Source of the DNA: Syntrophus aciditrophicus SB
Lineage (GTDB): Bacteria; Desulfobacterota; Syntrophia; Syntrophales; Syntrophaceae
NCBI RefSeq assembly: GCF_000013405.1
Contig: NC_007759.1
Coordinates: forward strand, 3,039,001-3,103,000
Reading direction: 5' to 3'
DNA: 64,000 bases
Of the stretch, positions 1 to 64,000 are shown in pieces. A model generated the notes under the pieces. The model saw only the letters and a program-made list of their open reading frames with translations, did no database searches and was not told where the DNA came from. Both the position numbers and the translations under genes were made by a program. How positions within the stretch are numbered: position 1 is the stretch's first letter; each line of letters begins with the position of its first letter.

Positions 1-410
1 GTTGATCCCCGTTAAGATGCCATTCATGATCCCTTCTGTTTTCGTCCGCCTAAATCAGACCCTTTCACCACCGGCAAACTGCCATCGCGCATCTCTTTCT
101 CGTTGCCTTTCCTTTTCCTTGATCAACGCGACGATATGCTTGTTATCCTTTTTACTTTTCCATTCAGGCGTCAAGGTATACTTCCGTCCGGAATAGCCGG
201 AACAGTTTTAAAAATTGTTTATTTGCACCTTCCGTTTCACATATCTTCATTGGACTTGGTTCGACTCCAACCGCCTTTGACAGTCGAGTCCTGATATAGG
301 AATGAGGATGAGCAGTAGCAGTCTCATCAAATAAGTTTCGTCACAGCCCAGAGGGAAGAAGGAGGAACTCAGCCTGTTTCTGAAACGCTGCTCTCCTCCC
401 GTGGAGAATC
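1..410. other. No recognisable gene downstream of bamI
   Basis: Only short, low-quality reading frames are present and none resembles a known protein. The one structure seen is an imperfect inverted repeat at 361-399, next to the bamI stop codon and listed separately. A gene beginning left of the window could reach in, but I see no convincing frame. Confidence 0.5.
361..399 (-). terminator. Hairpin after bamI, possible operon terminator
   Basis: Interrupted inverted repeat with arms GGAGGA...CAGC..GTTTC and GAAAC.GCTG...TCCTCC. It lies about 12 bases beyond the bamI stop on the minus strand. The T-tract after it is short (TTCTTCCC), so factor-independent termination is uncertain. It could instead be a 3' mRNA-stabilising structure. 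Confidence 0.4.
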
Positions 411-995
411 TCAGGGCGCCACGAGTCCCATCGTCAGGACGAAAGCCGCCTGGAGGGCCTCCGTCGGACAGAGAGGGAAGCATTCCTTGCAGGCCATGCA
501 TTCCTTCGCGGCGATCTCCGGAATAAAGCTGATCTCCTTCCGAATCCCCCGGTCGACGAAGCCGATGGCGTTCTTCTTCTTGACCTCGGCGCAGTACCGC
601 ACACAGAGGCCGCAATGGATGCAGAAGGACGCTTCCTTTTCGAAACGGTTCCGGTCCGCCCCGTATTCTCTGGCCAGCTCCTCCAGGACGAAGGAATCCG
701 GCGCGTGAGCCAGCAGGAGTTCCAGAATCATCTTGCGGATCCGGTCGATCTTCTCCGATCGGGTCCTGACAACGAGATTATTTTCCACCGGATATACGCA
801 GGAGACCACGAGTCTCGACGAACCGCGGCTCTCCAGTTCCACAATGCAGAGGCGGCAGGCCCCGAAAGGCTCCAGTTTCTCATGGTGGCACAGCGTCGGA
901 ATGAAGATCCCCGCACTTTTCGCCGCCTCCAGAATCGTCATTCCCTTCTCGGCACGAACCTCTTTGCCGTCTATCTGTAAAAGGATTTCACTCAT
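411..995 (-). CDS. bamI: BamI-like [2Fe-2S]/[4Fe-4S] electron-transfer subunit (NuoG N-terminal type)
   Basis: A 194-residue iron-sulfur protein matching the N-terminal part of NuoG/HoxU. A plant-type [2Fe-2S] ferredoxin domain (first 80 residues; CHHEKLEPFGACRLC cysteines) is followed by two four-cysteine clusters, CIHCGLCVRYC near residue 123 and CMACKECFPLC near residue 167. There is no molybdopterin domain, as in the short electron-transfer subunits of NAD-linked bifurcating complexes. The start overlaps the bamH stop (ATGA), indicating translational coupling. It is the last gene of the bam cluster and would pass electrons between the NuoF-like subunit and the Hdr-like part. The name rests on synteny with bamB-I; the fold assignment itself is secure. 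Confidence 0.85.
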   Translation of the reverse strand: MSEILLQIDGKEVRAEKGMTILEAAKSAGIFIPTLCHHEKLEPFGACRLCIVELESRGSSRLVVSCVYPVENNLVVRTRSEKIDRIRKMILELLLAHAPDSFVLEELAREYGADRNRFEKEASFCIHCGLCVRYCAEVKKKNAIGFVDRGIRKEISFIPEIAAKECMACKECFPLCPTEALQAAFVLTMGLVAP

Positions 996-2920
996 GATTC
1001 TTTACCCCCTCTGACGATCTTTCTCGCTTCCCCGGAAACTGGAGGCGGAACCGGCTCGCCGGAAATCTTCCTTACCGCGTTGAAGCGGGGGGGACATACT
1101 TCAAAGCAGGTCCCACATTTCGTGCATTTCTCCTGGTCGATGATGCTGACCAGGTCTTTGCCGCCGTCAATCGCCCCGGCAGGGCACTTCTTGACGCACA
1201 GCTGACACGCCCGGCACTGTTCCGGATCGATGACGTAGGCGATCAGCTCCTTGCAGGACAGCGCCGGACATCTCTTCTCCTTAATGTGAGCCTCGTATTC
1301 ATCCCGGAAGTACTGCAGCGTGCTCAAAAAGGGATTGGGGGCGCTTTTGCCCAGGGCGCACAGGGAGGCTTCCTGGGCAGTCTCGGCCAGCGCCTCCAGA
1401 AGTTCGATGTCGCCCTCTCCGCCTTTCCCTTCGGTGATGCGGGTCAGGATGTTGTCCATCTGCCTTAAGCCCTCACGGCAGGGAACGCATTTGCCGCACG
1501 ATTCATCGGTAAGAAACTTGACGAAGTACCGGGCCGTATCCACCATGCAGGTATCTTCATCCATGACAATCATTCCGCCGGAGCCCATCATGGAACCCGC
1601 CGCGGTCAGCTCGTCAAAACCGACCGGCAGATCCAGCAGGGACTCGGGGATGCATCCCCCCGACGGCCCACCGGTCTGGACCGCCTTGAACTTCTTCCCG
1701 CCGGGAATGCCGCCGCCGATCTTGAAAACGATGTCCCGCAGCGATATCCCCATGGGCACTTCCACCAGCCCGGTATTGGCGATCTTGCCCACCAGAGAGA
1801 AGATCTTCGTCCCCTTGCTGCTTTCCGTTCCAATGGAGGTAAACCAGTCGGCCCCCTTGTTGATGATCAGCGGCACATTCGCCCAGGTCTCCACGTTGTT
1901 CAGCACGGTGGGATGGCCCCAGAGGCCGACCACATTAGAGCGGACATACTTCGGTCGGGGCTCTCCCGCCCGGCCCTCTATGGAGGTCATCAGGGCCGTC
2001 GATTCACCGCAGACAAACGCCCCGGCCCCCTGGTTCACGAACACCCTGAAATTATAACCGGAACCAAAGATGTTTTCTCCCAGCAGACCACAGGCTTCCG
2101 CCTGCTGAATCGCCAGGGTGATATTCTCCACCGCCAGGGGATATTCGTGACGGACGTAAATGTACCCCTCCTGAGCGCCGATGGCGTACCCGCCGATGAT
2201 CAGCCCCTCGAGGACGGAATGCGGGTTGCCTTCAAGAACCGCCCGATCCATAAACGCCCCGGGGTCGCCCTCGTCGGCGTTGACGATGACGTACTTCACC
2301 GGATCGGGAGCATTGCGGGAACCTTCCCACTTCACGCCCGCGGGAAAGCCGGCGCCTCCCCTTCCGCGGAGGTTCGCCTTCTTGACTTCCTCCAGGACCT
2401 CCACCGGAGTCATCGAACCCAGGGCCTCGCCCAGGGCGGAATAGCCTCCGTTGGCCAGGTAGTCGTCGATGTTTTTGGAATCGATTTTTATGTTGTTGCA
2501 GATCACATTCCGTTCCTGATTCCGGTAAAAGGAGATGTCGTACTCATGAACCGCTTTCTCTCCCGTGGCGGGATCAACGTAGAGCAGGCGGTCAACGACC
2601 TTCTTCTCTTTGACGGTCTGCGAGATGATCTCGGGAACGTCTTCGGGCATAACCTGGAGGTAGCAGATCTCCTCGGGATAGATCACCACCACGGGCCCTC
2701 GTTCACAAAATCCCGGACATCCCGTCCCCTTGGTATCCACGGTCGCCGCCAGGCCCTGCTTTTCAATCTCCGCCTTAAAGGCCGCAATGACCTCCAGAGC
2801 GCCGGAAGCCACGCAGCCGGAGCCGGCGCAGATGGAAATGCAGGGTTTGTCCGGATCTCTTCTGGATAGTATTTCCTGCCTGAAGCCCTCTAATTCTTCA
2901 GGCGAATTTAATCGCGTCAT
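992..2920 (-). CDS. bamH: BamH-like NADH-binding flavoprotein subunit (NuoF type)
   Basis: A 642-residue fusion. Its thioredoxin-like [2Fe-2S] domain at the N-terminus (CISICAGSGC and GCPGFCERGP) precedes the NuoF core with FMN/NADH-binding signatures (RGRGGAGFPAGVKWE, NADEGDPGAFMDR). Next comes the NuoF [4Fe-4S] motif ESCGKCVPC, then a C-terminal ferredoxin with two clusters (CRACQLCVKKCP, CTKCGTCFEVCP). The layout is that of NADH-dependent subunits in bifurcating hydrogenases and the Bam complex. Start ATG follows GGGGAAG. It sits between bamG and bamI with a 9-base gap and a 4-base overlap. Inferred role: NAD(H) entry or exit point of the Bam complex. Confidence 0.88.
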   Translation of the reverse strand: MTRLNSPEELEGFRQEILSRRDPDKPCISICAGSGCVASGALEVIAAFKAEIEKQGLAATVDTKGTGCPGFCERGPVVVIYPEEICYLQVMPEDVPEIISQTVKEKKVVDRLLYVDPATGEKAVHEYDISFYRNQERNVICNNIKIDSKNIDDYLANGGYSALGEALGSMTPVEVLEEVKKANLRGRGGAGFPAGVKWEGSRNAPDPVKYVIVNADEGDPGAFMDRAVLEGNPHSVLEGLIIGGYAIGAQEGYIYVRHEYPLAVENITLAIQQAEACGLLGENIFGSGYNFRVFVNQGAGAFVCGESTALMTSIEGRAGEPRPKYVRSNVVGLWGHPTVLNNVETWANVPLIINKGADWFTSIGTESSKGTKIFSLVGKIANTGLVEVPMGISLRDIVFKIGGGIPGGKKFKAVQTGGPSGGCIPESLLDLPVGFDELTAAGSMMGSGGMIVMDEDTCMVDTARYFVKFLTDESCGKCVPCREGLRQMDNILTRITEGKGGEGDIELLEALAETAQEASLCALGKSAPNPFLSTLQYFRDEYEAHIKEKRCPALSCKELIAYVIDPEQCRACQLCVKKCPAGAIDGGKDLVSIIDQEKCTKCGTCFEVCPPRFNAVRKISGEPVPPPVSGEARKIVRGGKES

Positions 2921-2929
2921 AATCTTCCC

Positions 2930-3382
2930 CTACTCGTATTTTTTTAACACATCGATGGTCTTGCTCGGTGTCGCCTTGCCGTATACCTTCCCGTCGATTT
3001 CCATCACGGGACCCAGGGCGCAGCAGCCCAGACAGTTCACCGTTTCCAGACTGAACTTCAAATCCAGGTCCGTCTCCCCCGGTTTGATGCCCGTCATCTC
3101 TTCCACGGTGTCCAGGACACGGTTCGCTCCACGGACGTGACAGGCCGTTCCCAGGCAGACATGAACCTGATGGCGACCTTTGGGAACCGTGCTGAAGACC
3201 TTATAAAAGGTCGCGGCATGACGCACCGTGGTAAGCGGAACCTGGAGCTTTTCACTGACCCGATCCAGCGCTTCCTTGGGAAGCCAGTGATTCTCCTCCT
3301 GGATATCCAGCAGGATCTGAATGAGCGCACTGGAGGCACCATGATGCTTTTCGATAATCTGATCGATTCTCTCGTTATCCAT
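2930..3382 (-). CDS. bamG: BamG-like [2Fe-2S] subunit (NuoE type)
   Basis: A 150-residue NuoE-family protein with a helical N-terminus and a thioredoxin-like domain. Its four cluster cysteines are visible as CLGTAC (near residue 80) and CLGCC (near residue 116), the usual C-x4-C...C-x3-C pattern. NuoE proteins carry one [2Fe-2S] cluster and work with NuoF. AGAAGGATAACG upstream of ATG supports the start. About 100 bases holding a strong palindrome separate it from bamF. The neighbours make it the bamG position of the class II benzoyl-CoA reductase operon. Confidence 0.88.
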   Translation of the reverse strand: MDNERIDQIIEKHHGASSALIQILLDIQEENHWLPKEALDRVSEKLQVPLTTVRHAATFYKVFSTVPKGRHQVHVCLGTACHVRGANRVLDTVEEMTGIKPGETDLDLKFSLETVNCLGCCALGPVMEIDGKVYGKATPSKTIDVLKKYE

Positions 3383-3429
3383 AATCGTTATCCTTCTGAG
3401 TAAGTTCGATAAATTACTCTATCTCAAAG

Positions 3430-3445
3430 CGCCACCATGGTGGCG
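3430..3445. repeat. Perfect 16-bp palindrome between bamF and bamG
   Basis: CGCCACCATGGTGGCG is a perfect inverted repeat in the only sizeable gap inside the bamE-I block. In mRNA it would form a GC-rich stem-loop, possibly setting subunit ratios by processing or partial termination, or it may be a protein-binding operator. A second short hairpin (CCGGAAGTCCGG) with an A-rich flank directly follows the bamF stop at about 3471-3482. Confidence 0.6.
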
Positions 3446-3483
3446 TGGGTCGCTAATCTTTTTTTATCCCCGGACTTCCGGCT

Positions 3484-4257
3484 TCAAGCCAGGGCGTAAC
3501 GCTTCTGTTCTACATCGTACCGGACCAGACCGTGCTTCGATGACGTATTCATATGCCGTGACACGGCTGACGGCGTCAGGCCCAACCGTTGTGCGATCTC
3601 TCCCGTGGAAAGAGGCTGCTGCCGCAGGAGGGACATAATCTCGCTGATCGTCAGCTTGTCGCCGATCAGGTCTTCGAAGATCCGGTTCACCTCGTCGCTG
3701 TTGAAAAAGGCTTCCACATCTTCTCTCGTTTTCAGGTCCGGAGACAATCTCAACCGTTCCCTTTCCACCAGCCGGATGGAGGGGATCAATCGCGTCGCCG
3801 CTTCAAGTCCGGCGGCCAGCGTATCGTTCGCGATCCCTTCCGCGACGCCGAGCGGCCCCATCGCTTTCACATTCTTCTCGATGTCGTTCATGGTTTCGGC
3901 AAACCGGATCCCCTCGCCGGCGGAGATGAACTCGATCCTCAGCCTTTCGGGGTTCAATCCGATGTGCTCCAGCATTTTTCCGGCAATGAGAACCGTGCTC
4001 AGGGCATGGTAATTCCCATGCGTGATGTAGTTGCATTCCCCCAGGTGACAACCGATAACGAACACCCCGTCCGCCCCCTTCGAGAAAGCCCTGAATATAT
4101 GGGTTAAATCGACTCTCCCGGAACACATGACCCGGATGAGCCGGATATCGGTCGCATATTGCAGTCTGGAAACTCCAGCCAGGTCAGCTGCGCCGTATCC
4201 TCACCACTGGCAGACGAAACCAAGTATCTTGGGTTTAAATTCCAGTCCTGTCGTCAT
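3484..4257 (-). CDS. bamF: BamF-like selenoprotein: MvhD domain fused to a winged-helix domain
   Basis: A 257-residue protein read through an in-frame TGA at 4201-4203 (codon 19). ATG at 4257 follows GGGGTGAGGAAGA. The N-terminus reads MTTGLEFKPKILGFVCQW-U-GYGAADLAG, where MvhD/FlpD proteins have C-x-W-C, so TGA stands for the second cluster ligand. Residues 1-140 are the MvhD fold (later CSGRVD and GCHLGECNY motifs), which transfers electrons between HdrA and NuoF/hydrogenase modules. Residues 205-257 form an ArsR/MarR-like winged helix (LSTGEIAQRLGLTPSAVSRHM). Selenocysteine here is known for BamF of aromatic-degrading anaerobes. Starting at the later ATG (4128) would delete the cluster-binding motif, so a pseudogene is unlikely. 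Confidence 0.9.
4166..4178 (-). promoter_or_regulatory. SECIS-like hairpin of bamF
   Basis: Perfect 5-bp stem CTGGA/TCCAG closing a GTT loop, starting 23 bases after the TGA codon inside the coding sequence. Bacterial SECIS elements are small hairpins with the apical loop roughly 16-37 bases after UGA, often with G and U in the loop. This hairpin fits that position. Base pairing is seen directly; recognition by SelB is inferred. Confidence 0.6.
4201..4203 (-). other. Selenocysteine codon (TGA) of bamF
   Basis: In-frame TGA as codon 19, between FVCQW and GYGAADLAG. The frame is open and MvhD-like on both sides, and the site matches a conserved cluster cysteine of the family. Confidence 0.9.
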
Positions 4258-4317
4258 TCTTCCTCACCCCTTCCCTCAGAAATTCTGATTGTAATTCTTA
4301 CTGTTCTGTTATGCATA

Positions 4318-7300
4318 TCAGACCGCCGAATCGATTAATTGCAGTAGTTCTTCCTCCTGAACCGCGGCCTCGACCTGGTTCAGGATCTCTTCATCGGTAA
4401 AGTGCTTCAGGGAAACCGCCGAGGTCGGACACACGGTGTTGCAGACCCCGTCGCCCTTGCAGAGAACGGGATTCACCCTCGCCCTTCTGCCCCGCGGCGA
4501 CTCGTAAAAGTCAATGGCCCCGTACGAACAGACCGTGATGCAGGCCCCGCAGGAAACGCACTTCTCCTCGTCCACCCGGGCCACGGCCCCCGATGCCGTC
4601 ACGATATCCCGGGACAGCAGCGTCAGCACCCGCCCGGCCGCACCGTAAGCCTGGCTGATCGTTTCCGGGATATGCTTGGGATACTGGGCCATGCCACAGA
4701 GATAGACGCCGTCCGTCCCGAACTCCACCGGCCGCAGCTTGACGTGGGCTTCCTTGAAAAAGCCGTCCGGATTCAACGTGACCTTGAACAGGCTCGCGAC
4801 GTCCGGTGTCGCCGCCGATGGAATCGTCGCGGCGGACAGAACGAGGCAGTCGGCATCCAGGGCCAGCCGCTGACCGAGAATCGGATCGGCCACCGTCACC
4901 CGCAGAACGGGTTTGCCTTCCTCCACAACGGCTTCCACCTGCGGGGCATCCTCCGGCTCGAAGCGGATGAACTTCACATCCTTCTCCGACGCCTCCCGGT
5001 AATAATCCTCGGCATAACCGTAGGTCCTCATATCCCGGAAGAGAATGGAAACATCCATCTCCGGATTTTTCTCCTTCAGTTTCAGGGCATTCTTGACGGC
5101 ATGGCTGCAGCAGATCTTGCTGCAGTAATTTCTCTCCTCGTTGCGGCAACCCACGCACTGGATCATCACGACACCGCCGGCGTTAAGGACCTTTTCGTCG
5201 CCCTTCGCGATCCGTTCCTCCAATTCCAGCTGGGTCATGACCCGTTCATCCTGACCATAGAGGTATTCCGTAGGCTTGTATTCCTCGGCGCCGATGGCGA
5301 TGACCGTCGCCCCATGACGGATCTCCGCCGTGCCTCTGCCCGATTTCACCCTGGTCACGAAATTACCGATATACCCGCCGGCCTCCGTGATGGTCGCGCC
5401 CGTATACACATGCACCAGAGGATGACGATAGACTTTCCCGATCAGATCGTTCAGGTAGGCCTGAACATCCATCCCTTCCAGGGTGTAATGGATCCGCCTT
5501 GCCGTTCCCCCCAGTTCCTTCTCCTTTTCCACCAGGTAGACCTCATGCCCCTGGTCCGCAATCGAAAGGGCGCAGGTCATCCCGGCAATTCCGCCGCCGA
5601 CCACCAGGGCCGCGTTATCCACGGGCAGATCATACTCCGGCAATGGCTCCAGGCTGCGGGCGCGCGCCACCGACATCCGGATCAGATCCTTCGCCTTCTG
5701 CGTGGCGTCTTCCTTCTCCTTGGCGTGAACCCAGGAGTTATGCTCCCGGATGTTCGCCATCTCGTAATAATATTGATTCAAACCCCCTTCCCGGACGGTG
5801 TCGCGAAACAGGGGCTCCAGGGTCCGGGGAGAGCAGGCGGCAACCACCACGCGGTTGAGCCCTTTCTCCCGAATCATGTCCGTGATTTCCCGGGAAGAAT
5901 TCGTGGCGCAGGAAAAAAGCTGCTCCTGGGCGTAGACCACATTGGGCAGACTCTGGGCGTACTCCACCGCTTCCGGCACGTTGACGATCCTTCCGATATT
6001 GGCCCCGCAGTGGCACACAAAGACGCCGATCCGCGGCTCTTCCCCGGAGACATCCCTCTCCGGGGGATAAACTCTCGCCGTGGACAGCTTTCCCCGCCGG
6101 TAATTCAGCAGTTCGCCGCACTGCGAACCGGCCGCGCTGGCCGTCAAAACCGAATCGGGGATATCGGCAGGCCCCAGGAATCCGCCGCTGACAAAGATGC
6201 CGGCCTGGCTGGTCTCCATGGGATTGGTCGAATCGGTCAGGCAGAATCCGTGGGCGTTGAGGTCGATCCCGAACTTGCCCGCCATCGCCTTCGCTTCCTC
6301 CGGAGGATTCAGGCCGACGGACAGAACCACCATCTCGAAATCCTCTTCCTTGACCCCTTCATCGGGTGTGGAATACCGGATCGTGACGTTTTTCGTGACC
6401 GGGTCCTCCCGAACAATGGACACGTAGCTGCGGATAAAACGGACCCCGGGAAGATCCGCCGTTCTCTGGTAGAACCGCTCGAAATCCTTCCCGAAGGAAC
6501 GAATGTCGTTGTGGAAGATCGTGCATTCCGCGGTGGCGTCATGCTCCTTGGTGAGGATCACCTGCTTCTGGTTATAGGTGCAGCAGACCCCTGAACAATA
6601 GCTGTTCTCGCCCTCGGTCACCCGGCGGGAACCGACGCAGGAAATCCACGCGATTTTATGGGGGTGCTTCAGATCGGAGGCACGCAGGATCTCGCCGCCG
6701 TAGGCCCCCGTGGCGGACAGAAGCCGCTCGAAATCCATGCTGGTGACCACGTTGGCGAATTCGCCGTAATGATATTCCGGGTTCGCTCCGGGGTCATAGG
6801 GCTCCAGTCCGGTCGCCAGAATGACCGCCCCCACATTGATCTCCACCTTCTGCGGCTTCTGGCCGAAATCAATGGCGCCGGCCTGACAGACTCTTTCGCA
6901 GAGGGTGCATTTCTTCTCTTTAAGATAGAGGCAGCTCTCATCGATGTAGGCCACCAGAGGAAACGCCTGCGAAAAATAGACATGGACGGCTTTGCTGTAT
7001 GAAATATCCTGATTAAACCGGTCCGGATACTGCACCGGGCAGTATTCCGTACACGTACCGCAACCCGTGCATTTGTCTTCAATGATATATCTGGGCTTTT
7101 TAATCAGCGTCACCGTGAAATCTCCCGCCTCCCCGACTATACTGTCCACATCGGTATAGCTCAGGATCTCGATGTTTGGATGCCGGCCGACCTCGGCCAG
7201 TTTCGGTGAGAGAATTCACATGGAGCAGTCGTTGGTCGGAAAGGTCTTGTCCAACTGGGCCATATGCCCGCCGATGCTGGGTCCCTTCTCTACCAGGTAA

Positions 7301-7422
7301 ACCTTGAAGCCCGCCGTGGCCAGGTCGAGAGAGGCCTGAATACCGCTGATCCCGCCGCCGACGACCATGACGTCTCCGAAGCCGCCTTCTCCGAAGCTTT
7401 TATAAATCTGTTCTTTTTCCAT
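4318..7422 (-). CDS. bamE: BamE-like selenoprotein, HdrA-type flavoprotein
   Basis: A 1034-residue HdrA homologue read through a TGA at 7216-7218 (codon 69). The N-terminal FAD motif [16 protein letters not shown] is followed by [22 protein letters not shown], where HdrA normally has CSMCILSPK. Next come ferredoxin motifs [12 protein letters not shown] and [11 protein letters not shown], an internal HdrA-like segment ([16 protein letters not shown]), a second Rossmann motif [16 protein letters not shown] near residue 520, and C-terminal [11 protein letters not shown] and [11 protein letters not shown] clusters. It is therefore a long, HdrA-duplicated form. HdrA flavin is the electron-bifurcating site in heterodisulfide reductase; the same role is inferred here. 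Selenocysteine at this position is known in HdrA/BamE selenoproteins. Confidence 0.92.
7185..7198 (-). promoter_or_regulatory. SECIS-like hairpin of bamE
   Basis: GGCCGAGGTCGGCC pairs as a 5-bp GC stem (GGCCG/CGGCC) around an AGGT loop. The loop lies about 23-26 bases after the UGA codon, in the range of bacterial SECIS elements, and carries the GGU-type apical sequence found in several of them. Function is inferred from position and pairing. Confidence 0.65.
7216..7218 (-). other. Selenocysteine codon (TGA) of bamE
   Basis: In-frame TGA, codon 69, in the context PTNDCSM-TGA-ILSPK. HdrA-like sequence continues uninterrupted on both sides, and the residue replaced is a conserved HdrA cysteine. 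Confidence 0.92.
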
Positions 7423-7451
7423 TATATTACCTCATCGGGTGTGATGATTTC

Positions 7452-8603
7452 CTAAAGCAATTCCGAAATCACTTCCGAGATCTCTTTGACTTCAATCTTG
7501 TCGTCCAGACCCATGGTGACCCGGCTGTCCTCGAAATTGGTGATGCAGTACGGACAGGCCGTGACCAGCACTTCCGCTCCAACGCCAACGGCCTGATCGA
7601 TCCGCAGATCGCAGAAGCGCTCTCCCTTGACCGTCTCCATCCAGATCCGGCCGCCACCGCCGCCGCAGCAAAGGCTCGCAACGCGGTTTTCAGGCATCTC
7701 CATCAACTCCAGACCGGGAACGGCCTGCAACACATTGCGGGGCTCGTCATAAATGCCGTTGTGACGCCCCAGGTAACAGGGGTCATGCCAGGTGACCTTC
7801 TTCGCAAATTCCCCGTTCAGCGTCAGCCGGCCCGAATCGATGAGTTCCTGCAGGTACTGGGTGATGTGCACCACCTCGAAGCGCACCATGAACTCGGGAT
7901 ACTCGTTCTTGAAGGTATGGTAGCAGTGAGGCGAAGAAACCAGAATCCTCTTCACACCGGCATCGATGAAGGCCTTGATGTTCTCCTTCGCCAGGCGCTG
8001 GAACACCTCCTCGTCGCCTGTCTTGCGGATGCTCTCTCCACAGCAGACCTCCTTGTCGCCCAGGATCCCGAAATGGACCCCGGCCGCATTCAGGATCTTG
8101 GCCGTGGCTGCGGCAACCCTCTTCATCCTCGGGTCATAGCTGGGATAGCAGCCCGGAAAATAGAGAATCTCCATCTCCTTACTGAAGGGTTCAACGGACA
8201 GACCCCTGGCCCAGTCCGCTCTCTTGCTCCGTTCTTCATTCAAGGGGTTGCCTGAGCCGACGAGGCTGCCGGCTATCGTCTTGATGGGACGGACGGAATG
8301 GGGAAATACCCCGTATTCCGTGGCAATCCTCCGCAGGGCCACCCCGGATTCAATCTGTTTCACGTCCCGCGGACACACCTGAGGACATCTTCCGCAGGTG
8401 GTGCAACGCCACATCTCTTCACTCTCAATGTCCGTCAGGCCGAATGTCGCCTCCCGGACCAGCTTGCGCATACTGAACGTCGTCACCCGGTTCCAGGGAC
8501 AGACACTGTCGCACAGTCCGCATTGAAAGCATCTCTTGAAGGCGTCTCCACCATGCGCCTTTATCTCTGTAATAATCTCCTTGAAGGGGGCTATAGTCTC
8601 CAC
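7452..8603 (-). CDS. bamD: BamD-like HdrD-type iron-sulfur oxidoreductase
   Basis: A 383-residue protein. Two N-terminal [4Fe-4S] motifs (CFQCGLCDSVCP, CTTCGRCPQVCP) precede two CCG domains (YFPGCYPSYD...VCCGES and HDPCYLGRH...SLCCGGGGG). The CCG pair is the hallmark of HdrD/HdrB and glycolate-oxidase GlcF-like subunits and binds a non-cubane cluster in HdrB. Translation starts at GTG (8603) after GGAAGGATACCG. Only 29 bases separate it from bamE. In the Bam complex this subunit would connect the HdrA-like BamE with the BamBC catalytic unit; that wiring is inferred. Confidence 0.88.
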   Translation of the reverse strand: METIAPFKEIITEIKAHGGDAFKRCFQCGLCDSVCPWNRVTTFSMRKLVREATFGLTDIESEEMWRCTTCGRCPQVCPRDVKQIESGVALRRIATEYGVFPHSVRPIKTIAGSLVGSGNPLNEERSKRADWARGLSVEPFSKEMEILYFPGCYPSYDPRMKRVAAATAKILNAAGVHFGILGDKEVCCGESIRKTGDEEVFQRLAKENIKAFIDAGVKRILVSSPHCYHTFKNEYPEFMVRFEVVHITQYLQELIDSGRLTLNGEFAKKVTWHDPCYLGRHNGIYDEPRNVLQAVPGLELMEMPENRVASLCCGGGGGRIWMETVKGERFCDLRIDQAVGVGAEVLVTACPYCITNFEDSRVTMGLDDKIEVKEISEVISELL

Positions 8604-8708
8604 CGGTATCCTTCCTTATTCCTTATACTGAATTCATCCGAAACATCCCGGACTGATTCAGTTTTCGTTACTTCCCCACAGGGCGTGGAGGAAAATCGAT
8701 TTCATAGA

Positions 8709-9248
8709 TCAGGATTTTTGCGTCAGTCGGGCAGCGGTACGCATCATCTTGTCCCACCCGAATTTGTCCGCTATGGCGGTCAACGCGGTCTCCAGAGCAT
8801 CTATCTCCACCTGCTCTTCCACTTCTATCTCCCGTTCCTCGTACTTCAGGGCATCACGCACGCACCAGTGGACACACATCGGCTCTTCCAGGGGCGGATC
8901 ACTTTGACACATATCGCATCCCAGCGGGAGACCGGAGTCGGGTTCGACAAACCTGCCCCGGGACGGACAGGCAGCGCGGCAGAACTCGCATTCGTCGTAC
9001 GTCCTGTCATCAATATGATAGCTGATTCTGCCCCCGCATTCGGCCGGGGTATACTCCCCTGCGAATACCGGCAGAAAGATATCCCTCAGCGGGAGTCGAA
9101 CGACCTGGACACGTGACTTTGCCGGACTATTACTGCTCCATTGCGGTGTGGAGTGAAAAGCGGAACACATGACTTCACATGTGCGACAGCCGTTGCACTT
9201 CTCCGCATCAACGGTAATCCTCTTGACTATCTTCTTAATCTTGGCCAT
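8709..9248 (-). CDS. bamC: BamC-like polyferredoxin partner of the AOR-type subunit
   Basis: A 179-residue soluble iron-sulfur protein of the dimethyl-sulfoxide-reductase electron-transfer type. Cysteine groups are visible at CNGCRTCEVMC (near residue 18), CEFCRAAC, and CDMCQ...CVHWC, enough for three [4Fe-4S] clusters. Proteins of this kind pair with AOR-family oxidoreductases; BamC forms the BamBC core of class II benzoyl-CoA reductase. It follows bamB by 134 bases and precedes bamD by 105 bases. I see no membrane segment or signal peptide. Confidence 0.87.
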   Translation of the reverse strand: MAKIKKIVKRITVDAEKCNGCRTCEVMCSAFHSTPQWSSNSPAKSRVQVVRLPLRDIFLPVFAGEYTPAECGGRISYHIDDRTYDECEFCRAACPSRGRFVEPDSGLPLGCDMCQSDPPLEEPMCVHWCVRDALKYEEREIEVEEQVEIDALETALTAIADKFGWDKMMRTAARLTQKS

Positions 9249-9382
9249 TTTTCAATAACCCTCACTTTTGCATATTTTCGGAGACAAGATCTCAATTTTA
9301 ATAAAGCCAACCTTTCCTGAACCGGAAAATCCTGCTGGTTCTCTCGATTGTCCTTCCAATCCGCAGACGCAGGTTCCACTTT

Positions 9383-11443
9383 TCAATATCCCCACTTATA
9401 CATACGTTCTTTCCTATACTCTTCAAGCTCTTCCTCGGTCGGGGGGGGAACCTTCTTCAATATTCCTTTCTCTTCCAATTCGTCCGCGACATACCCGAGA
9501 TCCAGCTCTTCCAGGCGAACGCGAGTGGGAACACCCTCGTCGGTCCACCCCTTGAAATGGTAATAAGTGGTCAGGAGTTCTTCCTCGAGCTCCGGAAAAC
9601 GGAACTTCCAATGATCTGCAGGCGGATTGTCATCGGCCCGAGTCATGCCCCTTCTCATGTTGAAGGCCCGATGCAGATTACGAATCCGGTGAGCCACCCT
9701 CCTGTGCTCAAATTCATCCAGATTCAGTCCTGTTGCGGCATTCACGAACTTATAGTAATTGTGGCAATGAAAGGGCGGCTTGAAGCAGAACCCCGACATG
9801 CCGGAACAGAATCCCAGGGAGTCATCGTTGACGTGGTTCTCCTCCATCCAATCCACAATCTCCGAAGCGATGGGCGGAGTCGGATAATAGGGTGCCGCGT
9901 TCTTGTCGCCTTTGGGTTCCCAGTCCAGAATATATTGTTTGAATCGTTCAAAGGGAACGTGAGGCCAGTCCCTGATCCACTCTTCCCGATCTTCATATTT
10001 GCGGAAGGCGGCCTGGGGCCAGTTTCCTTCGATCGAGGTGATACTCTGCTTTTCGCTCGTGGCAAACATAAGAAAATAGAGGGGATCCAGCATTCCCAGT
10101 TTGATGTTCATCTGCTCCACACCCTTGATGAGGTTGTGCGCATAAGCCTCCGCACCCTTACCGATTTTCTCGCTTGCCTGCTTGGTGCCCAGGCCCAGAA
10201 TTTTGCCAATTCCCTCACCCTTGACAAGCCGGTCAAGCAGCCAGTAGAAGACCCCACTTTTATCCTCCGGGGGCGGACAGGGAGGATAGTCATCCGTTCC
10301 AGCAAAATCTTCCTCCGTCAGAATCCCGTCCTTTCTCAGTTCCACGGCAAAGGCCATCACCTGAGGAGTTGAGTAGGAATCCAAACCGTAATCAAAGGTA
10401 CGCTCGATGAATTTCCAGCTCCATTCCAGGTCATCTATGCCCGATCCAAAGAGATAGGAAATTTTTGAAAAGCATTTCGCCATATAGGGGGCTCCGTCCT
10501 TGCGCATAATCAATGCCCCGCATTGCGACGGACAGTTGAAGCAGCTTATCATCCGCCGCACAGACTCCTCCTGGCTCTTTTCCCAACTTTCTTCAATTTC
10601 ATCGGTCCAGAAGTCTTTTCTTCGGTAGCGGGCATTCCCCCAGGCGAAATTCTGCGTATGCCACTTATCTTCCGCATCTCTCATCAGTTGCGGCGACCCG
10701 AGACTGTCATGAATGGCCTCGACATGTCTGTGCGACAGGGGATTAGCGTTGCGGTGAATGATGTAGGTTCGCGCCTCCTCGAGGTGCTTGATAAAGGCAG
10801 GTCCGTCGGCAAGATTAACTTCCTTTGTTCCCCGAACCGCAATGGCCTTGATTTTCTTGTCGCCCATGACGGCGCCGCCTCCGAGTCTGCTTGCGCTCCC
10901 CTTGTCCATCTCGATGCTGGCAAAAAGAACCCCGTTTTCCGCTGCAGGACCGATAGCGGCAACCTGGATCTTCGGATCGTTCAGTTCTTCCTTAAGAAGT
11001 TCCTGAACTTCACGGGCGCCCTTTCCCGCCAGATGCGATGCATCCCTTATTTCGACCTTGTCATTGTTGATCCAGATATATACCAACTCGGGTGACTTGT
11101 TCCTGAAGATGATTTTGTCGTATCCGGCGTACTTCAGTTCCGGTGCGAAAAACCCTCCTGCGGTAGGATAGCAGATCAGGTTGGACACTGGGGAAATGGT
11201 AACCACAAAGGTGCGATTTGCTCCGAAAATCGGCGTACCACTCAAAAGACCATTAGTGAATATCAGCAGATTTTCCGGATCAAATGCCTTGGTCTCGGGC
11301 GTGGTCCTGTCCCAGAAAATCTTGAGGCTGCTCCCCACCCCACCAAAAAAGTTTTCAGCCGTTTTCGGGTCCGACTGCACCCGTTCAATATTCCCGGTTG
11401 ATAAGTCAATTTCCAGGTAATATCCTGTCTCTCCGTATCGCAT
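9383..11443 (-). CDS. bamB: BamB-like tungsten AOR-family catalytic subunit
   Basis: A 686-residue aldehyde:ferredoxin oxidoreductase-family protein. The N-terminal domain (GETGYYLEIDLSTGNIERV, FGGVGSSLKIFWD) binds the bis-pyranopterin in this family. [4Fe-4S] ligands are seen as CFNCPSQC (Cys301, 304, 308) with a further Cys324. The length and the surrounding bamC-I order identify it as BamB, the benzoyl-CoA-reducing subunit, rather than a classical AOR of about 600 residues. BamB reduces benzoyl-CoA to cyclohexa-1,5-diene-1-carboxyl-CoA. ATG is preceded by GGAGGTAAG. Substrate cannot be settled from sequence alone because the adjacent ligase is not a typical benzoate-CoA ligase. Confidence 0.88.
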   Translation of the reverse strand: MRYGETGYYLEIDLSTGNIERVQSDPKTAENFFGGVGSSLKIFWDRTTPETKAFDPENLLIFTNGLLSGTPIFGANRTFVVTISPVSNLICYPTAGGFFAPELKYAGYDKIIFRNKSPELVYIWINNDKVEIRDASHLAGKGAREVQELLKEELNDPKIQVAAIGPAAENGVLFASIEMDKGSASRLGGGAVMGDKKIKAIAVRGTKEVNLADGPAFIKHLEEARTYIIHRNANPLSHRHVEAIHDSLGSPQLMRDAEDKWHTQNFAWGNARYRRKDFWTDEIEESWEKSQEESVRRMISCFNCPSQCGALIMRKDGAPYMAKCFSKISYLFGSGIDDLEWSWKFIERTFDYGLDSYSTPQVMAFAVELRKDGILTEEDFAGTDDYPPCPPPEDKSGVFYWLLDRLVKGEGIGKILGLGTKQASEKIGKGAEAYAHNLIKGVEQMNIKLGMLDPLYFLMFATSEKQSITSIEGNWPQAAFRKYEDREEWIRDWPHVPFERFKQYILDWEPKGDKNAAPYYPTPPIASEIVDWMEENHVNDDSLGFCSGMSGFCFKPPFHCHNYYKFVNAATGLNLDEFEHRRVAHRIRNLHRAFNMRRGMTRADDNPPADHWKFRFPELEEELLTTYYHFKGWTDEGVPTRVRLEELDLGYVADELEEKGILKKVPPPTEEELEEYRKERMYKWGY

Positions 11444-11534
11444 ATTTCTTCTTACCTCCGTGTAGTTAGTCGTTCATTCGATCCGTAAACGGCGTAAACG
11501 ACTTAACGCAATGTGACGCTCTTCAGAAATTTCA

Positions 11535-11549
11535 CTGCCCATCGGGCAG
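11535..11549. repeat. Small hairpin upstream of bamB
   Basis: CTGCCC-ATC-GGGCAG, a perfect 6-bp stem in the 171-base gap between the transporter and bamB. On the minus strand it is not followed by a T-run, so it is more likely a processing or regulatory structure than a terminator. Confidence 0.4.
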
Positions 11550-11614
11550 AAAAGTTATATTTAAAATGCATAATGTCGATTCACCTTAACTTATCGATTA
11601 TTTTTTATTCTGAA

Positions 11615-13078
11615 TTAACGTATGACACCTATCATCTTCCAGTAAGGCACGGCCACCAGCAGGGAAATGAAGGCTGAAGCAATGTAGATCAGACCGAACA
11701 TCAGCACATGAGACGGCGCCCAACCCCTGCCCTGAATCATCCCTTCACCCATCAGGAGAAAAGGCTGCTGGTAGGACAGCAGGAAAAAGTTGATGGCGAT
11801 CAGATAGGCCATGGTCACGGTCAGCGGATGATAACCGAAATCATTAAAGAGCGGGATCAGCATGATAATGGTCAGCGCACAGGTGGTGAAGCCCCAGGGA
11901 ACGTCAACGAAGCGGATAACCATGAGCCCCAAGGTGATGACCAGCATGAACAGTAGGGGAGAACCCGCCATGGACATGATGGGCCCTTTGATCAGGGGTC
12001 CGAACCAGGCGGAGATTCCGGAAACTCCGAAGATGGGAGGCAGGGCTACGGCGATACCGAAGAAGCAGACTACGTCCCAGTTGATGCCGGCGCTGATATC
12101 CGGACCGGTAATGATGCGGAACATAACGAAGAGGAACAGAGCGAACAGGGCTGTGGCCGCGGTGGGAATTCCATGCTGGTTTTCTGTGAAAAACATTAAC
12201 AGAGAGCCGACAAGGATAAGAAGGGAAACGATTTCATCCTTGGACATTGGACCCAGTTTCTTGTATTCCTCCTTGAACATGTCGGAGCTAATGGCAATGG
12301 CTTCTTTCGGCTTGGCAAAGATATAGGCAAAGAAAACGTACAAGATGGTTACTACAAACCAGGGCAGGGCCAGAATCTTGAACCAGTCGGCAAAATTGGC
12401 CATGGGTTTTATTTCGGGGGGAAAAAATCCCTGCATGATCGGCCCCGAGAGGGAGCCGGTCAACCATCCGGTCCCAGGTAAGAGAGCCATACCCCAGGCC
12501 AGCAAGCAGATATAGGCCGATCCCTTGGAGCGGAATTCCACTTTACAGGCTTCCACAATCCCAATAGCAATGGGAACGACAATCGCCACACGGACGACGA
12601 TGGACGGCGTCAAGGCGGAAAGTGCAACGCCGATCACCAGCCAGCTGATCGCCAAGCCAAGCCAGGTCGCGGGAAACGTCTTCAGAACCATATAAGCGAT
12701 GCGTTTTCCCAGACCCGTTTTTTGCAGAACAAAACCAAAATATAGTGCAGGAATCAGGACCCAGACGGCTGATGAAGTGAAGCCGCCCATGACGACCCCA
12801 TATATTTGCGGGGGTGCTTTGAAGGGAACTTTGCCCGGGAACACCAGACCTGCTTTGTGGGCAAAAAACAGGGCCAAGGTAAGCCCCAGGATGATGGAAG
12901 TACCCGACATGAAGGGCAGGTTTCCGGGGCGGAAGATCCACATCCCCAGGCCCGCAACAACGGTACCCATGACATAATGCCCTAAAGGGGACAGCCCCGG
13001 GGCAAACGGCTGGGCTATAGCGATTAACAAGCCGGCTACAGCAATAACAATGACTCCTAACGTCTTACCATTTTGCAT
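11615..13078 (-). CDS. DASS/SLC13-type anion transporter
   Basis: A 487-residue integral membrane protein with about 12 hydrophobic segments, resembling the divalent anion:sodium symporter family (CitT/DASS), which carries di- and monocarboxylates. The start is placed at ATG 13078 because GGGAGGGAGT lies just upstream; a longer frame from 13174 adds 32 residues without a ribosome site. It lies between the aryl-AMP ligase and bamB on the same strand, so uptake of an aromatic acid, or exchange with a product, is the natural inference. No substrate-defining residue is recognised, and succinate or a similar dicarboxylate cannot be excluded. Confidence 0.75.
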   Translation of the reverse strand: MQNGKTLGVIVIAVAGLLIAIAQPFAPGLSPLGHYVMGTVVAGLGMWIFRPGNLPFMSGTSIILGLTLALFFAHKAGLVFPGKVPFKAPPQIYGVVMGGFTSSAVWVLIPALYFGFVLQKTGLGKRIAYMVLKTFPATWLGLAISWLVIGVALSALTPSIVVRVAIVVPIAIGIVEACKVEFRSKGSAYICLLAWGMALLPGTGWLTGSLSGPIMQGFFPPEIKPMANFADWFKILALPWFVVTILYVFFAYIFAKPKEAIAISSDMFKEEYKKLGPMSKDEIVSLLILVGSLLMFFTENQHGIPTAATALFALFLFVMFRIITGPDISAGINWDVVCFFGIAVALPPIFGVSGISAWFGPLIKGPIMSMAGSPLLFMLVITLGLMVIRFVDVPWGFTTCALTIIMLIPLFNDFGYHPLTVTMAYLIAINFFLLSYQQPFLLMGEGMIQGRGWAPSHVLMFGLIYIASAFISLLVAVPYWKMIGVIR

Positions 13079-13146
13079 TATACTCCCTCCCCACCCCTTT
13101 ATTTTAAATAAACCAGACTCAAATGGGTCTTGCGCGTGTTTATCAA

Positions 13147-13186
13147 GGGACGATGTAATTATGATTGACCACAATCACATCGTCCC
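13147..13186. repeat. Intercistronic hairpin between ligase and transporter
   Basis: Perfect 10-bp outer arms GGGACGATGT/ACATCGTCCC enclose an inner GATTG-acca-CAATC stem. It sits in the 186-base gap between the ligase stop and the transporter start. No T-run follows on the minus strand, so differential mRNA stability or an operator is more plausible than strong termination. Confidence 0.55.
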
Positions 13187-13264
13187 GTAATGAAAAAACC
13201 CACCCTATTGATATAGAATCTAGTTACCTTTTTTGTTCTAAACACCTTATTCTGTCTCAATTAT

Positions 13265-14926
13265 TTACTTCTTTGCTGCCTGCTCTTGCTCCAGCATTTT
13301 TATGATTCTCTCCTTGAGCTCCCTCTTCAGGATCTTGCCCGCAGGGCTCAAGGGAAATTCCGATACGAACTCCATCCGTTCAGGCCACTTGAACTTGGCA
13401 ATATTCTGCTCCTGCAGAAAATCGCATATTTCCTTAAATGTAACGGTCTGGCCGTCCTTCGGAATAACCCAGGCACAGGCCCTCTCAACAAACACCGGAT
13501 CCGGCATGGCTACGATCGCTACGTTCTTTACTTTGGGATGGGAAAGGATTAAATGTTCCACCTCTTCCACATTGATCTTTTCTCCTCCACGATTAATCAC
13601 ATCCTTTTTCCGGCCCTCCGTGAAGATGAACCCAGCTTCATTCATCCTGACCAGGTCGCCCATCTTATAGAAGCCATCCGGCGTAAAAGCGCTCTTGTTA
13701 TACTCCGGCGCATTGTAGTAGCCCCGGATCGTATAGGGGCCCCGAACTGCCAGTTCACCCTGCTGTCCAACAGGAACGGTGTTTCCATTGTCATCGATGA
13801 CTTTTATCTCATCAGCCGGAGAAACGGGTCTGCCGGAACTCGTCATGATCATGTCCTCCGGGTCATCAAGGCGGGTATAATTGAGCAGCCCTTCCGCGGT
13901 TCCATATACCTCCTGTGGTATGACCTTCCATTTTTCTCGTAGGGCTTTACGCAGTTCGGGTGCAAGCCTGGCGCCTCCATTCTGAATCACTTTCAGCGAA
14001 CTGTAGTCGAATCCTTTCCAGTCTTCACTGTTCAGCCACATGACATCGACAGGGACGCCGGAAGCAACATAGGTAACCTTCTCCTTTTCGATGAGAGAGA
14101 AACAGCTTTTGGCATCAATGGAACCGGAAAGCACCCCTTTACCTTTAAGAAACCAGCAGCCAAGAAAACCGAAGGAGGCAAGGGTATAGTTGTGCGCAAA
14201 GGGCAGGATGCCCAGAAATACGTCCTCGCTGGTAAATCCGGCATAAATGGCACTTTGCAGCGCGTTATAGACATAATCATTGTGAGTTCTGGGAATCAGT
14301 TTCGGAAGGGCCGTTGTTCCCCCGGACAGGAGCATGAGGGCCACATCGTAAGGATCCGGGCGGAACTTCTTGAGGTAGTCTGCGGGATTGTCAACATCTA
14401 CGGGCTGGGCGATCAGTTCATCGATGGAAATCATCCCCTCCGGAACATTTGAACCTGTTGCGAGAATGTACTTGAGACTCGGGGCTTTTTTCTGCACATC
14501 CATAGCCATTTCGGCGTAGTTGAAACGGCGATACTCTGTAGGGATCAGGTACCCCACAGCATCACTCATTTTGAAAAAATGTTCTATTTCCGTATGCCGA
14601 TGCGCGGCAAGGGCCAGGATCGGAATGACACCGATCTTGGTCAGCGCGAACAGGGAGTACACGCACGCCTCAATGCTGGGAAGTTGAAATACCACCCGAT
14701 CTCCCGGCTTCAATCCTACTTTAAGGAATTGAATGGCAAGCCTGTCAATCTTAGCCCCCAACTCGCGATACGTAACCCTCGCACCTTCGCAGATCAGGGC
14801 TTCCTTGTCGGGAACCGCCGCGATCGATTCCTCCAGTTTCTCGTTAAGTGTTTTTTCCTCCCAATATCCGGCTTCCCGGTAACGCTTTACATACTCTTCC
14901 GGCCATGGAACAAAACCTGGTAACAT
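13265..14926 (-). CDS. EntE/DhbE-like aryl-acid AMP ligase
   Basis: A 553-residue adenylate-forming enzyme. Motifs include the P-loop-like LSGGTTALPKLIPRTHNDY, YGTAEG (A5), GDLVRM (A7), GRKKDVINRGGEKI (A8) and the C-terminal lysine in PAGKILKRELKE (A10). Similarity is to 2,3-dihydroxybenzoate/salicylate-AMP ligases, whose AHN acyl-pocket motif is present (LPFAHNYTLASFG). No aryl-carrier protein or NRPS gene is nearby, so it probably makes an aryl-CoA for the adjacent Bam enzymes. In a Geobacter-type layout this is the bamY position. The start is set at the second ATG (14926) because GGAGGG lies 7 bases before it and abuts the upstream ATG at 14932. A sigma54 promoter lies just upstream. Confidence 0.8.
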   Translation of the reverse strand: MLPGFVPWPEEYVKRYREAGYWEEKTLNEKLEESIAAVPDKEALICEGARVTYRELGAKIDRLAIQFLKVGLKPGDRVVFQLPSIEACVYSLFALTKIGVIPILALAAHRHTEIEHFFKMSDAVGYLIPTEYRRFNYAEMAMDVQKKAPSLKYILATGSNVPEGMISIDELIAQPVDVDNPADYLKKFRPDPYDVALMLLSGGTTALPKLIPRTHNDYVYNALQSAIYAGFTSEDVFLGILPFAHNYTLASFGFLGCWFLKGKGVLSGSIDAKSCFSLIEKEKVTYVASGVPVDVMWLNSEDWKGFDYSSLKVIQNGGARLAPELRKALREKWKVIPQEVYGTAEGLLNYTRLDDPEDMIMTSSGRPVSPADEIKVIDDNGNTVPVGQQGELAVRGPYTIRGYYNAPEYNKSAFTPDGFYKMGDLVRMNEAGFIFTEGRKKDVINRGGEKINVEEVEHLILSHPKVKNVAIVAMPDPVFVERACAWVIPKDGQTVTFKEICDFLQEQNIAKFKWPERMEFVSEFPLSPAGKILKRELKERIIKMLEQEQAAKK

Positions 14927-14964
14927 ATCCATCCCTCCATAAAATGTTTTTTTAATTTAGGAAT

Positions 14965-14980
14965 GGCAAGTGGTATGCCA
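14965..14980 (-). promoter_or_regulatory. Sigma54 (-24/-12) promoter of the ligase-bam operon
   Basis: Minus-strand TGGCAT-ACCAC-TTGCC matches the consensus TGGCAC-N5-TTGCA, with GG and GC separated by exactly 10 bases. Predicted start of transcription is near 14955, about 30 bases before the ligase ATG. The NtrC-type activator encoded nearby (18027-19379) fits a sigma54 promoter. Confidence 0.78.
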
Positions 14981-15055
14981 TGGATTTTAATTTATAAATG
15001 TTCTTAAATATCATACACTTACTATGTTTCACCACAATCCAATATGATGGTGGAA

Positions 15056-15089
15056 CTGGAAAATAATTTTCCAGTCGGAAAATTATTTT
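15056..15089. promoter_or_regulatory. Palindromic element, candidate activator binding site
   Basis: Two overlapping inverted repeats. CTGGAAAATAATTTTCCAG (15056-15074) is a perfect 19-base palindrome with one central base. AAAATAATTTTCC (15060-15072) also pairs with GGAAAATTATTTT (15077-15089) across a 4-base spacer. It lies 76-111 bp upstream of the -24 element, the usual distance for enhancer sites of sigma54 activators. It is also just upstream of the kinase promoter candidate, so it could serve both directions. Confidence 0.6.
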
Positions 15090-15093
15090 ATTC

Positions 15094-15123
15094 TTGATAT
15101 AAAGAGATATTTCCGCATATTAC
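15094..15123 (+). promoter_or_regulatory. Possible sigma70-type promoter for the sensor kinase, now cut off by the IS
   Basis: TTGATA, 18-base spacer, TATTAC on the plus strand. Before the insertion it would have lain about 65 bases upstream of the kinase ATG. The match is moderate (4 of 6 bases in each element, approximately). Confidence 0.35.
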
Positions 15124-15184
15124 TGGCTGAAAAAGAAGAAAAGAACCCGGCTTATTTGAAGTCTTTGAATGCCGGACTAATGAA

Positions 15185-15192
15185 ATAAAATG
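15185..15192 (+). repeat. Target-site duplication, left copy
   Basis: ATAAAATG directly abuts the left end of the insertion sequence; an identical copy is at 16506-16513. Eight-base duplications are typical of the ISL3 family. Confidence 0.9.
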
Positions 15193-16505
15193 GGTTCATC
15201 CGACTAAAGCGTACTTGGCTTCATGAATGGCCATGATTTTAAGTTTGAAGAATTCGATATCCCGGAACCCATAAGCCATCCGTTTCATGGTTTTGATTTT
15301 GTTGTTTGTGCCTTCTAAGGGAGCCGACGAGATGCGGTAATCATAATAAGAGAGGATACCGGATTGAAATGCAGCAAGTGACTTCGCAAACTTTTTCAAC
15401 ATTTTTATCCCGGAAGTTTCCGCCCTCTTGATCCAATCAACCAATACCAGGCGTGCTTTTTCCTTTGTTGGCTGAAACCAGACCTGTCGGAGATCTTCTT
15501 TCAGGTAATAGGCGCATGCAAGTGGCTGATTTAGCTGGAGGGCATCGTTCAAGCGGGCCTTTTCACCTTTGGATGAGTCAAGATTTTCCGGATTTTTCAG
15601 GAGAAGCCAGCGGGTGCCCTTCAGGACTTTCTTCTGAAGGAGATCTTTTGCCTCTCGATAAAGGTCTCTTCTTAGCCCGGACAATTTGTCGTTGAAGAGC
15701 TTGATGACATGAAAATGGTCAAAAACAATCGTCGCTTTCGGAAGATGAGTCGATACAGCGCTGATGTAAGCGGGAGACATATCCATGGCAACGGCTTCAA
15801 TCTTGGCTTCGGCACGTTTGACCTTTTTCCAGAAAGAGTCAAGCGCATCGGCTCCCTTGCCATCACCGACATAGACGATCGTCCCTTTGGTCATATCCAA
15901 AACAACAGTCAGATACCGATGCCCCTTGCGAATCGAGATCTCATCGATGGCAATTCTCCGAAGATCCTTCAGAAAAGGTCTGGAAAACCTCTTCGTCAAA
16001 TCCCGTTTCTGAATTTCCTTGATCACGTCCCAGGATACCGACAGATGTGCAGCTACATCCTGGATTGTCATGTGTTTCGACAATTCCAAGGCATATCGCT
16101 CAAAAGCACGGGTGTAAGAAAACCGGGGATCAGCAAATCCCAGCGACACTTGACGAATACTGCCGCAACGAAGGCAGCCCACCCGCTGAACGCTGAGATC
16201 GAAGAACACATTCTTGAAACCGATGGGAATGCTTCGAAACCGTCTCCGGGTCGTTCCTCGCATGATGATCTCCCGGCTTCTACAGACTGGACAGCAAAGC
16301 TTGCTCCTTTTGTGGCGTATGGTGAACGTGATACTTCTTCCTTCGTATCGCGTCCTAACATAATCGTAGCCGACGAGGCTGAATCCGTGGTAAAGAAAAC
16401 TCGTGGACATGCTTCCCCTCCGTTAATTGGAAATCTTCGAACAATTTCCTCTTGGGGTGTATGTCCATTTTTTTCAACATAAAGTACGCATAAACCGGAT
16501 GAACC
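15193..16505 (-). mobile_element. Complete ISL3-family insertion sequence (1313 bp)
   Basis: The ends are inverted repeats: the left end reads GGTTCATCCGACTAAAGCGT and onward, and the right end read inward starts GGTTCATCCGGTTTATGCGT. Over 24 bases 20 match, ending in GCGTACTT on both sides. The element is flanked by identical 8-bp copies of ATAAAATG and contains one intact transposase gene on the minus strand. The left inverted repeat includes the transposase stop codon. Intact ORF, ends and target duplication imply a fairly recent, potentially active element. It separates a histidine kinase from its former upstream region. Confidence 0.93.
15196..16410 (-). CDS. ISL3-family transposase
   Basis: A 404-residue transposase. 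The N-terminal zinc-binding region (CPVCRSREI near residue 37; CLRCGS near residue 79) and a helix-turn-helix (TIQDVAAHLSVSWDVIKEI) precede the DDE nuclease core (IDEISIRKGHRY, DMSPAYISAV, FDHFHVIKLFN, then APLEGTNNKIKTMKRMAYGFRD). These are characteristic of ISL3 transposases. ATG is preceded by GGAGGGG. The frame is full length with no interruption, so it is probably functional. It is transcribed opposite to the kinase gene it precedes. Confidence 0.93.
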   Translation of the reverse strand: MSTSFLYHGFSLVGYDYVRTRYEGRSITFTIRHKRSKLCCPVCRSREIIMRGTTRRRFRSIPIGFKNVFFDLSVQRVGCLRCGSIRQVSLGFADPRFSYTRAFERYALELSKHMTIQDVAAHLSVSWDVIKEIQKRDLTKRFSRPFLKDLRRIAIDEISIRKGHRYLTVVLDMTKGTIVYVGDGKGADALDSFWKKVKRAEAKIEAVAMDMSPAYISAVSTHLPKATIVFDHFHVIKLFNDKLSGLRRDLYREAKDLLQKKVLKGTRWLLLKNPENLDSSKGEKARLNDALQLNQPLACAYYLKEDLRQVWFQPTKEKARLVLVDWIKRAETSGIKMLKKFAKSLAAFQSGILSYYDYRISSAPLEGTNNKIKTMKRMAYGFRDIEFFKLKIMAIHEAKYALVG

Positions 16506-16513
16506 ATAAAATG
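16506..16513 (+). repeat. Target-site duplication, right copy
   Basis: ATAAAATG, identical to 15185-15192. Its last three bases are the ATG start codon of the following kinase gene, so the insertion duplicated the start codon and left the coding sequence intact. Confidence 0.9.
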
Positions 16514-18034
16514 GAACTAAAAGATATCTTGCTGGCACATCGTAAAGAGATCAACGTAAAATGGAGTATTGTAGTCGATAAACACTACTGTGAGCAGGGG
16601 TATAGACAGGAACCGTTCGAAGATACGTTAGCTGTTAATCTGGAAGCTGTAGATGCAAACTATGCCGTACTCGCAAACAGGGATTTCGCACCGTTAGATG
16701 ATTTTATCGAGAAGATTGCCAGAAAGCGGTTTGCCGCCGGATTCGACCTTTCAGACGTTCAAATGGCCTTTGAATATTACCGGACAATTACCATCCCCAT
16801 CATTACGAAAGAATTGCCGCAGAACAAAATGACCCCAGCTCTGGAAAGGCTTAATAATTGTCTCTCCTATACGATCATCAAGTTCAGTGATTATTTTCAG
16901 AACCTCCATGAAAAGGCACTCAAGGAGCATGCTGAACACCTCGAACTGGAGGTCATGAAGCGGACGAAAGAATTAGCGGAGTTGGAGGCAAAATACCGGG
17001 TCCTCGTAGAGGAGATCAATGACGGCTATTTTGTAGAAAAGAAGGGGAGAATCATCTTTGCGAACCATGCTTTTTGCGATATGCACGGATATACCCCGAC
17101 GGAGGTCATCAATCAGCCATACATCAATTTTGTGGCGTCTGAATATGTTTCCAAGGTAACAAGTTATTTCGAGAAGGACTTAAACAGGGAAAGCGAATCA
17201 GAACAATATGCCTATAAAAGACTCCATAAGGATGGCAGTTTTTTCCCAACTGAAAACAAGGTAAAGCGCATCTGGTATAAGGGAGACTATGCATGGGCAG
17301 GTATCTGCCGGGATATCACGGAAAGAGTGAAAATGGCGGAACGCATCCGTGAATCGGAAAAACTCGCACACATTGGTCAGCTTACCACGTCTCTCGCCCA
17401 TGAAATTAGGAATCCCCTCTCATCCATCAAGATGAGCATTCGAATGCTCCTGAAAAGCATGGACTTTGATGGAGATAACAAAAAGACGCTGGAAATAGCA
17501 GACCGGGAGATTTCGCATTTAGAGAGAATCCTTACAGAAATGCTTGATTTTGCCAGGCCTGTCAAACTCTGTTTTGAACTTCTCTCAATCAATCAACTTA
17601 TTTACTCATGCCTGGAAATTCTGAAAGTCACGATCCGTGAAAAAGAGATCACCGTGATAGAGAAACTTTCTAAAAGAATGTCCCCATCGATGATGGATGG
17701 GAATAAGATTGAACATGCCATTATCAACATCCTTCTCAATGCAATTGAAGTGCTGCCTACGGGAGGAATCATATCGATCGAAACACATCATCGGAAATTG
17801 GATCACAAGCCCTTTATATCCGTCGAAATCTCAGACAACGGTCCGGGTGTGACGTCGGAAGATCTGCCTTACATTTTCAACCCCTTCTTCAGTAAAAAAA
17901 AGAAAGGCACAGGTCTTGGCCTTTCAAATGTGAAAAAAGTCGTGGATGCCCATGGAGGGAAGATTGCCGCTTCGGCTACCTCAAAAGGTTTTTCCATTTC
18001 TTTTACGATCCCTGTAAGGAAGGATCATGTGTAA
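16511..18034 (+). CDS. PAS-domain sensor histidine kinase (BamW-like)
   Basis: A 507-residue soluble kinase. Residues 1-135 resemble the RsbRD_N sensor-type helical domain; next are a short coiled coil, a PAS domain (about 160-275), a HisKA phosphoacceptor (LAHEIRNPLSSI, His297) and an HATPase with N box, DNGPG and GTGLGLSNVKK. ATG 16511 is chosen because it is the start regenerated by the IS target duplication; in-frame starts further left lie within the IS. No good ribosome site precedes it. It overlaps the response regulator by 8 bases. Position beside a sigma54-driven aromatic operon suggests the BamVW two-component system known to control bamY in Geobacter metallireducens. Orthology is inferred. 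Confidence 0.85.
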   Translation: MELKDILLAHRKEINVKWSIVVDKHYCEQGYRQEPFEDTLAVNLEAVDANYAVLANRDFAPLDDFIEKIARKRFAAGFDLSDVQMAFEYYRTITIPIITKELPQNKMTPALERLNNCLSYTIIKFSDYFQNLHEKALKEHAEHLELEVMKRTKELAELEAKYRVLVEEINDGYFVEKKGRIIFANHAFCDMHGYTPTEVINQPYINFVASEYVSKVTSYFEKDLNRESESEQYAYKRLHKDGSFFPTENKVKRIWYKGDYAWAGICRDITERVKMAERIRESEKLAHIGQLTTSLAHEIRNPLSSIKMSIRMLLKSMDFDGDNKKTLEIADREISHLERILTEMLDFARPVKLCFELLSINQLIYSCLEILKVTIREKEITVIEKLSKRMSPSMMDGNKIEHAIINILLNAIEVLPTGGIISIETHHRKLDHKPFISVEISDNGPGVTSEDLPYIFNPFFSKKKKGTGLGLSNVKKVVDAHGGKIAASATSKGFSISFTIPVRKDHV

Positions 18035-19379
18035 GAAGAAAATTTTAATTATAGATGATGATGCCTCTCAACTGGAACTGCTCAATATATTTTTCAGTGG
18101 AAGAGGTTATGCCGTTCATTGCTCCGCCACCGCGATGGCTGGTCTGGAGGCCCGTGCAACTTTTCACCCGGATGTAATCGTCCTTGATATTCGACTGCCG
18201 GACATGGATGGAATCGAAGTTCTACGCAGTCTTGATACAGGGAAATCTTCAATTAATGTGATCATGATTACGGCCTATCATGACATGGAAACAACGGTTA
18301 AGGCGATGAAGCTGGGGGCCTACGAATACATCACAAAGCCAATCGATGTTGACGAGTTGGAAGACGCGGTCTGCAGGGCCTTAAAGAACTCGGAGCTCCG
18401 TGAAGCCAAAGAATTACCTGCGGTCAAGACCTTTCTTCAAAAAGGGCCCATGATCGGCAACAGCAAACCGATGAAAGAAGTCTTCAAGATGATCGGTGTG
18501 CTCAGCGAAAATAATGTTACGGTCCTCATAGAAGGAGAAACGGGAACGGGAAAAGAACTTATTGCAAGAGCGATCCACGACTACGGTCCACACAAGGATC
18601 ATCCTTTTATTCCCATCAACTGTTCGGCTATTGTGGGAACACTACTTGAGAGTGAACTTTTCGGCCATGAGAAAGGGGCCTTTACAGGCGCATTCGCCAC
18701 GAAAAAGGGGAAATTCGAGCTTGCAGGAGAGGGAACGATCTTTCTTGATGAGATGGGTGAAATTCCCATCGAACTACAGGCCAAACTCCTTCGTTTTCTG
18801 CAGGATAAGGCATTTCAACGCGTCGGCGGTGAAAAATTCCTGCATTCAAAGGCCAGGGTGATTGTAGCAACCAATAAAGACCTGCTTCAGATGGTCAGAG
18901 CAGGCACTTTCAGAGAAGATCTCTATTATCGGTTGAGTGCAGCGAAAATAAACGTGCCGCCGCTGAGAAAGCGCAGGGAGGATATCCCTTTCCTCCTTGA
19001 TCATATGGTTAAAGAGATCAATGCCGAACTGGGCAAACGCATCGATAGGGTCGATAAGAAAGCGCTTTTGAGAATGATGGAATACGATTGGCCGGGCAAT
19101 GTAAGGGAACTCAGGAACGTTCTTACCGGTGCGGCCATTTCGACGCGGGGTGAAACCTTATTGGATGACGCAATACTCCCTTTCTTAGGGGCGGGAACCG
19201 TACAGGACATCTTCCCGCCGGGGGCCGCCCTCAGTCTTCGGGAAGTTGAAAGGGAGCATATTCTGAAGATTCTTCATTATACGAATGGAAACATTACAAG
19301 CAGCGCACAGATCCTTGGAATATCTCGACCGACGCTTCGACAAAAAATAAGGCAGTACAAGATATTGCCACAGCAATAA
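18027..19379 (+). CDS. NtrC-family sigma54 response regulator (BamV-like)
   Basis: A 450-residue activator: receiver domain with phosphoacceptor Asp54 ([11 protein letters not shown]) and the Thr/Lys switch residues (MITAYHD, TKPID), AAA+ domain with Walker A GETGTGKE, the sigma54-contact motif GAFTGA and Walker B IFLDEMGE, and a C-terminal Fis-type helix-turn-helix ([23 protein letters not shown]). Cotranscribed with the kinase (8-base overlap). The nearest recognisable sigma54 promoter is that of the divergent ligase-bam operon, making that operon the likely target; this is inference from position. Confidence 0.88.
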
Positions 19380-19830
19380 AAGAAGGAACGGTTCTCTATT
19401 ACGGTATTGAAAAAGACAATAAATTTGGAAAAATTTTGTTCGAACGTACGAGGAAAGAAGCAGAAAGTGAAAAGAAAATGAGGTAATCAGTTCTCAATTC
19501 TAACTCTTGCCACGAGAGGGTAAAATGGCATCACATCAAATATCGCCTGTTCCGGCCCGGTCCAAGTGAACAGGGAATTTTTCCGGAGAACTTCCTCAAG
19601 GGTCTTGAGCTTGAAAATATTTTTTCTTCGACACGCTTTGGCTTCATATTTGCGTAAGAACTTTTTTGGGAGAAGTTTTTGTTTGTCGAGACTTTTATTG
19701 ACTAACCTCCCCTCTCGGCCCTTTTTCTCTCCCAGGAAGGGAACGGAACGGCCGGTGGATGAGATCGCGGGTTTCTTGAAAAGGGGGACAAAGGCAGTCG
19801 GAACGACGAGGTAACGAAGGTGGTCCGTAA
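19380..19830. pseudogene. Gene remnants between the response regulator and nifA-like gene
   Basis: A protein-like plus-strand frame ends at 19486 (…GTVLYYGIEKDNKFGKILFE…, no start of its own, running in from inside the regulator 3' end in another frame). A minus-strand frame ends at 19487 (…LFTWTGPEQAIFDVMPFYP…) with no credible start. The two stops abut. I do not recognise either family. They may be decayed ends of genes lost here, or chance frames. Confidence 0.3.
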
Positions 19831-21372
19831 TTGAGCAAACATAATTATGAGGAACTGGCGGCATTGCATGCCATTGCAAGGACTCTGGCTCAGCCCGGGG
19901 AACTGCGGGATCAACTGGAGCGGGTTCTTCAGGAGATGAACCAGAGGGTCGGAATGCAACGGGGAATGATCTCTCTGCTGGACAGGGAAAGCGGTGAAGT
20001 CTGGCTGGATGTGGCTCACGGGGTTGACATCCAGGGGATGGAAGTCTCCTACCAGCCTGGAGAGGGGATTACCGGCAAGGTCGCTCAGACGGGACGCCCC
20101 ATGGCCGTCGCCAATCTGGGGCAGGAAACCCATTTTCTCGACCGGACCGGAGCGCGGCGATTTCTCAATCGCTCGGAACTGGCCTTTCTCTGTGTGCCGA
20201 TTATTTATGACAATCGGGTGGTCGGGGTCCTGTCCGCCGATAAGGCCGCCCGCCAGGTGGAGGACCTGGATCGGGAACTGGCCATGCTTTCCTCCATATC
20301 CGAACTCATTGCCAAGAGCGTTCACATCCGCGCCCTGGAAGAGGAAAACCGGCGCCTCCGGCATATGCTTGGCCGCTCGACTGTGCCGGATTCCGAAATC
20401 ATCGGTCATTCCAGGGTCATGCAGGAAGTCTTCGGCCTCATTGCCCAGGTGGCCGATTCCAATACGACCGTGCTCATCAACGGCGAAACGGGGACAGGAA
20501 AGGAGCTGGTTGCCCGGGCGATCCACGACCGCAGCTCCCGGTGCAAGGGGCCTCTGATTCAGGTGAATTGCGCCGCCATGCCGGATACCTTGATCGAAAG
20601 CGAACTTTTCGGCCACGAAAAAGGGGCGTTTACGGGAGCGCTTCACGCGCGTCGGGGACGTTTCGAGGAGGCTCATGGCGGTACCATTTTCCTCGATGAG
20701 GTCGGCGAGCTGTCCGCGGCGGCCCAGGCAAAACTGCTGAGGGTCATTCAGGAGAAGAAGTTTCAGCCTCTAGGCGCTTCGCGCGTGGTCTCCGTAGATG
20801 TCCGCATTATCGCGGCAACCAACCGGAATCTGGAAGAGGATGTGGCAGTGGGTCACTTCCGGGCCGATCTGTATTACCGGTTGAATGTCTTTCCGATTTA
20901 CCTCCCGCCGCTTCGGGAGCGGGGAAGCGACATCATCCTCCTGGCCGATTATTTTGTATTGAAGTATAATAAAATAATGGGGAAATCCGTAAAGCGGATT
21001 TCGAATGCCGTTCTGGAAGCCTTTTTAAGCCATTCCTGGCCGGGCAACGTCCGGGAACTTGAAAACTGCATAGAACGGGCGGTTCTGCTGGCAACAGGGG
21101 ATTCCATCGAAACACTCCATCTGCCTCCCTCACTCCAGATCAGGAGCCGGGAAGGAGAGAAGAAGGAATCAGGCAAATTTAATGCGATGATCGAATCCCA
21201 GGAAAGGGCGATGATTGTGGACGCACTCAAGGAAAGTCATGGCAACCAAAGCCAGGCAGCACGAATTCTCGGGACAACAAAACGCATCATTCAATACAAG
21301 ATCCAGAAATTCGGGATCGATCCCCGTCGGTTTAACCCCAAACATGCCGGTTCATCCACGATTTCCGGCTGA
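19831..21372 (+). CDS. NifA-like sigma54-dependent activator (GAF-AAA-HTH)
   Basis: A 513-residue regulator with TTG start after GAAGGTGG. An N-terminal GAF domain (about 20-165) is followed by the AAA+ domain with [14 protein letters not shown] and IFLDEVGE, and a C-terminal Fis-type helix-turn-helix ([20 protein letters not shown]). No receiver domain is present. The GAF-AAA-HTH layout is that of NifA, controlling nitrogen fixation or assimilation promoters. The next operon encodes glutamate synthase and glutamine synthetase behind a sigma54-like promoter, so local control is plausible. No nif structural gene is in the window, so the name is family-level. Confidence 0.82.
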
Positions 21373-21707
21373 ATTGAGATGGGCCGGGAAAAGGTCACGG
21401 CTTTTCTTGAATTTTGATACAAATTTGTTCTTTATTTGGTCATTTGCACATTTTTGTTTCTTTTCATTTTCATCCTCCTCTTTTTGAAGGCAATTCCCGG
21501 ATATTTTCCAGGATCCAACCCCCTTAAACTCCGGATTTGCGAACTGTCTTTAACGAAATCGTTCAGAAACCGACGCCATACTCATACTTACAGGAATGGC
21601 ATGTTTCTGGCTTTTCTCCTTATCACAATGTATCAATTATTGAACATTAACCCTTTTTAATAGGAATGAAAGGCCCAATCTCAAAGGGCTGAAAGGAAGT
21701 TTTCCTC
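21373..21707 (+). other. Regulatory gap before the glutamate synthase operon
   Basis: Contains no gene. It holds a sigma54-type promoter (21597-21612, listed separately) and a 10-bp perfect palindrome ACAAATTTGT at 21419-21428 that could bind an activator. No clear NifA-type TGT-N10-ACA site was found by eye. Confidence 0.5.
21597..21612 (+). promoter_or_regulatory. Sigma54-type promoter of the glutamate synthase-glnA operon
   Basis: TGGCAT-GTTTC-TGGCT: GG and GC are separated by exactly 10 bases, and the -24 element matches 5 of 6. The -12 element has TGGC for TTGC. Transcription would start near 21623, leaving an 85-base leader. A NifA-like activator gene lies just upstream. Confidence 0.6.
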
Positions 21708-22838
21708 ATGTGCCGATTGTTTGCAATAACGAGCAGCGAACCTCTTTCCCCCATGGTCGCCATCCGAGCCCTGGATGTCATGAAAGAGGGCCATGACGGT
21801 TCCGGAGTGGGTCTTTTTCTTGCCGATCTCGGCGGGGAGTTCGAACAGTTTAAAGGGAGGCCCATTCTTTCAGGAATCTTTTCCAACAGCGGAATCAAGG
21901 CGCTGGATCACTACATGATGGAAATGGACTTCCTGGTGAAATACAAGTTGTCCTTCCGCCCCAAAAAGCAGCGTCCGGCTGGAACGCCGGACCGGGATCA
22001 CTACATGATCCGCGTCTATGATTATCCGCCGGAATGGGAGGATCTGGGTGAAGAGGAAATCGGCCGGCGTTTACTGCAGACACGCCTCCGTCTGAGAAAA
22101 CTGGGGGAAGAGGACGGGTCCATGCTGGTATTCAGCTTCTGGCCGGATGTGATCATGATCAAAGAGGTGGGAGATCCTCTGGCCGTCGGTCAGTATCTCG
22201 GCTTCGATCAGCCGAACCTGCAGGCCCGGATCATCATGGCGCAGGGAAGACAGAATACCAATTACGCCATTGACATCTATGCCTGCCATCCCTTTTTCAT
22301 TGAGGGAATCGCCACGATGACCAATGGCGAGAATACCGCTTTTGTGCCGATCCGGGAATTTCTTCTTTCCCGGGGCGATCCGGGCTATATCGGATATCGA
22401 TCGGATTCGGAGGTTTTTACCCATATCCTCCATTATACGCTGAAGCATCTCGGATTGAGCCTGGAAGCATACAAACACATTCTGACGCCGCTCAAGGATG
22501 AGGAGCTGGCCGGACATCCCGATGGCCGGCTTTTACAGCTGTTGAAACAGAGCTGCCGACCCATGATCGTGGATGGCCCGAACTGTGTCATGGGATGCCT
22601 GCCCGACAAGACGCTTTTTCTGGTGCAGGACAGTAAAAAACTCCGTCCCGGAATCGTCGGCGGACTTCCGGGGTTATATGCCTTTTCCTCGGAAGTGTGC
22701 GGTCTTGATGAGGCCATTCCCGAACGGGATAAAAGTCGGGATTTTCAGCCCATGGGAACGGATCTGGTTTCTGTCGGACCGGACCGGCGGGAGGTGAAAC
22801 GATGGAATCAATGGAAAAACTTACCCCTTCAGCATTAA
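21708..22838 (+). CDS. Glutamate synthase amidotransferase subunit (separate GATase II domain)
   Basis: A 376-residue class II glutamine amidotransferase. The catalytic cysteine is residue 2 (MCRLFAITSS), exposed after Met removal, and class II motifs follow (KEGHDGSGVG, YMIRVY, TNGENTAF). In ordinary GltB this domain is the N-terminal third of one large chain. Here it is its own gene, as in archaeal-type split glutamate synthases. It hydrolyses glutamine and delivers ammonia to the FMN subunit encoded next. The start overlaps nothing upstream; its end overlaps the next gene by 37 bases. It is the first gene after the sigma54-type promoter. Confidence 0.83.
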   Translation: MCRLFAITSSEPLSPMVAIRALDVMKEGHDGSGVGLFLADLGGEFEQFKGRPILSGIFSNSGIKALDHYMMEMDFLVKYKLSFRPKKQRPAGTPDRDHYMIRVYDYPPEWEDLGEEEIGRRLLQTRLRLRKLGEEDGSMLVFSFWPDVIMIKEVGDPLAVGQYLGFDQPNLQARIIMAQGRQNTNYAIDIYACHPFFIEGIATMTNGENTAFVPIREFLLSRGDPGYIGYRSDSEVFTHILHYTLKHLGLSLEAYKHILTPLKDEELAGHPDGRLLQLLKQSCRPMIVDGPNCVMGCLPDKTLFLVQDSKKLRPGIVGGLPGLYAFSSEVCGLDEAIPERDKSRDFQPMGTDLVSVGPDRREVKRWNQWKNLPLQH

Positions 22839-24436
22839 ATACAAAAGACCTTCCCTGGCTGATTCTCTGGGATAAGGAAAAATGCGCCTTATGCGGCCGG
22901 TGTACGGCCGTATGTCCGGTTCAGGCCATCGAGCCCGCTGTCTTCCGGAAGCGGGTTGTTTCGGTGCAGCCGGGACTCGCCGAAAAACCGGGGCATCTGT
23001 ATTCGATCTATCACGGAATCCGCCAGAAAACCGATCCGGCCCATTTCTGCATCGGCTGCGGAATGTGCGATTTCGTCTGTCCCAATGGGGCTATCCAGCC
23101 GGTACGCAATGAAGAGCAGGATAAACTCCGATTTCATCTCAATTCAGGCGGAGCGCCCCGCCGTCGCGGTGGACGCCGCAATGTGCCGAGAAGTCTTCTC
23201 GATGAAATCAAATTTATCAGGATTTCCATGCTCACCGACCCGGCCCTCGATGCCGGACGACACGAATTTGAACTGCGAACGCTGCTGGGCCGCATTCTTC
23301 CTCCCGAGGAGATTCTGAAGGTCTCCCGGGAAAACGGCTGGATTCCCCCCGTCCGGGAAATCTACCCCCTCGTGGTGGGCAGCATGTCCTTCGGGGCTCT
23401 TTCCCCCAACATGTGGGAGGGTCTCCAGATGGGTGTGGCCTATCTGAATGAGGAACTGGGCATGCCCGTGCGCATGGCCACCGGAGAAGGGGGCTGTCCG
23501 CCGCGTCTGCTCCGTTCGCGGTTTCTGAAATACGTGATCCTTCAGATTGCAAGCGGCTATTTCGGCTGGGATGAAATTATCCGCACTCTGCCGGAAATGA
23601 AGGAGGATCCCTGCGCCATCGAAATCAAATATGGACAGGGCGCAAAACCGGGCGATGGCGGACTGCTGATGTGGTATAAGGTCAATAAACTGATTGCCGC
23701 GATTCGGGGTGTGCCGTCGGGCATCAATCTGCCCAGCCCCCCGACACACCAGACGCAGTATTCCATCGAAGAATCCGTGGCCAAGATGATTCAGTCCATG
23801 TCCATGGCCTGGGGATTCCGGGTTCCCGTCTATCCGAAGATCTCGGCGACGAGCACGGCCCTGGCGGTTCTCAACAATCTGACGCGCAATCCCTATGCTT
23901 CGGCACTGGCGATTGACGGCGAAGACGGGGGCACCGGCGCGGCCTACCATGTTTCGATGAATTCCATGGGACACCCCATTGCCAGCAATATCCGGGATGC
24001 CTACCTTACCCTGGTCAAACTCGGCAAACAGAACGAAATTCCTCTCTTTGCCGGCGGCGGCATCGGCAAGAACGGAAATCTGGCGGCCAATGCCGCGGCC
24101 CTGATCATGCTGGGGGCCAGCGGTGTGCAGGTGGGCAAAGTCCTTATGCAGGCAGCGGCGGGATGCGTCGGTTCAGAGACGGACCGGTGCAACATCTGTA
24201 ATATCGGCCTCTGCCCGAAAGGGATCACCTCGCAGGATCCCCGATTATACCGGCGGCTTGATCCGGAAAAAGTGGCGGAGCGTCTCGTGGATGTCTTTGT
24301 CAGCTTCGACACGGAATTGAAAAAGATTGTCGCGCCGCTGGGACGGTCCACTTCCCTGCCCATCGGCATGTCCGACGCCCTGGGCATCGCGGACAACCAT
24401 GCCGCCCGGCGGCTGGGGATTTCATATGTCATTTGA
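22802..24436 (+). CDS. Glutamate synthase FMN subunit with N-terminal ferredoxin domain
   Basis: A 544-residue protein. Residues 20-105 hold two [4Fe-4S] motifs (CALCGRCTAVCP and CIGCGMCDFVCP). The rest is the FMN-binding glutamate synthase barrel (GSMSFGALSP, GEGGCPP, KYGQGAKPGDGG, DGEDGGTGA, GGGIGKNGNL) plus a CNICNIGLCPKG cluster segment. It makes glutamate from 2-oxoglutarate and ammonia. GGGAGGTG before ATG fixes the start inside the preceding gene. The fused ferredoxin suggests electrons come from a ferredoxin-type carrier or the partner FAD subunit. Matches the archaeal-type GltB2 layout. Confidence 0.87.
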   Translation: MESMEKLTPSALNTKDLPWLILWDKEKCALCGRCTAVCPVQAIEPAVFRKRVVSVQPGLAEKPGHLYSIYHGIRQKTDPAHFCIGCGMCDFVCPNGAIQPVRNEEQDKLRFHLNSGGAPRRRGGRRNVPRSLLDEIKFIRISMLTDPALDAGRHEFELRTLLGRILPPEEILKVSRENGWIPPVREIYPLVVGSMSFGALSPNMWEGLQMGVAYLNEELGMPVRMATGEGGCPPRLLRSRFLKYVILQIASGYFGWDEIIRTLPEMKEDPCAIEIKYGQGAKPGDGGLLMWYKVNKLIAAIRGVPSGINLPSPPTHQTQYSIEESVAKMIQSMSMAWGFRVPVYPKISATSTALAVLNNLTRNPYASALAIDGEDGGTGAAYHVSMNSMGHPIASNIRDAYLTLVKLGKQNEIPLFAGGGIGKNGNLAANAAALIMLGASGVQVGKVLMQAAAGCVGSETDRCNICNIGLCPKGITSQDPRLYRRLDPEKVAERLVDVFVSFDTELKKIVAPLGRSTSLPIGMSDALGIADNHAARRLGISYVI

Positions 24437-24458
24437 AAAAAGATAAGAAGGTGCTTCC

Positions 24459-26792
24459 ATGTCCTTTGAACCGACACAAATTCTCTCCGGAATGGAAAAC
24501 GGGCTTCGCGTAGATTCCCGGATCCTCGAGGAGCGCGTTCAGGCCGCGGTGCGCGACGGTCATCGGAGGATTGAAATTTCCGCCCATGGCCAGCACGGCA
24601 TCGGCGGCCGCCTCTGGCAGGCGGGCGAAGAAGAAATCCACCTCCGCGTTCGAGGCATGTCCGGTCAGCGTTTGGGGTCCATGGGTTTTCCCGGGACCCG
24701 CATCGAGGTCTGCGGACCCGTTTCCGATGACGTCGGCTGGCTCAACGCGGGAGCCCGGATTATCGTCCACGGCCATGCCACCAATGGAGCGGGAAACGCC
24801 ATGGCCCAGGGAAAAATTTACATCGCCGGCAACATCGGCGCCCGGGGAATGACCATGACCAAGCACAATCCCCGCTTCGATCCCCCCGAGATGTGGATCC
24901 TAGGTTCCGCCGGCGATTCCTTCGCGGAATTCATGGCGGGGGGAACAGCCGTAATCTGCGGGCATGATCCTCAGAACCCGTCCAATGTTCTGGGATATCG
25001 TCCCTGCGTGGGCATGGTGGGCGGAAAGATTTACTTTCGCGGACTCCATCAGGGATTCAGCAAGCATAACGCCCGCCTGACGAATCTTACAGACGAGGAA
25101 TGGCAATGGCTGATTTCGGGATTGCGGGATTTTCTCTCCGAAATTGAGAGGATGAACCTTTTTGATCGCCTGACGGCGGATCGGACCGCCTGGCAGCTTC
25201 TCGCCGCCCGGAAGCCCTATGAAAAAGTTGCCGTTGAATCCCGTCCCATAAACCGGTTCCGCCGGGAAATCTGGGAAACCGAACTGGGTGCGGGCGGACT
25301 GATCGGGGATCTGACCGATCTGGACCGGAGTCCCATCGACGTGATTACGACGGGAGCCCTCCGCCGCTATGTTCCCCTGTGGGAAAATGGCCGCTATCTG
25401 CCCCCCTGTCAGGCAAACTGCCCGACAGGCATCCCGGTTCAGGAGCGCTGGCGGTTGATCCGGGAAGGGCATATTGCGGAAGCCGTCAATCTGTCCCTGC
25501 GCTACACCCCTTTCCCGACGGCGGTCTGCGGCTATCTCTGTCCGAATCTCTGCATGGAGCACTGCACACGCCAGGCGGAAAATCTTCCTCCCCTGGATGT
25601 CACGCTGCTGGGGAAAGCCAGCCTGCAGGCGGAAATGCCCCGGCCTGAGCCTTCCACGAAACACCGGATTGCCGTGATCGGCGGCGGACCGGCGGGTCTT
25701 TCCGTGGCCTGGCAGCTCTGGATGAAGGGGCACGAGCCGGTTGTCTATGAAAAAGAAGAAAAGCCGGGCGGCAAGATGACCGCCACGATTCCCCGCAGCC
25801 GCATACCTGACGAAGTTCTGAACCATGAATTGCAGCGAATCCGGGAGGTGATCGAGTTCGTTTCTCTTGAGCAGCCCCTGACGGTGGAAAGATTCATGCA
25901 GATTCGCGACTCTTCTGATTTTGTCGTGATTGCCGTGGGCGCTCAGAAACCAGCCACCCTGAATATTCCCGGCCATGAACGGGCCTTGACCGCCCTGGAT
26001 TTCCTGCGGCTCTGCAAGCAGGACGGCATTCAGCCCGGTCGGCGGGTCGTCATTATCGGCGCCGGCAACGTGGGGTGCGACGCGGCCACGGAGGCGGCCC
26101 GGCTGGGGGCAACGGACATCACCCTGATCGATATTCAGGAACCGGCATCCTTTGGCCGGGAGCGGCAGCACGCCGAGGCCGCGGGGGCCCGTTTCCTCTG
26201 GCCGCGCTTTGCGAAGGCCATTGCCAATGACGGCGTAGAGCTCGAAGATGGAGAATTCCTCCCGGCGGATACGGTGATTTTCGCCGTAGGGGATCGTCCG
26301 GACCTGTCCTTCGTCCCGGACGAAATTATCCGGGAAAGGGGGTTCCTTCAGGTGGACGACCGTTTTCAGAGCAGCGCCCCCCGGGTCTTTGCAGTGGGAG
26401 ACGTCGTCCGTCCGGGATTGTTGACCGAGGCCATCGGGGCGGGTCGGATCGCAGCGGACACCATCGATGGACGAATTCGCGGCAGAAAAGAAACAATGGG
26501 CCAGTTGCAGCCGATGCCTGCTGAGCGGGTCAAGATGGCCTATTTCGAACCCTGGCTGCCGGAAAACGCGGATGTGACAGCCTGGTCAAGAGTCTGCGCC
26601 TCCTGTGGCTCGTGCCGGGATTGCGGACTCTGTGAAGCGATCTGTCCGCAGAATGCCATTTTCCGCCTGGATAAAAGCAGCGGGGCTTTTGAATACCGGA
26701 GCCGGGCGGAGCGGTGCATCGGATGCGGTTTCTGCGCTGGGGTCTGTCCGACAGGCGTCTGGCGACTGGTGGAAAACGAACCCCTGGAATAA
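24459..26792 (+). CDS. Glutamate synthase GXGXG domain fused to GltD-like FAD oxidoreductase
   Basis: A 777-residue fusion. Residues 1-240 form the GXGXG beta-helix domain (GHATNGAGNAMAQG, GGTAVICG), normally the C-terminus of GltB. Then comes a GltD-type unit: cysteine-rich linker (CQANCPTGIP, CGYLCPNLCMEHC), FAD motif IAVIGGGPAGLSVAW, NAD(P) motif VVIIGAGNVGCDAA and FAD motif VFAVGDVVRPG. A C-terminal ferredoxin ends the protein (CGSCRDCGLCEAICP, CIGCGFCAGVCP). It should feed reducing power from NAD(P)H or ferredoxin to the FMN subunit and provide the GXGXG structural domain. Joining these two modules in one chain is uncommon. ATG follows AAGAAGG. Confidence 0.87.
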   Translation: MSFEPTQILSGMENGLRVDSRILEERVQAAVRDGHRRIEISAHGQHGIGGRLWQAGEEEIHLRVRGMSGQRLGSMGFPGTRIEVCGPVSDDVGWLNAGARIIVHGHATNGAGNAMAQGKIYIAGNIGARGMTMTKHNPRFDPPEMWILGSAGDSFAEFMAGGTAVICGHDPQNPSNVLGYRPCVGMVGGKIYFRGLHQGFSKHNARLTNLTDEEWQWLISGLRDFLSEIERMNLFDRLTADRTAWQLLAARKPYEKVAVESRPINRFRREIWETELGAGGLIGDLTDLDRSPIDVITTGALRRYVPLWENGRYLPPCQANCPTGIPVQERWRLIREGHIAEAVNLSLRYTPFPTAVCGYLCPNLCMEHCTRQAENLPPLDVTLLGKASLQAEMPRPEPSTKHRIAVIGGGPAGLSVAWQLWMKGHEPVVYEKEEKPGGKMTATIPRSRIPDEVLNHELQRIREVIEFVSLEQPLTVERFMQIRDSSDFVVIAVGAQKPATLNIPGHERALTALDFLRLCKQDGIQPGRRVVIIGAGNVGCDAATEAARLGATDITLIDIQEPASFGRERQHAEAAGARFLWPRFAKAIANDGVELEDGEFLPADTVIFAVGDRPDLSFVPDEIIRERGFLQVDDRFQSSAPRVFAVGDVVRPGLLTEAIGAGRIAADTIDGRIRGRKETMGQLQPMPAERVKMAYFEPWLPENADVTAWSRVCASCGSCRDCGLCEAICPQNAIFRLDKSSGAFEYRSRAERCIGCGFCAGVCPTGVWRLVENEPLE

Positions 26793-26825
26793 CATGATTT
26801 GATTCTTTGGAGAAAGGAGCCCTCT

Positions 26826-28157
26826 ATGTTCAACTGTAAAACGAAAGAGGAAGTATTGCAGATCGTTAAAGAACAAAATGTCAGTTTCATTCAGTTCTGG
26901 TTTACCGATGTCCTCGGAGTGCAGAAAGTTTTCAGCGTCACCCCTTCGGAACTGAAGGAAGGACTGGAGGAAGGAATGGGATTTGACGGATCCTCCATTC
27001 AGGGATTCTGCCGCATCGAGGAGAGCGACATGATTGCCATGCCCGATCCGACGACCTTTCAACTCATATCCTGGCGGCCGTCGGATCGACCGGTAGCGCG
27101 GATGATCTGCGATATCCTGAAACCTGACGGGTCTCCCTATGAAGGGGATCCCCGCTATGTCCTCAAGCGGATGCTCAAGAAAATCGCGGATCAGGGCTAC
27201 ATCTTCTATGTCGGCCCGGAACTGGAGTTCTTTTATTTCACCAGCGACAGAGCCCCGGAATATCTCGACAGGGGTGGATATTTCGACGGCCTTCCCGTGG
27301 ACCTGGCCACGGACCTGCGGCGGCAGACCATCTTCGCCCTCCAGGAGATGGGAATCCGGGTCGAATATTCCCATCATGAGGTGGCGCCGAGCCAACACGA
27401 GATCGATCTTCGATATGACGAGGCCCTCTGCATGGCGGACAAGGTGATGACCTACAGGACAACGGTCAAGGAAATCGCCCGGCAGAACGGCGTCTACGCC
27501 TCTTTCATGCCCAAGCCGATCTTCGGGGAAAACGGCAGCGGGATGCATACCCATCAGTCCCTGTTTGTCGGGGACAAAAACGCTTTTTTCGACAGCGGGG
27601 ACAAGTATCAGCTCTCCGCTCTTGCGAAGCACTACATTGCCGGACTCATGAAGCATGCCCCGGAGATTACGGCGATCTGCAATCAATGGGTAAATTCCTA
27701 CAAACGGCTTGTGCCGGGCTACGAAGCGCCGGTTTATGTCTCCTGGGCGCGCCGCAACCGGTCCGCCATGATCCGCGTCCCCATGTACAAACCGGGCAAG
27801 GAAAATGCGACCCGGATCGAGTTCCGCTCCCCCGATCCCGCCTGCAATCCCTATCTGGCCTTTGCCGTCATGCTGGCAGCCGGTCTGAAGGGCGTGGAGA
27901 AGGCCTATAAACTGCCGGATCCGGTGGAAGAGGATATCTTCGAAATGAATGAAAAAGCCCGCGAACAGGCCGGGATCACCTCCCTGCCGGGCAGTCTGTA
28001 TGAAGCGATCGTAGAGGTTTCCCAGAGTGAACTGGTCAGGGAGACCCTGGGGGATCATATCTTCGAGAAGTTCGTAGAGAACAAAAAGGTGGAGTGGGAC
28101 CGGTTCCGCACACATGTCAGCCGGTTTGAAATTGAACGCTATCTGCCGATGCTTTAA
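26826..28157 (+). CDS. glnA: Glutamine synthetase type I (alpha-like)
   Basis: A 443-residue type I glutamine synthetase; GAAAGGAG precedes the ATG. Signatures: MGFDGSSIQGF near the N-terminus, GPELEFFYF, HHEVAPSQHEID and GSGMHTHQSLF (metal and ATP sites), and RIEFRSPDPACNPYLA. The C-terminus (ITSLPGSLYEAI...DRFRTHVSRFEIERYL) resembles the GSI-alpha group, and the NLYDLPPEE adenylylation motif of GSI-beta is absent. Control by adenylylation is therefore unlikely. It converts glutamate and ammonia to glutamine and closes the GS-GOGAT cycle with the three genes before it. Confidence 0.93.
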   Translation: MFNCKTKEEVLQIVKEQNVSFIQFWFTDVLGVQKVFSVTPSELKEGLEEGMGFDGSSIQGFCRIEESDMIAMPDPTTFQLISWRPSDRPVARMICDILKPDGSPYEGDPRYVLKRMLKKIADQGYIFYVGPELEFFYFTSDRAPEYLDRGGYFDGLPVDLATDLRRQTIFALQEMGIRVEYSHHEVAPSQHEIDLRYDEALCMADKVMTYRTTVKEIARQNGVYASFMPKPIFGENGSGMHTHQSLFVGDKNAFFDSGDKYQLSALAKHYIAGLMKHAPEITAICNQWVNSYKRLVPGYEAPVYVSWARRNRSAMIRVPMYKPGKENATRIEFRSPDPACNPYLAFAVMLAAGLKGVEKAYKLPDPVEEDIFEMNEKAREQAGITSLPGSLYEAIVEVSQSELVRETLGDHIFEKFVENKKVEWDRFRTHVSRFEIERYLPML

Positions 28158-28467
28158 GTTTCCTCTCCTTCGACGAACGCGCCGTTTTTCTTTGGAGGAA
28201 ACGAATCCGGTTATCAAAGGAAAATGATTTCAAAAAAATCGCTTCCCTTTGATAATTATGCATTTATGGTGTTGCATTATCCCTTGTGGTACTGATATAA
28301 GGGGCAGAATAGAATTATTTAATGCATAGTGATATCAATTATTTAAGCTTCCATCGCCTGATTTTTCCGTCCGTTGACGGTGAGAAGGCAAAAGGGGCCG
28401 GAACCGCCCCGTCGCGGTCTACCTCTTGAGAAATAGCCGGCGTTCAAACAATGAGGAACAACACGAC
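28158..28467 (+). other. Gap between glnA and carA with promoter-like and hairpin sequences
   Basis: No gene. A possible sigma70 promoter for carA is TTGCAT-N18-TATAAG (28272-28301). Small inverted repeats occur at CCGTC-CGTT-GACGG and GGGGC-CGGAACC-GCCCC (28394-28410). None has a T-run typical of a strong terminator. Confidence 0.4.
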
Positions 28468-29631
<1,164 letters not shown>

Positions 29632-29648
29632 GACATGAGAGGCTTATC

Positions 29649-31181
29649 TTGATTCTTATTATTGATTTCGGTTCTCAATACAACCAGCTGATCGCCCGGC
29701 GCGTGCGGGAGCTGGAGGTGTACTGCCAGATTGAACCCCCGGAAATTGCGCTGGAAACGATCAAGGCTCTGCAGCCGGAAGGGATTATTCTCTCCGGAGG
29801 TCCGGCGAGCATCTACGAACCCAAAAGTCCGAAGGTGGACAAGGGGATTTTCGACTTGAACATCCCGATCCTGGGCATCTGTTACGGCCTGCAGTACATG
29901 GTTGACTCCCTGGGTGGCAAAGTGATCCGGTCGGCAAAGCGGGAATACGGGTTTGCCCAGCTCCACATTGTTCGGGAGGGAAAGGGAATCTTTGCGGGGG
30001 TAACGGAAAACACCCGCTGCTGGATGAGTCATGGCGATACGATCGACCAGTTGCCCGCAGGCTTCGCGATCACGGCCTCTACGGCCAATACCCCCGCCGC
30101 GGCGATGGAAGATCCGGTTCGGCGGCTTTACGGCCTGCAGTTCCACCCCGAAGTGGTTCATACGCCGGAAGGGAAAAAGATGCTGGAAAATTTCCTCTTT
30201 TCCGTCTGCGGCTGCCGGAAGAGCTGGACCATGGCGTCCTTCATCCGGGATTCCGTGGAAGAGATCCGGTCAACCGTTGGAGACCGGAAGGTCGTCCTTG
30301 GTCTGAGCGGCGGCGTGGATTCTTCCGTGGCGGCGCTGCTTCTTCATCAGGCCATCGGCAATCAGTTGACCTGTGTTTTTGTCGATAACGGCCTCCTGCG
30401 GCAGGGAGAGGCGGAAAAGGTCCGATCGCTCTTCAAACAGCATTTTCACATGAATGTCCGCTTCGCCCGGGCCAAGGCCCAGTTTCTCGATGCCCTGAAA
30501 GGCATCGTGGATCCTGAACGGAAGCGCAAGATCATTGGCCGAGTCTTTGTCGAAGTCTTTGATCAGGAAGCGCGAAAAATCCGGGATGTGGATTATCTGG
30601 CACAGGGGACCCTCTATCCCGACGTGATCGAATCCCGTTCCGCCTTCGGCGGTCCAAGTGCGGTGATCAAGTCCCACCATAACGTGGGCGGACTCCCCCG
30701 GCGGATGAAACTGAAGCTGATCGAGCCGCTGAAACACCTTTTCAAGGATGAGGTGCGCCTCCTCGGCAGGGAGCTGGGACTCTCCGACGACATGATCTGG
30801 CGGCACCCCTTCCCCGGCCCCGGTCTGGGCATCCGGATCATCGGCGAGGTGACGGACAAACGGCTGTCCCTCCTCCGCAAGGCCGATGCCATCCTGCTGG
30901 AGGAGATCAAGGCCGCCGATTACTATGGCCGGCTCTGGCAGTCATTCGTCGTCCTGCTTCCCCTGAAAAGCGTCGGGATTATGGGCGATCAGCGAACCTA
31001 TGAACATATCGCGGCCATCCGGGCCGTCACCAGCGATGACGCCATGACGGCGGACTGGGCGCGGCTTCCTCATGATCTGCTGGGAAAGATTGCCAATCGG
31101 ATCATCAACGAGGTCCGGGGAATCAATCGCGTGGTCTACGATATCAGCTCCAAACCACCCAGCACGATTGAATGGGAATAA
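29649..31181 (+). CDS. guaA: GMP synthase (glutamine-hydrolysing)
   Basis: A 510-residue GuaA with TTG start after GAGAGG. The class I amidotransferase domain has [12 protein letters not shown] and [13 protein letters not shown]; the ATP-pyrophosphatase domain has the PP-loop [13 protein letters not shown]; the C-terminal dimerisation domain ends in [10 protein letters not shown]-type sequence ([16 protein letters not shown]). It converts XMP to GMP. Full family length with no anomalies. Tightly spaced between carA (17 bases) and carB (12 bases), so all three are probably cotranscribed. Confidence 0.96.
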
Positions 31182-31193
31182 AGAAGATATTTT

Positions 31194-34403
<3,210 letters not shown>

Positions 34404-34410
34404 AGAAGTT

Positions 34411-34468
34411 CAGCGTTCAAAGTTGGGACTTCCGGCTGAGAACATGAAACTTTGAACCCGAAACGCTG
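34411..34468 (+). repeat. Interrupted inverted repeat between carB and purF
   Basis: Arms CAGCG/CGCTG (34411-34415, 34464-34468) and TTCAAAGTT/AACTTTGAA (34416-34424, 34448-34456) pair with a 7-base bulge on one side. It fills most of the 92-base gap before purF. It could be an attenuator-like leader or mRNA-processing hairpin; no T-run follows. Confidence 0.55.
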
Positions 34469-34495
34469 GAGGATCCAATCAGGGCATAAAAATTC

Positions 34496-35908
34496 ATGGA
34501 AACTCAACTATCGGTTATTGAAGACAAACCCCGCGAGGCCTGCGGCGTTTTCGCCGTCTACGGACACCCCGAGGCCGCGAAGCTCACCTTCTTCGGTCTC
34601 TTCGCCCTGCAGCACCGGGGACAGGAAAGCGCCGGCATTGCCGCGTCAGACGGATGCATGGTCAGGGCCCATAAAGGAATGGGACTCGCTTCGGAAGTTT
34701 TCGGAGAAGAAAATCTGGCCCGCCTTCCCGGCAATCTGGCCATCGGCCATGTCCGCTATTCCACGACCGGTTCCTCCACCCTGTCCAATGCCCAGCCCTT
34801 CCTGGTTCATCATGGGGAAGAATATTACGCCCTGGGCCACAACGGCAACCTGATCAACGCCCAGTCGCTGCGCCGGGAGTTGGAGGACTCGGGCTCCATC
34901 TTCCAGTCCACCATGGACAGCGAGGTCATCGTTCACCTCATGGCGCCGCATCTGAAGAAAGGCATTGAACCGGCCCTGAAAGCCGCCCTCAAGAGGGTGC
35001 AGGGGGCTTACAGCATCGTCATGCTGACGCGGAACTCGGTCATCGCGTTCCGCGATCCCCGGGGGTTCCGCCCGTTGTCGCTTGGCCGTCTCAATGACGG
35101 CTGGGTGGTGGCGTCGGAAACCTGCGCCTTTGATCTCGTGGGCGCCCAGTATCTGCGGGATGTCCAGCCGGGGGAGATCGTCATCATCAACGAAGTAGGG
35201 TTGCACAGCCTGAAGCCCTTTCCCCGTGTGCCCCACTCCCACTGCATCTTTGAGCTCATCTATTTTGCCCGCCCGGACAGTCAGGTCTTCGGGCAGAACG
35301 TCTATCTCTGCCGGAAGCGGTTCGGCCATGCCCTGGCCCGGGAATACAGCCCCGATGTCGATTTCGTCATGCCCTTTCCCGATTCGGGCAACTACGCCGC
35401 CCTGGGATATTCGGAGGAAAGCGGCTTCCCCTTCGAGATGGGGATGATCCGCAATCATTATGTAGGACGGACTTTCATTCAGCCGACACAGCCCATGAGG
35501 GATTTTGCGGTGCGGGTGAAGCTCAATCCCGTGAAACCTCTCATGGCGGGCAAGAAGATCCTGATCATCGAGGATTCCATCATCCGGGGAACGACCAGCC
35601 GCAACCGGGTCCGCTACCTCCGGGAAAACGGGGCCAAGGCCATTCATATGGCGATCAGTTGTCCCCCAACCCGGTTTCCCTGCCCCTATGGAATCGATTT
35701 TTCCGCAAAAGGAGAACTCCTTGCCGCCCAGAAAGGTATTGAAGAGGAGATCGCCCGCTTCATCGGACTCGATTCCATCCATTACCTGAGCCTGGAGGGA
35801 CTGGTCAGGAGCACGGGAGTGAATCAGGAGGCCTTCTGCCTGGCCTGTTACACGGGAAAGTATCCTCTGCAGCCACCGGGAGAAATCCAGAAGCTCTGTT
35901 TTGAATAG
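34496..35908 (+). CDS. purF: Amidophosphoribosyltransferase
   Basis: A 470-residue class II glutamine amidotransferase, first committed step of purine synthesis. The nucleophile is Cys16 (REACGVFAVYG), so a 15-residue propeptide must be removed, as in the Bacillus-type enzyme. The PRPP motif is IIEDSIIRGTTSRNR. Cysteines matching the structural [4Fe-4S] cluster of that type are CPTRFPCPYGIDF and FCLACYTG. It closes a run of glutamine-using enzymes after glnA. Confidence 0.95.
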   Translation: METQLSVIEDKPREACGVFAVYGHPEAAKLTFFGLFALQHRGQESAGIAASDGCMVRAHKGMGLASEVFGEENLARLPGNLAIGHVRYSTTGSSTLSNAQPFLVHHGEEYYALGHNGNLINAQSLRRELEDSGSIFQSTMDSEVIVHLMAPHLKKGIEPALKAALKRVQGAYSIVMLTRNSVIAFRDPRGFRPLSLGRLNDGWVVASETCAFDLVGAQYLRDVQPGEIVIINEVGLHSLKPFPRVPHSHCIFELIYFARPDSQVFGQNVYLCRKRFGHALAREYSPDVDFVMPFPDSGNYAALGYSEESGFPFEMGMIRNHYVGRTFIQPTQPMRDFAVRVKLNPVKPLMAGKKILIIEDSIIRGTTSRNRVRYLRENGAKAIHMAISCPPTRFPCPYGIDFSAKGELLAAQKGIEEEIARFIGLDSIHYLSLEGLVRSTGVNQEAFCLACYTGKYPLQPPGEIQKLCFE

Positions 35909-35939
35909 TGGGACACACCGTATTTTGGAGAGGTGACGA

Positions 35940-36662
35940 TTGGAAATCATTGATTCTCATACCCATTGGGGGCCTTCCGCTGCTCTGGGCATTTCCGTGA
36001 CCACAGAGGAACTCCTGCGTCAGGCCGGAGAGAGCGGGGTGGGCCGGATCGTAATCTTTCCTTTTCCTTCTCAGGCGCTGGCGGATGAAGGCATTAACAA
36101 TGAACTCCTGGAAGAAACCCGCCGCGCAGCGAAATTCATTCCCTACTATTACATCCCCGACGATCTGCGGCCCATTCCGCGGAGCAGGGGATTTCGAGGC
36201 GGCAAATGGCACTGGACGCATGGAATTTCGGATTGCTCTTCAAACTATGAAGTCCTGAACGACCCGGCGTTGCCGGGATTTCTCGAACAGTCCGAGACCA
36301 TCGGGCTGCCGCTGATTGTCGAGGAGGAGCTGGAATTTACCAAGACCTTTGTAAAAAAGTCCGGGAAACTGAACGTCATCGTCCCCCACCTGGGCATGCT
36401 GGGCGGCAATCCCCTGGATTTCCTCGACACCTTCAAAAGTCATGAGCATGTCTTTTTCGACACGGCCCTGGCCCCTCCCCAAACCATCCGGCGCTTCGTT
36501 CAGGAAGTGGGAGCGGAGCGGGTTCTCTTCGGATCGGACATCCCCTTCGGCACAATGAAACTCGAACTGCAGAAGGTCCTGTCCCTTCGCCTCAACGACC
36601 GGGAACTGGAAGCCGTCCTGGGCGGCAATCTCCGCCGGCTCACCGGTCTTGCTCCCGCCTGA
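35940..36662 (+). CDS. Amidohydrolase-family (TIM-barrel) protein
   Basis: A 240-residue amidohydrolase 2-type protein with TTG start after GGAGAGGTG. Metal-site residues are visible: HTHWG near the N-terminus, PHLGMLGG (His) and FGSDIPFG (Asp) near the C-terminus. Relatives hydrolyse or decarboxylate aromatic or cyclic substrates, but nothing here defines the substrate. It follows purF by 31 bases and may be cotranscribed. It is about 40 residues shorter than many family members. Confidence 0.72.
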   Translation: MEIIDSHTHWGPSAALGISVTTEELLRQAGESGVGRIVIFPFPSQALADEGINNELLEETRRAAKFIPYYYIPDDLRPIPRSRGFRGGKWHWTHGISDCSSNYEVLNDPALPGFLEQSETIGLPLIVEEELEFTKTFVKKSGKLNVIVPHLGMLGGNPLDFLDTFKSHEHVFFDTALAPPQTIRRFVQEVGAERVLFGSDIPFGTMKLELQKVLSLRLNDRELEAVLGGNLRRLTGLAPA

Positions 36663-37046
36663 GAATCTGCAACAACTCCCTGCTCATAAATGTGCCACAC
36701 AGGCTGAACTTCACCTTTTTTGTATCCAGCCAGAGTTTTAAAATGCTGCCCCCTCAGACTTTTCCCCAAAAATCTGTTTATGGTATCCCTCTGTATTTAC
36801 TGCTTTATAAACGCTGAAATACGGCAATCATCGTGCCCTCTTCTCTAATGGCATACTCATTGACTTAAACAGAGGAAATTGCCGCAGAGGGCGCGAACAA
36901 ATCGTAGCGTCCCGTCATTCAAATTGAGGTTTTCAGAAAATTTGAAGAGTCGGTTGTTTGTAAAGGCGGAAAGCGGGGGGAAATCGGAAAACCGCTTTTT
37001 TATGACGTGACACTGAAAGATGGAAATCAGGTGGTGAGGAGGCTTT
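36663..37046 (+). other. Gap with terminator before the porin-like gene
   Basis: No gene recognised. A hairpin with T-run lies at 36970-37001. A near-ideal ribosome site (GGTGAGGAGG) precedes the next ATG. Confidence 0.5.
36970..37001 (+). terminator. Factor-independent terminator candidate
   Basis: AAAGCGG ... CCGCTTT, 7-bp stem with a 15-base loop, directly followed by more T residues (six in all). It would end transcripts arriving from the glutamine/purine genes. Confidence 0.5.
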
Positions 37047-37898
37047 ATGAAATTGTTATGGAGAATCAGACAATTATCGGCAATCGGGTTGCTGATTTCA
37101 AGTCTGTTGGCCGTTTCCGCTATCCCGCTGTTCGCTGAGGAAGAAAAACCCACGGCGGATCTTTCGGTGTCGGCATTGACCAAGTATGTCTGGCGCGGCC
37201 AGGAACTCAGTCGGGACAGCATTGTTCTTCAACCTTCCGCAACAATCGGTTACAGGGACTTTTCCGTCAACCTCTGGGGAAACCTGGATACCAGCCCCTG
37301 TCAGGCGGACAAGACTCTCAACGATTCAGACAACTGGACGGAAACAGATATTACATTGGGTTACAACCATGCCTTTGGCCCCGTAACGACCGGTGTGGGT
37401 TACATCTATTACGCCTTGTCGGCTCTGCAAACCGGCGGCCGGGACCTGCCTGACTCACAGGAAGTTTATGCCAGTCTGGGTGTGAACGCCCTTTTTTCAC
37501 CGACTTTGACGGTATACAAGGAAATCAGCCACTACAAACAATGGTATTTTCTGCTGGGGATGTCCCATGCTTTTGCCTTAAACGACAGGGTGACCTTGAA
37601 ACTGGCGGCAACAGCCAGTTATCTGAAGAGTGGGGATTCCGACGACTATCCCGAGATCGACTCGGATTATCAGCCAACGGGTGATGAATACAACAATTTT
37701 CATGATGGGGTATTAAGTATGAGCCTCCCTGTCACCCTGGTGAAGCATCTGACTGTCACACCATCCCTGTCCTATGTTTTTCCTTTATGCGAGGATGCAA
37801 AGCATGAAATGAAATACCGGGGTCTCCAGGGAGATGATCCATCGAACAGGGACAGTTCCTATCTCTATGGAGGATTGACCGTGAGTTTTGCCTTTTAA
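37047..37898 (+). CDS. Outer-membrane beta-barrel protein (TorF/Gcw_chp-like)
   Basis: A 283-residue exported protein. The signal peptide is clear (LLISSLLAVSAIPLFAEEE, cleavage after AFA-like LFA). The mature part begins DLSVSALTKYVWRGQELS, typical of the TIGR02001/Gcw_chp putative porin family, continues with alternating strands, and ends in an aromatic residue (GLTVSFAF), the sorting signal of outer-membrane barrels. The transported compound is unknown. It has its own strong ribosome site and is bounded by terminators on both sides, so it is monocistronic. Confidence 0.78.
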   Translation: MKLLWRIRQLSAIGLLISSLLAVSAIPLFAEEEKPTADLSVSALTKYVWRGQELSRDSIVLQPSATIGYRDFSVNLWGNLDTSPCQADKTLNDSDNWTETDITLGYNHAFGPVTTGVGYIYYALSALQTGGRDLPDSQEVYASLGVNALFSPTLTVYKEISHYKQWYFLLGMSHAFALNDRVTLKLAATASYLKSGDSDDYPEIDSDYQPTGDEYNNFHDGVLSMSLPVTLVKHLTVTPSLSYVFPLCEDAKHEMKYRGLQGDDPSNRDSSYLYGGLTVSFAF

Positions 37899-38302
37899 TT
37901 CTTCGAGATTATAAATGGTTGCGTTTATGCAATTACTCATTTGATCGCTACACGTTTTACAATCTTAAAGGACGGTCTGGATCTCTTTTCCCTGCCGATG
38001 GGTTAAATCCAGACCGTCATAAATTTTTTGCGCAGGGTCGCCTCATCCCCATCCGGTTCCCTGGTCATGGCTGTACTGATTAATCGCCGCTCATTTTCCC
38101 CGTTAATAATCAGGATCAGCGGCATTATCCTTCTCCCCTTTTGCCCCCACTTATAATTCATAAACTTCCAAGCGCATCTGATGGCAAGGAAATTTTGAAC
38201 AATTACGAATACTGATTGTTATATTAAGATTCTGGAGTAATAATACGAACCCTTTTTATCATGTATCGGCATTTTTTAAATGCAGCCTGCTGAGAAGTGA
38301 AG
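37899..38302 (+). other. Gap with a strong terminator
   Basis: Apart from the terminator at 37971-38029 I see no gene or RNA in these 400 bases. The part next to the phosphoesterase gene is AT-rich and could carry its promoter. Confidence 0.5.
37971..38029 (+). terminator. Strong factor-independent terminator after the porin-like gene
   Basis: Perfect 12-bp stem GACGGTCTGGAT/ATCCAGACCGTC (37971-37982, 38007-38018) with a 24-base loop, then ATAAATTTTTT. This is the clearest terminator in the window. Confidence 0.85.
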
Positions 38303-39208
38303 ATGGCAAAGATTGATTCGATAGTCAGAAGACAACTTTCCCGGCGCAGCTTTATGAAAGGCTTGATCGTAGCCGGTCTGGCCGGACTGGATGTGATGCT
38401 TCTGGCACAAAACGGCAGACTATACGCGAAAAAGATCGAACCCTTCTGGCTGGAAGTCACCCAGGTTCGATTGAGGCTGCCGCGCTTGCCGAAGTCATTT
38501 TCCGGCTTCCGGATGGCGCAGATCAGCGATATGCACGTGGGGGGCTGGATGACCGCCCAACGTGCCGCAGATTACTTCAAGATTGTCATGGACCTTTCAC
38601 CGGATGCCGTGGCAATGACCGGCGATTTTGTTATGGGCTATGGTCGGGGCCGCAATGTGCCGCAGAAGATCGAAAAACTCGTTCCGGTCCTGGAGGAGAT
38701 GACCCGACAGATCCCGGTTCTGGGAGTGCTGGGAAATCATGACTACATCTATGGCTCTGCAGCAATTACAAATATGCTTCAGCAGGCAGGGGTCGTCTAT
38801 TTAAATAATTCGGTTTCAGTCATCCGGCATGGAGATGACGTGCTGCATATCGCCGGTGTTGATGATGTGATGGAAGGAAGGCCCGAACTGGATGATGTGC
38901 TGAAGAAGCTGCCATCCTCGGATTGCTCGATTCTGCTGGTTCATGAACCGGATTTTGCGGATAAAAGCTCCTCGACGGGACGATTTGATTTACAGATTTC
39001 CGGTCATTCGCATGGCGGGCAGGTGGTTCTGCCTTTTATCGGTCCACCTATTTTGCCGGACATGGCGCATAAATACCCATCAGGGCTCTATCGGGTCGGA
39101 AAAATGCTTCTGTACACAAATCGAGGAGCGGGCATGACGCAGCCATATGTGCGGTTTAACTGCCGACCGGAAATTACCGTCTTTACTCTCGAAGCCGCCA
39201 CCCCCTGA
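38303..39208 (+). CDS. Tat-exported metallophosphoesterase
   Basis: A 301-residue calcineurin-like phosphoesterase of the YkuE/YaeI type. The N-terminus has a twin-arginine signal (LSRRSFMKG followed by a hydrophobic stretch), so it is exported folded. Metal motifs are present in order: QISDMHVGG (D-x-H), MTGDFVMG (GD), GNHDY (GNHD), HEPDFAD, and GHSHGGQ (GHxH). Relatives act on UDP-sugar lipids or phospholipids; the substrate here is unknown. ATG 38303 is preferred over GTG 38297 on ribosome-site spacing (GAGAAGTGAAG). Confidence 0.83.
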   Translation: MAKIDSIVRRQLSRRSFMKGLIVAGLAGLDVMLLAQNGRLYAKKIEPFWLEVTQVRLRLPRLPKSFSGFRMAQISDMHVGGWMTAQRAADYFKIVMDLSPDAVAMTGDFVMGYGRGRNVPQKIEKLVPVLEEMTRQIPVLGVLGNHDYIYGSAAITNMLQQAGVVYLNNSVSVIRHGDDVLHIAGVDDVMEGRPELDDVLKKLPSSDCSILLVHEPDFADKSSSTGRFDLQISGHSHGGQVVLPFIGPPILPDMAHKYPSGLYRVGKMLLYTNRGAGMTQPYVRFNCRPEITVFTLEAATP

Positions 39209-39240
39209 TTCATGCACTCATGTATCCCATCCGCCTTGGT

Positions 39241-40032
39241 TTACGGTTCGGGCGTTCCGCAAGAGGTACTCTCCTTGCGGCTCCATTGTATAATCAACTC
39301 GTCTATTGTATGTTCCGGACCTCGGGATTGGGACTCCACCATATATTCATTGTATTCCGCAATGGCCTTGTCTATCCCTTCCAGGTCCTCCCTCAGACTT
39401 TCTATTTCTGTCTGCACTTCTTGCTCCGGTTTTCTGTCCGTTTTTTGCTCTGCCCCGACTTGTGCAGCCTTCAAGGCTTTTTCAACCTCGAATTCCCTCC
39501 AGCCGCCTTTCCTATCAGCCGGTCGTGTGACTTTGGATTCGCTGACAAGCTGGTGAAGCGTGACGACATCGCCGTTCAGCAGCGCACGGATTTTAACCGC
39601 TTCATACATGATGGCCTCCCGGACGTTTGAGGGTGGAAATTCTTCGCCCATTGCCATCCGTTTCGCCTGCTCATAGTCCCTGTTAATGAGTTCCAACGCG
39701 CAGCGGACTTCATCATCCATATTCATCGTTGGGAATTCAGTCGATTGCCCGGAGGACTCTGTGGCATCGACCTCAAAGGCTGTTTCGCTCCTCTTAATTT
39801 CAGTAATTTTTTCTTCAACGGGTAAGGAAGGAGTGGATGTTTCGGCTTTCTGCGCCCTCTGTTGTTTATCCTTGTTTTCTTTTCGGGACAACCACAAATT
39901 AAAAAATGCCACACTCCCCATTGCGTAACAAAATATGATTGATAATGTCCATCCCGGAGTCGGCATGTAGGGCATCAGGATTGCGAACAATACTCCGCCT
40001 GTTGCGCCCACTCCAATCAACAAAATTTTCAT
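39241..40032 (-). CDS. Membrane-anchored coiled-coil protein, unknown function
   Basis: A 263-residue protein I cannot assign. Two hydrophobic segments at residues 2-25 and 28-48 suggest an N-terminal membrane hairpin. The remainder is charged, mostly helical and rich in Glu, Lys and Gln, with a predicted coiled coil near residues 200-245 (EQEVQTEIESLREDLEGIDKAIAEYNEYM). A ribosome site (AAGGAGGTGAAAC) precedes the ATG strongly. It converges on the phosphoesterase gene. Confidence 0.7.
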   Translation of the reverse strand: MKILLIGVGATGGVLFAILMPYMPTPGWTLSIIFCYAMGSVAFFNLWLSRKENKDKQQRAQKAETSTPSLPVEEKITEIKRSETAFEVDATESSGQSTEFPTMNMDDEVRCALELINRDYEQAKRMAMGEEFPPSNVREAIMYEAVKIRALLNGDVVTLHQLVSESKVTRPADRKGGWREFEVEKALKAAQVGAEQKTDRKPEQEVQTEIESLREDLEGIDKAIAEYNEYMVESQSRGPEHTIDELIIQWSRKESTSCGTPEP

Positions 40033-40639
40033 TTTGTTTCACCTCCTTAACGAGGGATAACAAAGAAAAGAAAATTTTCAGCATTTGATGATCCTATCAA
40101 GTCAATGAACATTTCAACGGAATCGTCCACATCCTTTTCGGGACGTTTCACTGGTATAAAATACCTTTTTTTTAATCTCTTTCAAACTATAATTTGTGGT
40201 TTTATATGGCGGGTTTTCGCCGGCTGTTCCGCAAAGATCTTTTTTGCTGCAAGCGACGCGATCACGGTTAGAGAATGAACTTCATCAATTATGGCCAGGC
40301 CATTTAAATTGTAGAGTAGAAAATTCTCCCTGTTTGCGATACATATAATCATCTGGAAATCATCCCCTGCAAGCATAATTTTATCCCTTGTGCATTTTAA
40401 ATATCGATTTCGACATGAGATAAACTTTCTGGCTATAAGCTATTAACGAAATCGCATCTTTGCTGTAATATAAAATTCAACCGGCATCGAAAGTCCTTTG
40501 CCAGCCATGATTGGCAGGGGGCAGCCCGCGAATGAAAAGATCATGAAGGTGATGAATCTGCCTGCCCTTGCAGATGCGGATCAGGTATTAACAAAAAAGA
40601 TGTTCCACGTGAAACACGTTAGATAAAAAGAGGATCGTC
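40033..40639. other. 600-base gap containing a parS site
   Basis: Mostly AT-rich with no convincing gene. A 64-codon minus-strand frame at 40182-40376 has protein-like composition (FLLYNLNGLAIIDEVHSL) but no ribosome site I trust. The parS-type site at 40601-40616 is listed separately. Confidence 0.5.
40601..40616. promoter_or_regulatory. parS-type chromosome partition site
   Basis: TGTTCCACGTGAAACA matches the widely conserved ParB-binding consensus TGTTNCACGTGAAACA at every fixed position. parS sites cluster near chromosome origins in most bacteria. It lies 24 bases before the lipoprotein start codon. By eye it is the only such site in the window. Confidence 0.8.
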
Positions 40640-41569
40640 ATGAGAAAAATACTTTTATCATTATTTATAGCCACATTGCTGGCACTTTCTACCCAAGGTT
40701 GCTTCCTCGGTGTTGAACCTGGTTCCTACGAATATACCGGGGACACCGGCCAGGAACCGCCACCCATCTTATTTGAGGCGCCGCCGGACGTGATCGTCAT
40801 GCCTGACACCCGGGATGTTTACGTAGTCCCTGATATCTATATCGACTTGTATTTCTGGAATGGATGGTGGTGGCGTTCATGGGAAGGTCGATGGTATCGA
40901 TCATTCTATTATGACCGGGGCTGGATTTATTATAGAAGCATACCCGGGTTCTATTTCGACGTGAACCCAGGCTGGAGGATTTATTATAAAAACCGCAACT
41001 GGCAGGGACATCGGTGGCTCTATGAAAAGATATCTAATCAGCGGCTTCAGCAGAACTGGAAGAGCTGGCAGAACAATCGTTACTGGGAAAGAGAAAAAAC
41101 CTGGGGCGTCGAAAACTATCAGCCTCAGATAGAACAGCAGAGGCAGAAAATACGGCTACAGCTACAGCAGGACACCCAAAAACAGCAAAACAGGCAGGAG
41201 CAAAACAGGCAGAACAGACCACAAACTCAACGGCAGATACAGCTACAGCAGGACACCCAAAAACAGCAAAACAGGCAGGAGCAAAACAGGCAGAACAGAC
41301 CACAAACTCAACGGCAGATACAGCTACAGCAGGACACCCAAAAACAGCAAAACAGGCAGGAGCAAAACAGGCAGAACAGACCACAAACTCAACGGCAGAT
41401 ACAGCTACAGCAGGACACCCAAAAACAGCAAAACAGGCAGGAGCAAAACAGGCAGAACAGACCACAAACTCAACGGCAGATACAGCTACAGCAGGACACC
41501 CAAAAACAGCAAAACAGGCAGGAGCAAAACAAAATATTTCTAACAATCCCAAGAAATACAGAAATATGA
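40640..41569 (+). CDS. Lipoprotein with 27-residue Gln/Asn/Arg tandem repeats
   Basis: A 309-residue lipoprotein: signal peptide and lipobox LSTQGC (Cys21). Residues 35-130 are very rich in Trp and Tyr (FWNGWWWRSWEGRWYRSFYY, then further W/Y segments). From about residue 174 the chain is a low-complexity 27-residue repeat (LQQDTQKQQNRQEQNRQNRP...) in about 4.6 copies encoded by nearly identical 81-bp units. The family is not recognised; similar W/Y-rich lipoproteins occur in Proteobacteria as uncharacterised envelope proteins. The last 11 residues lie outside the repeat, so the C-terminus may have been altered by repeat slippage. Confidence 0.75.
   Translation: MRKILLSLFIATLLALSTQGCFLGVEPGSYEYTGDTGQEPPPILFEAPPDVIVMPDTRDVYVVPDIYIDLYFWNGWWWRSWEGRWYRSFYYDRGWIYYRSIPGFYFDVNPGWRIYYKNRNWQGHRWLYEKISNQRLQQNWKSWQNNRYWEREKTWGVENYQPQIEQQRQKIRLQLQQDTQKQQNRQEQNRQNRPQTQRQIQLQQDTQKQQNRQEQNRQNRPQTQRQIQLQQDTQKQQNRQEQNRQNRPQTQRQIQLQQDTQKQQNRQEQNRQNRPQTQRQIQLQQDTQKQQNRQEQNKIFLTIPRNTEI
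41161..41530 (+). repeat. 81-bp tandem repeat array within the lipoprotein gene
   Basis: Units start at 41161, 41242, 41323, 41404 and 41485 (the last partial). They appear essentially identical at the DNA level. The 81-base period is a multiple of three, so copy-number change keeps the frame. Such arrays change length by slippage or recombination. Confidence 0.95.
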
Positions 41570-41829
41570 TTAACAGAACAGAGTCAACACCCTGAACCGG
41601 AACAATACGGAATCATAAATCAGCGACGTAATTTACCAGTTGCCTGCGCTGACCTGAAATGTAACGGCAGGCGCAGGTATGAACACATCCCTGCAGCAGA
41701 TCAAAGCGATTCTCAGATGGTCTGAAATGTATCGATTTGCGGCCGACAACCGAATGATCGCTACCATCGACCTTCCCATGAACGCCACCACAATCCATTC
41801 CAGAAATAAAACCGGAAGAATCCGTAAAA

Positions 41830-42120
41830 TCAAATCACTGCTCCCGGTCTGTCCTGAATCTCAGCCTTTACCATGACCGATTCGACCCCTTGCTTATCGC
41901 GTTTGATCTTCACACTTTTGACCTTGAGTCCGGTCTTGCGTTCAAAATCTCTGATGTCCTGGCAAAGCCCCACGCAGAAGCGCCTCTTTTCCTCCGCCAA
42001 TTCTTCCTTTTTCCATTGCCGCTGAATTATTCCTGCTATCCGCGCTCTTCTGTATGCCTGAACCTCACGCTGCACGGGATGCGCTATCAGAAAATCAAGA
42101 ATTCTGTCCAAACGATTCAT
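41830..42120 (-). CDS. Small hypothetical protein
   Basis: A 96-residue basic protein, not recognised. It reads MNRLDRILDFLIAHPVQREV... with a helical, Arg/Lys-rich N-terminal half and a strand-like C-terminal half (KVKSVKIKRDKQGVESVMVKAEI). Amino-acid composition is protein-like, but the ribosome site (AAGGGAAAG about 14 bases away) is weak. The function is unknown; the gene call itself is moderate. Confidence 0.5.
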   Translation of the reverse strand: MNRLDRILDFLIAHPVQREVQAYRRARIAGIIQRQWKKEELAEEKRRFCVGLCQDIRDFERKTGLKVKSVKIKRDKQGVESVMVKAEIQDRPGAVI

Positions 42121-42851
42121 TTACACGTGCACTTTCCCTTTCGCCAGCCCGACACGGCCTTTCCATGAAGGTCACTAACGGGTGACCGACGTTACATTGA
42201 AATAATTGTCATTATTCTTTGTATTTGACGATTTAAACGGCTTTATGCATAGATTATTTATTAAAGATACATTAAGAAAATGAAGAGCGTTTCTTATAGT
42301 GATTCTTTCACAAAGACACAAGTATTTTGTTCTCGCGGCATTCAAAGGTGCTGAAGTCCTTTCAAAACAGATTTCCTTGCAGGAATATCACATTTTGCAG
42401 TCATTATCCCATTGACATAAAAATCCTTTCTGCCTATGTTCCCGTAAAAAATCCCCAGCGCATTCTGTGTCGCCACACTTTTGATGGTATGAATGATGCG
42501 TTTGTTATATTGAACAAGCGAATCAGGGAACTTTGAAAGATCTCAGGAAAAGGGCTTTTCATCCTGTATGGCAGCATGAAAATTTTTCGTTAAATCGGGA
42601 CTGTTCCATTTTTCTTAGTCATAACAAATCTTTGAAAAATTTTATTCAGTACGGATGAACAGGATCGAGACGTAAAGATTGGAGCAGTCAATGAAAAAAA
42701 AGACAAACGTTTTGGTACACAAATGTTCCTGTTCAACAAGGTGGGTACATTAATGTTCCAATCAGACCTCTTTCAAATAAACTGAGGAAAACTCCGGCTG
42801 AAAAGGCCGCATTAAGATTTAAGAGGTACACCCTACTACAAGGAGAGATTT
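42121..42851 (+). other. 730-base gap upstream of glnN
   Basis: No established gene. A 69-codon plus-strand frame at 42327-42536 is unconvincing. Near glnN there are two 16-base direct repeats (42715-42730 and 42745-42760), partly inside a 20-codon frame at 42692-42754 preceded by GGAG. AAGGAG lies correctly before the glnN ATG. Confidence 0.45.
42715..42760 (+). repeat. Paired direct repeats upstream of glnN
   Basis: GGTACACAAATGTTCC (42715-42730) and GGTACATTAATGTTCC (42745-42760) match at 14 of 16 positions and start 30 bases apart, about three helical turns. They lie 92-137 bases before the glnN start codon and may be a double operator. Confidence 0.5.
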
Positions 42852-44948
42852 ATGGAGCTTGCAGATATTTTTGGTTCTAACGTATTCAGCGACAAGGTCA
42901 TGAAAGGACGGCTGCCTAAGGAAGTTTATGATTCGTTGAAGGAAACGATCGAAAAAGACGTGCCGTTAAGGCCCGACATTGCCAATGTCGTTGCCAACGC
43001 CATGAAGGATTGGGCGGTCGAGAAAGGGGCGACCCATTATACCCACTGGTTCCAGCCCCTCACCGGAATTACCGGGGAGAAGCACGACTCGTTCCTCTCC
43101 CCGGCCGCCGATGGGAGCGGCATTGTTGAATTTTCCGGAAAGCAGCTGATTCAGGGAGAGCCGGACGCGTCATCCTTCCCGAGCGGCGGCCTGCGCACCA
43201 CTTTCGAAGCAAGAGGCTACACCGCCTGGGACTGTACCTCGCCCGCTTTTCTCAAAGAAGACGAAAGCGGCAACGTCACCCTGACGATTCCCACCGCCTT
43301 CTACTCCTATTACGGCGAAGCCCTCGACAAGAAGACCCCCCTGCTGAGGTCCATGAAGGCGGTATCCAAGCAGGCCTTGCGGGTCCTGAAGGCCCTGGGC
43401 AATGTCACCGCCGCCCGGGTGATGTCTACCGTGGGTCCCGAGCAGGAGTATTTCCTGGTGGACAGGAAATTCTACCTGGAGCGCCTCGACCTGATGCTGG
43501 CGGGGAGAACCATTTTCGGCGCGCCCGCCCCCAAAGGCCAGGAACTGGAGGACCAGTATTTCGGCTGCATCAAGGACAGAGTCTCCGCGTATATGCACGA
43601 CCTCAACGCCGAGCTGTGGAAAATGGGCATCACCTCCAAAACACAGCACAACGAGGTGGCGCCGACGCAGTACGAAATGGCCCCCCTTTATGACACGACG
43701 AACATCGCCGGCGACCATAATCAGCTCGCCATGGAAACCATGCAGAAGGTCGCCCTGCGTCATGACCTGGTGTGCCTGCTCCATGAAAAGCCCTATGCGG
43801 GCATTAACGGTTCCGGCAAACACAACAACTGGTCTCTCTCGACCGACGAAGGAGTCAATCTCCTTGATCCAGGCCATACGCCCGGTGAAAATGTCCAGTT
43901 CCTCTTATTCCTGAGCGCGCTGATCAAGGCGGTCGACACCCATGCCGACATCCTGAGAGCGACCTGCGCATCCGCAGGCAACGATCACCGTCTCGGCGCC
44001 AACGAAGCCCCGCCAGCCATTGTTTCCATCTTTATGGGAAAAGAAGTAACGGAAATCCTGGAGAAGCTTTCCAAAGGCGAGAAGGTTGCCGCGAAGGGAG
44101 CCCAGTATATGAAAGTCGGGGTGGATACCCTGCCCGAAATTCCCAAGGACAATACGGATCGCAACCGCACCTCTCCCTTTGCCTTCACGGGAAACAAGTT
44201 CGAATTCCGGATGGTGGGCTCGGCGCAGTCCATTGCGGGCGCGAATGTGACCTTGAATACCATCGCCGCCGAGGCCCTCGACGAAATCGCCACCCGTCTC
44301 GAAAAAGCCAGAGACAAGAATGCCGAGGCCGCGGCCGTCATCCGGGAAATCTATCAGAAGCACAGCCGCGTGATCTTCAATGGAAACAATTACAGCGAAG
44401 AATGGGTCAGGGAGGCGGAAAAACGGGGTCTGCCGAATGTGAGAAACTCCGTCGACGCCCTCAAGGCGTTTGTGACGGACAAGGCCGTTAATCTTTTCGA
44501 AAAATATGAGGTCCTGTCCCGCAAGGAGCTGCATTCCCGTTATGAAATTTATATCGATACATACTCGAAACAGATTCATATCGAGGCGCTGGTGGCCATC
44601 GACATGGTCAGGAAACAGTTTCTCCCTGCCGCCATGGAATACGGAACGTTTCTGGCCGATTCCCTTTCCAGCTTTCAGTCCGTATCGATTGGCGCTTCCG
44701 TCCAGGAAGATCTCCTGAAGAAACTCGGCGCGCTGCTTTCGTCATCCTATAAGAATCTTGCCCGTCTTGAAACGGCCGTTGCGAAGGCTCAAGGGGTTTC
44801 CGACTGCGTCAGGCAGGCTGAAGCTTACCGCGACAGGGTGATTCCTGTCATACAATCCCTGCGCGGGGATATCGATGCGATCGAGACGCTTGTTCCCGGG
44901 GACATGTGGCCCGTCCCGACTTATGCGGATCTTCTCTTCAAGCTGTAA
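42852..44948 (+). CDS. glnN: Glutamine synthetase type III
   Basis: A 698-residue GSIII. N-terminal GSIII-specific sequence ([43 protein letters not shown]) is followed by catalytic motifs [26 protein letters not shown] and [13 protein letters not shown], and the C-terminal GSIII region. The length is typical (about 700-730). It duplicates the activity of glnA about 15 kb away; GSIII is often induced under nitrogen limitation. AAGGAG before ATG. Probably monocistronic, since the next gene is convergent. Confidence 0.94.
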
Positions 44949-45148
44949 AACCGGAAAAAACTGCAGAGCAGGAATGCCTCCGATCACGGGAAACCCGGCA
45001 GTTCTGCCCTGCAGCGAAAACCTCCTTCGACATTCGAGCAAGCCATCGCCAGACAGCCCTGAAACCGCCCAGCCATTCCAGTTCCGGATCAGGGACGCCA
45101 TCGCGATGGCAAGGCGGCACATCCATGCCCCATCCCATAACTCCTGGT

Positions 45149-47021
45149 TCATCCCCTGTTTTGAAACTCGTCGCGCAGAATATCACTGTCCCAGGCGTGG
45201 TCATTCATTGCGGGGTTAATCTCCCGGTCGCTGGTCAGCAACTGCTCCTGGTTTTCAATTTCCTCCCTGACACTGTAAATGTAATCGCTCTCATCATGGC
45301 GGTGCGGGGCCAGCCTGCAAAGGGCCGCTTCATCATACCGAATGAAATTCTGACCGGAACGCAGGGCGCTGTACCTCCGGAAGCCGAGCTTGACCAGGGC
45401 ATCGACCCCCAGTCGCACAGAGGTATCCAGGGTTTCCCGGTAAATATCATTGATCCCCATATCGAGTAGATCGCAGGCTTCGGTAGTGTGTTCGGCCCGA
45501 GCCATGATCGTGAGGTGAGGAAAGAGATTCCGTGCTTTTTGCATGAGATCGGCATTGATGTCCGGCGTACCGATGGCCGCGACCAGTATCCTGGCCTGGT
45601 CGGCTCCTGCAGATTTGAGAATGTCAATGCGCGTGGCGTCCCCATAAAAAACCTTGAACCCCATTTTCCTCAGCAGTTCGACGCGGTCCGAATCGTTGTC
45701 GAGAATCGTGGCCTGTACTCCGTTCGCCCTGAGAAATCGTCCGACCGTACTGCCGAAGCCGCCGAAACCGGCGATGATCACCGGGTAATGCAGGTCGATC
45801 TCGTCGGCTGTCGTTTCCACTTTTTCTCGAGTGCCGAACCGGGGGAGAAGAACGCGTTCATTGATCAGCAGCAAAAGCGGGGTTGCCGTCATGCTCAGAG
45901 TGGTCACCCCCATCATCGTGTCCGTCCATTCAACCGACAGGATGCCAAGCTGACTGATAAAGGAAAAGAGGACAAAGGCGAACTCCCCGACTTGGGCCAG
46001 GCTGACGCTGAACAGGAGATTTTGATCGAATGACAGCCGGGCCAGCCTGCCCGTTAGAGCAAGGACGAGGAACTTGACAATAATGACCCCGCAGACGAGA
46101 GCCATGATTTTCAGGGGATCGCTTAGAATCAGATTGAAGTTGATCGACGTCCCCACGGAGATGAAAAACAGCCCGAGGAGAATCCCTTTGAATGGCGCGA
46201 TATCGCTTTCCAGTTCATGACGGTACTCGCTGTGCCAGCACGACGCCGGCCAGGAAGGTCCCCAGGGCGGGGCTGAGCCCGACCAGGCTCATGATGGAAG
46301 CCGTAGCAATGACAATGAACAGGGCGGAGGCCGTAAACAGTTCCTGAAGACGGAGCCTGGCGACAAACCGCAAAAAGGGAACGATGAAAAAGCGGCCGGC
46401 GGCGATCACCAGGGCAACGGCGCCCAGCAGGGCCAGCGTCTGGGCCCATCCGGGCAGCCCCTCCAGGAGCGTGGCGTGTTCTCCACTCCCGGGCTGGACC
46501 GGTGAAAAGGCCAGAAGAGGCAGCGCCGCCAGGATGGGAATGACGGAGATGTCCTGAAAGAGCAGGACTGCGAAAGAGCTTTTCTCGGATTGGGTCTGGG
46601 ACAGGCCCTTCTCCCGCAGCGTCTGCAGGACGATGGCCGTGGACGACATGGACAGGGCCAGACCGCAGGCCAGGGCTGCGGGCCAGGAAAATCCCAGGAT
46701 AAGAAACAAAGCGAGAAGAAGAAGTGTCGTCAGACCGATCTGCAATGTTCCCGTCCCCAGGATAAGATGGCGCATCCGCCAGAAATGGGAGGGTTCCAGT
46801 TCCAGGCCGATGAGAAAAAGCATCAGCACCACGCCGAATTCGGCAAAATGCATGACATCCTTGCCCTCACCGCCGACAAAGCCGAGGAAAAAGGGGCCGA
46901 TGATGATGCCCCCGATGAGATAGCCCAGAACCGACCCCATTCCGATCCTCTTGGCAATGGGAACGAAGATGATCGCCGCGGCCAGATAGACCAGGGCATC
47001 ATTAAGAAAAGTGGAATTCAT
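45149..47021 (-). pseudogene. KefB/KefC-type K+/H+ antiporter, frameshifted
   Basis: Two abutting frames together make one CPA2 transporter. The upstream part (47021 to about 46235) holds the Na+/H+-exchanger membrane domain up to GTFLAGVVLA. The downstream part resumes with SEYRHELESDIAPFKGILLGLFFISVG and continues through a TrkA-N NAD-binding domain (VIIAGFGGFGSTVGRF). Compared with the KefC pattern VLADSEYRHELE, about two bases (the Asp codon region) are missing at 46232-46238. No slippery sequence is seen, so this is a disrupted gene or a sequence error, not programmed frameshifting. The start at ATG 47021 overlaps the kefF-like stop by 20 bases, as in kefFC. Confidence 0.82.
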
Positions 47022-47628
47022 GACTGTGGCCCCCCGTTTCAGAATCAAGCCAGTCATTCAGGAAAGAAAAAGTCTGCAGGGATTCGACGTCAAAGTCTCC
47101 CTGAGACAGCCTGTCCAGAAGCGTGCAATAGCGGAGGGCATGATACTCCAGATCGGCAGCCGTCAGCAGATAGGTGCCCTGAACGGTAAAAGGCGGCAGA
47201 TAGATCATCCCGCAACGGGCGGCCGTCTGATTAAATGGGAGAAGGAATTCCCCGATCGTAAAGCGGTTGTATCCGCCCGCCGCGTATTCTTTCCGTGTCC
47301 CGCCGGAGGTAAGGGCGTTGAAAACCAGTTTTCCCTTCAGGGCATCGCCGCCCCGGCCATGGGCCCACCCATGTTCCAGAACGAGATCGATCCACTGCTT
47401 GAGCAGCGCCGGGGCGCTGTACATATAGAAGGGGTGTTGCCAGACCAGAACCCGGTGAGCCGTCAGCAGGGCTTTTTCCCGCTCCTCATCGATATTGAAG
47501 TCAGGATAGAGCTCATATAGATCATTGAGCGTCACCGCCGGATTGTCCCGGATAGCCGCCAGCAGGGCTCTGTTTACCCGCGGTTTTTCAAACCGCGGAT
47601 GGGCGAAGAGGATGAGGATTCGATTCAT
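47002..47628 (-). CDS. KefF-like NAD(P)H oxidoreductase, antiporter regulator
   Basis: A 208-residue flavodoxin-fold quinone reductase of the KefF/MdaB/YheR type: ILILFAHPRFEKPRVNRALL at the N-terminus, VWQHPFYMYSAPALLKQWIDLV and GGTRKEYAAGGYNRF as family motifs. KefF-type proteins bind FMN and activate the cognate Kef glutathione-gated potassium efflux system. The overlap with the antiporter gene supports that pairing. If the antiporter frameshift is real, this protein may have lost its partner or work only as a quinone reductase. Confidence 0.85.
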   Translation of the reverse strand: MNRILILFAHPRFEKPRVNRALLAAIRDNPAVTLNDLYELYPDFNIDEEREKALLTAHRVLVWQHPFYMYSAPALLKQWIDLVLEHGWAHGRGGDALKGKLVFNALTSGGTRKEYAAGGYNRFTIGEFLLPFNQTAARCGMIYLPPFTVQGTYLLTAADLEYHALRYCTLLDRLSQGDFDVESLQTFSFLNDWLDSETGGHSHEFHFS

Positions 47629-48041
47629 AGGGCCTATTCCATGTTGATGCTGCTCTGTTTTGAAAGGTTGATTTTTATTAAATATACCATCGCATCCGGA
47701 TGCACAAGAGCAACATGCCGGGATTTAGCAGAAGAACCATGGCGAAGCTGAAGCAGAATTCCGCCATCCCGCTCAAGCTTCCGTCAAGTCGCCCCCTGTC
47801 GATCTGACCTTGACACGCCATGGCCTTTCCCGTACACTCCCGCCATCAAAAAACAAAATATAATCAAGCATTAGTGTCCTGTTAATTTAAAATTCACACC
47901 CCTGGGATGAACTGATCATGCGGAAAAACCACCCCTTTAGAAAAGGATCGTCGCCTTACCGGTCATTCTCCAAAAGATGGCCGATGATACCAGCCATCCT
48001 GTCGAAGAAATTGTGAACCGCTGCAAACGGAGAAAAAGATC
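47629..48041 (+). other. Intergenic region with the promoter of the hydratase-like gene
   Basis: Divergent gap. It contains a good sigma70-type promoter (47810-47838) directed rightwards; no gene recognised. Confidence 0.5.
47810..47838 (+). promoter_or_regulatory. Sigma70-type promoter
   Basis: TTGACA, 17-base spacer, TACACT. The -35 element is perfect and the -10 matches 4 of 6. Transcripts would run into the enoyl-CoA hydratase-like gene after about 195 bases of leader. Confidence 0.55.
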
Positions 48042-48830
48042 ATGAATGAAGACCCTGTGCTGTATGCCGTTGAGAACCATTGTGCCCGAATCACCCTTAA
48101 CCGGCCGGAGGTAAAGAATGCCTTCAGCCCCGAAATGATCCGGCTTTGGCGCGAATACCTGTCGGAAGCCGGCCGGGATGACCGGGTCCGTGTCGTTGTC
48201 GTAACCGGAAAGGGGGACACCTTCTGTTCGGGCGGCGACATCAGGGACATGGCCGAGGGAAAACTCCGTTCCTGGGATATGAAGAACTACGTCTGGGAAG
48301 GGGTCCATCGCATCGTCCTGGCCCTGGAAGACCTGGACAAACCGGTGATCGCGTCCATCAACGGCGCGGCCATGGGCGCGGGCCTGGACATGGCGCTCAT
48401 GTGCGATATGAGAATCTGCTCGGACAAAGCGAAGCTTGCTGAATCCTATATCCTCATGGGCCTTGTTCCGGGGGACGGTGGAGCCTATTTCCTGCCGCGT
48501 CTGGTCGGCGTTTCCAAAGCGCTTGAGTTGTTTCTCACAGGGGATCCGATTCGTCCCGAAGAGGCCCTCCGGCTCGGCATGGTGAACCGTGTCGTCCCTC
48601 ACGACCGTCTTATGGAAGAAACCCTCGCCCTTGCGGAGAAAATAGCGAGCCGGCCGCCGCTGGCCGTCCAGATGATGAAAAGGGCCGTCTATCAGGCACA
48701 GACAAGCACGTTGCGATCGCACCTTGACTACATCTCTTCCCAGTTGTCGCTGCTCTCGGAAACGGAAGACCACATCGAGGCGGCAAAGGCCTTTCTGGAG
48801 AAACGGCCTCCCCTTTTCAAAGGAAAATAG
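48042..48830 (+). CDS. Enoyl-CoA hydratase/isomerase-family enzyme with altered active site
   Basis: A 262-residue crotonase-fold protein. CoA-binding and oxyanion-hole segments are present (TFCSGGDIRDM, SINGAAMGAGLDMALMCD, GLVPGDGGAYFLPRLVG). The two catalytic glutamates of classical hydratases are not conserved: the first position is Asp (AGLDMA for the usual GCELA) and the second is Tyr (AESYILMG for GQPEINLG). The reaction is therefore probably isomerisation, hydrolysis, or a specialised ring-acyl-CoA step rather than simple hydration. Ribosome site GGAGAAAAAGATC. The following VanZ-like gene begins directly after its stop. Confidence 0.8.
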   Translation: MNEDPVLYAVENHCARITLNRPEVKNAFSPEMIRLWREYLSEAGRDDRVRVVVVTGKGDTFCSGGDIRDMAEGKLRSWDMKNYVWEGVHRIVLALEDLDKPVIASINGAAMGAGLDMALMCDMRICSDKAKLAESYILMGLVPGDGGAYFLPRLVGVSKALELFLTGDPIRPEEALRLGMVNRVVPHDRLMEETLALAEKIASRPPLAVQMMKRAVYQAQTSTLRSHLDYISSQLSLLSETEDHIEAAKAFLEKRPPLFKGK

Positions 48831-49310
48831 ATGGCAGAACCATTGAAAAACAGGTTCATAAGATACTGGCTTCCCGTCCTTCTCTGGATGGGGATGATCT
48901 TCTGGATGTCCACCGGGACGTTTTCCGCGGAACATACCTCCCGTTTCATCGGTCCGCTCCTGCATTTCCTGTTCCCCCGGCTCTCGTCGCAGGATATGGA
49001 TCTGCTGCATGGATGTATTCGGAAGGCCGGTCATGTCGCCGAGTATTTTATCCTGGGGCTTCTTTTCTTTCGCGCCTTCCGCGGCAACGATCCGCAGGGA
49101 TGGCGCCTGCGCTGGGCGGTTTGCGCCGTGATCGGGGTGGTGTTCTACGCGCTGGGCGATGAATTTCATCAGTCATGGATTGCTTCGAGGACTTCTTCTC
49201 TTGTAGATGTGGGCATCGATTCAATGGGCGGCGTTTTTTCACAGATTGTGATGTTCGCCAGAGTAAAAATATCCAGACCTGTTTCCCTCCAATCAATCGG
49301 ATCAGGATAA
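48831..49310 (+). CDS. VanZ-like membrane protein
   Basis: A 159-residue protein with about four hydrophobic segments (LPVLLWMGMIFWMS, VAEYFILGLLFFRAF, WAVCAVIGVVFYAL, DSMGGVFSQIVMF) and VanZ signatures: KAGHVAEYFILG, DEFHQSWIASRTSSLVDVGIDSMGG. VanZ proteins are small integral membrane proteins; vanZ confers low-level teicoplanin resistance in enterococci, but most relatives are uncharacterised. It starts right after the hydratase-like gene stop and is probably cotranscribed. Confidence 0.78.
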   Translation: MAEPLKNRFIRYWLPVLLWMGMIFWMSTGTFSAEHTSRFIGPLLHFLFPRLSSQDMDLLHGCIRKAGHVAEYFILGLLFFRAFRGNDPQGWRLRWAVCAVIGVVFYALGDEFHQSWIASRTSSLVDVGIDSMGGVFSQIVMFARVKISRPVSLQSIGSG

Positions 49311-49384
49311 CCCCCGGCAAGGCCTGATTCCGCCGCTGTCTTTTAAGGCCGGCTGAATTTTTTGCAGACATGAACTCATTTTGA

Positions 49385-49413
49385 TTGACAAGTTCACCGA
49401 CCGCCCTCATAAT
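49385..49413 (+). promoter_or_regulatory. Sigma70-type promoter of glycogen phosphorylase
   Basis: TTGACA, 17-base spacer, CATAAT. It lies 31 bases before ATG 49444 and within the longer open frame, which argues for the downstream start. Confidence 0.6.
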
Positions 49414-49443
49414 GTTTTAAATAACACCCTTCAGGATCTGCTT

Positions 49444-51900
49444 ATGAAACCAGATTATTTACAGAGTTCGAAGTCTTCCTTGAAGGCATCGATGGATTAC
49501 CATCTCCGCTGTTCTCTCTGCAAGGAAGCTTCTTCTAAAGAGTGTCGGGATCTTTTTCTGGCAACGGCATTTTCTCTGCGGGATCAGATGACGGAAAAAA
49601 TCCTCGAAACGGAGCGGAGATATCAGCAGGCAAAAGCCAAGAGAGTCTACTATCTCTCCATGGAATTCCTGATCGGTCGATTGCTTGGCGATGCCCTTCA
49701 CAATCTCGGTCTTATCGACGTATGTCGGAACGTTCTGGCGGATGCGGGAATCGACATCGAAGAGGTCCAGGAGCAGGAAAACGACGCGGGTCTCGGGAAT
49801 GGAGGCCTGGGACGTCTGGCGGCCTGCTTTCTCGATTCCATGGCAACGCTTTCCATTGCCGGTTTCGGCTACGGGATCCATTACGAATACGGCCTCTTCA
49901 AACAGGAAATCGACAATGGCTACCAGAAGGAAAAACCGGACAACTGGCTGGCGGAATTCAATCCCTGGGAGATCAAGCGCACCGACGAAAAATGCATTGT
50001 TCCCATCTACGGCAGGATAGAACACTTCCAGGACCGTGCGGGTGATTACAACCCCATGTGGCTCGACTGGAAGGTGATCATGGGCATTCCCTTCGATACT
50101 CCCGTTGTCGGCTACGGGGGGAAGACGGTAAACTGGCTGCGCCTCTATGGGGCGGGATCTTCCACGGATTTTGACATCCAGATCTTCAATGAAGGTGACT
50201 ACTTCCGGGCGGTGGAACAGAAGGTCGCTTCCGAAACGATCACCAAAATGCTTTATCCTCTGGACACCCTGAAATCAGGCAAGGAGCTCCGCCTGGTGCA
50301 GGAATACTTTCTGGTGGCCTGCTCCCTGAGGGACATTGTCCGCCGTTATCTCAAGGATCACGAGAATTTTGATCGTTTTCCCCATGCCGTAGCCATTCAG
50401 ATGAACGATACCCATCCATCCCTGGCGGTAGCGGAACTGATGAGGCTTCTCGTGGATGAATACGCCCTTCCCTGGGATCATGCCTGGGAGTTGACACAGA
50501 AAACTCTGGCTTATACCAACCACACGATCCTTTCCGAAGCTCTGGAGAAGTGGCCGGTCAGCCTTCTGGAGCAGGTTATCCCCCGTCATCTCCAGATCAT
50601 TTATGAAATCAATGCGCGCTTTCTCCAGAAGGTGACTTATCTTCATCCCGGCAATGTAGATCTTCTCCGGCGGATGTCTCTCATCGAGGAGGGAGAAAAC
50701 AAGCAGGTCCGCATGGCCCATCTGGCCATGGTCGGCTCTCATTCAATCAACGGGGTCTCCGCTCTCCATACGGACATCCTGAAAAAAAATAATTTCGCCG
50801 ACTTCCATGCGATGTGGCCGGACCGTTTCGTCAACATCACCAACGGCATCACCCAGCGACGCTGGCTTCTCAAGGCCAATCCGCAACTTGCGCAACTGAT
50901 CAGCAAAACGATCGGAGATGCCTGGATAACCGATCTTTCCCAGCTCAAAAGACTGGAACCGTACGCCGATGAACCGGCCTTCCAGAAGGAGTTCCGCAAA
51001 ATCAAGCTGGCCAACAAGGAGCGTCTGGGTGGAACGATATCCAGGACTGCCTGGATTACCGTAAATCCCGAATCGCTCTTCGATGTTCATGTCAAAAGGA
51101 TTCATGAATACAAGCGCCAGCTGCTGAAGGTCATGCATATCATCTACGAGTATCTGCGGATTATCCGGGGAGAAAAAAAGCACACCGTCGCCAGAACCTT
51201 TATTTTTGCCGGGAAGGCCGCACCCGGATACTGGGTGGCAAAGCAGATGATCAAGCTGATTCACAACGTGGGTCAGGTCATCAATTCGGATAAAAGGGTG
51301 CAGGACGCCCTGAAGATCGTCTTTCTTCCCGATTACCGTGTCTCGCTGGCGGAGAAGATCATCCCGGCCGCGGATCTGAGCGAGCAGATTTCCATGGCCG
51401 GAACGGAGGCTTCCGGAACGGGGAACATGAAGTTCATGTTGAACGGCGCCCTGACGGCAGGAACCCTGGACGGCGCCAATGTGGAAATGCTCGAGGAAGT
51501 CGGAGCGGAAAACATCTTCATATTCGGGTTGAAAGCAGAGGAGATCGCGGAGATGGAACGGAAATCTTCCTACCGCCCGACGGAATATTATCACCGCCAC
51601 CCGGAAATCCGACTGGTCATCGACGCCTTCCGCGACAATGTATTCTCCCCTTCTGAACCGGGACTGTTTCAGTGGATTTATCATCGGTTCATGAACGAAG
51701 AAGACTACTACTTCCATCTGCCGGATTTTATATCGTACATCCGGGTTCAGGAAAAGATAGAGAAGGAATACCGGAATACCGCCTCCTGGACAAAGAAAGC
51801 CATTCTGAACATTGCCCGTTCCGGAAAATTCTCCAGTGACAGAGCCGTTTCCGAGTACGCTGGACTCATCTGGAATACAGAATCCGTCAAGGAAGGGTAA
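49444..51900 (+). CDS. glgP: Glycogen/maltodextrin phosphorylase
   Basis: An 818-residue GT35 phosphorylase that releases glucose-1-phosphate from alpha-1,4-glucans. Motifs: YYLSMEFLIGRLL, GNGGLGRLAACFLDSMATL, QMNDTHPSLAVAELMR, and the pyridoxal-phosphate site EASGTGNMKFMLNGALTAGTLDGANVE. A frame from TTG 49381 would add 21 residues but has no ribosome site and would contain the promoter, so ATG 49444 is used. The length is normal. Its stop overlaps the next start (TAATG), tying storage-glucan breakdown to the signalling genes that follow. Confidence 0.92.
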   Translation: MKPDYLQSSKSSLKASMDYHLRCSLCKEASSKECRDLFLATAFSLRDQMTEKILETERRYQQAKAKRVYYLSMEFLIGRLLGDALHNLGLIDVCRNVLADAGIDIEEVQEQENDAGLGNGGLGRLAACFLDSMATLSIAGFGYGIHYEYGLFKQEIDNGYQKEKPDNWLAEFNPWEIKRTDEKCIVPIYGRIEHFQDRAGDYNPMWLDWKVIMGIPFDTPVVGYGGKTVNWLRLYGAGSSTDFDIQIFNEGDYFRAVEQKVASETITKMLYPLDTLKSGKELRLVQEYFLVACSLRDIVRRYLKDHENFDRFPHAVAIQMNDTHPSLAVAELMRLLVDEYALPWDHAWELTQKTLAYTNHTILSEALEKWPVSLLEQVIPRHLQIIYEINARFLQKVTYLHPGNVDLLRRMSLIEEGENKQVRMAHLAMVGSHSINGVSALHTDILKKNNFADFHAMWPDRFVNITNGITQRRWLLKANPQLAQLISKTIGDAWITDLSQLKRLEPYADEPAFQKEFRKIKLANKERLGGTISRTAWITVNPESLFDVHVKRIHEYKRQLLKVMHIIYEYLRIIRGEKKHTVARTFIFAGKAAPGYWVAKQMIKLIHNVGQVINSDKRVQDALKIVFLPDYRVSLAEKIIPAADLSEQISMAGTEASGTGNMKFMLNGALTAGTLDGANVEMLEEVGAENIFIFGLKAEEIAEMERKSSYRPTEYYHRHPEIRLVIDAFRDNVFSPSEPGLFQWIYHRFMNEEDYYFHLPDFISYIRVQEKIEKEYRNTASWTKKAILNIARSGKFSSDRAVSEYAGLIWNTESVKEG

Positions 51901-53108
51901 TGAAGGAAAAAATCCTGATCATTGATGATTCCCCGGACATCCGGGCATTGCTCGCCCGCTTCCTCAGGAAGGCCGGCTATGACATTGCGGAAGCTCACGA
52001 TGGCGAGGACGGTCTGAGGCAGGTGAAAGCATGGAAACCGGATCTGATTCTCCTGGATATCGTCATGCCCGGCATTGACGGCTATCAGGTCTGCCGGAGC
52101 ATCAAGGGCGATTCCTGCTCCAGAGACATCCCCGTCATTTTTCTTTCTGCGCGGTCTGAGGCGGCTGACAAGATCAAAGGTCTGGCAATCGGTGGTGCGG
52201 ATTACATTACCAAGCCTTTTGACCGGGGAGAAGTGATGGCCCGCATCGAAAATCAGTTTAAGATCCGCCATCTGACCTACGAGCTGATCCTCGCCAACGC
52301 TGAACTGACGGAAAAACAGAAACGTCTGGATGAGGATCTCCAGGCGGCTGCCGGAATCCAGCGAAGTCTTTTGCCACAGAAAATTCCTCAGATAGAGGGA
52401 TTGGATATCGCGTGGAAGTTTATGCCCTCCGAACAGATCGGCGGCGACATTTTCAACGTGCTCCGTCTCGATGAGGACCACATCGGATTTTACATGATCG
52501 ACATCAGCGGCCATGGAGTGCCTGCGGCCCTCGTGACGTTTTCCGTATCCCAGGCACTCCAGCCCCATATGGGCTATACCATCAGGAAAATACCCGGGTC
52601 CGTGGCCTGTCCCGACTACGAAATCGTGCCTCCGCAGGAGGTTCTGAAGGCCTTGGATGGAGAATACCCCTGGGATCGTTTCGAAAAGTTTCTGACGATC
52701 ATCTACCTGATCGTCAATCTCCGCGAAGGAAGTCTCGTTTACAGTAACGCCGCTCATCCACCGCCTCTTCTTCTCCATCAAGACGGAGCATTCAAGCTGC
52801 TTGACAAAGGGGGCACCATCATCGGTCTGGATGGAATCCTGCCCTTTGAAGAGGGAGAGGAGACGGTTCGGGAAGGAGACAAGATCCTGCTCTATACCGA
52901 TGGGGTGTTTGAATTTACAAATGAAGAAGGGGAAATTTTCGGAGAGAAACGGTTTTATGACGTTGTGAAAAGTCTGATCCAAAAGCCGATCAGCGCGATT
53001 CTGGATGAGATCGTTGCCGCAATTCAGAATTATGTCAAGGGAGCAAACCTTCAGGATGATGTAAGTCTCCTGGGCATTGAATTCAAGAAGAGGAAAATAA
53101 ACACCTGA
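51900..53108 (+). CDS. Response regulator-PP2C phosphatase (RsbU type)
   Basis: A 402-residue fusion. The N-terminal receiver (LLDIVMPGIDG, Asp near residue 53; FLSAR; TKPFD) and a coiled-coil linker (residues 125-155) precede a SpoIIE-type PP2C phosphatase domain with metal motifs GGDIFN, DISGHGVPAALV, YTDGVFEFTN and NLQDDVSLLGI. Such proteins dephosphorylate STAS anti-anti-sigma factors when their receiver is phosphorylated. Partner genes follow directly. The upstream regulator may be the convergent hybrid kinase and HPt protein. Confidence 0.9.
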   Translation: MKEKILIIDDSPDIRALLARFLRKAGYDIAEAHDGEDGLRQVKAWKPDLILLDIVMPGIDGYQVCRSIKGDSCSRDIPVIFLSARSEAADKIKGLAIGGADYITKPFDRGEVMARIENQFKIRHLTYELILANAELTEKQKRLDEDLQAAAGIQRSLLPQKIPQIEGLDIAWKFMPSEQIGGDIFNVLRLDEDHIGFYMIDISGHGVPAALVTFSVSQALQPHMGYTIRKIPGSVACPDYEIVPPQEVLKALDGEYPWDRFEKFLTIIYLIVNLREGSLVYSNAAHPPPLLLHQDGAFKLLDKGGTIIGLDGILPFEEGEETVREGDKILLYTDGVFEFTNEEGEIFGEKRFYDVVKSLIQKPISAILDEIVAAIQNYVKGANLQDDVSLLGIEFKKRKINT

Positions 53109-53119
53109 GGTGGTAAATC

Positions 53120-53464
53120 ATGCAATTACACCAGACAAAAAATGGGGATGTCCTGATCGTAAAACCTTTGGAAAAAAGGATCGACGCCGCTACCGCAACG
53201 GAATTTAAAGAAAAGATGAGCAACTGGATCGGCGCCGGAAACAAGCGGATCGTGCTCAATCTCACGGAAGTTGATTTTATCGACAGCAGCGGCCTTGGCG
53301 CTATTGTTTCAAGCCTCAAAAAGATTGGAACGGAAGGTGATCTTGTGATCTGCGCCGTTAAGGAGACGGTCATGAGTCTGTTCCGCCTGACCCGCATGAA
53401 TCGGGTATTCGATATTTTTCCGTCAGAAGATGAGGCCGTCAGATCTCTTTCCGGAAAGGCTTGA
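53120..53464 (+). CDS. STAS-domain anti-anti-sigma factor
   Basis: A 114-residue SpoIIAA/RsbV-like protein. The phosphorylatable serine lies in DFIDSSGLGAIVSSL (Ser56/Ser57). In the unphosphorylated state such proteins capture the anti-sigma kinase. GAGGTGG precedes the ATG. It lies 11 bases after the phosphatase gene and 3 bases before the kinase gene, the canonical module order. Confidence 0.92.
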   Translation: MQLHQTKNGDVLIVKPLEKRIDAATATEFKEKMSNWIGAGNKRIVLNLTEVDFIDSSGLGAIVSSLKKIGTEGDLVICAVKETVMSLFRLTRMNRVFDIFPSEDEAVRSLSGKA

Positions 53465-53467
53465 AAA

Positions 53468-53914
53468 ATGGAACCGGCGGGCAGCAATATCAAGTTGATG
53501 ATTGAAAGCAGAATAGAGAATGTTTCTCTCGTTGGAGAGGCCGTGCGAGGCATCGCCAATGCGTTGTCTCTCGACGAACTCAGTTGCTATCAGCTTGAGC
53601 TTTGTGTCGTGGAAGCGGTAAGCAACGCGACGAAGCACGCCTATCACTCCGAGCAGGGACATCCCGTGGAAGTGGATGTTCTGCTTTTTCGGGATCGGAT
53701 CACATTCAAAATCTCTGACCAGGGAGACAGTCTGAAGTCACCGAAAGTCAAACTTCTTCGTTTCGACCCTCAGAATCTGGAAACCGTTCCGGAAAGCGGC
53801 ATGGGGCTTCCCATCATGCATGCCCTCATGGACGAGGTCAGTTACGAAACCGTGAGCGGGCGCAACATCCTCACCATGAGCAAGTATCTGAGAAAACAGG
53901 GACCATCCGTATAA
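53468..53914 (+). CDS. RsbW-like serine kinase / anti-sigma factor
   Basis: A 148-residue GHKL ATPase of the RsbW/SpoIIAB family: N box ELCVVEAVSNATKHAY, G1-like ISDQGDSL, G2 SGMGLPIMHALMDEV. It would phosphorylate the adjacent STAS protein and sequester either a sigma factor or another target. No sigma factor gene is in the window, so the output is unknown; in many Gram-negatives such modules act on non-sigma partners. Confidence 0.88.
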   Translation: MEPAGSNIKLMIESRIENVSLVGEAVRGIANALSLDELSCYQLELCVVEAVSNATKHAYHSEQGHPVEVDVLLFRDRITFKISDQGDSLKSPKVKLLRFDPQNLETVPESGMGLPIMHALMDEVSYETVSGRNILTMSKYLRKQGPSV

Positions 53915-53952
53915 TTTCAGGAAATTGCCCGGCACAGGAAAGGCCTGCCTTA

Positions 53953-54267
53953 CTATTCATAAACGATGTCCAGCGAATCCAGATAGGTGGACAGTTCGGC
54001 GGTCTTTCTTTTAATATCTTCTTCATCACCGCTCTTGGCAGCCTCTTCCAGAGAGCGGCCCAGATCGGTGATCGAGTCGAATCCGTAACCACTGCCGCAG
54101 CCTTTCATGCTGTGTCCCAGAATCCGGATGGTCTCATAATCCCCCTGCTCCAGCGCCGACAGGATCAATGCAATGTCCTTGCGCCGGTTTTCAAGAAAGC
54201 CGGGAATCAGGTCGGCAAGATCGGGATCGATCCGGACAACGGTTTTTTCCTTCAGCTCCTCTGTCAT
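53953..54267 (-). CDS. HPt phosphotransfer protein
   Basis: A 104-residue helical protein with the HPt motif [15 protein letters not shown], phosphoacceptor His52. Its ATG overlaps the stop of the hybrid kinase (TCATGA), so the two are translationally coupled. It would relay phosphate from the kinase receivers to another receiver; the REC-PP2C protein encoded convergently next door is the obvious candidate. The frame extends upstream but the part before ATG 54267 overlaps the kinase. Confidence 0.85.
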
Positions 54268-56315
54268 GATTCTGCCTCCTCTTCTGTGTATTCCGAAATG
54301 GCCTCCAACAGGACGGCTTTTTTGATGGGTTTCACCAGATGTCCATTGCAGCCGGCATCCAGGCTCTTGCGGCGATCTTCCTTGTAAGCATAGGCCGTCA
54401 GGGCGACAATCGGCGTTTCCCGGAGCTGATGTTCTCTTTCCCATTTCCGGATCTCCCGGGTTGCCGTATAGCCGTCCATCTCAGGCATCTGAATATCCAT
54501 GAACACAAGATCATATCGGCCTGTTTTGAACTTATCCAGAGCGATGACACCATTTTCAGCGATATCGATCCGGTAAGGCCGGCTTTTGAGATAGGACATT
54601 AAAAGCAGACGGTTGTCCTCTGAGTCTTCCGCCAGCAGAATGGAAAGGGGGCGATGGGATTCCGGTGCGGCCGGAGCCTGTGGAGCGGGTTTCCGCCCAG
54701 CGACTTTTGTCTTGCTGATCGTCGTCAGAATGGCATTTTTGAGTTCGGCGCGCTTGACCGGTTTGGTCAGGAAACTCGCGATACCCAGCTCACGGAATCT
54801 GCGGGGATCGCCCCTGCCCAGATCCGAGGTGAGCATGACGATCGGAATCCCGGCAAGCGAAGGGTTCCGCTGAATGCGTTCCGCAACACCGAATCCGTCG
54901 AGGCCGGGCATCTGGTAGTCCAGCAGAAGCAGATCATAGGGTTTGCCCGCCTCCCTGGCCTTCTGCATCTTTACAATTCCTCTTTCACCGCCGTCCGCTT
55001 CGTCCGAGCAGCTTCCCCAGCCGGACAGAATCTCCCGCAGAATCATCCGGTTGGTGGCGTTGTCATCGATGATGAAAGTCCGAAGCCCTGTGAGTTTTTC
55101 CACACCGGCTTCAACAATTTCGGCCAACTTTTTCCCCTCCGCCTGAACACTGAAACGGGCGGTGAAGGTAGCAGTCGTTCCTTTGCCTACTTCACTATCC
55201 AGCCTGATGTGTCCCCCCATCATCTCAACCAGGCGCCTGGAAATGGACAGGCCAAGCCCTGTTCCGCCGTGCTTTCGGGTTGTGGATGAATCGGCCTGGG
55301 TGAATTTTTCAAACATCTTGTCGATTTTTTCCTGTGGGATGCCGATGCCCGTATCCGCAATGGAGAAAAGGAGTTCCACCTTCCCACCTTCTTCCGTACC
55401 GGTTTCCGGACCGCCCGTGAGCTCCGTCGACTTTTCGACATGAACGACAACCTCGCCCTTCTCCGTGAATTTGATGGCATTGCCCACCAGGTTGATCAGG
55501 ATCTGCTGCAGGCGGACAGGATCGCCGATCAGATTAACGGGAACATCGGGCAGGATATGGCAGGCCAGTTCCAGTCCCTTGCCATGAGCGCGGATAGCCA
55601 GTGCTTCAACTGTTCTTTCAATAATTTCTCCGAGATCGAATTCGATGTTTTCAAGTTCAAGGTGACCCGCCTCCACCTTGGAAATATCCAGAATGTCGTT
55701 AATGATATTCAGAAGATTCTCCCCCGCATTTCTGAAAATTTCCACATAGCGCTGCTGTTCGGGGGACAGGGGCGTTTCCAGGAGGAGCTCCGCCATGCCG
55801 AGGATGGCATGCATGGGCGTGCGTATTTCGTGGCTCATACTGGCAAGAAAATCGCTTTTGGCCCGGTTCGCCGCTTCGGCTTCTTCCTTTGCCTCAAACA
55901 GCGCCTTTTCAGCCTGATTCAGAAAGTATTCGCTGAATTGGGTGATCGTATCAATCATCAGATCGTTGACTTTCTGCAGAGCATTGAGCAAGGCATCGCC
56001 TTTCAGCTCTTTCACCAGGATGGGTACCAGAAGTGTTCGATAAATTTCAAAGGCACGCTGGACTTCCGGAAGAGAGAACCCCCCTTCAAGCCGCATTTTA
56101 CTGATTTTGGCGATAAAGGCGTCCAGTTTGGAAAAGTCCTTTCGCAGGAGCACGGCAACATTTGCTTCCATAACTTCCGATGTGGTGATTAAAAGCTCTT
56201 CAAAGGGACGGTCTTTATAACGATTGCTGGCGTCTCCCCGATAAAGGAATTCCGCAAATTGGCGGCCTATCTGTTGATTGTATTCCGTCAGTATTTCTGC
56301 AAGATCCTTGGCCAT
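54264..56315 (-). CDS. Hybrid histidine kinase with RsbRD_N-type sensor domain
   Basis: A 683-residue cytoplasmic hybrid kinase. Residues 1-145 are a helical RsbRD_N-like domain ([25 protein letters not shown]) related to that of the kinase at 16511. Next are HisKA ([19 protein letters not shown]), HATPase ([28 protein letters not shown]) and two receivers (first: [15 protein letters not shown]; second: [16 protein letters not shown]). No transmembrane segment is seen, so it senses an internal signal. With the coupled HPt it forms a phosphorelay converging on the Rsb-type module. Confidence 0.9.
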
Positions 56316-56331
56316 ATCAAGTCATTCCCCT

Positions 56332-57249
56332 TTAGTGATGATGGTTGTGTTCCTTTGGACAGCACAGGAGGAAAGTATTGTCCTCTGATCGGGTTTCGAA
56401 CTGCAATGTGGGATGATCGATGCCGAAGCGGCTCCACAGAAGTTCGCGAACCCGGGAAACAAGCAAATCAACCTGGCTCAACATCTGATCGTCCACAATG
56501 ATATGGGCGGCCAGGGCAGCCCTGTCGGGTGAGAGCGTCCAGACATGAATGTGATGGATTTCCCGTATTCCCTCAATAGCTTCGACGGCCCGCTTGATCT
56601 CTTTCACGCTGATGCCCGGAGGGGTGGCGTTCATGAGAATCTGGTATGTTTCCTTCAGTATTCCCCAGCCGCCGTAAAAAATTAGGGCGACAATCCCCCA
56701 GGAAACCAAGGTATCCAGTCGGTACCACGGCCTGTAAAGCCAGATGATCCCTAAAACGACCACGCCCAGAGAGGTCAGGGCATCGGTAAGCATGTGCAGA
56801 AAAGAACTGCGGATATTGATATTGGTTTTTGCCCCGGCATGCAGCAGAACCGCTGAAAAAGCGTTACCCGCCAAGCCGGCCAGGGCGATCCATACAACCA
56901 GTTGCCCCTTGATCACCTGAGGCGCCAGCAGACGCTGCCATCCCTCAATGGCGATAAAAATCGCAACGCCGTAAAGCAGACTCACATTCACCAGGGCGGC
57001 CAGGACTTCAATCCGTTTGTAGCCGAACGTCTGAGAAACCGTCGGCTGGCGTTCCCCCATGCGCAGAGCCACATAACTGATCAGAAGGGAGGTAAAATCA
57101 CTGAGATTGTGGAGCGCATCGCTGATCAGCGCCATACTGCCGGCCAGTATACCGCCGATAATCTGGACCACGGGAATCACCAGATTCAGCATCATGGTCA
57201 TCAGAAGTCTATTGCCCCAGGAAATATGTTGAGGATGGTGTCCCGTCAT
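56332..57249 (-). CDS. CDF-family cation efflux protein
   Basis: A 305-residue cation diffusion facilitator (ZitB/CzcD-like). Six membrane segments, with the metal-site pairs SDALHNLSD (TM2) and HMLTDALTSLG (TM5), and a cytoplasmic ferredoxin-like domain (IEGIREIHHIHVWTLS). The C-terminus is His-rich (PKEHNHHH). It probably exports Zn2+ or a similar ion. ATG 57249 is chosen on AGAGGAGCG; the frame extends 18 residues further left without a ribosome site. Confidence 0.87.
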   Translation of the reverse strand: MTGHHPQHISWGNRLLMTMMLNLVIPVVQIIGGILAGSMALISDALHNLSDFTSLLISYVALRMGERQPTVSQTFGYKRIEVLAALVNVSLLYGVAIFIAIEGWQRLLAPQVIKGQLVVWIALAGLAGNAFSAVLLHAGAKTNINIRSSFLHMLTDALTSLGVVVLGIIWLYRPWYRLDTLVSWGIVALIFYGGWGILKETYQILMNATPPGISVKEIKRAVEAIEGIREIHHIHVWTLSPDRAALAAHIIVDDQMLSQVDLLVSRVRELLWSRFGIDHPTLQFETRSEDNTFLLCCPKEHNHHH

Positions 57250-57357
57250 AACGCTCCTCTTTTTCGGACCCGGGATTTTATGGAAGGAGCCGTCAATTTT
57301 CAAAAAGTTCAGAATCGGCGGAAAGGCTTCGACAAGGAACGGGCCACGTTGCCGCCG

Positions 57358-59061
57358 TCAGGGAAGGCCGGTCTTTTCCAAGGCTTTTTGCAGGGGCAGA
57401 TCATGATTGTATATGTCCTTGCGAAAATGGACCGTTCCATCGGCCTCAGCCCAGGTGGTGAAGTAAAAAACTCTGATTGAGACGGGTTGACGAAGCTGGA
57501 ACTGCTTCCGTTTACCCGTCTCAATCGCGGACAGAAGCTGTTTCCTGGTTTCTATGGAATTTCCTCCGAGCAGGACGACAGCCAGCTCCACCGGGTTCTC
57601 AACACGAATGCATCCATGACTGAAATTTCTCTTTTTCTGCTCAAAAAGATGGAGATACGGTGTATCGTGCAGATAAACATCATAAGGATTGGGAAAATAA
57701 AATTTTATCCGGCCAAGAGGGTTTCTCGGACCCGGGTCCTGGCGGAGATGGTAATTGAACTCGCGGGCGGTCATGTTCTCCCAGTCGATGGTCCAGGGCG
57801 GGACGATTCTCGTTTTAGCCCCTGAGCCGGACAGCACTTTCATATCTTCCCAGTTCAGATATTCAGGAGATTGTTTGATCAGAGGCAGAATTTCCTCGAC
57901 GGCGATGCTGCGGGGAACGTGCCAGTAGGGATTCAGGATGAAATGGGTGATGCGGCTGCCAAAAACCGGGGTGTTCTGGGCGTATTTTCCAACAACAATC
58001 CGGCTGTTGAAAACCTCTTTTTCCTTTTCCAGGACTCTTAAGCGAAATTCCGGGATATTGATAATCACCGCCCGATCTCCAGGATCATCAGGTATCCAGC
58101 GGAGACGCTCCAGATTGACTTTGATCTGGCGAACCCGCTCAGCCGCGGTGACATTCATGGCTTCCAGGGTCTCTGAACCGGCGACGCCGTCGGCAATCAA
58201 TCCATGACTCTTCTGAAACGCCTTGACCGCCCTCTCGAGATATTCGTCGAACAGATACTTACCCTCGCCGTCTTCCCTGTCCTCCCAGAAGGGAAACACT
58301 TCCGGGACATCGAGGCGCTCCCGCAGCAGGGCAACTTGTTCGCTCCGATCTCCCTTCTTCAGACGAATCCCTTCCATCATGACAGGCCATTTTCTCCGGC
58401 GCTCGATATCCCTGTATTTGCTGAGCGCCTTCCTCAGATTGGCGTAAGCCGGGCTGGAAGGGGCAAGGTTTTCCAGGATCGATTCCACCTCTGCCGAACT
58501 CAGGGCCTGTTCGAGGGTGCGGAGCAGATTGGGGGAAGGTCGCTTTCGCAGAAACCACTGGGCATCAACCGTTTCAGGATTCACCTTTCCCGAGGCCAGA
58601 TGGGCGGCGTACAGGAAAAAGGCATCCGTCAGAAGGAGATCGAGTTCCATGCGATTTTCCGCAAAAAGCGCTCCATCGATGCCGACGCCTTTCCTGATCT
58701 GGGAAAACAGCCTTTCCAGAGACAAGAGGTGATATTCTTCAGGCTCCAGTCCATGGAGAGCGGCCTTAAGAAGGGCGTTCCTGAGGGAGGCGGCAACAGG
58801 AAGAATGCCGTCATGATCGGTCCACGCGGTCCGGAATCCGCGGCGGGTATAGAAGATTCTCAATTCCGCGGGAAAGCGGAGGGTCTCCCCGGAACGGAGG
58901 GTCAGGTTGCGACCGTCCATTGTCTCCAACCGCTTCCGAATCGCCGCGGTCGTTTCATCGACGGGTTCATCCGCCGACAGAGAGCGGGAACAGAAAACGG
59001 TCAGCAGGAACGCCAATGACAAAAAAATGACAGAAACCGTCTTTCCTGCAGAACAATTCAC
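57358..59061 (-). CDS. L,D-transpeptidase (YcbB/LdtD type)
   Basis: A 567-residue exported enzyme. The signal peptide (VSVIFLSLAFLLTVFCS) precedes an N-terminal scaffold domain, a peptidoglycan-binding domain (GDRSEQVALLRERL...KSHGLIADGVAGSETLEAMN) and the YkuD catalytic domain with NFSHGCIRVENP (nucleophile Cys484). LdtD-type enzymes make 3-3 cross-links in peptidoglycan. The length and order of domains match YcbB. A cysteine (FCSRS) in the signal region could make it a lipoprotein, though the lipobox is poor. Confidence 0.88.
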   Translation of the reverse strand: MNCSAGKTVSVIFLSLAFLLTVFCSRSLSADEPVDETTAAIRKRLETMDGRNLTLRSGETLRFPAELRIFYTRRGFRTAWTDHDGILPVAASLRNALLKAALHGLEPEEYHLLSLERLFSQIRKGVGIDGALFAENRMELDLLLTDAFFLYAAHLASGKVNPETVDAQWFLRKRPSPNLLRTLEQALSSAEVESILENLAPSSPAYANLRKALSKYRDIERRRKWPVMMEGIRLKKGDRSEQVALLRERLDVPEVFPFWEDREDGEGKYLFDEYLERAVKAFQKSHGLIADGVAGSETLEAMNVTAAERVRQIKVNLERLRWIPDDPGDRAVIINIPEFRLRVLEKEKEVFNSRIVVGKYAQNTPVFGSRITHFILNPYWHVPRSIAVEEILPLIKQSPEYLNWEDMKVLSGSGAKTRIVPPWTIDWENMTAREFNYHLRQDPGPRNPLGRIKFYFPNPYDVYLHDTPYLHLFEQKKRNFSHGCIRVENPVELAVVLLGGNSIETRKQLLSAIETGKRKQFQLRQPVSIRVFYFTTWAEADGTVHFRKDIYNHDLPLQKALEKTGLP

Positions 59062-59233
59062 TTTTATTCCCCCTGATTTCTAACATCGAGAAGGAGAAAA
59101 AAACTGCCTTTTCCGAAAGATCCACTTTTTAGAAGTATAGCACAGGAACCGAGTTTGGGAAGAGGGAATTTGCCTCCCTGCCGCCCATTTGAAGGAAGGC
59201 CCGCAGCCCCTCACCCCTTCGCGGGTCACTCCA

Positions 59234-60046
59234 CTACAATTGGACCCGTTCGACGCCGGGCAGGGACCGGCCGAGGAAACGCTCGCCGATCTGCTGAAAG
59301 CGGAGGGGGACGTCCGTTACGTAGAAACGGTATTCCGGAGGGATACGTTCGGGGTTGGTGAGATGTTGAACCTGCAACAGCTCGGCGGTTGCATCGGCCA
59401 TCGCCTCGGCGGAATCCACCAGGTGAATGTCCGGGCCGGCAACATCCTGCAGAAGCGCCTTGAGCAGGGGATAATGGGTGCAACCGAGGACCAGGGTATC
59501 GATGTGTTCGGCGAGCACGGGCCGCAGGTATTCCTGAGCGGTCAGGCGGGTGACGGGATGGTCGAGCCAGCCTTCCTCCACCAGGGGGACAAGCAGGGCA
59601 CAGGCCTGCGAAAAGATGCGGGTTTCCGGCGCCAGCCGGCAGATGGCCCGGGCATAGGCATTGCTGTTGATCGTGGTAGGCGTGCCGATGACCCCCACGG
59701 AGTGCGTCCGGGTTTCCGCCACGGCACGGCGGGCGCCGGCATCGATGACATCGAGAACCGGAACAGGGGAAAGAGACTCGACGGACTGGCGGGCCACGGC
59801 GGCCATCGTGTTACAGGCAATGATGAGGAGCTTGACTTCCTGACGGAGCAGAAATTCCGTGATCTGCCGGGCATAGGCATTGATGGTTTCCACGGATTTC
59901 ACGCCGTAGGGCACCCGGGCCGTATCTCCGAAGTAAAGGATATTTTCGAAAGGCAGCCTTTCCATCAAGGCCCGGACAACAGTCAACCCGCCGACGCCGG
60001 AATCAAAAACACCGATGGGGTGAAGTTCAGGCGAATTTTTATTCAT
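59234..60046 (-). CDS. murI: Glutamate racemase
   Basis: A 270-residue MurI supplying D-glutamate for peptidoglycan. The two catalytic cysteines are seen in IIACNTMAA and LGCTHYPLL, with family motifs GVFDSGVGGLTVVRAL, YFGDTARVPYG and GVIGTPTTI. Normal length, no anomaly. It follows a gap of about 200 bases from the methyltransferase gene upstream on the same strand and precedes the L,D-transpeptidase gene, so cell-wall functions are adjacent. Confidence 0.94.
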   Translation of the reverse strand: MNKNSPELHPIGVFDSGVGGLTVVRALMERLPFENILYFGDTARVPYGVKSVETINAYARQITEFLLRQEVKLLIIACNTMAAVARQSVESLSPVPVLDVIDAGARRAVAETRTHSVGVIGTPTTINSNAYARAICRLAPETRIFSQACALLVPLVEEGWLDHPVTRLTAQEYLRPVLAEHIDTLVLGCTHYPLLKALLQDVAGPDIHLVDSAEAMADATAELLQVQHLTNPERIPPEYRFYVTDVPLRFQQIGERFLGRSLPGVERVQL

Positions 60047-60258
60047 GTTTGACGGTATTTCTCCATAAGATCCGTGTCAATGCAATAAGCAGGAGCGGGT
60101 ATCCTTCGCTGCGCGGGATACTGCTGCCTGATAGCTCATTTGCTCCGGATTTGCAAGGTGAGAGTGCCCATTCCAGCTGCTGAACATCGGTCGGATGCTC
60201 CGTCGTCTTTCTCCCTATGATGATTCTTTAAAAAGACGGTTCGTTCGGATATGATCGG

Positions 60259-61479
60259 TCAGTTCCCCTCGGGATGGCGCAGTTCTTCCTCTTTCGGCGG
60301 CATCCTGTCCCTGTAGCTTCCCTCGTAAAGTTCGTATTCCAGAAGACGGCATTCAATGCCGCTGTTGAAGAAGACAAGGCGGCGCCGGGTTTTCAGACCG
60401 ACTTTCCTGGCCAGCTCGATATTCCCTGTAAAGATGAATCCCCGGTAGCCCGGACAGGCGTTTTTGAGGAAATTTCCCATTCCGGCGTACGTTTTTTCCA
60501 GCTTCTGCACATTTCCCAGACGCTCTCCGTAGGGAGGATTCATGATCACGATTCCCGCTTCCGGGGGAATATCCGTTTCCGTATAATCGCAAACGGCCAG
60601 ACGGATCCAGTTCTGAACGCCGGCGTTGACGGCGTTCTGCTCCGCGGCGGCGATGGCCCGCCGGTCCATATCCGTGGCGATGATCTGTCCCGGGAAACGG
60701 CGGGCAGCCTTTTCCTGTGCTTTTCTTCGCAGTTCCTTCCACAGAGCTGCAGGAAATCCTTTGATATGCCGAAAGCCGAAATTGCTTCGCAACAGGCCCG
60801 GCGCGCGGTTCAGGGCGATCAGGGCGGCTTCGATGGCAATCGTTCCACTGCCGCACATGGGATTGACAAAGGGGCCTTTTCCGTTCCAGCCCGTGGCGAG
60901 GACAATAGCCGCCGCAAGGGTTTCCTGCATGGGGGCCTGAACGGGGATCTTCCTGTATCCCCGGCGGGAGAGGGGCTCTCCGGACGTATCCAGATAAAGC
61001 TGCGCCCTCGTCCCCTTCCAGAAGAGATGCACCACCGCCCGATCCCGCGCCGGACCGGAATCCGGCCGCCGCCCGCAGATTCGCTGAAGACGGTCGACAA
61101 TGGCGTCCTTGCATTTCTGGTTGGCAAAACGCGTGTCCCGAATCGAGGGGTGATCCACGGTGGAAGTCACGCAGAGATACCCGTCCTCATGCAGAATGCT
61201 TTCCCAGGACAGGCCGGCAATCCAGCGATAGAGTTCGTTGGGATCATTCACCGCACCTTCGGCCAGAAGATAGAGAACGCGGTGTCCCGTACGCAGATGA
61301 AGATTCAGACGCAGGGAATCCTCCAGGGTTCCCTCGGTCAGGATGGCAGCCTCCCGCTCATAATCGACCGGAAAGTCCAGGGATTCGATTTCGTTTTTCA
61401 GGTACGGAGCGATTCCCTTTGGACAGGTCACCAGGATCCTGCTGAATTTCTTCCAGAGGGAGATGCGTCTTGAATTCAT
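60259..61479 (-). CDS. RlmL/RlmK-type rRNA (guanine-N2) methyltransferase
   Basis: A 406-residue THUMP-domain methyltransferase. Residues 12-165 hold the THUMP-like RNA-binding region (ILVTCPKGIAPYLKNEIESL); the catalytic part has VNPMCGSGTIAIEAALIALN (SAM binding) and IVIMNPPYGERLG (NPPY catalytic motif). It matches the N-terminal RlmL half; the RlmK half of the E. coli fusion is absent. The expected target is 23S rRNA guanine N2, by family. Confidence 0.88.
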   Translation of the reverse strand: MNSRRISLWKKFSRILVTCPKGIAPYLKNEIESLDFPVDYEREAAILTEGTLEDSLRLNLHLRTGHRVLYLLAEGAVNDPNELYRWIAGLSWESILHEDGYLCVTSTVDHPSIRDTRFANQKCKDAIVDRLQRICGRRPDSGPARDRAVVHLFWKGTRAQLYLDTSGEPLSRRGYRKIPVQAPMQETLAAAIVLATGWNGKGPFVNPMCGSGTIAIEAALIALNRAPGLLRSNFGFRHIKGFPAALWKELRRKAQEKAARRFPGQIIATDMDRRAIAAAEQNAVNAGVQNWIRLAVCDYTETDIPPEAGIVIMNPPYGERLGNVQKLEKTYAGMGNFLKNACPGYRGFIFTGNIELARKVGLKTRRRLVFFNSGIECRLLEYELYEGSYRDRMPPKEEELRHPEGN

Positions 61480-62204
61480 GGTCGCGCCTTTTCCTTTTGT
61501 TGTTCTGTTCGCCCGGCGGCCCTTTCATAGCGCCGACATTGACAACTTCTTCCGGCCGCGCGGCACATTGCTTAACGCGGTGTCCGGATCGACTTTTTCC
61601 ACCGCCTGGCGTCCCTTCCGCAGGGAGATAATGGAATGCACCAGGACAGTCGGAACATGGCGTCACGTTTCATACATACTTTGATGTGCCTTATATTTCC
61701 ATACTTTTATAAGACGGGCTCCTTCCGGTGACAGAAAATTTGAGAAAATACGGTTTTTGTGAAGAGGATTTGCCACTTTCCCCTTCTCCGGACAAGGTTT
61801 CGCATGGTCTCTTTTGTTTTTGAAAGCAGCAGTGAACAATATAAAGCAGCGTGCGAGACAAGAAATATTTCTTCCTCAAGCTGTCCATAGATTTTATCAG
61901 CACTCAACTCTATGGACTGGAAACGAGCAGCGATCAATTTGATCGTTACACGGAATTTTCAGGGAACGGATTTATCCAGACATATGCCATTCAAGAATCT
62001 GTTTTCTGATATGATAACGATGCCATATTTTCTTCCCTGACCATCTCCCCTGCTGCAATCGATAAAAACAGCGCACAATAAAAATCCAGAAAGAAATTGA
62101 CATCGGTGTTACCTTATTCTAAAAAATATTATCAAGAATTTTGATGTTGCTCCAAGGACGAATTTTCCCAAATTATTACATCACTGCAGCGTTGAAGGTA
62201 CATT
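61480..62204 (+). other. 725-base gap before the FmdE gene
   Basis: No gene is recognised on either strand; short frames here have poor composition. A weak promoter-like pair TTGACA-N17-TAAAAA lies at 62097-62125, about 80 bases before the FmdE start. I looked for, and did not find, a convincing riboswitch fold. Confidence 0.4.
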
Positions 62205-62840
62205 ATGCAGAAAGATAAAATAAAAACCGATTGGTCTCACGGTGAAAACCCGGAGGATTACAAATGCTGTGTAGCCTTCCACGGCCACGATTGCCCCGGT
62301 CTGGCCGTTGGTTACCGGGCTGCACAGGCGGCCCTGGCGGCACTTTGCGGGGAGCGTGCCGAAGATGAGGAACTGGTGGCCATCGTAGAGACAGACGCAT
62401 GCGGCGTCGATGCCCTCCAGGTCCTGACTGGCTGTACTTTCGGCAAGGGAAACCTCATCTATCAGGACCATGGCAAACACGTCTTCACTCTTATCGAACG
62501 AAAATCAGGACGTGGGGTGCGCGTTGCCCTCAAAGCCGGGGTTATGGAGATGAACGAGCGTCACTTGACGCTCATGGAAAAGGTGCATCAGATGACCGCA
62601 ACTCCGCATGAGACCGCTGAATTTTGGAAGATCCACAGTCAAAAGGCTCTTGAGATTCTGCAAAAACCCATTGAAACCCTTTTTAATATTCAACCTATCA
62701 ACCGGACGCTCCCTCCCAAGGCTCGGAGGGAGCCCTCCCGTCTCTGCGCCCGTTGCGGCGAACCTGCCATGGGCTCGAAACTGGTCGTTCTCGATGGACG
62801 AGAGGTCTGCCGCGACTGCCTCCAACCGGAAGAAAGGTGA
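62205..62840 (+). CDS. FmdE-family protein with C-terminal zinc ribbon
   Basis: A 211-residue protein. Residues 15-150 form the FmdE domain with FHGHDCPGLAVGYRAA and ETDACGVDALQVLTGCTFGKGNL, whose cysteines and histidine bind metal. A C-terminal zinc ribbon has CARCGEPA and CRDC. FmdE was named from a formylmethanofuran dehydrogenase operon, but many members sit beside metal ABC transporters. Here FecCD and ABC genes follow within 8 bases. A metal-related role (sensing, storage or insertion) is inferred. Confidence 0.85.
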   Translation: MQKDKIKTDWSHGENPEDYKCCVAFHGHDCPGLAVGYRAAQAALAALCGERAEDEELVAIVETDACGVDALQVLTGCTFGKGNLIYQDHGKHVFTLIERKSGRGVRVALKAGVMEMNERHLTLMEKVHQMTATPHETAEFWKIHSQKALEILQKPIETLFNIQPINRTLPPKARREPSRLCARCGEPAMGSKLVVLDGREVCRDCLQPEER

Positions 62841-62847
62841 CTTTGCC

Positions 62848-63933
62848 ATGGCCGTCGCAGTCACCAGTCCGCCAACGCTTGCCTATCGAACGGCAGTCCG
62901 GGGGAAAATTCTCATACTCTTCTCTTGCTTTGCTCTGCTCGTTATTCTGATGCTCCTGGCCATAGTTGTGGGTTCCTATAGTCTCTCCATCAGGGATGTC
63001 CTGCTGACCTTAATGGGCCAAGGGGAAGGGGCAATGCGGGCAGTAATATGGGAAATCCGCCTGCCCCGGATCGCCTCGGCGGTCATCGCCGGCAGTGGAC
63101 TGGCCCTTACGGGCACAGTCTTTCAATGCCTTCTGAAAAACCCTCTCGCTTCGGCATCGACACTGGGTATCAGCCACGGGGCGGCCTTCGGGGCGGCCTT
63201 TGCCATTGTTATCCTGGGCGCCGGCGGATTCCAGAGCAGCGCCCTGCGCACCGCTGCCTCCGGCCAGTGGGCCCTGCACGGGGTCTATTCCATCACCCTT
63301 TTAGCCTTTGCTGGCGCTCTGGCGGCTACGCTATCCATTCTGGCCATAGCCCGTCTCAGAGAGATGTCCGCTGAGGCGGTCATCCTCGCCGGGGTAGCCC
63401 TATCGGCACTCTTCACTTCCGGAACGATTCTGCTTCAGTATTTCGCCGCGGATGTAGAGATCGCGGCTGTCGTCTTCTGGACCTTCGGGGATGTAGCGCG
63501 CGCTACTTGGCGGGACATCGGCCTTATGGGAATCGCCACTTCCATAGCCCTGGGTTACTTCATAATGCGCCAGTGGGATCTCAACGCCTTAACCGCCGGC
63601 GAAGAGGTGGCCCGAGGCTTGGGCGTAAACGTAGACCGATTCCGTCGGCGTGGCATGTTTTGGGCCGCCTTCGTGGCTGCCCTAATCACCTGCTTCCAAG
63701 GTGTGATCGCTTTCATCGGCCTGCTGGCACCCCACATTGCCCGCAAGCTTGTGGGTTCGGACCATAGACTGCTGACCCCGCTATCTTGCCTGGTGGGGGC
63801 GCTTCTGCTGCTGGGGTCCGACACGTTAGGCCGGATTTTCGTTGGTTCTGGCTCCCTTCCAGTTGGGGTCATCACCAGCTTCATGGGGGCGCCGCTTTTT
63901 CTCTTTCTGCTCCTGCGGGGGACTTCGCGATGA
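62848..63933 (+). CDS. FecCD/BtuC-family metal-chelate ABC transporter permease
   Basis: A 361-residue permease with about ten membrane segments. Family signatures: WEIRLPRIASAVIAGSGLALTGTVFQCLLKNPLASASTLGISHGAAFGAA, split over TM2-TM3, and HIARKLVGSDHRLLTPLSCLVGALLLLGSDTLGRI near the end. Start ATG 62848 follows GAAAGGTGAC. It overlaps the ATPase gene (ATGA). The family imports iron-siderophores, heme or cobalamin; linkage to FmdE suggests a less usual metal complex. Confidence 0.9.
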   Translation: MAVAVTSPPTLAYRTAVRGKILILFSCFALLVILMLLAIVVGSYSLSIRDVLLTLMGQGEGAMRAVIWEIRLPRIASAVIAGSGLALTGTVFQCLLKNPLASASTLGISHGAAFGAAFAIVILGAGGFQSSALRTAASGQWALHGVYSITLLAFAGALAATLSILAIARLREMSAEAVILAGVALSALFTSGTILLQYFAADVEIAAVVFWTFGDVARATWRDIGLMGIATSIALGYFIMRQWDLNALTAGEEVARGLGVNVDRFRRRGMFWAAFVAALITCFQGVIAFIGLLAPHIARKLVGSDHRLLTPLSCLVGALLLLGSDTLGRIFVGSGSLPVGVITSFMGAPLFLFLLLRGTSR

Positions 63934-64000
63934 TTCTCTCCGTTTCCGGCATCGAGTTCGCCTACAACAGTCGTCCTGTTCTCGACGGTGTGACCTTCGA
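63930..64000 (+). CDS. ABC transporter ATP-binding protein, cut by window end
   Basis: Only the first 23 residues are visible (MILSVSGIEFAYNSRPVLDG, then VTF), typical of FepC/BtuD-type ATPases before their Walker A motif. The start overlaps the permease stop. The rest lies outside the window. Confidence 0.8.
   Translation, partial: MILSVSGIEFAYNSRPVLDGVTF

Follow-up and report, generated by a model that had tools for sequence, protein, structure and literature searches.

An in-frame TGA at codon 69 of the BamE gene of Syntrophus aciditrophicus SB is almost certainly decoded as selenocysteine (Sec), as the sequences of the gene and its relatives indicate. BamE is probably a genuine selenoprotein in which Sec69 serves as the Cys197-type ligand of HdrA and completes the cluster of the domain at residues 456-600, a reading based on alignment and domain layout. 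Sec in the BamE/HdrA family is genuine, usual for these proteins and previously documented. The only part for which we found no published account is an alternation at residue 71 that goes with the Sec or Cys state. The window, which is the whole stretch of 64,000 nucleotides analysed here, spans G000:C1:3039001-3103000 in a genome of one contig and 3,179,300 bases and contains two candidate selenoprotein genes:

4318-7422, minus strand: BamE, a fused (two-flavin-domain) HdrA-like protein of 1034 aa with one internal TGA (from translation, NCBIfam HdrA2 and PDB HdrA chains)
7216-7218, minus strand: TGA, putatively read as Sec69 of BamE (= Cys197 of 5odc_A; translation and alignment)
7183-7200, minus strand: SECIS-like hairpin of BamE, 7 bp, loop AGGU, 15 nt after the TGA
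3484-4257, minus strand: BamF, an MvhD domain plus a C-terminal winged-helix-like domain, one internal TGA
4201-4203, minus strand: TGA, putatively read as Sec19 of BamF (CQWU; translation and alignment)
4166-4178, minus strand: SECIS-like hairpin of BamF, 5 bp, loop GUU

The TGA at codon 69 of 1034 is the sole internal stop of the BamE frame, in the context NDCSM-U-ILSPK (NDCSMUILSPK when read through), and the 965 residues 3' of it align with relatives far beyond chance. PDB HdrA chains matched BamE with a best E of 5.9e-193, and in the alignment U69 falls opposite residue 197 of 5odc_A, a Cys in the solved HdrA chains. The initial annotation had placed this TGA on the known Cys/Sec site of HdrA, and the alignment bears it out. 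Chain 9sfi_A has an X at residue 197, also aligned to U69, which suggests that it is a solved Sec form of HdrA. Against NCBIfam, BamE scored 945.5 bits for HdrA2 (cut-off 1100) and 738.5 and 670.5 bits for two HdrA models (cut-offs 1400 and 1300). All three scores are below cut-off, and we read this as the fused Bam-type HdrA falling outside those models.

We surveyed the site in the window, 79 loci that are close relatives by design, 80 regions hand-picked among the matches listed (49 without a stop, 31 with TGA) and four further regions of the same genome. Other listed rows were left out, some for nearness to a contig end, and the sample is uneven, with some rows near-copies. The survey yielded 219 sites, 213 of them distinct, second-half matches included. 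Relatives with TGA at the same HdrA codon belong, by their record titles, to several phyla, and neither TAA nor TAG occurred at any of the 213 distinct aligned sites. Of 167 distinct proteins over the score limit, 147 were long enough for a tree and 20 were dropped. Sec and Cys were both coded C at the site itself, and the tree of the BamE clade was made without residues 62-82.

Hairpins were compared with a null of synonymous recoding that preserved the protein and the local codon usage, with the stem pairing fraction as the statistic. For HdrA, the Sec forms gave 0.964 against a null of 0.656 (sd 0.015, n=100), while the Cys forms gave 0.632 against 0.612 (n=61), no excess. For MvhD, the Sec forms gave 0.921 against 0.601 (sd 0.017, n=96) and the Cys forms 0.514 against 0.506 (n=37), again no excess; these figures express strength and not exact probability, the sequences being related and non-independent. 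A plain folding-energy test agreed with the hairpin result for HdrA (mean z -1.31 for Sec, n=101; -0.01 for Cys, n=61), and the window BamE by itself gave z -1.23 (p 0.12). As a SECIS test for MvhD the folding-energy test failed (Sec +0.29, n=101; Cys -0.71, n=36), where the specific hairpin passed. An Rfam scan of the window gave zero matches. The genome encodes SelB (373.6 bits), SelA (615.3 bits) and tRNA-Sec (77.4 bits), all over cut-off. UGA codon 69 would thus be decoded by SelB and tRNA-Sec, aided by the hairpin 15 nt downstream, and we infer that Sec is incorporated in vivo. That both BamE and BamF are selenoproteins, as first annotated, fits the in-frame TGA and the state-specific hairpin in each and the decoding genes in the genome.

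Among the 77 Sec-BamE, the codon just 3' of the Sec UGA was ATA in 48, against an Ile background of 25%, and ATC in 4, against 49%. At the same codon, the 28 Cys-BamE had ATC in 14, ATT in 9 and ATA in 5, and the window BamE has ATT (7213-7215). This bias may be a decoding context effect.

The proposed role of Sec69 follows from the domain layout of BamE, which has all the HdrA domains (FAD domain, inserted ferredoxin, N-terminal cluster domain and C-terminal ferredoxin), rearranged as a fusion. U69 falls within residues 18-394, which correspond to the HdrA flavin domain; residues 456-615 match the HdrA N-terminus, and the remaining features are as follows:

6886-7071, minus strand: inserted ferredoxin domain of BamE (Cys 118-179), 8 Cys, each in 147/147 rows
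5623-6057, minus strand: HdrA N-terminal-type domain (residues 456-600; Cys 470, 472, 505, 530), proposed seat of the Sec69 cluster (alignment and Cys conservation)
4618-5616, minus strand: second flavin half, without Cys at the Cys197 position (0/105 clade rows with Cys at residues 640-661)
4429-4560, minus strand: C-terminal ferredoxin domain (Cys 955-998; alignment and Cys conservation)

Cys470, Cys472, Cys505 and Cys530 are conserved in all 147 rows, and the second flavin half has a TLEGxDVQAYL-type sequence. According to PMC9012536, Cys197 of one HdrA copy is a ligand to the cluster held by the N-terminal domain of the second copy. Texts conflict on the location of the HdrA shuttle cluster, with one legend placing HA3 at the HdrA C terminus and PMC9012536 placing the Cys197 cluster in the N-terminal domain. 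BamE consists of two fused HdrA halves, the first with the Cys197 position (Sec69) and no N-terminal Fe-S domain in front, the second preceded by the N-terminal-type domain (456-600) and lacking the Cys197 position. Because the halves are complementary in this way, Sec69, which by homology takes the place of Cys197 as ligand to the [4Fe-4S] cluster of the HdrA N-terminal domain, most likely completes the cluster around Cys470/472/505/530 across halves, within one chain or across a BamE dimer. The residues E356 and K409 (5odc numbering, alignment-mapped), which have a bifurcation role in HdrA (PMC12054007), correspond to E232 and K286 in 147/147 rows; their second-half equivalents are E733 (133/147) and K777 (132/147).

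An AlphaFold model of BamE built with 20 sequences had a mean pLDDT of 68.8 and a pTM of 0.56, with values below 50 at residues 51-73, so confidence is low around the site. Columns covarying with Sec/Cys near Cys505 and Cys530 were considered as contact evidence and set aside: the raw ranking was suggestive, the tree-aware test was weak (of the 7 highest-ranking distal columns, 3 lay no more than 12 residues from an N-domain Cys; shift-null 0.05), and several columns track ancestry and not the Sec state. Several 'Cys-type' residues, among them Thr531 and His535, are retained in L183, L184 and the L178 group even though these are Sec forms.

Two other accounts of the TGA were weighed. If it were a true stop, BamE would be made as a 68-residue fragment and a re-started C-terminal protein, and an in-frame alternative start is indeed present, the ORF caller opening at GTG 7149. 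However, the codon stays TGA throughout the 213 survey sites, hairpin retention at the nucleotide level is confined to the Sec forms, the genome has Sec-decoding genes, and a restart would lose the first flavin-binding motif; a true stop is thus very improbable. Sec69 might instead be the redox-active selenol partner of Cys66 and no cluster ligand, with NDCSMU forming a CxxU like that of thioredoxin-type selenoproteins. Cys66 is conserved in 147/147 rows and CxxU is the motif given for HdrA (PMC13188914), but PMC9012536 describes the equivalent Cys of the HdrA structure as ligating a cluster. In addition, no disulfide is needed for transfer from flavin to cluster, and we consider this role unlikely.

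The initial annotation had further proposed that the two Sec residues meet at the contact point of BamE and BamF, where Sec69 and the BamF Sec would lie opposite one another between HdrA and MvhD and jointly tune transfer over the junction. Both Sec codons and hairpins are real, and Sec-BamE was never found with Cys-BamF among 73 paired rows of the BamE clade. Against this, Cys197, the homologous residue, is described as a ligand between two HdrA copies and not to MvhD (PMC9012536). Outside the clade, Sec-HdrA adjoins Cys-MvhD in 9 of 10 paired rows. Within it, 12 of the 26 Cys-BamE with a partner have Sec-BamF, so one Sec can occur without the other. On the role of the homologous site and the independent occurrence of the two Sec, we rejected Sec at the BamE-BamF contact, and we give joint tuning there little chance of being right. 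The MvhD [2Fe-2S] cluster passes electrons to the HdrA flavin. In a crystal structure the MvhD [2Fe-2S] cluster is more than 30 A from the FAD (PMC6019823), and in ElpC, an MvhD homologue, it is 25 A from the flavin in one state (PMC12350162). The BamF Sec, one of five Cys/Sec positions (16, 19, 45, 70, 75) conserved in 98/98 clade proteins, probably lies at the [2Fe-2S] site of BamF itself, which would exchange electrons with the same flavin. Thus the BamE Sec and the BamF Sec each appear to belong to a cluster of their own, both clusters serving one flavin, rather than to a shared contact. We infer the ligation of both clusters, the direction of electron flow and a benefit from selenium. Placing Sec69 on the Cys197-type cluster instead of the BamF contact alters the choice of mutant or spectroscopic test.

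Pairs of BamE and BamF in the clade (105 rows) were Sec/Sec in 73, Cys/Sec in 12, Cys/Cys in 14 and Sec/Cys in none, with 6 rows having no BamF in reach. The 42 rows outside the clade were Sec/Cys in 9, Sec/Sec in 1, Cys/Sec in 9 and Cys/Cys in 13, with no partner in 10. Cys-BamE accounts for 28 of the 105 clade members, 11 of them beside BamB and Sec-BamF. Because of the 12 Cys/Sec rows, Cys in BamE does not simply come from a lack of Sec decoding. Strict coupling of the two Sec was rejected, as it runs in one direction only in the BamE clade (0/73) and is reversed outside it (9/10), and there are too few independent tree pairs for significance. The rows outside the clade with Sec-HdrA beside Cys-MvhD are L093, L096, L169, L189, L192-L195 and L207, several of which have the motif DCAMUIISPKL. 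In the window, the C-terminal winged-helix (ArsR-like) domain of BamF beyond its MvhD part is unexpected in an electron-transfer subunit.

BamE and BamF lie in a gene cluster whose other members, named by resemblance, are:

9383-11443, minus strand: BamB-like tungsten subunit (PDB 4z3w, E 6e-241), W-ligand Cys present, L/A/D at the E251/H255/E257 positions
8709-9248, minus strand: BamC-like ferredoxin subunit (ORF and NCBIfam relatives)
7452-8603, minus strand: BamD-like, HdrD/HdrCB type (ORF and NCBIfam relatives)
2930-3382, minus strand: BamG-like, NuoE family (ORF and NCBIfam relatives)
992-2920, minus strand: BamH-like, NuoF family (ORF and NCBIfam relatives)
411-995, minus strand: BamI-like, NuoG/HoxU N-terminal type (ORF and NCBIfam relatives)

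The class II benzoyl-CoA reductase gene set from BamB to BamI is thus complete in the window, as judged gene by gene from family relatives. The W-ligand Cys322 of the solved benzoyl-CoA reductase 4z3w corresponds to Cys324 of the window BamB. Glu251, His255, Glu257 and His260 of BamB, which form the Zn site and proton relay, correspond to L253, A257, D259 and H262, so that three of the four differ. These four residues have been called invariant (PMC12096430, section 17). Among 74 BamB-like matches that keep the His and Cys, Glu-x-Glu-His was found in 58. The genome's other copies have L-W-D-H (L017, near 2.88 Mb), E-C-E-H (L018) and E-T-E-H (L019). The Bam-like complex of the window may act on another acyl-CoA. 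Just upstream of the Bam-like genes are an aryl-acid AMP-ligase-like gene (13265-14932, minus strand) and a DASS-type anion symporter gene (11615-13174, minus strand), hinting at substrate uptake and activation. Elsewhere, an x-E-D-H subtype of BamB occurs mostly beside Cys-BamE (L131, L132, L060, L065, L141, L144-L146, L149, L150 and L184).

Five long BamE/HdrA homologs are encoded in the genome; four carry a single TGA and the fifth has TGC at the site. Six other BamE/HdrA matches are short and of ferredoxin type. Five BamF/MvhD homologs adjoin the long copies, with TGA at the CxW[U/C] site in four and TGC in one, and the Cys (TGC) BamF copy shares a cluster with the Cys BamE copy. No BamB match was found within the 18 kb examined around this Cys/Cys copy (L020, 10521, minus strand, G000:C1:142638-145715). 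Two other clusters of Bam-like genes in this genome, L018 and L019, carry almost identical BamE (tree branches near zero) and equally scoring BamF; their BamB are 56% and 61% identical to the window BamB, respectively.

The segment around Sec69 exists in two states. All 77 Sec69 rows of the clade have Leu71, with Val78 in 76 and Phe78 in one, and the Sec69 state also goes with Leu/Met75. The 28 Cys69 rows all have Glu71 and Cys78, and 27 of them have Phe75. No intermediates at residues 71 and 78 were found among the 105 proteins. The five genome copies show the same alternation, four with UILxPKLxEVGR and one with CIESPKFVECKR. Of the 30 Cys rows outside the clade, 25 have Leu71 and none has Glu71, so Glu71 is peculiar to Cys-BamE in this sample. 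The hairpin is formed by codons 75-80 and can thus account for the changes at residues 75, 78 and 79. We looked for a lower SECIS stem extending to codon 71 and found no such helix, and thus the hairpin does not account for residue 71.

The best tree has five Sec/Cys switches, and AU tests support at least two. These tests used 66 rows (28 Cys and 35 of the 77 Sec rows of the clade, with 3 outgroup rows) and excluded residues 60-90 and 495-540. The Cys rows as one clade were rejected (p 9e-5), as were the Sec rows (p 8e-5), while the Sec rows minus L183/L184 as one clade were not rejected (p 0.33). In the three groups tested, rows matched others of the same state at 0.89-0.90 over residues 62-82, against 0.61-0.75 to sister rows, and the effect was slight or absent in other segments. 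A short gene-conversion tract over segment 62-82 may be involved.

Cys-BamE is mostly beside x-E-D-H BamB (11 rows), and Sec/Leu71 is beside it just once. The BamB subtype was rejected as the sole cause of the residue-71 change: L138, L143, L147 and L148 are Cys/Glu71 with E-x-E-H BamB, and L184 is Sec/Leu71 with x-E-D-H. The change at residue 71 accompanies every supported switch and is not part of the hairpin. Our tentative reading, which could well be wrong, is that BamE has two all-or-none states of the ligand segment, that the hairpin makes Sec cost Cys78, and that the Glu71 carboxylate, two positions away from the ligand, and a selenolate ligand may therefore be alternative tunings of the same low-potential cluster. 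In the open-licence literature we found no mention of Sec/Leu71 alternating with Cys/Glu71. The two states provide matched natural variants, even within one genome (four Sec copies, one Cys), for comparing potential and activity. In the view of PMC12096430 (section 17), class II benzoyl-CoA reductase complexes push electrons to about -650 mV without ATP, and the clusters flanking the bifurcating flavin, with the reason for selenium on them, are part of that puzzle.

Selenoproteins of these families have been recorded before. Zhang 2006 (PMC1794560) gave HdrA (4) and FrhD (4) for Syntrophus aciditrophicus, with operons carrying both, and these counts equal the TGA copies found here, four of five for each gene. 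The Sec-HdrA of Deltaproteobacteria and methanogens described there is, like BamE, an HdrA selenoprotein, in some operons with Sec FrhD/MvhD; the accessible parts of that paper do not tie the copies to Bam clusters and give no structural role. Desulfobacterium autotrophicum has Sec HdrA and Sec MvhD (PMC2702500), and a 2026 review (PMC13188914) gives frhA-frhD-hdrA operons along with HdrA carrying CxxU. BamE of Desulfococcus multivorans (dmul_C24500/10) was likewise named a UGA/SECIS selenoprotein in 2016 (PMC5109826), in a different organism and, in the accessible text, without a role for the residue.

The Bam complex of Geobacter metallireducens has a bam gene set of the same kind as the window. 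Its selenoprotein list, as accessible in PMC1794560, includes FrhD and leaves out HdrA, unlike the Sec BamE of the window. We read the listed FrhD as BamF; with HdrA missing from the list, BamE there should be a Cys form. The complex of this organism reportedly has two Sec.

Parallels in layout are the fused HdrA3 and HdrA4 of ANME archaea and the fused HdrA of Moorella MetFV-HdrABC-MvhD (PMC9012536), whose halves, like those of BamE, are complementary, one lacking the N-terminal domain and the other Cys197. As described there, those fusions have the N-terminal domain in the first half, whereas BamE has the Cys197-type residue first and the domain before its second half. BamE also has Sec at the site, unlike the fused HdrA in the accessible parts of that paper. 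HdrA and MvhD of HdrABC-MvhAGD (PDB 5odc) are homologous to BamE and BamF over nearly all domains, but HdrA of 5odc is single-half, has Cys197 and is coupled to HdrBC and a hydrogenase, while BamE goes with BamB, BamC and BamD.
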